NCBI GenBank assembly: GCA_947595045.1
Contig: CANQEN010000005.1
Location: 1-38,690 of the forward strand
Length of the DNA: 38,690 nt
Source: an uncultured Bacilli bacterium
Lineage (GTDB): Bacteria > Bacillota_I > Bacilli_A > RF39 > UBA660
Direction: 5' to 3'
Each line of letters begins with the position of its first letter. Within the stretch, counting starts at the first letter, position 1. Position numbers and translations under genes: made by a program. Shown one piece after another: positions 1-38,690 of this stretch. Under the pieces are notes generated by a model. That model was not told where the DNA came from. It did not search any database and saw nothing but the letters and a program-made list of their open reading frames with translations.

Positions 1-140
1 AGTGATTATTTATCACTCCTCCTATATCAATTCATTTATCAAATTTATTGTCACCAACACTATTTGACAAAGAACCTAAATATTTTATTTTTTCTTTTTT
101 CATAATCTTCTCCTATAATTTTCAATAAATTAAAATATTG

Positions 141-1088
141 TTATTTTACCATATCTTGTTCTGTTTCTTTTACAATATAAATAGGTCTTTTCTTTGTTTC
201 TAGATAAGTTTTAGCTAAATATTGACCTATAATTCCCATACATAATAATTGAATACCACTCACAAATAATAAAATACATATCATTGATGGCCATCCACTT
301 ACAGGATCACCAAAAATAAGGGTTCTTACTACGACAAATATAATAGCTAGAAAAGCTATCAAACAAATTAAAACACCTAATACAGCTGCTAATGATAATG
401 GAGCTGTAGTAAAAGATATAATACTATCTATAGCATACTTAAATAATTTCCAAAATGACCATTTTGTTTCTCCAGCCACTCTTTCAATATTTTCATATTC
501 TAACCATTTAGTTTTATATCCCACAAAACTAAATAATCCTTTTGAATAACGATTATATTCTTGTAATGATAAAATAGCATTAACAACTTGTCTTTTCATT
601 AAACGGTAATCTCTAGCTCCATCAACCATTTCTATTTTTGACATTTTATTAATTATTTTATAGAAAAGTCTAGCACAAAAACTTCTAATTGGTGGTTCCC
701 CTTTTCTATTGACTCTTCTTGTTCCAACACAATCATATCCTTCATTTTTTATAGCCTCTAACATTTCTATTAACATAAAAGGTGGATCTTGTAAATCAAC
801 ATCCATTATAGATACATAATCACCAGTAACATTTTCTAACCCAGCATACATAGCTGCTTCTTTACCAAAATTTCTAGAAAAAGAAATAAATCTTACTCTT
901 TTATCTTTTTTTACTAATTTTTTGATTATATTTAGAGTATCATCAATTGAACCATCATTAATAAATAAAAATTCAAAATCTTGGTCATTCATTTTTTTAG
1001 TTATTTTAGTTATTTCATTATAAAAAAGGGGAATAGTCTTCTCTTCATTATAACAAGGTATAATTATACTTATTTTTTCTTTTTTCAT
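141..1088 (-). CDS. Family 2 glycosyltransferase, GtrB/DPM1-like with two C-terminal TM helices
   Basis: ORF; IIIPCYNEEKTI start, FINDGSIDDT, MDVDLQDPP motifs, C-terminal hydrophobic segments. Confidence 0.9.
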   Translation of the reverse strand: MKKEKISIIIPCYNEEKTIPLFYNEITKITKKMNDQDFEFLFINDGSIDDTLNIIKKLVKKDKRVRFISFSRNFGKEAAMYAGLENVTGDYVSIMDVDLQDPPFMLIEMLEAIKNEGYDCVGTRRVNRKGEPPIRSFCARLFYKIINKMSKIEMVDGARDYRLMKRQVVNAILSLQEYNRYSKGLFSFVGYKTKWLEYENIERVAGETKWSFWKLFKYAIDSIISFTTAPLSLAAVLGVLICLIAFLAIIFVVVRTLIFGDPVSGWPSMICILLFVSGIQLLCMGIIGQYLAKTYLETKKRPIYIVKETEQDMVK

Positions 1089-1170
1089 TGTTACTCCTTT
1101 AACGATATATTCAAATTAAGTATATCATATTATAATTTAATATTTAACTATTATTATGCAATAAAAGAAA

Positions 1171-1210
1171 AAAGACTGATATTTGATAACTTTTCAACAA
1201 TTCAGTCTTT
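1171..1210 (-). terminator. Intrinsic terminator after noc
   Basis: AAAGACTGA...TCAGTCTTT inverted repeat followed by a T-rich stretch on the minus strand, just past the noc stop codon. Confidence 0.7.
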
Positions 1211-1213
1211 ATA

Positions 1214-2926
1214 TTATTTATTTTCCTTATTAATTTTAAAGATAACTTGATACATATCATCCATATCAAACTCTTCAGTATCTATTATATATCCACATTT
1301 TTCTATTGTTTTAGATAAATCTCTAATTAAATTAATAATTTGTTTAAATTCTACTTTTTGAGTAGGTTCATTATTTACAGTTGGCATAACTGGATCATAT
1401 TGTTTTGTATAATCTGTTATTATAATAGGTTCTGGTATTGAATTTTCACTCTGTGATGGCATAGCCATTACTTGAGATTCACTATTTTTATTTATTTCGT
1501 TTGTTGGTTCACTAAATATTGATGATTGATCCATAATAGGTGTCATTGGGATATCAGGAATTTTCATTTCATCTATAATATCAGGTTTTTGGTCTAAACT
1601 AACTAGATTTGAACTATTAGTTTGTTCTGGATTCCATACTTCCATTTGACTTAGTAAATCTGATGTTGATGATGTATTTTCAACATCGCCAAATAATATA
1701 TTATTATTATTATTATCTATAGAAATAGTTGGACTTGGATTTTGTTCCTTAAAAACGGGTGAGAAAATATCTAAATTATTATTAGAAGTGTCACCATTAC
1801 TTTCTTCTACTTTTCCTTCTATATCATTTGAATTAGGGGATAATAAGTCTGACATAGTTATATTATTATTTACTTTGTTTTGTTCATTAATATTAGAACC
1901 AATATCAAATATAGATGGTTGTGGTGTAACTGAATTGGAATTTTGACTATTATCTATACCACTTATTTTTGGTGCAGACGGTAATTCAAAAATATTAGAA
2001 AAATCATTTACTACTGGATTATTGCTATTAGTATTTTGAACTATATCTGTATTATTTAATAGATTTTCATTCCCTGTATTTAAATTATTATTAGTATTAG
2101 AAAGATCAAGATTATTACTTTCATTAATATTACTTATTTTATTATCTGATTGTAATAGCATATTTAAATCCATTTTATTTGATGATGGTTGGTCATTATT
2201 TATCTCCTGTGCTTGATTAGCTATTTTATCTACATCTACAAACCCAGGATTAGTTGGATTAAATGCATTATTGTTAATTGTCATCTCTGGTTCTTGTATT
2301 GGTAAATTATTATTTATTTCATTATTCATCTTTTCTATCTCCTCATCAGTTTTTCTAACAGTATAACGATTTTCTATAATTCTCTTTAACATTTCACGTT
2401 GCTTATCATTATTATCTAATTTTAATAGTGACCTAGCATGACGCTCTGAAATTTTTTCTTCCATTAAAGCTTCCTGTACTTCATCACATAGATTTAATAA
2501 ACGAATTTTATTGGCTATAGCTGATTGACTTTTGCCTAATTTATGTGCTAATTTATCTTGAGTTAAATAACCCATATCTAATATTTTCTTATAAGATATA
2601 GCTTCTTCGATTGGTGTTAAGTCTCTTCGCTGTACATTTTCAATTAAGGCTACCTCAGCACTATCTTTATCGTTTAAATCTGTAATAATTGCAGGAATTG
2701 TCGTTTTTCCAGCTAAAACACTAGCTTTGTATCTTCTTTCACCGGCTATTATTTCATATTTATCACCAATTGGTCTAACAACAATTGGTTGAATAACGCC
2801 ATGTTCTCGAATGGAATCAGATAATTCAATTATAGCTTCTTCGTTAAATTTTATACGAGGCTGAAAGCGATTAGGTAAAACATCATTTAAGTCCAGTTCG
2901 ACAATTTTCCTTTTTGCATCATTCAT
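1214..2926 (-). CDS. noc: Noc-type nucleoid occlusion protein (ParB family) with long low-complexity insertion
   Basis: ParB/Noc core (PNRFQPR, HGVIQPIVVRP, IAGERRYKA, ALIENVQRRDLTPIEEA); HTH LGKSQSAIANKIRLLNL and ISERHARSLL match Noc rather than ParB specificity residues; C-terminal domain FKQIINLIRDLSKTIEKCGYIIDTEEF aligns with the B. subtilis Noc C-terminus; next to rsmG. Confidence 0.9.
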   Translation of the reverse strand: MNDAKRKIVELDLNDVLPNRFQPRIKFNEEAIIELSDSIREHGVIQPIVVRPIGDKYEIIAGERRYKASVLAGKTTIPAIITDLNDKDSAEVALIENVQRRDLTPIEEAISYKKILDMGYLTQDKLAHKLGKSQSAIANKIRLLNLCDEVQEALMEEKISERHARSLLKLDNNDKQREMLKRIIENRYTVRKTDEEIEKMNNEINNNLPIQEPEMTINNNAFNPTNPGFVDVDKIANQAQEINNDQPSSNKMDLNMLLQSDNKISNINESNNLDLSNTNNNLNTGNENLLNNTDIVQNTNSNNPVVNDFSNIFELPSAPKISGIDNSQNSNSVTPQPSIFDIGSNINEQNKVNNNITMSDLLSPNSNDIEGKVEESNGDTSNNNLDIFSPVFKEQNPSPTISIDNNNNNILFGDVENTSSTSDLLSQMEVWNPEQTNSSNLVSLDQKPDIIDEMKIPDIPMTPIMDQSSIFSEPTNEINKNSESQVMAMPSQSENSIPEPIIITDYTKQYDPVMPTVNNEPTQKVEFKQIINLIRDLSKTIEKCGYIIDTEEFDMDDMYQVIFKINKENK

Positions 2927-2947
2927 TTTCTTACCTCTTCCTATTCT

Positions 2948-3001
2948 TTGTATTTATTATATTATATTTTGGGAAATATTACAATTATTTTGGGAAATAT
3001 T
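2948..3001 (-). promoter_or_regulatory. noc promoter with two NBS-like direct repeats
   Basis: Minus strand: -35 TTGTAA, 17 bp, -10 TATAAT; AATATTTCCCAAAATA occurs twice (2965-2980 and 2986-3001), one copy in the spacer and one just upstream of -35. Confidence 0.6.
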
Positions 3002-3008
3002 TTTATAT

Positions 3009-3043
3009 AAAAAAGTAATAACAATTTATTTTATTACTTTTTA
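3009..3043 (-). terminator. Intrinsic terminator after rsmG
   Basis: AAAAAGTAATAA...TTATTACTTTTT inverted repeat at the rsmG stop codon. Confidence 0.6.
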
Positions 3044-3742
3044 TAAAGGATTATTCCTAATTTCTTTATTTTTTCTAGGATATTTTAAAGATGTTTTTTT
3101 ACTTTTTCTAAATTTTAAAAGAGATCTTTTACTTTGCTCTATTGGTAATGAAAAAGTATTAATTTCTTCTAATGTTAAAGATAATTTTGTCAAACTTTTA
3201 TCTATATTAGGTTCTTTTTCTATATCACCTTTCATTACAATAAAGACACCATCTACTTTAATAATAGCAATTGCATATTCTAACAAAATATTAGTAGGAG
3301 CTACAGCCCTAGCTGTTACCACATCAAATTTTTCGCGATTATTTCGACCATAATCTTCAATACGACTATGAATTGTTTCGATGCCATTTAAATCTAATTT
3401 TTTAATAACATTATTTAAAAAATTTATTCTTTTTTGCAAAGAATCTACTAATGTAACTTTTAGATTTGGAAATAATATTTTTAATACTATACCAGGAAAG
3501 CCAGCCCCTGTTCCTATATCACACAAAGTATCAACTTCATTTAAATTTATTATTTTATTAATTGTTAAACTATCATAAAAGTGTTTTAAATATACTTCAT
3601 CATGATCAATTATTCTTGTTAAATTCATTACTTTATTATTTTCTATTAATAATTGATAATATTTTTCTAATTGGTCTATTTTTTTTTGATCTATATCAAT
3701 ATTTATTTTGTTTAATTCTAATTTAAATTGATTTTGATTCAT
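3041..3742 (-). CDS. rsmG: 16S rRNA (guanine527-N7)-methyltransferase
   Basis: ORF; MNLTRI, HFYDSL, CDIGTGAGFPGIVLKI, VTARAVAP motifs; between noc and mnmG. Confidence 0.95.
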   Translation of the reverse strand: MNQNQFKLELNKINIDIDQKKIDQLEKYYQLLIENNKVMNLTRIIDHDEVYLKHFYDSLTINKIINLNEVDTLCDIGTGAGFPGIVLKILFPNLKVTLVDSLQKRINFLNNVIKKLDLNGIETIHSRIEDYGRNNREKFDVVTARAVAPTNILLEYAIAIIKVDGVFIVMKGDIEKEPNIDKSLTKLSLTLEEINTFSLPIEQSKRSLLKFRKSKKTSLKYPRKNKEIRNNPL

Positions 3743-5603
3743 AAAAATACTCCTTTTTTATATATACCATTATTAGTGATATATCGGTAGGATTAACACC
3801 ACTAATTCGTAAAGCCTGTCCTATAGATGTAGGTTGTATTTCTTTTAATTTTTGTTTTGCCTCACTTGCTAAATTATGAATTTTATCATAATCTATATCA
3901 GCTGGTATTTTTTTATTATCTAAATCAACCATTTTTTGTGCTTCTTGTAATGTTTTTTTTATGTATCCTTCATATTTTATCTGAATTTCAACTTGTTTTT
4001 GTACTTCATCAGAATAAGGTATATTAATTAAATTAGCTAATTGGTAAATATTTATCTCAGAACGCTTTAATAATTGATATAAAGTTAAACTATCTTTTAT
4101 TGGCATAGTATTTATAGAAGCTAAATATTTATTAATTTCTTCTTTTGGTGTTATTTTATTATTAAGTAATAATTGTTTTAATGATTCAATATCTTTAAGT
4201 TTTTGTTGATATTGTTGATATCTTTTTTCATCAATTAAACCTACATTATAACCATATTCTCTTAATCTTAAGTCAGCATTATCACTTCTTAGTAATAGAC
4301 GATATTCAGCTCTTGATGTTAAGAGGCGATATGGATCTATTATTCCTTTAGTCACTAGATCATCTATTAATACTCCAATATAAGCTTCATTTCTTTTTAA
4401 TATTAAAGGTTCTTTTCCTTCTAGTTTTAATGAAGCATTTATTCCAGCTATCAATCCTTGACAAGCTGCTTCTTCATAACCACTAGTTCCATTTATTTGA
4501 CCTGCTGTAAATAGATTGGTTATTACTTTCGTTTCTAATGATTGTTTTAATTGTTTAGCATCAATAGCATCATATTCAATAGCATAGGCATATTTTAATA
4601 TTTTAGCTTTTTCTAAACCTGGTAAACTATGAACCATTTTTTCTTGAACATCAATAGGCATACTAGTAGAAAAACCTTGAATATATATATCATCATAATA
4701 TAAGCTTTCAGGTTCTAAAAATAATTGATGTTTTTCTTTATCAGCAAAACGAACAATTTTATCTTCTATTGATGGACAATATCTAGGTCCTACTCCTTTT
4801 ATATCAGATAATCCACCATACATACTAGATTTATTTAAATTTTCTCTTATTATCTTATGGGTTTCTGGTTGCGTATATATTAAATGACAAGGTGTTTGTT
4901 TATCTTTATCATAATAAGTTTTATTATCAAAACTAAAAGTATGGTATTCATTATCACCATATTCTACTTTAGCTTTAGAAAAATCAATTGTCTTTTTATC
5001 AATTCGTTGAGGAGTCCCTGTTTTTAATCTTATTATTTTAAAACCATAATATCTTAACTTATCACTTAAATGATTACTTGGTTTTTCACCATGGGGACCT
5101 TCCCTTTTTCTAGTATCACCAACTAAAATATCAGCTTTTAAATAGGTTCCTGTTGTTAATATAACTATATCACTATATATTTTTTCACTATTTTCTAATA
5201 TAACTCCTTTAACACAATTATCTGCAATTATTAAATCTTCAACTAAACTTTCTTTTATTTCTAAATTAGCAGTACTTCTTAATGTTTTTAACATTTCTTT
5301 AGGATAAGTTATTTTATCAGCTTGAGCACGTAATGCTTGAACAGCTGGACCTTTAGCACTATTTAACATTTTAATTTGAATTAAACTTTTATCAGCATTT
5401 CTACCCATTTCACCACCTAAAGCATCTATTTCTCTAACAACTATTCCTTTAGCGCTTCCACCAATAGAGGGATTACATGGCATATCAGCTATATTTTTTA
5501 TATTACCTGTTATTAATAATGTTTTATGTCCTTTTCTAGCACTAGCTAGACTTGCTTCACAACCAGCATGTCCACCACCAACAACAATTATCTCATAAAA
5601 CAT
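3723..5603 (-). CDS. mnmG: tRNA uridine-5-carboxymethylaminomethyl modification enzyme MnmG
   Basis: ORF; VVGGGHAGCEAS, PCNPSIGGSAKG, TAGQINGTSGYEEAA. Confidence 0.97.
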   Translation of the reverse strand: MFYEIIVVGGGHAGCEASLASARKGHKTLLITGNIKNIADMPCNPSIGGSAKGIVVREIDALGGEMGRNADKSLIQIKMLNSAKGPAVQALRAQADKITYPKEMLKTLRSTANLEIKESLVEDLIIADNCVKGVILENSEKIYSDIVILTTGTYLKADILVGDTRKREGPHGEKPSNHLSDKLRYYGFKIIRLKTGTPQRIDKKTIDFSKAKVEYGDNEYHTFSFDNKTYYDKDKQTPCHLIYTQPETHKIIRENLNKSSMYGGLSDIKGVGPRYCPSIEDKIVRFADKEKHQLFLEPESLYYDDIYIQGFSTSMPIDVQEKMVHSLPGLEKAKILKYAYAIEYDAIDAKQLKQSLETKVITNLFTAGQINGTSGYEEAACQGLIAGINASLKLEGKEPLILKRNEAYIGVLIDDLVTKGIIDPYRLLTSRAEYRLLLRSDNADLRLREYGYNVGLIDEKRYQQYQQKLKDIESLKQLLLNNKITPKEEINKYLASINTMPIKDSLTLYQLLKRSEINIYQLANLINIPYSDEVQKQVEIQIKYEGYIKKTLQEAQKMVDLDNKKIPADIDYDKIHNLASEAKQKLKEIQPTSIGQALRISGVNPTDISLIMVYIKKEYFYESKSI

Positions 5604-5618
5604 ATTATCACTTCTTTT

Positions 5619-6014
5619 CTATATTTTAATTGGAGCTAAATAAGCAAATAGAGGTATATTACGTATTATACCAAATATAATAGCGAGGATAATTAAGATA
5701 TACCAAAATTTATTAAATTGCTTAGTATTCATTATATTATCTTTATTAGTATAATGTGATCTTAATTGTAATATAAAATAAAGAATAAAAATAGGAAATA
5801 AAATAAAAATGAATGCATTGTATCTAAATGCTTGATAAAATTCAAGATGAATTAAACTATTTAACATTCTAGTTATACCACAACCTGGACAATAATATCC
5901 AGTTAATTTATATATAGGACATGGTATATATAATTTAAATTGATTACTTAGTAGTATATAGATAATTAGTAAAGCAAAGATAGAGCTATATATAATAATA
6001 TTTTTTTTCAACAT
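5619..6014 (-). CDS. DUF2752 membrane protein
   Basis: ORF; CPGCGITRM motif plus hydrophobic helices. Confidence 0.8.
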   Translation of the reverse strand: MLKKNIIIYSSIFALLIIYILLSNQFKLYIPCPIYKLTGYYCPGCGITRMLNSLIHLEFYQAFRYNAFIFILFPIFILYFILQLRSHYTNKDNIMNTKQFNKFWYILIILAIIFGIIRNIPLFAYLAPIKI

Positions 6015-6023
6015 ACTGATAAT

Positions 6024-6049
6024 AAAAAAAGAATAGTTATTCTTTTTTT
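6024..6049. terminator. Bidirectional intrinsic terminator between the DUF2752 and DUF4234 genes
   Basis: AAAAAAAGAATA GT TATTCTTTTTTT. Confidence 0.7.
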
Positions 6050-6428
6050 ATGCTCCCATATTATTAGTGTTTACTACGTTATTGTTATTATCTGCATAAT
6101 TATTTAATTCTGATTGCATTAAGCAGTAATTAATAATACCTAATCCAAATATTGATAAAATTAAATATAATACAGAATTATCCTCTGGTGTTAATCCACG
6201 GTTTACTCTAGCTTGATTTAAAGCTTTACCCATTTGATATGCCCAATAAATAGAATAAATACCACATGTTATTATAGTTAATAAAAAAGCTTTACCACCT
6301 GATAAACGATTATCACCACTTACTAATCTAGTATCATCTGTTAAACTAATAAACCAAATAATACCATAAATTCCACATGTTATTATAGTTAAGATAATAC
6401 ACACTGCAATATTTCTTTGCTTTACCAT
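6048..6428 (-). CDS. DUF4234-like membrane protein
   Basis: ORF; repeated LTIITCGIYxIxW motif, hydrophobic. Confidence 0.75.
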   Translation of the reverse strand: MVKQRNIAVCIILTIITCGIYGIIWFISLTDDTRLVSGDNRLSGGKAFLLTIITCGIYSIYWAYQMGKALNQARVNRGLTPEDNSVLYLILSIFGLGIINYCLMQSELNNYADNNNNVVNTNNMGA

Positions 6429-6496
6429 ATACTACAATCCTCCTTCTTGAGCCTATTTTATCATATTTATATATCTTTGACAATATAATAAATATT

Positions 6497-7852
6497 TTAT
6501 TTTCCAACACAAAATTGACTAAATAATTGATCTATCAATTCATCAGTATAAGTTTCACCAATTATTTCTCCTAAATAATTCCAAGCATTCTTTAAATCTA
6601 TTTCAATCATATCTATTGGTATATTTTTATTAATTCCTTTCATACTTTCATTTAAACTAGATAAAGCTTGTTTTAATAAACTAATACTTCTTGAATTACT
6701 TAAATAAGTATAATCCTGAGTTCCTATTTGTTCATTTAAAAACATATCTTTTATCATTTTACTTAATTCATCTATTCCCTGATTATTTATAATTGATATC
6801 TCCACTATATTATTTAAATTAATATTATCAAAAAATAAATTTTTAGGTAAATCTTTTTTATTTAATATTGTTATATATTTTTTATTCTTAATTAAATCTA
6901 TTATCTTTTTATCCATATCAGTTAAAGGCTCATTCATATTCAGCATAAATAATATTAAATCAGCCTTATCAATTAATTCAAGACTTTTTTGAACTCCTAT
7001 ATTTTCTACTTTATCATTGGTCTTTCTTATACCTGCTGTATCAATAATATCTAATAAAATACCATCTAAATTGATTGTTCCCTCTACTATATCTCTAGTT
7101 GTTCCTTCAATATCAGTTACAATAGCTTTATCTTCATTTAATAATTTATTTAATAGACTACTTTTACCTACATTAGGCTTACCTATAATAATTGTTTTTA
7201 TGCCTTTAGTTAAATAAATATTGTTTTGTGATTTAGCTAATATTTTATTCATTTTATCAATTAGTAATGTTAAACTAGGCTTTAATTCATTATTAGTTAA
7301 TTGTTCTATATCTTCATATTCAGGATAATCAATATTTACTTCTATATGGGCTAATATATCTAAAATATCATTTCTTAAATCTTTTATTAAGTTAGATACA
7401 TTTCCTTTTAATTGAGTAAGTGCTATATCACGAGCTTGATCAGTTTTAGCATTTATTAAGTCCATTACACTTTCAGCTTCTACTAAATCAATTCGCCCAT
7501 TTAAAAAGGCACGTTTAGTAAATTCGCCTGGTAGCGCCAATCGACAACCATTATTAAGTAATAATTCTAAAACTTTATTAGTTGTAGATATTCCTCCATG
7601 TAAATTTATTTCGACAACATCTTCCGTTGTGAAGGTTCTAGGTGCTAACATAACTGTAACCAATACTTCATCAATTATTTTATCATCATCAATAATATAA
7701 CCATAATGAATAGTATGAGAATTTACTTCTTTTAAATTTGGTCCTTTAAATATTTTATTAACTATAGATATTGCTTCATTGCCACTTACTCTAATAATAG
7801 AGATGGCCCCTATTCCTAAGGCAGTAGATATAGCAGCTATTGTATCATTCAT
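6497..7852 (-). CDS. mnmE: tRNA modification GTPase MnmE/TrmE
   Basis: ORF; GKPNVGKSSLLN, DTAGIR, C-terminal FCVGK. Confidence 0.97.
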   Translation of the reverse strand: MNDTIAAISTALGIGAISIIRVSGNEAISIVNKIFKGPNLKEVNSHTIHYGYIIDDDKIIDEVLVTVMLAPRTFTTEDVVEINLHGGISTTNKVLELLLNNGCRLALPGEFTKRAFLNGRIDLVEAESVMDLINAKTDQARDIALTQLKGNVSNLIKDLRNDILDILAHIEVNIDYPEYEDIEQLTNNELKPSLTLLIDKMNKILAKSQNNIYLTKGIKTIIIGKPNVGKSSLLNKLLNEDKAIVTDIEGTTRDIVEGTINLDGILLDIIDTAGIRKTNDKVENIGVQKSLELIDKADLILFMLNMNEPLTDMDKKIIDLIKNKKYITILNKKDLPKNLFFDNINLNNIVEISIINNQGIDELSKMIKDMFLNEQIGTQDYTYLSNSRSISLLKQALSSLNESMKGINKNIPIDMIEIDLKNAWNYLGEIIGETYTDELIDQLFSQFCVGK

Positions 7853-7930
7853 AATAATTTTATTCCTTTCTTTAAATATATATACTATAATAATTATTTA
7901 TTTTTAGCAACTATTTTTAAAAAAACAGGA

Positions 7931-8530
7931 TTAATCTCCTGTATATTTTATTACTACACATCTATTAGGTTCTTCACCAATACTTTCTGTTTCAATATTT
8001 TTATAATCTGATAAAAGTGAATGAACAATCCTTCTCTTATAAGAATTCATTGGTTCTAATTTAGTATCAGTCTTAGTACGTTGAACCTCTCTAACAATAT
8101 TTTTAATATCAAATTCAAATCTTTTTTGTTTTTTAGCTTTATAATTAGAAGAATCAATATTAATTCTTATATTAAAACCTGTCGCTTTTAAAATAGTTTG
8201 TCTCAATAACATTTGAATGGCATCAATGGTTCTACCATCTTTGCCTATTAATATTGAACTTTTCTCGCGAGCAATAATCATAACATTAAAATTTTCATCT
8301 TCGTTTCTAACTTCAATATTATGTTTAATATCCATATCTAATAATAACTCATCTAGATAATTTTTAATAAAATTAATTATGTCATCTTTTTTTATTAATT
8401 CTACTTTATAATTATATTCTGTAACTTCCTCTTTAGTTATAATATCACAATTATAAACATCTAATTCTTCTATATATTGTTCTCGACATGATTCTTCATT
8501 AATACCATTATATTCATATACTTTTATCAT
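7931..8530 (-). CDS. khpB: KhpB/Jag RNA-binding protein (Jag-N, KH, R3H)
   Basis: ORF; LIGKDGRTIDAIQMLLRQ (KH), R3H-like C-terminus; between mnmE and yidC. Confidence 0.9.
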   Translation of the reverse strand: MIKVYEYNGINEESCREQYIEELDVYNCDIITKEEVTEYNYKVELIKKDDIINFIKNYLDELLLDMDIKHNIEVRNEDENFNVMIIAREKSSILIGKDGRTIDAIQMLLRQTILKATGFNIRINIDSSNYKAKKQKRFEFDIKNIVREVQRTKTDTKLEPMNSYKRRIVHSLLSDYKNIETESIGEEPNRCVVIKYTGD

Positions 8531-8531
8531 T

Positions 8532-9530
8532 TCAATTACTCCTTTTTACTATCAAATTTTGAATTATTGTGAAAGCACTGTTAGTTATCCAATAAAAGAT
8601 AATAGCACTTGACATAGTAAATGACATTACAGTAATCATTACCATCATAATATTCATCATAGTATTCATTGTTTTCTCTTGTTCTCCTAAAGATGCTCCT
8701 TTATTTAATCTAAATGAAAAATAAGTTGTAAATCCTACTAACAATGGTAATATTAAATAATACCATCCTCCTGAACTAAGGCCATTAATAGGTGTCATAG
8801 ACATTTGAAAACCTAAAGCACTATCTTCAAATAAAACAGGAAGCCGATATAATGATTCAAAGAAAGCAAAGAATAAAGGAAATTGAATAAAAGCAAATAA
8901 ACATCCAGATAGGGGATTAATATTATACTTTTTATAAACATTCATCATTTCTTGACTTTTTAACATCATACTCTCTTGATCTTGACGATTGCGATATTTT
9001 TTTTCAATCTTATCCAAATCAGGTTTAGCCTTTTTTAATAATTCTGATTGTTTAGCTGGCTTTTGAGTTATTGGATACATTATTAATCTAATGAGTAATG
9101 TTGCTAATATAATAGCAATTCCATAATTACCAATTAAACTACCTAATTTAATTAATACCCAACATAGTGGTTTAACAAATATAGTTGTCCAAATTCCTTC
9201 ATAACCTCCACTTGCTGGAGTAAATGAACTACAAGCAGGTAATTTATCTAAATTAAGTAAATTTTCAGTCTTCTTTTTATAGTCTTTTTTACTAATATCT
9301 CCAGCCTCTAAATCTTTTTTATATTTATCTTTTAATTCATTGATTGTTTTATTATATTTTTCAATGATATCCTTATCAGTCGGGGCACAAACAATATTAG
9401 ATGGTAAATTTTGACCAGTACTTTCCATCTTTGTTACTTTTCCATCTGCTCCAATTAATTGTTTGGTACATCCCGTTAAAGTAAAAAGAGAAAGAAATAA
9501 TATAAAAAAACAAAGTATATTTTTTTTCAT
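8532..9530 (-). CDS. yidC: YidC/Oxa1 membrane insertase, lipoprotein type
   Basis: ORF; lipobox FTLTGC; IRLIMYPITQKPAKQSE; NPLSGCLFAFIQFPLFFAFFESLYR. Confidence 0.95.
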   Translation of the reverse strand: MKKNILCFFILFLSLFTLTGCTKQLIGADGKVTKMESTGQNLPSNIVCAPTDKDIIEKYNKTINELKDKYKKDLEAGDISKKDYKKKTENLLNLDKLPACSSFTPASGGYEGIWTTIFVKPLCWVLIKLGSLIGNYGIAIILATLLIRLIMYPITQKPAKQSELLKKAKPDLDKIEKKYRNRQDQESMMLKSQEMMNVYKKYNINPLSGCLFAFIQFPLFFAFFESLYRLPVLFEDSALGFQMSMTPINGLSSGGWYYLILPLLVGFTTYFSFRLNKGASLGEQEKTMNTMMNIMMVMITVMSFTMSSAIIFYWITNSAFTIIQNLIVKRSN

Positions 9531-9865
9531 GATTCCTCCTTATATATCTTTAAAGTTTTAAACGCTTCTTCTAAACTACTTTTTATCCCTTGATAATTTT
9601 TATCTAAAATACCTTTACCTAAAATAATAATACAATCAAATCCATTGCGATATTCGTATAAATCAATAATATTTCTAATAACTCTTTTATAATAATTTCG
9701 TTTCACGGCATTTCCTATTTTTTTTCCAACTGATATTCCAAAATGATATGTAGATGATCCATTGTAGTCTATGTATATTATATAATCTTTATATCTATAA
9801 GGACTTTTTTTATTTATTATTCGATGAAAATCATAATTATTTTTTAATATGTATTTTTTTTTCAT
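9527..9865 (-). CDS. rnpA: Ribonuclease P protein component
   Basis: ORF; FGISVGKKIGNAVKRNYYKRVIR; internal ATG at 9865 preferred over the GTG at 9874 because of the upstream AAGGTGA SD. Confidence 0.93.
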   Translation of the reverse strand: MKKKYILKNNYDFHRIINKKSPYRYKDYIIYIDYNGSSTYHFGISVGKKIGNAVKRNYYKRVIRNIIDLYEYRNGFDCIIILGKGILDKNYQGIKSSLEEAFKTLKIYKEES

Positions 9866-9883
9866 TAAAATCACCTTTAATTA

Positions 9884-9909
9884 AGAAAAAAGCACTGACG
9901 AAGCAGTGA
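9884..9909 (-). terminator. Hairpin/terminator between rpmH and rnpA
   Basis: Minus strand CACTG CTTCGT CAGTG followed by CTTTTTT. Confidence 0.65.
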
Positions 9910-9913
9910 TTTA

Positions 9914-10036
9914 TTAATGAGATAAAACTTTACGTCCTTTTCTTCTTCTATTATTTATTATTTTAGTCTTCATTCTAGCCATAAAGCCCATTTTCTTACT
10001 TTTTCTACGATTATTTGGTTGATAAGTTCGTTTCAT
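9914..10036 (-). CDS. rpmH: Ribosomal protein bL34 (40 aa, not in the supplied ORF track)
   Basis: Read from the minus strand: [40 protein letters not shown]; upstream of rnpA. Confidence 0.95.
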
Positions 10037-10132
10037 ACTCCACCTCCGTTATTCTATAATATCTGCCTGCTTTATTAATTATATAGATATTTTTAATATT
10101 TGTCAATGATAAAAAAAGATTACTTAAAATAG

Positions 10133-10330
10133 TTATGCACAAAAAAAATAGTCATTTTGATTAATTAAACAAAGTTATACACACCTTATACACAAAATTG
10201 TGCATAAGTTTAGTGTACTTAATAACTTATGTGCATTACTTTAACAAAAAAAATGTGGATAACTCTAAAAATGCTACTTTAATTTAATATAAATGTGTGC
10301 ATAAGTTTGTTTTTTTATTATTTATCCACA
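10133..10330. promoter_or_regulatory. oriC: oriC DnaA-box cluster upstream of dnaA
   Basis: Nine-mers: TTATGCACA 10133-10141(+), TTATACACA 10175-10183(+) and 10186-10194(+), TGTGCATAA 10199-10207 and 10296-10304 (TTATGCACA on -), TGTGGATAA 10254-10262 (TTATCCACA on -), TTATCCACA 10322-10330(+). Confidence 0.92.
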
Positions 10331-10390
10331 TTTTTCTATCTTTTTTTCATTAAATAGTGTAAAATATTGTTTTAGAAGAGGAGATTACTT

Positions 10391-11740
10391 ATGGATTTAG
10401 ATAATATTTGGAAATCGTTTTTAGCAAAAGTTGAGAATCAAATGAATAGTATTTCCTATGAAACTTGGTTTTTACCAGCTAAATTACTAAGTTTAGAAAA
10501 CGGAAAAGCTAAAATTTTAGTTCCTTCACATGTACATAAAAAAAATTTAAAGGAAAATTATATTGATTTAATTGAAGAAAAGTTTGCAGAAGTGACAGGA
10601 ACTAATTTTAAATTTGAATTTTTTATTGAAGAAGAATTAGAAAATAATATTGTTATTGATACCAATGATATTGGAATTCCTTACTCTAACTTTGAAACTA
10701 ATCTAGATCCTAAATATACATTTCAAACTTTTATAATCGGTCAAAGTAATAAATTTGCAGCAACTTCTGCTTTAGCTGTTGCTGAACAACCAGGTAATAT
10801 GTATAATCCACTCTTTATTTATGGTTCCAGTGGTTTAGGTAAGACACATTTAATGCATGCTATTGGGAATTATATTACAGAAAATAGTAAGAAAAAAGTT
10901 CTTTATATTCCATGTGATAAATTTGTTTCTGACTTTGTAGAAATATGTAGGAAAAATTCTAATGATAATAATATAGATGCTACTAAACAATTTAAAAATA
11001 AGTATCGAGATATTGATGTATTAATTATTGATGATATCCATAATTTAGTAGGAGCTACTAGTGCTCAGCAGGAATTCTTTAATACTTTTAATGAATTATA
11101 TAATAACAATAAACAGATTATTATATCTTCTGATCGTTCTCCAGATGATATAAAAAAATTAGAAGAGCGATTAAAAACTCGTTTTAATTGGGGGTTACAA
11201 ATAGATATATTGCCACCAGAGTTTGAACTTAGAATGAATATTATTAATAAGAAAATAGAAATGCAAGAATTAGAAAATAAATTTCCCCTAGATGTTAAAG
11301 AATATATTGCTAGCAATTGTGTTGGTGATATTAGAAAATTAGAGGGGGCTATTACTAGAGTATACGCCTATGCTACTATAATGAATGGTGAAGATATTAC
11401 CTTAGATTTAGCAATTGATGCTCTTAAAGATTTTTTTGTTAAATCAATCATATCTAAAAATAAAATAGATCAAGTTATTCAAATAGTTAGTGAAAACTAT
11501 AATATTACTCCAGAAGATTTACGAAGCAAAAAGAAAACAAATAATATAGCAATTCCAAGACAAATAGCTATGTACATTTGTCGTATTTATTTAGAAGAAA
11601 ACTTAACTAAAATTGGAATTGAATTTGGAGGTAAAAATCATACTACTGTTATGCACGCAGTTGATAAAATAAAAAATGAAATATTAAATAATGAAACACT
11701 AAATAGTGAAATTCAAAAATTAATTAATAAAATAAGATAA
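10391..11740 (+). CDS. dnaA: Chromosomal replication initiator DnaA
   Basis: ORF; YGSSGLGKTHLMHAIGN, IDDIHNL, RLKTRFNWGL, FGGKNHTTVMHA. Confidence 0.98.
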   Translation: MDLDNIWKSFLAKVENQMNSISYETWFLPAKLLSLENGKAKILVPSHVHKKNLKENYIDLIEEKFAEVTGTNFKFEFFIEEELENNIVIDTNDIGIPYSNFETNLDPKYTFQTFIIGQSNKFAATSALAVAEQPGNMYNPLFIYGSSGLGKTHLMHAIGNYITENSKKKVLYIPCDKFVSDFVEICRKNSNDNNIDATKQFKNKYRDIDVLIIDDIHNLVGATSAQQEFFNTFNELYNNNKQIIISSDRSPDDIKKLEERLKTRFNWGLQIDILPPEFELRMNIINKKIEMQELENKFPLDVKEYIASNCVGDIRKLEGAITRVYAYATIMNGEDITLDLAIDALKDFFVKSIISKNKIDQVIQIVSENYNITPEDLRSKKKTNNIAIPRQIAMYICRIYLEENLTKIGIEFGGKNHTTVMHAVDKIKNEILNNETLNSEIQKLINKIR

Positions 11741-11768
11741 TGTTCATAACTAAAAAATTAAAAACATT

Positions 11769-11880
11769 TTATGCACATACTTTTATCCCTTAATTTATAA
11801 ATAATTAGAGTAGTTATGCACATTATTAACATTAATAATAAAAATATATTTATATTAATATAAATAATAAATAAAAGAAA
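11769..11880 (+). promoter_or_regulatory. dnaA-dnaN intergenic origin segment: two DnaA boxes plus AT-rich candidate unwinding element
   Basis: TTATGCACA at 11769-11777 and 11814-11822, followed by an almost pure A/T stretch with TAA/TAT triplets. Confidence 0.65.
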
Positions 11881-11914
11881 ATATAGAGTTTTTTTATAAA
11901 ATTGGAGGTTTTTT

Positions 11915-13036
11915 ATGAAATTTAAAATTAAGCAAAATATATTATTTGAACATTTAACTTATGTTATAAGAGGAATATCCTCTAAAAATTTAATTCCTAT
12001 TTTAAATTGTATTAAATTTGACTTATTAGATGAAGGACTATACTTAACTAGTTCTGATAATGAATTATCAATTAAAACTTTCATTAAACAAAAAGATATT
12101 GAATCTATTGAACGATTAGGTTCTTTAGTTGTATCTGGACGTTTTATATATGATATTGTTAGAAAATTAGATAATGAGATTATAAATTTAGAAGAAATTA
12201 TAGATTCTCAGGTTCTAATTACTACTTCAAAATCTTCTTTTAAATTAAATTGTAATAATGTTTCAGAATATCCTAATATAAATTTAGAGTTAGGTAAAAA
12301 TCCTATATCATTATCACAACAAACTTTTAAAACGACTATTCATCAGACTATTTTCGCTACTTCTAATCAAGAATCTAGACCAGTATTAACAGGAATTAAT
12401 TTTAAAATAAAGAATAATTTATTACAATGTACAGCTACTGATTCATATCGTTTAGCTAAAAAAACAATAGAATTAACAAATCCAGTAGAAGAAGATATAG
12501 ATATAATAGTTCCAGCAAGGAATTTATTAGAAGTGATTAGGATGCTAAATCCAGAAGATAAAAATATAGATATACATATATTTAGTAACAAAATTATTTT
12601 TAATTTTGATAATATTATAGTAATGTCAAGATTAATAAATGGTACATATCCAGATACTAATAAATTGTTACCTACTGATTTTAAATTAAAAGTAAAATTT
12701 AAATTAGATGATTTATATGGAGCTATTGATCGTGCTTCATTACTTACTAATGAAGAAGAAAAGAATATTATAAAACTAGAAACAAAAGGGAATTTAGCTA
12801 TTTTATCTTCTAATATTCCAGAAATTGGAAATGTAGAGGAACAACTAGAGATAGAAAAAAATATAGAAGATGAAATAAAAATTGCTTTTTCTTCAAAGTT
12901 TATGTTAGATGCTATTAAAATATTTGATAGTGTATCTGTTGAATTAAAATTTAATAGCGAAATTAAGCCTATTATTATTACTGATGGGACTAATGATAAT
13001 TTAATTCAATTGATATTACCAATTAGGACATATTAA
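11915..13036 (+). CDS. dnaN: DNA polymerase III beta clamp
   Basis: ORF after dnaA; SNQESRPVLTGINF, ATDSYRLAKK, C-terminal ILPIRTY. Confidence 0.96.
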   Translation: MKFKIKQNILFEHLTYVIRGISSKNLIPILNCIKFDLLDEGLYLTSSDNELSIKTFIKQKDIESIERLGSLVVSGRFIYDIVRKLDNEIINLEEIIDSQVLITTSKSSFKLNCNNVSEYPNINLELGKNPISLSQQTFKTTIHQTIFATSNQESRPVLTGINFKIKNNLLQCTATDSYRLAKKTIELTNPVEEDIDIIVPARNLLEVIRMLNPEDKNIDIHIFSNKIIFNFDNIIVMSRLINGTYPDTNKLLPTDFKLKVKFKLDDLYGAIDRASLLTNEEEKNIIKLETKGNLAILSSNIPEIGNVEEQLEIEKNIEDEIKIAFSSKFMLDAIKIFDSVSVELKFNSEIKPIIITDGTNDNLIQLILPIRTY

Positions 13037-13043
13037 ATGAAAA

Positions 13044-13078
13044 AGATATAAATAGTTAAGTATTTATTTCTTTTTTTT
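13044..13078 (+). terminator. Intrinsic terminator after dnaN
   Basis: AGATATAAATA GTTAAG TATTTATTTCT followed by a T run. Confidence 0.65.
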
Positions 13079-13159
13079 CAATATTCGAGCTTTTTCGCTA
13101 TTTAATTGTATTATAAGATAATTATTCAAATTTTTTTGATATTTAGGGAGGAAATGGTT

Positions 13160-13612
13160 ATGTTAAAAAATTATGAAATAAATAATGCGACTGTAGCTTT
13201 AATACCAGTAGATAAAAATACTACTAAAATATATGAAGAAGAAGCCGAATATACTGTAGAATGTAATACTAATAAGATAATAGCTGATAATTGTAAATTC
13301 TATGGAAGTTCTTATCAAGGAAGATGTGAAGGTACAAAATATTTAACTGGAATTAAATCAAAATTTCCAATCATTATCGAAGAATCAAGAAATATTATTT
13401 TCTTTCCTACTTCTTCATTTAGAAATAATCAAAACACTTGGGTAGCATTAAACAAGATTAAAGCCTATGATCAGTTGTCTTATGGAAAAAGTTATATTAT
13501 TTTGAATAATGGTAAAAAAATATCATTAGATATATCTCTTTATTCACTAGATAATCAGTTTTGTCGCGCTAATTTATTAAAAGCTAAATTATATGATCGA
13601 AAAAACAGTTAA
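13160..13612 (+). CDS. ComK-like competence transcription factor homologue
   Basis: YEINNATVALIP, CKFYGSSYQGRCEGT, FPIIIEESRNIIFFPTSS, NGKKISLDISLYSLDNQFCRANLLKAKLYDR align with ComK blocks; SD AGGGAGG favours the ATG at 13160. Confidence 0.8.
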   Translation: MLKNYEINNATVALIPVDKNTTKIYEEEAEYTVECNTNKIIADNCKFYGSSYQGRCEGTKYLTGIKSKFPIIIEESRNIIFFPTSSFRNNQNTWVALNKIKAYDQLSYGKSYIILNNGKKISLDISLYSLDNQFCRANLLKAKLYDRKNS

Positions 13613-13637
13613 ATAAGCAAAAAAGCTTATTTTTTTA
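13611..13637 (+). terminator. Intrinsic terminator after the comK-like gene
   Basis: AAATAAGC AAAAAA GCTTATTT followed by T run. Confidence 0.8.
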
Positions 13638-13647
13638 CTCTAAAATG

Positions 13648-13695
13648 TGATATAATTATATATAGGTACAGGGATATGTACTATACATATTTTTC
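13648..13695 (+). promoter_or_regulatory. Extended -10 promoter and leader hairpin upstream of recF
   Basis: TGATATAAT at 13648-13656; ATATGTA CTA TACATAT at 13674-13690 followed by TTTTC. Confidence 0.45.
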
Positions 13696-13731
13696 TTTAA
13701 ATGAGCTAAAAACATAAAATGAGGGATTATC

Positions 13732-16777
<3,046 letters not shown>

Positions 16778-16787
16778 GAGGTGAACA

Positions 16788-19238
16788 ATGGATCATAGTA
16801 GAGATAGATTAGAAGAAAATAATATAGTAAATGAGGTAAAAAGTTCTTTTATTGAATATTCAATGAGTGTTATTATAGCTCGTGCTTTACCTGATTTACG
16901 AGATGGATTAAAACCTGTTCACCGAAGAATATTATATTCAATGTATGAATCAGGATATACTCCAGATAAACCACATAAAAAGAGTGCTAGAATTGTCGGA
17001 GATGTTATGGGAAAATATCATCCACATGGTGATTCTAGTATATATGAAGCTATGGTTAGAATGGCACAAGATTTTAGTTATCGTTATATGCTTGTTGATG
17101 GTCATGGTAATTTTGGTAATATTGAAGGTTATGGAGCAGCAGCGATGCGTTATACTGAATCACGATTATCAAAAATATCTCTTGAATTATTAAGAGACAT
17201 AAATAAAGATACTGTAAATTTTGTTCCTAATTTTGATGAATCAGAAAAAGAACCAGAAATATTACCTTCTAGGTTTCCTAATATTTTAGTAAATGGAACA
17301 ATGGGAATAGCCGTTGGAATGGCAACTAACATTCCACCACATAATTTGGGTGAAGTAATTGATGGTTGTATTGCTTATATAGATAATCCTGATATTGATG
17401 TTTTAGGATTAATGGAACATATTAAAGGACCTGATTTTCCAACTGGTGGTATTATTTTAGGTAATAGTGGTATAAAGAAAGCTTATGAAACAGGAAGAGG
17501 AACTATCACTATAAGAAGTAAAGCACGAATAGAAGAAAACAACGGTAAGAGTTTTATTATAATTGATGAAGTACCATATGGTGTTAATACACAAGAATTA
17601 AAAAATAAGGTAGCTGATTTAGTTCATAATAAAGTAATTGATGGTATTGCTGATTATCATACTGATTTAAAAGATGGTATAAAAATAACTATTACTTTAA
17701 AGAGAGATGCTAATCCTAAAGTAGTATTAAATAATTTATATAAACATACTGCTTTTCAATCAAATTTTGGTATTATATTTTTAATGTTAGATCAAGGTGT
17801 TCCAAAAACACTTGGACTTAAAGATATTATATCTAAATATATTGATTATCAGCGTGAAGTAATATATAGACGTACTAAATTTGATTTTGACAAAGCTGAA
17901 AAACGTGTTCATATATTAGAAGGTTATAAAATAGCTTTAGATCATTTAGATGAAGTTATTAAATTAATTAGAGAATCAGAAACTGATCAAATAGCTAAAG
18001 ATGAATTAATGGCTAGATTTAATCTTACAGAGGTACAAGCTGATGCTATTTTAGAATTAAGATTAAGAAGATTAACAGGTTTAGAAAGAGCTAAAATAGA
18101 ATCTGAGTTAGCTAATTTATTAGAATTAATTGATAAATTAAAAGCTATTTTAGCATCTGATGCAAAAATATTAGACATTATTAAAACAGAATTATTAGAA
18201 ATAAAAAATAAGTATGCAGATGAAAGAAAAACAGACATTGATATGACAGCAATTGATTATATTGAAGATGAATCTCTAATACCAGTTGAAGATATAATTG
18301 TTACTTTAACACAAAAAGGTTATATAAAAAGAGTAGCTAGTGATACATATAAAACACAAAACCGTGGTGGTGTAGGTATTAAAGGAATGACTACTAACGA
18401 AGAAGATTATGTTGAAAATCTAATAACAATGACTACTCATGATTACATATTATTTTTTAGTAGTAAAGGTCGTGTTTATCGAATTAAAGGTTATGAAGTA
18501 CCATTATTTAATAGACAATCAAAAGGTATTCCAATAATTAATCTATTACCTCTTGATAAAGATGAAGAAATTAAGGTTATGTTAAAAGTTTCTAAAAATG
18601 AAGAAAATTCATTTATTGTATTTTGTACACAAAGTGGATTAGTTAAAAGGACAAATATAAAAGAATTTGAAAATATTAGAGCAAATGGAAAAATAGCTAT
18701 TACATTGAAAGAAAATGATAATTTATTAGATGTTAAAAAAACAACTGGAAATGATGAAATATTAATAGCTTCATCTAATGGTAGAATGATTCGTTTTAAT
18801 GAAAGTGAAATAAGAATCATGGGTCGTAGTGCAGCTGGAGTTAAAGGAATTGATGTTGGAAACGGTCATGCAGTTGGTTGTGAAATTGCATCTAGCATAA
18901 ATAAGATATTGGTAGTAACAGAGAAAGGTTATGGAAAACAAACTAGATTAGATGAATACCGAAAAACACATCGTGGAAGTAAGGGAGTAAAAGCTTTAAA
19001 TATTACCGAAAAAAATGGTAATATTGTGTCTTTCAGAATAGTCAAAGGTGATGAGGATTTGATGATAATAACTAATGCAGGAACAATAATTAGATTATCA
19101 TTAGAGCAAGTATCATCTACGGGTCGTATTTCTCAAGGGGTTAGATTATTGCACTTAAAAGATGGTCAAAGTGTTAGTTCTATTGCTATATTAGATAAAG
19201 AAATTAACGAAAAGGAGACGAAAAATAAGTATAAATAA
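16788..19238 (+). CDS. gyrA: DNA gyrase subunit A
   Basis: [59 protein letters not shown]-type motifs. Confidence 0.98.
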
Positions 19239-19281
19239 AAAAAGCTAAGATATTAAAAATAAGTAATGTCTTAGTTTTTCT
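19237..19281 (+). terminator. Intrinsic terminator after gyrA
   Basis: GCTAAGATATT...AATGTCTTAG followed by TTTTTC. Confidence 0.65.
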
Positions 19282-19307
19282 TATTAATAAGATAAAATAA
19301 AAATATA

Positions 19308-19323
19308 TGTTTCACGTGAAACA
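19308..19323. promoter_or_regulatory. parS: parS site 1
   Basis: TGTTTCACGTGAAACA, perfect match to the known 16-bp parS. Confidence 0.95.
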
Positions 19324-19363
19324 TAGAATAACATTTTTTATCTTATTATTATATTTTATTTAA

Positions 19364-19379
19364 TGTTTCACGTGAAACA
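19364..19379. promoter_or_regulatory. parS: parS site 2, inside a 34-bp perfect palindrome (19355-19388)
   Basis: TTTATTTAATGTTTCACGTGAAACATTAAATAAA. Confidence 0.95.
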
Positions 19380-19475
19380 TTAAATAAATGTTATATTAAA
19401 AGTAAAAAAAATGAAAGTCACAAACAATATTAGATGAAAGTTGATTTTTCTTTATAAATATTATATACTTTTTTT

Positions 19476-19550
19476 AGCACAACATTCATATTTGAAACAG
19501 GTCAGGATTGGAAAATAGCAGCCTTAAGAATCACTGAATGTGTGTGCTTT
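19476..19550 (+). ncRNA. ffs: Small bacterial signal recognition particle RNA (4.5S-type)
   Basis: GGTCAGG-ATT-GGAA-AAT-AGCAGCC apical core (GGAA tetraloop); flanks AGCACAACATTCA / TGAATGTGTGTGCT pair, then T run; gyrA-tadA neighbourhood. Confidence 0.88.
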
Positions 19551-19560
19551 TTTATTATAA

Positions 19561-19576
19561 TGTTTCACGTGAAACA
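19561..19576. promoter_or_regulatory. parS: parS site 3
   Basis: TGTTTCACGTGAAACA immediately upstream of tadA. Confidence 0.95.
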
Positions 19577-19587
19577 TAGGAGTAATT

Positions 19588-20037
19588 ATGAATGAAAAAT
19601 ATATGAAAATAGCTTTAAATGAAGCTAAAAAGGCAGCAAAAAATGATGAAGTACCAGTTGGAGCTGTTATAATACAAAATAATAAAATAATATCAAAAGC
19701 TTATAATAAAAAAGAAAAAAGTAAAAATATAATAAAACATGCTGAAATAATAGCAATTGAAAAAGCAAATAAAAAAAACAAAAGTTGGCATTTAGATGAT
19801 TGCATTATTTATGTTACTTTAGAACCTTGTATGATGTGTATGGGAGCTATTATCGAATCTCATATAAAAAAAATAGTATATGGCTGTAATTCAAAAAAAT
19901 ATGGCGTAGTAGAATTTATTAATCAATTACCAAAAAAAATAAAAAATAATTACAAAATAGAAATACAATCTGGAATACTTCATGATGAATGTAAACAAAT
20001 ATTACAAACTTTTTTTCAAAATAAAAGAAAAAAATAG
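19588..20037 (+). CDS. tadA: tRNA-specific adenosine deaminase
   Basis: ORF; HAEIIAIEKA, TLEPCMMCMGAI. Confidence 0.95.
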   Translation: MNEKYMKIALNEAKKAAKNDEVPVGAVIIQNNKIISKAYNKKEKSKNIIKHAEIIAIEKANKKNKSWHLDDCIIYVTLEPCMMCMGAIIESHIKKIVYGCNSKKYGVVEFINQLPKKIKNNYKIEIQSGILHDECKQILQTFFQNKRKK

Positions 20038-20049
20038 GAGGTATAAAAT

Positions 20050-21678
20050 ATGTATCAAGCTTTGTATAGAAAGTATAGATCAAAAAATTTTGATGATTTA
20101 GTTGGACAAAATGTTGTTACTAAAACATTAAAAAATGCTATAGGTAATAATCAAATTACTCATGCTTATTTATTTACTGGACCACGTGGTACTGGAAAAA
20201 CAAGTGTTGCAAAAATATTTTCTAAGATGTTAAATTGTCAAAATTTAATTAATTATATTCCATGTGAAATTTGTGTATCGTGTACACAAATTAATAATAA
20301 TCAAAATATAGATGTAATAGAAATTGATGCAGCTTCAAATAATGGTGTAGATGAAATTAGAGAAATTCGAAATAAAGTAACCTTAGTTCCAACAAATAGC
20401 TTATACAAAATATATATAATTGATGAGGTACATATGTTGACTACACAAGCTTTTAATGCCTTGTTGAAAACATTAGAAGAACCACCAGAACATGTTATTT
20501 TTATTTTAGCTACTACTGAACCACAGAAAATACCAAAGACTATATTATCAAGATGTCAACGTTTTGATTTTAAAAAATTATCTATTGATGAAATTGTGTC
20601 AAGATTAAAATATATTAGTGATAAAGAAAAAATTAATATTACTGATATAGCTTTGAAAGAAATTGCTTTACTGTGCGATGGTGGTATGCGTGACTCAATT
20701 AGTTTATTGGATCAAGCTCATTCTTATTGTGATGATGAAATTACAATAGATGAAATTCATGAAATAAATGGAACTATTACGAAAATAGAAATTTTTAACT
20801 TTTTAACATTGTTATTTGAAAAAAAGATAGTTGAAATAATTAATTTGATTGAAAAATATGATCAACAAGGAAAAAATTTAATCAAAATAATGCAAAATTT
20901 AATTGATGAATTAAAAAATCTATTAATATATAAAAATGTCCCATCTTTTTTTGATAATAATGATTATGATCAATTTTTTAATAAATTTGATATTAGTAAT
21001 GAATATTTATATAAAACTGTAAAAAATTTTTCATCTATATTTAGTGAAATGAAAAAAACGAATAATAGTAGAATTCTTTTTGAAATAGAGATAATTAAAA
21101 ATATTAATATTAATGAAGAAGAAAGTGCTGTTTTTACAAATAATCAATGTATTAATAATGAAAAAAATGTTCAAAAAAGAGAAACATTAAAAAAAATAGA
21201 TAATAAAGAAAGTTTAAATAATGATGACATAAAAAAAGTAAGAATAAATAATAGTTTATTAAACGTATCTAAAAAAAAGAGAGAGTTGTTTAAACAAGAA
21301 TTAAAACATTTAAAAGAAAAAATTAGTGATACTTCATTGATAAATATTGTTGAATTGATTTTAGATGGAGAATTAAAAGTGGTGTCTGAATTAAATTTAA
21401 TATTTGTGTATCCAACTGATTTATTGGCTGAAGTTTTTAATTCTAATCTAGAAAAAATTGAATTGGTATTAAAGAAAGCTTATAATATCGATTATAAGCC
21501 AATAGCAGTAGCAATAGATGAGTGGGATGTAATAAAAAATGATTATAATAAAAAAGAAAAAATTTATACTTATATTGAAGAACCCACTAAAGAGTTAAAA
21601 AAAGAAAAAGAAATAATACAAAATGAGGAAAAAAATGAAATAGATTTACTATTTAATGATATAATAGAGTATAGTTAG
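20050..21678 (+). CDS. dnaX: DNA polymerase III gamma/tau subunit
   Basis: ORF; YRKYRSKNFDDLVGQ, GPRGTGKTSVAKIF, IIDEVHMLT. Confidence 0.97.
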   Translation: MYQALYRKYRSKNFDDLVGQNVVTKTLKNAIGNNQITHAYLFTGPRGTGKTSVAKIFSKMLNCQNLINYIPCEICVSCTQINNNQNIDVIEIDAASNNGVDEIREIRNKVTLVPTNSLYKIYIIDEVHMLTTQAFNALLKTLEEPPEHVIFILATTEPQKIPKTILSRCQRFDFKKLSIDEIVSRLKYISDKEKINITDIALKEIALLCDGGMRDSISLLDQAHSYCDDEITIDEIHEINGTITKIEIFNFLTLLFEKKIVEIINLIEKYDQQGKNLIKIMQNLIDELKNLLIYKNVPSFFDNNDYDQFFNKFDISNEYLYKTVKNFSSIFSEMKKTNNSRILFEIEIIKNININEEESAVFTNNQCINNEKNVQKRETLKKIDNKESLNNDDIKKVRINNSLLNVSKKKRELFKQELKHLKEKISDTSLINIVELILDGELKVVSELNLIFVYPTDLLAEVFNSNLEKIELVLKKAYNIDYKPIAVAIDEWDVIKNDYNKKEKIYTYIEEPTKELKKEKEIIQNEEKNEIDLLFNDIIEYS

Positions 21679-21693
21679 AAAGAAGGTATAATT

Positions 21694-21990
21694 ATGAATA
21701 TGCAAGCAATGATGAAGCAAGCACAAAAACTTCAAAAAGATATGTTAAAAACACAAGAAGAAATAAATAATACAGAATATGAGGGAAAATCATCTATAGT
21801 AACAGTAAAAATGAATGGTAAGAAAGAGTTATTAAGTGTAAAAATAAATTCAGAAATGTTTGAAGTAGAAGATTTAGAATTATTAGAAGATATGATAGTA
21901 GTTGCTATAAATGATGCTGTTCATAAAATTGATGATGATACTGAAAAAAAACTAGGAGCATATACTAAAGGAATGCCAGGTTTATTTTAA
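21694..21990 (+). CDS. YbaB/EbfC nucleoid-associated protein
   Basis: ORF; MKQAQKLQKDM, C-terminal GMPGLF; between dnaX and recR. Confidence 0.93.
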   Translation: MNMQAMMKQAQKLQKDMLKTQEEINNTEYEGKSSIVTVKMNGKKELLSVKINSEMFEVEDLELLEDMIVVAINDAVHKIDDDTEKKLGAYTKGMPGLF

Positions 21991-22595
21991 TGAATTATTA
22001 TCCCAAGACAATTCAAAATTTAATAGAGTGTTATAATAAATTACCTAGTATTGGAAAAAAAACAGCTGAAAGATTAGCATTAGCAACGTTAAATTTAGAT
22101 CAAAATGTTATTGATTTATTTACTAAATCTTTAATTGATTCAAAACAAAAAATAAAGAAATGTAGTAAATGCAATAATTATTGTGAAAAAGAATTTTGTG
22201 ATATATGTCTAGACGATATGAGAGATAGTAAAATATTATGTGTAGTAGAAGATCCTAAAAATATTATTTTATTTGAAAGATTAGGTATTTTTAAAGGTAA
22301 ATATCACGTTTTAGATGCCTTAATATCACCCTTGGAAGATATATCTCCAGAAGATATTAATTTGGAAAAATTAATTAAAAGAGTTGATAGTGAGGATATT
22401 AAAGAAATAGTATTAGCTCTAAAACCTAGTATTGAAGGTGAGACTACGTCATTATATATATCTAAAATATTAAAAGACAAAGATGTACTAGTAACAAAGA
22501 TAGCTCATGGAGTACCTCTTGGAGCTGATATTGATTATGTAGATTCATTAACTTTGGAATTAGCTTTAGAAAATAGGAAAGAAATATCTGATTAA
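21990..22595 (+). CDS. recR: Recombination mediator RecR
   Basis: ORF; LPSIGKKTAERLA, zinc-finger cysteines, VEDPKNI, AHGVPLGADIDYVD. Confidence 0.96.
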   Translation: MNYYPKTIQNLIECYNKLPSIGKKTAERLALATLNLDQNVIDLFTKSLIDSKQKIKKCSKCNNYCEKEFCDICLDDMRDSKILCVVEDPKNIILFERLGIFKGKYHVLDALISPLEDISPEDINLEKLIKRVDSEDIKEIVLALKPSIEGETTSLYISKILKDKDVLVTKIAHGVPLGADIDYVDSLTLELALENRKEISD

Positions 22596-22641
22596 TTAAT
22601 TCTAAATTAGATAATTAAACATAAATTATATTGGTGATATA

Positions 22642-22827
22642 ATGAAATATTTTTTTAAAATATTAAAAAAAGTAATATTTAGTGCTTTTTTGTTATATGG
22701 ATATAATTTATTAGCTAGTCCTATTAACTTAGTCATACCAATTAATATTTTTACTGTTTTATCTGTATGTTTTCTAGGAATACCAGCTATTTTATCACTT
22801 GTTTTTTTATTAATTTCTTTTTATTAA
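22642..22827 (+). CDS. BofA-family small membrane protein (pro-sigmaK inhibitor-like)
   Basis: 61 aa; NLLASPINLVIPINIFTVLSVCFLGIPAILSLVFLL resembles BofA; same position after recR as B. subtilis bofA. Confidence 0.7.
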   Translation: MKYFFKILKKVIFSAFLLYGYNLLASPINLVIPINIFTVLSVCFLGIPAILSLVFLLISFY

Positions 22828-22879
22828 TAAGATTGTATTTTTAAATATGCTTTTAATGAAGTGAAAGGAATTATTTTTT

Positions 22880-23851
22880 ATGATACTTGATAATTTCAAA
22901 TTAGAACAACCTATAAGTTATAAATATTTAATAAATTCTATTAGAAAAAATAAAACTTCACATGCCTACATAATTGAATGTAATGGTTATACTAAAGGTT
23001 ATGATTTCTCTATAGCTTTTATTAAGTTTTTATTGTGCCCTAACCATTATACTAATTTAACTAATTGTAATAATTGTTATCAATGTAAAATTATTGATAA
23101 TCATAATTTTTTGGAATTAAAAATAATTGAAGCTAATGGTCAATGGATAAAAAAAGAACAATTATCAGAATTACAAAAAGATTTTACTAGAAAAGCTGTT
23201 ATAGGGGGGCAAAAAATTTATTTAATTAAAGATGCTGAAAAAATGAATCAAGCAGCAGCAAATTCTATTTTAAAATTTTTAGAAGAACCATCACCAGGAA
23301 TAATTGCTATATTATTAACACAAAATATTAATCAATTAATGGATACAATTATATCTAGATGTCAAATAATTCATTTAGAAAAAGATAGTAATAATGAAGA
23401 TAAAAAAAAGAAAATAGCTGGTTTTATTTTTAATAGTCAGAATGAAATTAATGAGTTTTTAGAAAATGATGCAGAATTTTTTATAGAATTTATAATGGAG
23501 TATATTAATTATTTTGAAAAAAATAAATATAGAACTATTATTTTAAAAAATAAAAAGTATTTAGAAATATTTGATGATCGAAAAAAAATGACTATTGGAT
23601 TACAAATTATGATATTATTATATCAAGATATTTTAAACTATATTTTAGATAAAAAGTTGGAATATTTTGATAATATAGATATCATTAAAAATATTTCTTT
23701 AAATAATAATATAGATACTATATCTAGTAAAATAAAAATAATTTATAGTGTCATTGAAAATATAAATTATAATGTTAACTTAAATTTAGTGTTGGACAAG
23801 CTAATAATTAAAATGGGAGATGTGAAAAGTGTGCAGAATAGTTGGAATTGA
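22880..23851 (+). CDS. holB: DNA polymerase III delta-prime subunit
   Basis: ORF; KTSHAYIIEC, KIYLIKDAEKMNQAAANSILKFLEEPSP. Confidence 0.93.
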   Translation: MILDNFKLEQPISYKYLINSIRKNKTSHAYIIECNGYTKGYDFSIAFIKFLLCPNHYTNLTNCNNCYQCKIIDNHNFLELKIIEANGQWIKKEQLSELQKDFTRKAVIGGQKIYLIKDAEKMNQAAANSILKFLEEPSPGIIAILLTQNINQLMDTIISRCQIIHLEKDSNNEDKKKKIAGFIFNSQNEINEFLENDAEFFIEFIMEYINYFEKNKYRTIILKNKKYLEIFDDRKKMTIGLQIMILLYQDILNYILDKKLEYFDNIDIIKNISLNNNIDTISSKIKIIYSVIENINYNVNLNLVLDKLIIKMGDVKSVQNSWN

Positions 23852-24617
23852 GTTTAATGGGCAACATAATATAAATTATCTATTAGATAAACAGGAACAA
23901 ATACATGTTGGAGATTTTGTAATTGTAGAAAATAGTCAAGGTAAATTGTTTGCTAAAGCAGTATCTATTTATAATCGTGATTCTGAAATAACTCAAGAAT
24001 ATAAGCTAGTTAGAAAAGCTAGTAGAGATGATATAGTAAAAAATAATAAAAATATTGAAATAGAAAAAAAAGCTTTAAAAAAATGTAAAGAACTTGTAAA
24101 TAAATATGAATTAAATATGTATATTTTAGATGCTAATTACACTTTTGATCATAATCAATTAACTTTTCATTTTTTAGCTAATAATCGAGTAGACTTTAGA
24201 AGATTAGCTAAAGATTTGGCAACTATTTATAAAACTAGAATTGAATTGAGGCAAGTAGGGGTTAGAGATAAAGCTAAAAATGTTGGTGGGTGTGGGCAAT
24301 GTGGAATGCCTATTTGTTGTTCTAAATTTTTAAAAGATTTTGATTCTGTATCTATAAATATGGCTAAAAATCAAAATATTGCTTTAAATCCTAATAAAAT
24401 AAATGGCGTATGTGGTAGATTATTATGTTGTTTAAAATATGAAGATGAATGTTATAAAGAATGTCGAAAAAATTTACCTAATGTAGGGAAAAAAGTAGAA
24501 ACAGAAGCTGGGATTGGAAAAGTAACTAGTGTTGATATTTTAAAAGAAAGTTATAAAGTACTTTTAGATAATAATGAAGTAATTGATGTGATGGGGTCAA
24601 AAATTGAAAGTAATTAA
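23829..24617 (+). CDS. PSP1/YaaT-family protein
   Basis: ORF (GTG start, overlaps holB); DFRRLAKDLA, CGQCGMPICCSKFL, GVCGRLLCCLKYE. Confidence 0.93.
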   Translation: MCRIVGIEFNGQHNINYLLDKQEQIHVGDFVIVENSQGKLFAKAVSIYNRDSEITQEYKLVRKASRDDIVKNNKNIEIEKKALKKCKELVNKYELNMYILDANYTFDHNQLTFHFLANNRVDFRRLAKDLATIYKTRIELRQVGVRDKAKNVGGCGQCGMPICCSKFLKDFDSVSINMAKNQNIALNPNKINGVCGRLLCCLKYEDECYKECRKNLPNVGKKVETEAGIGKVTSVDILKESYKVLLDNNEVIDVMGSKIESN

Positions 24618-25332
24618 TTATTTATTAGGATATAAAAATTTATCAATAGTACAAAATACTGATATGTTTAATTTTTCACTTGACTCAGTACTATTAGCTA
24701 ACTTTGTTACTATAAATAAAAAAGCAAATAAAATATTAGATATAGGCTGTGGTAATGCTCCAATACCCTTAATTTTATCAACTAAAACGAATGCTAATAT
24801 TATAGGAATTGAAATTCAAAAAGAAGTTAGTGAATTAGCTTTTGAAAGTATTAAACTAAATAAGTTAGATAAACAAATTACAATAATTAATGATGATATT
24901 AATAAATGGTATTTAGATCAAGAAGTAAATCAATTTGACATTATATTATCTAATCCACCGTTCTTCAAATATAGAGATACATCTAATTTGAATGATAGTA
25001 TATATAAACAAATAGCACGTCATGAAATTAAATTAAATTTAAGTCAATTATGTATGATAAGTAAAAATATGCTTAAAACAAATGGTGTTTTAGCTTTAGT
25101 ACATCGACCAGAACGATTAATTGATATTATAATAGAGATGCGTAAAAATAATATTGAGCCTAAAAGGATTCAATTAGTATATCCATCTCCTAATTCTGAT
25201 GCTAATATTTTATTAATTGAAGGTAGAAAAAATGGAAAACCAGGTTTAAAATTTCTACCACCACTATATAGTCACTTAGCTAATGGTGAATATACAGATC
25301 AAATTAAAAAATTTTTTGTTGATAGTAGGTGA
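24604..25332 (+). CDS. tRNA1(Val) (adenine37-N6)-methyltransferase-like (YabB)
   Basis: ORF (TTG start); FNFSLDSVLLANF, LDIGCGNAPIPL, DIILSNPPFF. Confidence 0.9.
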   Translation: MKVINYLLGYKNLSIVQNTDMFNFSLDSVLLANFVTINKKANKILDIGCGNAPIPLILSTKTNANIIGIEIQKEVSELAFESIKLNKLDKQITIINDDINKWYLDQEVNQFDIILSNPPFFKYRDTSNLNDSIYKQIARHEIKLNLSQLCMISKNMLKTNGVLALVHRPERLIDIIIEMRKNNIEPKRIQLVYPSPNSDANILLIEGRKNGKPGLKFLPPLYSHLANGEYTDQIKKFFVDSR

Positions 25333-25336
25333 TAAC

Positions 25337-26188
25337 ATGATTCAAAAAAGTTATGATAATAGTCCAACTCTTTTTTTGATACCAACACCAATAGGTAATT
25401 TAGATGATATAACATATAGGACTATTAAAATATTAAATGATGTTGATGTTCTTTTTTGTGAAGATACTAGAGAAACTAGTCAATTATTAAATTATTTAAA
25501 AATAAAGAAACCATTAATAAGTAATCATAAATTTAATGAAACTAAAAATTATAATAAAATTTTAAAATATTTACAAAGTGGTAAGTCAGTTGGTTTGGTA
25601 ACTGATAGAGGTACGCCAGTTATTAGTGATCCAGGATATGAATTAGCTACGTTTGTAATTAGTCAAGGGTATAATGTTACAGCACTTCCAGGGGCTACTG
25701 CTTTAGTTCCAGCTTTGATTACTTCTGGAATAAAACCAGCTCCTTTTCTTTTTTATGGTTTTTTAAATAGTAAAAAAAGTCATCGTATAAAAGAATTAGA
25801 AAATATAAAAAATTTACCATTTACTATAATTATATATGAGTCACCACACCGTTTGATAGATACATTAAATGATTTGGGTGATATCTTGGGAAATAATAGA
25901 AAAATAAGTATTTCCCGGGAAATATCTAAAAAATATGAAGAAATTACTAGAGGAACAATAGCTCAAATATTAGCTTTAAACTTAGAAGTGAGAGGTGAAT
26001 ATGTCATTGTTATATCAGGAAATAATGATAATTTAAAATATCAAAATTTGACAATTGAAGAACATATTAATCTTTACTTACAAGATTATGACAATTATAA
26101 AGAAGCTATAAAACAGGTGGCCAAAGAGCGTAATATGAAAAAAAGTGAAGTATATGATATATATCTAAAAAATAGGAGAGATAAATAG
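25337..26188 (+). CDS. rsmI: 16S rRNA (cytidine1402-2'-O)-methyltransferase
   Basis: ORF; LIPTPIGNLDDITYR, CEDTRETSQLL, ALPGATALVPALITSG; ATG at 25337 has a better SD than the called ORF start at 25283. Confidence 0.95.
   Translation: MIQKSYDNSPTLFLIPTPIGNLDDITYRTIKILNDVDVLFCEDTRETSQLLNYLKIKKPLISNHKFNETKNYNKILKYLQSGKSVGLVTDRGTPVISDPGYELATFVISQGYNVTALPGATALVPALITSGIKPAPFLFYGFLNSKKSHRIKELENIKNLPFTIIIYESPHRLIDTLNDLGDILGNNRKISISREISKKYEEITRGTIAQILALNLEVRGEYVIVISGNNDNLKYQNLTIEEHINLYLQDYDNYKEAIKQVAKERNMKKSEVYDIYLKNRRDK
25909..25924. promoter_or_regulatory. Noc-binding site (NBS) inside rsmI
   Basis: TATTTCCCGGGAAATA, perfect match to the B. subtilis NBS palindrome; half-site GGGAAATA also at 25888-25895. 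Confidence 0.85.
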
Positions 26189-26754
26189 TGAAATTGATAG
26201 TAGGTTTAGGTAATCCTGGATGTGAATATAATAATACAAGACATAATGTTGGTTTTATGGTTATTGATAATATTGTATCTAAATTAGGAATATCTTATTC
26301 ATCAAAATTTAATGGAGAATATGCTGTATATAATTATAATAAAGATAAAATTATTTTATTAAAACCACAAAAATATATGAATTTATCTGGTGAAGTAATA
26401 AAAAAATATGTTGATTATTTTAAAATTAATATAGATGATCTTTTAATTATTCATGATGATTTAGATACTATTCTAGGTAATTTAAGGCTACGTATGCAGG
26501 GTAGTAGTGGTGGACATAATGGTTTAAAAAATATTGAGTATAATTTGAAAACACAAAAATATAAGAGAATAAAAATTGGTATTTCTAATAACAAACAAAT
26601 ATCAACTGTAGATTATGTGTTAGGTAAATTTTCAAAGGAAGAAATGATTACTTTATCTAAGGTAATTAATATAACTTATAATCTTTTTCAAGATTATTTA
26701 GTTATGTCATATGAAAATCTAATGAATAAATATAATCAAAAAAATCATGATTAG
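26188..26754 (+). CDS. pth: Peptidyl-tRNA hydrolase
   Basis: ORF; VGLGNPGCEYNNTRHNVGFMV, HDDLD, GSSGGHNGLKNI. Confidence 0.96.
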   Translation: MKLIVGLGNPGCEYNNTRHNVGFMVIDNIVSKLGISYSSKFNGEYAVYNYNKDKIILLKPQKYMNLSGEVIKKYVDYFKINIDDLLIIHDDLDTILGNLRLRMQGSSGGHNGLKNIEYNLKTQKYKRIKIGISNNKQISTVDYVLGKFSKEEMITLSKVINITYNLFQDYLVMSYENLMNKYNQKNHD

Positions 26755-26763
26755 GGGGAAAAT

Positions 26764-29700
26764 ATGTCTATTTTTGAACAAATTTTATTACCAGATTCTA
26801 CAAAAGAAATATCTGGTTTGACTAATGAATTAAAAGCTTTGTATTTAGCTAATTACTGTAAAAAACAAAAAAAATCAATATTACTAGTTACCTCTACTCT
26901 GTATGAAGCTAATCTTTTATATAAAAAAATACTTAATTATTATCCAAATACTTTATTTTTTCCAATGGATGATTTTTTAACTAGTGAAGCTTTAGCAATT
27001 AGTCCTGAGTTAAAATTTACTAGACTTGAAACTTTAAGTTTGATAAATAATAATATTAATCAAATAATTGTGACTAATTTAATGGGATATTTAAGATATT
27101 TACCTTTAAAAAAAGTATACGATAGATGTAAAATAAAGTTAAAAGTTAATGATGAATATGAGTTATCAACATTAGTTAAAAAATTATACAATTTAGGTTA
27201 TGAACGTGAGACATTAGTCAATAAGACAGGAGAAATAGCTGTTCGTGGATTTGTATTAGATTTATTCCCTATTAATTTTAATAATCCTATTAGAATTGAA
27301 TTCTGGGGTGACGAAATTGAAAGTATTAGAGAATTTAATATTGATAGTCAATTAACTATAAAACAGTTAAAAGAAGTGGAATTAGTACCTATAACTGAAA
27401 CAATAATAGATAGTGAAAAAGATAATAAACTAATTAAGCATCGAAATATGATTAATTATGTAGAGGTTACTAATATTAATAATTATATTAAAGATCCATT
27501 AGTATTTTATATTGATTATAATAATATTCAAAATCAGTATGAATTGTTATTACAAGAAATAGAGGAATATAATAGAAATAATGATTTAGATATTAATACG
27601 AAATATATGCATGATTTGGATGATATAAAAATATCAGATGTATACTATTTATCTAATTTTGATAATCAGGTACTACCTAATGTAAAAAAATATAAGAGCA
27701 GAACCTTGGAAAATTTTAATTGTTCTATTAATCAAATAATAGAGCAATTAAAAGAATATATAAAAAACAAAAAAATAGTTATTATTTGCTTAAAAGATCG
27801 TTATCAATTTGACCGTATAACTAAAATGATAAATTCAAATGATATGATATTAACTAATGAAAATGAAATTTTTGAAAATAAAATTAACGTTATTATAAAA
27901 AAAATAGATGAAGGATTTATTTTTAATAATTATATTGTTATAAGTGAGAAAGAATTATTTAATCAAAAATCAGAAAATCAAGTATATAAAACTAATTTTA
28001 AATATGGATCAAGAATAAGGGATATTAATAAATTATCTATTGGTGATTATATAGTTCATAATGTAAATGGTATCGGTATTTATAAGGGAATACAGACTTT
28101 AGTCAAAAAAGGATTAAAAAAAGATTATTTAGTATTAGAATATAGAGATGGGGATAAATTATATATTCCAGTAGAACGATTAGAATTGATAACTAAGTAT
28201 TCAGCATCTGATGGGCAAGTTCCTAAATTAAATAAATTAGGTGGAACGGAATGGAAAAAAACTAAATTAAAAATTAAAGATAAAATAAAAAATATAGCTG
28301 GAGATTTATTAAAATTATATGCAGAAAGAGAAAGTACTCAAGGTTTTTCTTTTAAAAAAGATAATCAGTTACAATTACAGTTTGAAAAAGAATTCATATA
28401 TGAGGAAACACCAGATCAAATAAAAGTTATTGAAGAGATAAAAAAAGATATGGAAAGACCACACCCAATGGATAGATTATTATGTGGTGATGTTGGTTAT
28501 GGAAAAACAGAAGTAGCTTTTAGAGCTATTTTTAAAGCTATTATGTCGGGAAAACAAGTAGCTTTATTATGCCCTACAACTATATTATCATCGCAACATT
28601 TTAATAATAGCAAAGAACGATTTAAAAGTTTTCCTGTTGAAATAGAATTATTAAATCGATTTGTAAATTCAAAAAAGCAAAAAGAGATAATAGAAAGAGT
28701 AAAAGAAGGAAAAGTAGATTTATTAATTGGAACTCATCGAATTTTAAGTAAAGATATTAATTTTAAAAATTTGGGATTATTAGTTGTAGATGAAGAACAA
28801 CGTTTTGGGGTAACTCATAAAGAAAAAATAAAACAATATAAAGCTAATATTGATGTTTTAACTTTGTCAGCAACTCCTATACCTAGAACATTGCAAATGT
28901 CAATGACAGGTCTTAGAAGTTTATCATTAATTGAGACAGCACCTTCTAATAGGTATCCTGTTCAAACTTATGTTTTAGAAGAAAGTAATCAAATAATAAA
29001 AGATGCTATTTATAAAGAAATAGCACGTAATGGTCAGGCTTTTATTTTATATAATCGAGTAGAAAATATGGATTTAAAATTAGCTGAGCTACAACGTTTA
29101 ATACCAGAAGCTAGTTTTGGTATGGCTAATGGTAGAATGAATAAAAATCAGTTGGAAAAAGTAATGTTGGATTTTATTAATCATAAATTTAATGTTATGC
29201 TTTGTACAACTATAATCGAAACAGGTATTGATATACCATCTGTTAACACACTAATTATAATTGATGCTGATCATTTTGGATTATCCCAATTATATCAAAT
29301 TAGAGGTAGAGTAGGTAGAAGTGATAAAATAGCTTATTGTTATTTGATGTATAAAAAGGGTAAAGTATTAAGTGATATAGCAACGAAACGACTTAGTGCT
29401 ATTAAAGAATTTACAGAGCTTGGTAGTGGTTTTGCTCTTGCCATGCGTGATTTAGCTATTAGAGGTGCTGGAGATCTTTTAGGGAGTGAACAAGCTGGAT
29501 TTATAGATAGTGTGGGAGTTGAGTTGTTCATTAAAATGTTAAATGAAGAAGTTGATAGGTTAAAGGGTAAAGAAGTAGTAGAGGAAACAAAAGAACAGCC
29601 TTACTTAGAAGTATCAACATCTATTAGTGATAATTATGTTAGTGAAGAAGATTTAAAGATGGAAATACATAAAAAAATAAATAATATTCAAACTCTTGAA

Positions 29701-30051
29701 GATATTTCTATAATAAAAAATGAATTGGAAGATCGTTTTGGTAAAATAGATGAAGATCTTACTATTTATATGTATGAAGAATTATTTGAATCCAAAGCTA
29801 AAAATTTAGATATAAAAAAAATCAGGCAAACTAAAGATAATATTAGTATAACTTTAACATCAGAATTAACTAATAATATTAATGGTGACAACTTATTTAT
29901 CAATTTATATTCATTAACTAAATACATAAAGTTTTCTATGATAGATAAAGAATTAACAATTACTTTAAACAATATAAATAAATTAGATAAACACTATGTA
30001 TATTATATGATTGATATGTTGGATATTATAAATGAAGCAATAAAAAAATGA
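26764..30051 (+). CDS. mfd: Transcription-repair coupling factor
   Basis: ORF 1095 aa; GDVGYGKTEVAFRAIFKA, VDEEQRFGV, LSATPIPRTLQMSMTGLR. Confidence 0.97.
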   Translation: MSIFEQILLPDSTKEISGLTNELKALYLANYCKKQKKSILLVTSTLYEANLLYKKILNYYPNTLFFPMDDFLTSEALAISPELKFTRLETLSLINNNINQIIVTNLMGYLRYLPLKKVYDRCKIKLKVNDEYELSTLVKKLYNLGYERETLVNKTGEIAVRGFVLDLFPINFNNPIRIEFWGDEIESIREFNIDSQLTIKQLKEVELVPITETIIDSEKDNKLIKHRNMINYVEVTNINNYIKDPLVFYIDYNNIQNQYELLLQEIEEYNRNNDLDINTKYMHDLDDIKISDVYYLSNFDNQVLPNVKKYKSRTLENFNCSINQIIEQLKEYIKNKKIVIICLKDRYQFDRITKMINSNDMILTNENEIFENKINVIIKKIDEGFIFNNYIVISEKELFNQKSENQVYKTNFKYGSRIRDINKLSIGDYIVHNVNGIGIYKGIQTLVKKGLKKDYLVLEYRDGDKLYIPVERLELITKYSASDGQVPKLNKLGGTEWKKTKLKIKDKIKNIAGDLLKLYAERESTQGFSFKKDNQLQLQFEKEFIYEETPDQIKVIEEIKKDMERPHPMDRLLCGDVGYGKTEVAFRAIFKAIMSGKQVALLCPTTILSSQHFNNSKERFKSFPVEIELLNRFVNSKKQKEIIERVKEGKVDLLIGTHRILSKDINFKNLGLLVVDEEQRFGVTHKEKIKQYKANIDVLTLSATPIPRTLQMSMTGLRSLSLIETAPSNRYPVQTYVLEESNQIIKDAIYKEIARNGQAFILYNRVENMDLKLAELQRLIPEASFGMANGRMNKNQLEKVMLDFINHKFNVMLCTTIIETGIDIPSVNTLIIIDADHFGLSQLYQIRGRVGRSDKIAYCYLMYKKGKVLSDIATKRLSAIKEFTELGSGFALAMRDLAIRGAGDLLGSEQAGFIDSVGVELFIKMLNEEVDRLKGKEVVEETKEQPYLEVSTSISDNYVSEEDLKMEIHKKINNIQTLEDISIIKNELEDRFGKIDEDLTIYMYEELFESKAKNLDIKKIRQTKDNISITLTSELTNNINGDNLFINLYSLTKYIKFSMIDKELTITLNNINKLDKHYVYYMIDMLDIINEAIKK

Positions 30052-30075
30052 ATAGTATAATTTAATCACTATTCA
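30049..30075 (-). terminator. Hairpin at the mfd 3' end; T-tail orientation fits minus-strand termination
   Basis: TGAATAGT...ACTATTCA; minus-strand continuation TTTTTTTATT. Confidence 0.5.
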
Positions 30076-30149
30076 TTAAAAAATATATTGGTATTATTTA
30101 AGTACATAATATATTTTTTTTATTCTTATTATTTAATATAATTTTTTGA

Positions 30150-30443
30150 TTAAAATTCAATTTTAGATATAATAGTAGAGTGACAATATTCACAAACACT
30201 AGAAATATAATGAAGAAATTCAATAGTTGTTTTAATTTCTTTATTTCTAATTAAAGTTAATAAATATTTTTACATAGTTAAAGATTAATAAAGTGGTAGA
30301 CATTATTAAACCCAATATAGAAATAATTAGATGAGTCTTCATAAGAACCTCAAAAATTGAAATTATGACTTACTATCAATTTATATATTGAAAGATAGAA
30401 ATCCAATAATCAATAGTATTAATAATTATTTAAATTTTTTCAT
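30150..30443 (-). pseudogene. Candidate decayed small secreted/membrane gene(s)
   Basis: Minus strand: MKKFK*LLILLIIGFLSFNI*IDSKS, then an SD-led 31-aa ORF (30247-30342, MKTHLIISILGLIMSTTLLIFNYVKIFINFN*) continuing in another frame as LIRNKEIKTTIEFLHYISSVCEYCHSTIISKIEF*. Confidence 0.35.
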
Positions 30444-30495
30444 ATAATACACCATTAATACTATAGCATAATTTTAGTATTTTCTATTAAAAAAA

Positions 30496-32118
30496 TTATT
30501 TATCTTCTAATACTTCTACAATGTTAGGTATAATTTGTTTTTTACGAGATATAACATTGGGTAAAAAATAACCTTGAACTAAAGAATCAATATCAAAAGC
30601 TTTTTCTATTATATCTTTAGCTTTATCATTGTAATAAAGATATGATCCTTCTTTAATAATATCAGTTATAAATAAACATACTATAGGATAATCTTGATTA
30701 CTAGCTGTTTCATTAATTTCAAATATCAATTTATCTTTTTTCTTTTGAATTTCAGCAATGTTTAAAGTATTAACTTGTCCAATCCCAATTTTTATATTAT
30801 CAACAATAAAAGTTTTAAAATCATCAAATAATATTTCTTCACAATTTTTATTTTTAATGGAAGAACCATCAGTAAACATTTTAAACGCATAATTATTAAG
30901 TTCAACATCAGCTAATATAGCTAAATCTTTAGCCATATTTTTATCTATATCAGTAGTAGTAGGAGACTTAAATAATAAAGTATCAGAAATAATACCAGAT
31001 AGTAATAAACCAGCTATATTTTTGGGAATTGGAATATTATTTTCTTTATATAACATACAAACAATAGTGCATGTACTTCCAACAGGCATATTTCTAAAAT
31101 TAATAGGTTGACTTGTCCCAATTGTTCCTAATCGATGATGATCAATAATTTCTATAATATTAGCTTCATCTAATCCTTCAACACTTTGACTAAATTCATT
31201 ATGATCAACTAGAATAACTTTTTTTCTTGTTTTATTAATAGTATCATTAATCTTTATTATACCTAAACATTCTTTATTTTTATTAATAACGGGGTAATTA
31301 GTATAACGATATTTATTAGCAGCATCAATAAAATCTTTAACATAATCTTTATCATTAAAAATAATAATATTATCTTTTTGCATTAATGTTTCAGCATAAT
31401 TACATAGGCTAATTAATTTAACGACATTAAAAGTTCTAAGTGCTGTTCTAATAATATTAACTTTATTTTTTTTTGCTAATTCAATATGTTCAGGTTTAAT
31501 ATAATTATTACCAGTTATAATAATTAATTTAGCTCTAGATTTAATGGCATATTCGATAATACTATGACGATCTCCTATAATCAAAATAGTATTATTATCT
31601 ATGTCAATATTTTCTAAAAAAGTGGTACTACGATATGAAGCAACTAGAACATTACCTCTAATTTCATCATCAAATTGAAGTAAAGGTGTTCCATTTATAG
31701 TATCAATAATATTATCAAAAGAAGTATAGATTTTATTATAATCTAGTCTAATTAAATCATCAATAACATCTTTTAAAAATAATAAACCTTGAAATTTATT
31801 ACTATCATTAATAATAGGTATAGATGAAAGAACATTGTTCTTCATATAATTGATAACATTATATAATGAATCTTTTTGATTGCAATATAAATTTTTAGGA
31901 TAATTGATATCTCTAATTTGTAATTTAACATCATTTAAATAAGCAGGTGCAGGTATATCAAAATAATTTAAAACGAAAGTTGTTTCGTTATTGAGATCAC
32001 CTAAGATACGTGGGGTAGTATTTTCCCCTAATTTATTCTTTAAATATGAAAGAGCAATAGCGCTACATACACTATCAGTATCAGGTTTACGATGACCAAA
32101 TATAAATGTCGGTTTCAT
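30496..32118 (-). CDS. ppaC: Manganese-dependent (family II) inorganic pyrophosphatase with CBS and DRTGG domains
   Basis: ORF; GHRKPDTDSVCSAIALSYLK, IIDHHRLGT, MPVGSTCTIV; CBS-like VLSSIPIIND; SD AGGAGGAATT supports start at 32118. Confidence 0.92.
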   Translation of the reverse strand: MKPTFIFGHRKPDTDSVCSAIALSYLKNKLGENTTPRILGDLNNETTFVLNYFDIPAPAYLNDVKLQIRDINYPKNLYCNQKDSLYNVINYMKNNVLSSIPIINDSNKFQGLLFLKDVIDDLIRLDYNKIYTSFDNIIDTINGTPLLQFDDEIRGNVLVASYRSTTFLENIDIDNNTILIIGDRHSIIEYAIKSRAKLIIITGNNYIKPEHIELAKKNKVNIIRTALRTFNVVKLISLCNYAETLMQKDNIIIFNDKDYVKDFIDAANKYRYTNYPVINKNKECLGIIKINDTINKTRKKVILVDHNEFSQSVEGLDEANIIEIIDHHRLGTIGTSQPINFRNMPVGSTCTIVCMLYKENNIPIPKNIAGLLLSGIISDTLLFKSPTTTDIDKNMAKDLAILADVELNNYAFKMFTDGSSIKNKNCEEILFDDFKTFIVDNIKIGIGQVNTLNIAEIQKKKDKLIFEINETASNQDYPIVCLFITDIIKEGSYLYYNDKAKDIIEKAFDIDSLVQGYFLPNVISRKKQIIPNIVEVLEDK

Positions 32119-32220
32119 ATAATTCCTCCTTTTTAGATTATTCAATTATAACACATTAATATAATTTTGCAAGTATAAATATTTAAATAATTACCACAAT
32201 AGATATAGAAGGGTGATATT

Positions 32221-32751
32221 GTGCAACAAACGGGAATGGTTCGTAAAATAGACGATTTAGGAAGATTAGTATTACCAAAAGAAATAAGAAAAAATCTACG
32301 TATTAGGAATGGTGATTATTTAGAATTTATAATGCAAAATGAGTATTTGATATTAAAAAAACATTCTAAATTAAAAGATTTAACTAACTTTTCACAAGAA
32401 TTAGTTGATTCTGTATATCAATTTTTAAAACATGATATATTTATAGCTGATAAAGATAAAATTATTGCTTATAGTGGAAATGATAAAAAGAAGTATTTAG
32501 GTCAGGAAATTAGTTATGATTTAGAAAATGCTATACAAAGGAGAGAATCATTACTAGAAAATCATATTAAATATTTATCTATTACTAAAGATATTATAAT
32601 CAATTGTAGCTATGTGAGAGACTCTATTATAGTAGAAGGAGATGCAGTAGGTATTATTGTTATGTTTTCTGAAGATAATAAATTAACAGATTCTGATATG
32701 AGAGTTATAAAAATATTATCTTCATTTTTAAATAAGTACCTTGAAAATTAA
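32221..32751 (+). CDS. SpoVT-like AbrB-family regulator with C-terminal GAF-like domain
   Basis: ORF; TGMVRKIDDLGRLVLPKEIRKNLRIRNGDYLEF, SGNDKKKYLGQEIS, downstream of mfd as B. subtilis spoVT. Confidence 0.88.
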   Translation: MQQTGMVRKIDDLGRLVLPKEIRKNLRIRNGDYLEFIMQNEYLILKKHSKLKDLTNFSQELVDSVYQFLKHDIFIADKDKIIAYSGNDKKKYLGQEISYDLENAIQRRESLLENHIKYLSITKDIIINCSYVRDSIIVEGDAVGIIVMFSEDNKLTDSDMRVIKILSSFLNKYLEN

Positions 32752-32769
32752 ACTTATATATGCTATAAT
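32741..32769 (+). promoter_or_regulatory. SigmaA-type promoter for the T-box leader
   Basis: TTGAAA (32741-32746), 17 bp, TATAAT (32764-32769) with extended TGC. Confidence 0.75.
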
Positions 32770-32775
32770 ATGTGC

Positions 32776-32991
32776 ATTGAAAGGCAATGAAAGAAAGAAA
32801 AATGTGGATTATTTAAAGAGAGCTTGATTAGGTGTAAACAAGTAATAAGAAGCATTGTAAATGGTTCTGGAGCCGAAAAATCGATATGTAGATTTTTACG
32901 TTTACTGCGTTAAAGTATTGAGTGTATATTATTATAATATAAATTAAGGTGGTATCGCGCTAACACGTCCTTATATAGGATGTGTTTTTTT
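32776..32991 (+). promoter_or_regulatory. T-box riboswitch leader, probable Met (AUG) specifier
   Basis: T-box AAGGTGGTATCGCG (32946-32959); AGAGAGC and GGTGTAAACAAG stem I distal motifs; specifier-loop TAA-ATG-G with ATG at 32861-32863; terminator ACACGTCC TTATAT AGGATGTGT TTTTTT at 32963-32991. Confidence 0.9.
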
Positions 32992-33001
32992 AGGAGGAAG
33001 T

Positions 33002-33463
33002 ATGAGATATTTTGAAAAAATAAGTTTTGAACAATTTAAAAAAGATATAGATAATAATGAATCTTTATATCGAGAATATCAATTACCATATCGCAAAACA
33101 AAATATGCAGCTGCCTATGATTTTATAGCTTTATTCGATTATACTCTAAAACCAGGAGAAATAAAAAAAATACCTACTGGTGTTAAAGTCGTAATGGAAG
33201 ATGATGAAGTATTATTACTACTTGATAGAAGTAGTATGGGTTTTAAATATAATGTTCGAATGTGTAATCAAGTAGGAGTAATTGATAAAGATTATTATAA
33301 TAATATAGATAATGAAGGGCACATATGGATAAAGATACAAAATGAAGGAAATATTGATTATGTTGTAAAACGAGGTGATGGTATGTGTCAAGGTTTATTT
33401 ATTAAATATTTAACAACGAATAGTGAAAAAGAAAATTATATTGAAAGAACAAGTAATTATTAA
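33002..33463 (+). CDS. dUTPase-like protein (trimeric dUTP diphosphatase family) lacking C-terminal motif V
   Basis: ORF; AAAYDFIA, DRSSMGFK, NQVGVIDKDYYNNIDNEGHI, GDGMCQGLFIKY; ends ERTSNY*. Confidence 0.85.
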   Translation: MRYFEKISFEQFKKDIDNNESLYREYQLPYRKTKYAAAYDFIALFDYTLKPGEIKKIPTGVKVVMEDDEVLLLLDRSSMGFKYNVRMCNQVGVIDKDYYNNIDNEGHIWIKIQNEGNIDYVVKRGDGMCQGLFIKYLTTNSEKENYIERTSNY

Positions 33464-33472
33464 GGAGGAGCT

Positions 33473-35035
33473 ATGGAAAAAGAAAAATATTATATATCAA
33501 CAGCTATTGCTTATACTTCTGGTAAACCACATGTAGGAAATACTTATGAAATTGTTTTGGCTGACGCTATAGCGCGTTATAAGCGATTAACAGGATACGA
33601 TGTCTATTTTCAAACAGGAACTGATGAACATGGACAAAAAATTGAAGAAAAAGCCCTTAAGTTAAATAAAAAACCTCAGGAGTTTGTAGATGAAGTAGCA
33701 CTAGAAGTACAAAGAGTATGGGATTCACTTAATACTAGCTATGATAAATTTGTTAGAACAACTAATCCACACCATGAAGAAATAGTAGGTAAAATATTTA
33801 AAAAATTATATGATCAAGGGGATATCTATAAGGGAAAATATGAAGGCTTATATTGTACCCCATGTGAATCATTTTTTACTGAATCACAATTAGTTGATGG
33901 TAAATGTCCTGATTGTGGTAGAGAAGTTAGTAAAGCTAGTGAAGAAGCATACTTTTTTAAACTAGATAAATATACAGATAGATTAATTAAACATATAGAA
34001 GAAAATCCTGAATTTATTGAGCCAGCAAGTCGCCGTAATGAAATGATTAATAATTTTTTAAAACCAGGATTACAAGATTTATGTGTATCAAGATCTTCTT
34101 TTAAATGGGGAATACCTGTACCTTTTGATAAAGATCATGTCATTTATGTATGGATAGATGCTTTAACTAACTATATAACTTTTTTAGGGTATGATCCAGA
34201 TGGTAACCATGATGATAAATTTCTTAAATATTGGCCGGCAGATGTTCATTTAATTGGTAAAGATATATTAAGATTTCATACAATATATTGGCCAATTATG
34301 TTAATGGCTCTAGATTTACCTTTACCTAAGAAAATATTTGGTCATCCTTGGTTATTATGTGATAATGATAAAATGAGTAAATCAAAAGGTAATATTGTAT
34401 ATGCTGATGATTTAACTAAAATTTATGGTGTAGATCCTGTTAGATATTATCTATTACATGAGATGCCATTTGCTAATGATGGTATATTTACTCATGAATT
34501 ATTAATAGAAAGATATAATTCAGATTTAGCTAATATATTAGGTAATTTGGTAAATAGAACTATATCAATGGCTCATAAATATTTTGATGGTGTTGTACCG
34601 GAAACTAGTATTGAAGAAGAAATTGATAATGAATTAAAACAATTAGTATTGAATACATATCCAAAAGTAGAGGCAAAAATGAATCAACTACGAGTAGCTG
34701 ATGCTATTGACTTAGTTTTTGAAATATTTAGAAGAAGTAATAAATATATAGATGAGACTACACCATGGATATTGGCTAAAGAAGGCAATATAGAGCGATT
34801 AAAAACAGTTATATATAACTTATTAGAAGCAATAAGAATAGGTGCAGTATTATTATCTCCATTTTTACCTGATACGGCTGATGCTATATTTAAACAATTA
34901 AATACTGATAATCGTTATATCGATTCAATTAATAGTTTTAATGGTTTTGATCCTGATATACAATTGAATAAACCAGAACCATTATTTATAAGAATAGATA
35001 AAGAACAAAAATTACAAGAAATAGACAATAATTAA
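33473..35035 (+). CDS. metG: Methionyl-tRNA synthetase
   Basis: ORF; STAIAYTSGKPHVGNTYE, CDNDKMSKSKGN (KMSKS), zinc-site C..C/CPDCG. Confidence 0.97.
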   Translation: MEKEKYYISTAIAYTSGKPHVGNTYEIVLADAIARYKRLTGYDVYFQTGTDEHGQKIEEKALKLNKKPQEFVDEVALEVQRVWDSLNTSYDKFVRTTNPHHEEIVGKIFKKLYDQGDIYKGKYEGLYCTPCESFFTESQLVDGKCPDCGREVSKASEEAYFFKLDKYTDRLIKHIEENPEFIEPASRRNEMINNFLKPGLQDLCVSRSSFKWGIPVPFDKDHVIYVWIDALTNYITFLGYDPDGNHDDKFLKYWPADVHLIGKDILRFHTIYWPIMLMALDLPLPKKIFGHPWLLCDNDKMSKSKGNIVYADDLTKIYGVDPVRYYLLHEMPFANDGIFTHELLIERYNSDLANILGNLVNRTISMAHKYFDGVVPETSIEEEIDNELKQLVLNTYPKVEAKMNQLRVADAIDLVFEIFRRSNKYIDETTPWILAKEGNIERLKTVIYNLLEAIRIGAVLLSPFLPDTADAIFKQLNTDNRYIDSINSFNGFDPDIQLNKPEPLFIRIDKEQKLQEIDNN

Positions 35036-35067
35036 CATAAAAAGTTACTAAAAAGTAGCTTTTTATG
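35036..35067 (+). terminator. Intrinsic terminator after metG
   Basis: CATAAAAAGTTACT AAAA AGTAGCTTTTTATG. Confidence 0.65.
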
Positions 35068-35159
35068 TGTAAATTAACGTAAAATATCACAATTTGTCGA
35101 TTAATAATAATTTAAAATAAAAACGGATATGCTATAATAAAACAGTGAGGAGAAAAATT

Positions 35160-35342
35160 ATGACTACAAAAAAAACAAAAGAGATTGAGGTAGTGACTTT
35201 ATCGCTTGGTTCAGTAGCTGTATTGTTGTTAGGTAGTTATATAGTTGATCATAATTTATATGACTTGATTTTTTTTATAGTAACTATAGTATTTATGATT
35301 AACTATTGGTTTATTAAAGCAAAAAGGAGTAATAAATCATAG
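35160..35342 (+). CDS. Small two-TM protein, unknown function
   Basis: ORF; TLSLGSVAVLLLGSYIV and LIFFIVTIVFMINYWFI helices; SD GAGGAG upstream of ATG 35160; extended -10 TGCTATAAT at 35130-35138. Confidence 0.65.
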   Translation: MTTKKTKEIEVVTLSLGSVAVLLLGSYIVDHNLYDLIFFIVTIVFMINYWFIKAKRSNKS

Positions 35343-35372
35343 TAATATGATTTTTTTTCTGTAGGAGGAAAT

Positions 35373-36137
35373 ATGATTGTAGATACGCATTGTCATTTAT
35401 CAGAAGATAATTATGATAACTTAGATAGAATAGTAGAAAAGATGAAAGATGGAATAATGATAACTGCTGGATGTGATGATAAAACTAATTTAGAAGTAAT
35501 TGACATAGTTAATAAATATAATAATGTGTATGGTGTTATAGGTATTCATCCAACTGAGATAGATAAAATAACAGAAGAAACATGGGATATAATTGAAAAT
35601 AATATAAATAATCCTAAAATAGTAGGAATAGGAGAAATAGGATTAGATTACTATTGGAATAAAGATAATAAAGATAAACAAAAAGATATTTTTATAAGAC
35701 AGATAATGTTAGCAAATAAATATAATAAACCAATAGTTATTCACAGTAGAGAAGCAATAGAAGATACATATAATATAATAGATAAATATTGTAATAAAGA
35801 TAGTAAAATAATACTTCATTGTTATAGTTCAAGTATAGAGATGGCTCAAAAATTTATGAAATTTAATATAAAATTTGGAGTAGGTGGTACTATAACATTT
35901 AAGAATAATAAAAAATTACAAGAAGTAGTTAATAAATTAGATTTATCATACATATTATTAGAAACAGATAGTCCTTATTTAACGCCAGATCCATATAGGG
36001 GTAAGAAAAATGAGCCATATAATACTAGAATAATAGCTCAAAAAATAGCTGAGATAAAGAATATAAATATAGAAAAAGTAATAAATATAACAACAAATAA
36101 TGCTATTAGTCAATTTGACTTGGATAAGCTAATATGA
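35373..36137 (+). CDS. tatD: TatD-family metal-dependent hydrolase
   Basis: ORF; DTHCHLSEDNYD, GEIGLDYYWNKDNKDKQKDIFIRQI, ETDSPYLTP. Confidence 0.95.
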   Translation: MIVDTHCHLSEDNYDNLDRIVEKMKDGIMITAGCDDKTNLEVIDIVNKYNNVYGVIGIHPTEIDKITEETWDIIENNINNPKIVGIGEIGLDYYWNKDNKDKQKDIFIRQIMLANKYNKPIVIHSREAIEDTYNIIDKYCNKDSKIILHCYSSSIEMAQKFMKFNIKFGVGGTITFKNNKKLQEVVNKLDLSYILLETDSPYLTPDPYRGKKNEPYNTRIIAQKIAEIKNINIEKVINITTNNAISQFDLDKLI

Positions 36138-36178
36138 TAGAATTTTTATGTGGCAACACATTAAGAGGTGAATAATAT

Positions 36179-36883
36179 ATGGATATATATTTACTGCAAA
36201 TAGTTGGAAATTGGCTTTCTATGTTGGCAGTATCATTTATATCACTATTAGGATTTACAGTTCAAGATAAAAATGTTATTACTAGCAAAAATACTAGTTA
36301 TACTAAAGCAACAACGATAGTAAGTTCAGTTATACCGTATCAAACAGAATATATTTATAATTATAATATACCTAGTAATAGTGATCCAGTAGTAATAGCA
36401 GAAGGAACAGTAGGTCTTAGTTATACATACGCCAATGGAAATACTAAGATGATAGTAGAACCAACTAATAAAATAGTTGAAATAGGAGTAGCACAGAGTA
36501 GTACTTATACAGGTAGGTTAACTGGGTATGGGCCTGATTGTGCTGGTTGCAGTGGAACAGGAAATTTAGCTTGTAAATTACCTGACGGTAATAAATATAG
36601 TTTAGTTAATAATGGAGCTACATATAAAGATGACCAATATGGGGAAGTAAGGATATTAGCAGCTGATACTACTATATTTCCTTGTGGTTCTATTATAATG
36701 GTCGATAATGGTAAAATAGATCCATTTATGGGTATAGTATTAGATACTGGTTTTTCAGTAAAAAATGCTACTTTAAATGGTGCTATATGGTTAGATCTAG
36801 CATATGTAACTGAAAATGATCCTACTATAGGAGAGTCTAGTAGTCAAAATACTAAGTATACGGTACAACGTTTAGGATGGTAA
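36179..36883 (+). CDS. 3D-domain cell-wall protein (YabE-like position)
   Basis: ORF; ATTIVSSVIPYQTEYIYN (G5/YabE-type spacer), YTGRLTGYGPDCAGC, VLDTGFSVKN..IWLDLAY (3D aspartates); after tatD. Confidence 0.8.
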   Translation: MDIYLLQIVGNWLSMLAVSFISLLGFTVQDKNVITSKNTSYTKATTIVSSVIPYQTEYIYNYNIPSNSDPVVIAEGTVGLSYTYANGNTKMIVEPTNKIVEIGVAQSSTYTGRLTGYGPDCAGCSGTGNLACKLPDGNKYSLVNNGATYKDDQYGEVRILAADTTIFPCGSIIMVDNGKIDPFMGIVLDTGFSVKNATLNGAIWLDLAYVTENDPTIGESSSQNTKYTVQRLGW

Positions 36884-36898
36884 TTGCCATTCTTTTTT
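36874..36898 (+). terminator. Intrinsic terminator overlapping the 3D-protein stop codon
   Basis: GGATGG TAATTG CCATTC TTTTTT. Confidence 0.6.
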
Positions 36899-37007
36899 AG
36901 CTTATTATTATTTTAATATAAAAGTGTAAAGATAGGTTTATTTAAGACTTAATATCTTATATATATGATAAAACTGTGGTAATATATATTTAAATAGGAG
37001 GTTAATT

Positions 37008-38609
37008 GTGGTAGAAACATTAAAAAAAATATTAATTGAGCCTTTAGAAAGAGAAAAACAAGAAAAGGGAGAAGTCATAAATAGTTTTAAAAATAAAATT
37101 AATGATTTAGCTTCACAAATGAATGGGCAATTAGATAAAAAGATTAGTATAGAACAAGATTTAAATAATATGAACAGAGGTTTAAAAAAATTTTTTTATA
37201 GTAAAAAGATAGAACAATTAAAAAATCAATTAGATAATATAAATAAAAAATATGAAGAAAATGATAATTTGATATTGAATAATAAGTTAAATATAAAAGA
37301 ATTAGAGGATAATATAAGAGAAATAACTAGTAGGATAGAGCTAATAAATAGTGCTAGTAGTATTGGAGAGTTAGGCTATAATTTTGAACAAGTAGTTAAT
37401 TTATTTAATGATAATAATATTGATATGTATTTTGATGAAAATGATTTAAAATTATATAAAAATATCGATAACAGTGAAAAAGAGCTTAAAAGTCTTGACG
37501 ATTTAGTATTGATTCATAAAACTATGTATATTCCAGAAAACAATATGATAAAAACAGGTTTTGAGAAAGGAGTAGTTAAAGAAGAAAATTTTAATATTAA
37601 TGGTATAAATTTAAAAAAATCTATCAAGATAAATCGTAATACATTGCATTTTTGTCTTAATGGGGAGGTAAGTGGTAATTTTATAGGTGCTAATGATTGG
37701 GATAACTGTAAATATGCTGTTGTAATCCCTTTTAATTCTATACCACGTGACAAATATGCTAATGTGTATACGGTTGATACCTACACATATGGTGGTGTGA
37801 CTTTAGATAATTCTTGTTATATATTATGCCCAAAAGAAGAATATAAAATAATTAAGCAAAGTAATCCAAATGTAAATATAGTTAAATATAGTGGAAGTAA
37901 TGTAACAGGTTATGCTGATATGTTGATAACATTATTAGGTTATAAAAAGGAGGAGGCTAAAAATCTATATTGGAGAAATCAGGAAGATAATAGTAAAGTT
38001 TATAATATAGTTGCACAAGCTAATTTGCCACAAAAGGGTAATCATATGGAAACTATTGATAAATATAAAGAAGATTGTTATGATGGAATAAATGCAGTAG
38101 TAGCTACTTTTAAAGCTATTCAAGATAATATTGAGATTAATAATATAGAGGAAATAGCATCTATATATGATCAATTACTTAAATCATATACTTTTTTAGG
38201 GTATTTTCACGATATTATTAGGGGATATGGAGATGTAGGATTTTTAGGTGATGAGAAAGTTATTAATGATTTATTTGTTTCATTAGATAAATATAAGGTT
38301 AACTACAATCATGATTTATATAGGTTATTATTATCTATAAGTGCTGAGGTTAAAGCTGATAAAGATTATGTTAGTGAAAATAGGTCTGAAGTAGTAAGTA
38401 ATTTAGTGAAATTATTACCACTAGAATTATCTAATAACGCTTCAGTAAAAAATATAATAAATAGTGAAATTAAAAATATTCAGTTTCGATTAGGTGATTT
38501 TATTGAAACTATTTTTGCTGTTACTACATTATATGAATTTTATAATAGACAAAAAGAGAATAGAAATATCATAAATATAGATGAAGAAATGGAAAGAAAA
38601 AGGCATTAG
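37008..38609 (+). CDS. Unknown protein: N-terminal coiled coil plus uncharacterised C-terminal region
   Basis: ORF 533 aa with SD AGGAGG; heptad-like Lys/Glu/Leu N-terminus; central HFCLNGEVSGNFIGANDWDNCKYAVVIPF not recognised. Confidence 0.75.
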   Translation: MVETLKKILIEPLEREKQEKGEVINSFKNKINDLASQMNGQLDKKISIEQDLNNMNRGLKKFFYSKKIEQLKNQLDNINKKYEENDNLILNNKLNIKELEDNIREITSRIELINSASSIGELGYNFEQVVNLFNDNNIDMYFDENDLKLYKNIDNSEKELKSLDDLVLIHKTMYIPENNMIKTGFEKGVVKEENFNINGINLKKSIKINRNTLHFCLNGEVSGNFIGANDWDNCKYAVVIPFNSIPRDKYANVYTVDTYTYGGVTLDNSCYILCPKEEYKIIKQSNPNVNIVKYSGSNVTGYADMLITLLGYKKEEAKNLYWRNQEDNSKVYNIVAQANLPQKGNHMETIDKYKEDCYDGINAVVATFKAIQDNIEINNIEEIASIYDQLLKSYTFLGYFHDIIRGYGDVGFLGDEKVINDLFVSLDKYKVNYNHDLYRLLLSISAEVKADKDYVSENRSEVVSNLVKLLPLELSNNASVKNIINSEIKNIQFRLGDFIETIFAVTTLYEFYNRQKENRNIINIDEEMERKRH

Positions 38610-38617
38610 TATTCTGA

Positions 38618-38690
38618 AGTTGTCAATAAAAAGTAGACACAAAAAAAGTAATTATTTAAAACCTAGTTGAGTTCGATATTCAACTGGGTT
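38618..38690 (-). mobile_element. Possible end of an IS3-like insertion sequence running off the right edge
   Basis: TTGTCAATAAAAAGTAGACAC resembles IS terminal inverted repeats (TGTCTACTTTTTATTGACA on minus), followed by CCTAGTTGAGTTCGATATTCAACTGGG hairpin. Confidence 0.35.

Follow-up and report, generated by a model that had tools for sequence, protein, structure and literature searches.

Why should the gene for a competence regulator lie in the replication origin cluster of a small-genome member of the Bacilli, and what might control it there? The question is raised by a 38,690-nucleotide stretch of DNA from an uncultured bacterium of this class (the window), in which a 150-codon gene between dnaN and recF had been proposed, from the letters and open reading frames alone, to encode a truncated homologue of ComK standing in place of yaaA/rlbA. 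The product of this gene matched the Pfam ComK family (PF06338) with an E-value of 6.5e-43 and 146.5 bits against a curated cut-off of 22.3 bits, and the match covered model positions 2-150 of 152. The gene is therefore a genuine comK, as the original prediction had held, and its product is the single ComK of the window's own 1.14 Mb genome. An NCBIfam search of the same protein gave no match to a ComK model, and the PDB searched by ComK sequence returned chance matches only, with no solved ComK structure found. Annotated ComK of Listeria was recovered by tblastn against plasmid records (33% identity over 95% of the query, E 2e-20), as were the annotated proteins of Staphylococcus, Planococcus and Priestia. 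When aligned, ComK of Listeria (202 aa) and S. aureus (189 aa) extended well beyond the window protein, which ends where the Pfam domain ends and is missing the ~40-residue tail of its Listeria and Staphylococcus relatives. This C-terminal tail is not among the defining features of the Pfam family, so the idea of a truncated ComK holds for the tail, whereas the conserved domain itself is complete. The protein thus belongs to a known family; its setting, and the Spo0A wiring proposed below, are undescribed as far as we could find.

Table 1. Features of the comK locus and the neighboring origin region (positions within the window).
Feature	Position	Strand	Basis
DnaA-box cluster, probable oriC	10133-10330		7 boxes with at most 1 mismatch each; GC-skew switch
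dnaN (upstream neighbor)	11915-13036	+	Pfam DNA_pol3_beta domains
dnaN terminator-like hairpin and U-run	13039-13076	+	RNA fold -10.2 kcal/mol, z -3.8
Degenerate tandem 0A-box array, TTTTTCA-3-TTCGAGC-3-TTCGCTA, 10-bp steps	13074-13100	+	Position-weight matrix; register
comK promoter -10 element TATAAG	13112-13117	+	Alignment across 85 relatives
comK ribosome binding site GGGAGG	13146-13151	+	Sequence
comK	13160-13612	+	ATG start, 150 codons/150 aa; Pfam ComK PF06338
comK terminator-like hairpin and U-run	13611-13637	+	RNA fold -6.7 kcal/mol, z -2.1
recF own promoter -10 element TATAAT	13651-13656	+	TGTGATATAAT conserved after comK in relatives
recF (downstream neighbor)	13732-14874	+	Pfam SMC_N; synteny

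The GC skew of the window switches sign near 10 kb, which together with the DnaA-box cluster places comK about 2.8-3 kb from the probable origin, within the dnaA-gyrA cluster as had been claimed. Hairpins followed by U-runs were present on both sides of comK and support the proposal that it forms its own transcription unit, although a stricter terminator consensus scan requiring at least three G-C pairs found neither of them. In many relatives, the recF leader (13657-13731 in the window) contains, just after the -10 element, a conserved short sequence, (G)TATAGGAGTAC; a loose pattern for it fits 30 of 45 loci, the window's copy is degenerate, and no Rfam match was obtained. Separately, a bacterial small SRP RNA (RF00169, E 4.8e-11) was located at 19466-19563 of the window, just 3' of gyrA.

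Is this arrangement peculiar to one genome? ComK was present in 178 of the 193 genomes of the window's family, in which the relatives bearing names are uncultured Bacilli, partly from gut samples. Among 45 inspected loci, 30 of which come from the best-scoring family genomes, 40 had dnaN upstream of comK (in three cases the two were set apart by a further stretch of about the size of a gene), and in the remaining five comK adjoined ligA and/or gatC. The order dnaN-comK-recF-gyrB spans many genera, and a recent isolated insertion of comK, the outcome that could have undone the original prediction, was rejected on the strength of this clade-wide position. The RlbA/YaaA model TIGR02988 found nothing over its cut-off in 22/22 family genomes. 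Of 120 genomes of the class, by contrast, 92 matched, and at each of the 20 class loci examined the gene immediately preceded recF; comK does, then, take the place of yaaA/rlbA in the window's family. Across the class, ComK-like proteins were found in 130 of 296 genomes. In none of the 20 loci opened from its other families did comK stand between dnaN and recF; most had it flanked by pgk and a gene for an ABC-transporter ATPase, or following ridA. Since family loci keep dnaN-comK-recF and those of other families do not, the arrangement is a property of the window's family. The ComK-like gene beside pgk in other families of the class (L264-L269, L271-L272, L275-L279) is short.

Whether the location itself matters is evenly balanced in our judgment. 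The slot may have been filled by chance and kept through operon inertia, with the origin position neutral and without a dosage role, a reading compatible with the explanation that we prefer below. Such neutrality fits with the differing addresses of comK, both in other families and in the subgroup of this one where it adjoins ligA/gatC, and with a gene that has its own promoter and terminator, but it sits less easily with retention beside dnaN in 40/45 loci across many genera despite separate promoters. Against neutrality also stands the pneumococcus, in which the dosage of com genes near the origin triggers competence according to Slager et al. 2014, as cited in PMC6289044.

The sequence upstream of comK offers a candidate for its control, a set of tandem Spo0A-type boxes that the original prediction had overlooked. 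In 85 comK upstream regions of the family, the 7-mer TTCGACA occurred in 56 exact copies versus 0.6 expected from dinucleotide shuffles, with its reverse complement present six times and its reversal absent. Pairs of [CT]GACA were spaced by 10 bp (11 cases) or 20 bp (30 cases), and two others by 41 and 45 bp. When the promoters were aligned, three 7-bp boxes separated by 3-bp gaps (i.e., in exact 10-bp steps) became apparent, the third beginning 18 bp before a TATAAG-like -10 element in 44 of the 85. A conserved hairpin in the 5'-leader of the comK mRNA, visible by eye in many relatives, was discarded as a further element (mean z -0.7, with 12/50 below -1.5). TGTCGAA/TTCGACA is the core of the Spo0A box (PMC3485338), and PcomK of B. 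subtilis is a direct target of Spo0A~P, with three activating sites (A1-A3), two repressing sites (R1-R2) and a role for Rok (PMC3297582). Spo0A_C was detected in 92 of 98 family genomes, and a 0A-type box preceded spo0A in most members examined (ATCGACA in the window's own genome). Searching the whole genomes of 15 relatives for box pairs returned, besides comK, spo0A itself, a membrane HisKA/HATPase kinase and a sigma factor. Where comK has been relocated beside ligA/gatC, array-like sequences were again found upstream, clear in two loci (L021 and L027) and weak in the other three. Because the boxes have the Spo0A core, spo0A is widespread and has a box of its own, B. subtilis provides a precedent and relocated comK genes are accompanied by arrays, Spo0A is the likely regulator of comK in this family.

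Correspondence between the boxes and an intact Spo0A was loose. Boxes at up to one mismatch were missing from several family members whose Spo0A is intact (G020, G023, G044, G072), some with truncated or undetected Spo0A (G096, G036, G087) retained boxes, and the overall correlation was weak (without boxes, 4/8 versus 5/38; one-sided Fisher P 0.036 for a comparison selected post hoc). The array could be real and yet serve another regulator or an origin element, such as a DnaA- or replication-linked protein. Its distance of about 3 kb from oriC and one TTCGACA pair upstream of dnaA in L040 would suit such a role; we nevertheless deem it very unlikely, given that the box also occurs before spo0A, the kinase and the sigma factor, that relocated comK still has array-like sequences with it, and that the array core is that of the known 0A box, whereas the DnaA boxes here read TTATNCACA.

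Control by Spo0A, the regulator favored for the family, was less clear-cut in the window's own genome. The window array sits 18 bp before TATAAG, in the register seen in 44/85 relatives, and a position-weight matrix of boxes plus -10 element, trained without the window's own genome, ranked it first of 77,294 window positions (19.6 versus 12.2 for the next). With the boxes alone it ranked third, and as each box carries at least two mismatches, Spo0A control in this particular genome is less certain. Its Spo0A is complete (254 aa; Spo0A_C 9e-40, Response_reg 1e-21). SpoIVA gave only a sub-threshold match in the same genome, versus 83 of 98 family genomes matching the model, and the window's species may have lost sporulation while keeping full-length Spo0A. 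A non-sporulating family was considered and rejected in view of the SpoIVA matches and of the prediction that RF39, to judge from genome size and source the probable order of the family, forms spores (PMC10868615).

If Spo0A switches on comK, what would ComK control? The late competence genes that had been named as a check were found in the window's genome: comEA-comEC (L108 542-3257; ComEC_Rec2 267 bits versus a cut-off of 190, and the ComEA HhH region 83.8 bits versus 53.1) and, on L107, a PilB/ComGA-like ATPase, a PilC/ComGB-like protein, a prepilin peptidase and pseudopilins. ComEC was present in 52 of 58 family genomes and a T2SSE-type ATPase in 57 of 58. Because the family ATPase fits PilB/GspE with a better score than ComGA, the pilus machine is assigned to the competence type of type IV pilus by inference only. 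A second pilus cluster in this genome, of Tad type (L109 3774-8778), comprises a CpaF-like ATPase, two TadB/C-like proteins, a ParA-like protein and small pilin-like proteins.

K-boxes (AAAA-N5-TTTT), the other check proposed, did not bear out the expectation. They were enriched at comK promoters (51 versus 19 expected), but the enrichment was rejected as non-specific because the swapped control TTTTN5AAAA was enriched as much or more (71 versus 18), and none of 30 comGA promoters contained a K-box. As a result, no ComK target sequence was identified, and the step from ComK to the com genes rests on homology. The divergent comGA/pseudopilin promoter (L107 9947-10032 in the window's genome; L077-L106 across the family) contains a conserved palindrome, approximately TTATTCTAAATATATTATATAATATATTTAGAATAAATRCTAG, and TATTATATAATA occurred in 18/30 of these promoters versus 0.03 expected; the palindrome may be the site of a pilus regulator, possibly ComK. 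Upstream of comEA (L108 near 480-541; L047-L076), AAGGAAWT is often followed by a CGAATA-like element, an arrangement resembling sigma-H promoters, with AGGAA[AT] in 16/29 regions versus 2.9 expected; sigma-H-like factors in the family score below the TIGR02859 cut-off.

MecA was detected in 0/58 family genomes by a search whose control recovered B. subtilis. In B. subtilis, truncation of ComK by 25-35 C-terminal residues abolishes comG induction (PMC3536758). As the family naturally does without the tail that B. subtilis requires, its mode of activation and DNA site may differ, and by this comparison the tail-less ComK may act differently from its B. subtilis counterpart. These same features, namely the missing activation tail, the Spo0A-type promoter and the lack of K-boxes at comGA, would also fit a ComK that no longer governs DNA uptake and instead serves as a Spo0A-regulated regulator for sporulation or another stationary-phase process. 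We judge this rather unlikely: comK is kept in 14 of 16 genomes lacking SpoIVA, which argues, with the reservation that MAGs are incomplete, against a purely sporulation role, and comEC remains widespread in the family, even if the losses of comK and comEC are not clearly coincident in these incomplete assemblies.

How ComK might contact DNA was approached through its predicted fold. An AlphaFold2 model of the window ComK (15 sequences; pLDDT 79, pTM 0.76) had as its best structural match in the PDB the LytTR domain 3d6w (E 1.2e-3, probability 1.00, TM 0.40/0.52), with AgrA and ComE among the next matches and weaker, chance-like PH-domain matches interspersed; TM-scores of the LytTR matches were only 0.35-0.56. 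Pfam LytTR (PF04397) scored the window ComK below threshold (20.4 bits versus a cut-off of 22.6) and matched 6 of the 15 alignment members at E-values up to 0.1. Alignment by hhalign of a profile of 64 ComK sequences with the LytTR domains of E. coli BtsR and PyrR gave a P-value of 9e-4 at a probability of only 24%, versus P-values of 0.79 for receiver domains and 0.28 for reversed LytTR as controls. The profile alignment pairs the RCHR-x-VNL and VPVSR blocks of LytTR with SPRxxCIWINL and DISxxSL of ComK, while one distant ComK homologue matches LytTR at a different, inconsistent place. Together, these three weak but independent tests suggest a LytTR-like fold, a lead for a protein that by the Pfam cut-off is a non-member. 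A full-text literature search for ComK and LytTR together found no paper on their relation, as judged by title and abstract.

Overall, we consider it probable that a true comK settled in the dnaN-recF slot from which rlbA/yaaA was lost, that it is most likely activated by Spo0A, and that its product in turn most likely switches on the genes for DNA uptake. On this explanation, rlbA/yaaA would have been lost in a family of small-genome gut Bacilli and comK would have become established in its slot, close to oriC and transcribed as a unit of its own. In a promoter whose -10 element reads TATAAG, Spo0A would bind the three tandem 0A boxes, which overlap the -35 region and extend upstream of it, thereby switching on comK, and the short, tail-less ComK, in a lineage without detectable MecA, would in turn activate the DNA-uptake genes, as expected by homology. 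Proximity to the origin could contribute a gene-dosage effect as well, by analogy with the pneumococcal com genes. Spo0A binding, the direction of regulation, the targets of ComK and any origin-linked dosage effect are all inferred here from sequence. A more far-reaching proposal, to which we give somewhat less than even weight, is that ComK is a divergent DNA-binding protein of the LytTR superfamily with a fold common to Bacillus ComK and Streptococcus ComE, and that the tail-less, MecA-less ComK of this family comes under the direct control of a Spo0A box array beside oriC in a simplified Spo0A-to-competence circuit.

These results would add a large uncultured gut lineage, with genomes of roughly 1 Mb, to the bacteria with ComK-based competence, and they show that comK occupies a stable place in the conserved dnaN-recF origin cluster. 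A Spo0A-to-ComK connection this compact, which dispenses with MecA, K-boxes and the activation tail, would make it testable which assumptions drawn from B. subtilis are species-specific and which are general. The fold evidence provides a testable hypothesis for how ComK binds DNA and, if the LytTR reading is true, the master regulators of competence in Bacillus (ComK) and in Streptococcus (ComE) have a common fold.

Compared with known systems, the window comK shares its chromosomal slot with RlbA/YaaA (TIGR02988), an unrelated protein whose S4-domain gene is absent from the window's family. With ComK of B. subtilis, Listeria and Staphylococcus it has in common the whole Pfam domain, the CxFYGSSYxGR and FFPTxSP...W motifs and the presence of DNA-uptake genes in the same genome, and it differs in being tail-less, in the lack of a detected MecA, in K-boxes that are not specifically enriched and in its position between dnaN and recF. 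The LytTR domains of AgrA, ComE and BtsR (PF04397) resemble ComK in predicted fold and aligned motif blocks, whereas ComK falls below the Pfam cut-off and is longer by an additional N-terminal part. Tandem 0A boxes near the -35 region and a consensus-like -10 element are also features of sigma-A promoters that Spo0A activates, among them spoIIG and spoIIE. The family PcomK is similarly built in outline, but its target is the competence regulator. Finally, PcomK of B. subtilis receives direct Spo0A input, as is predicted here, but the family promoter differs in its compact array of three boxes, set in 10-bp steps and placed 18 bp from the -10 element.
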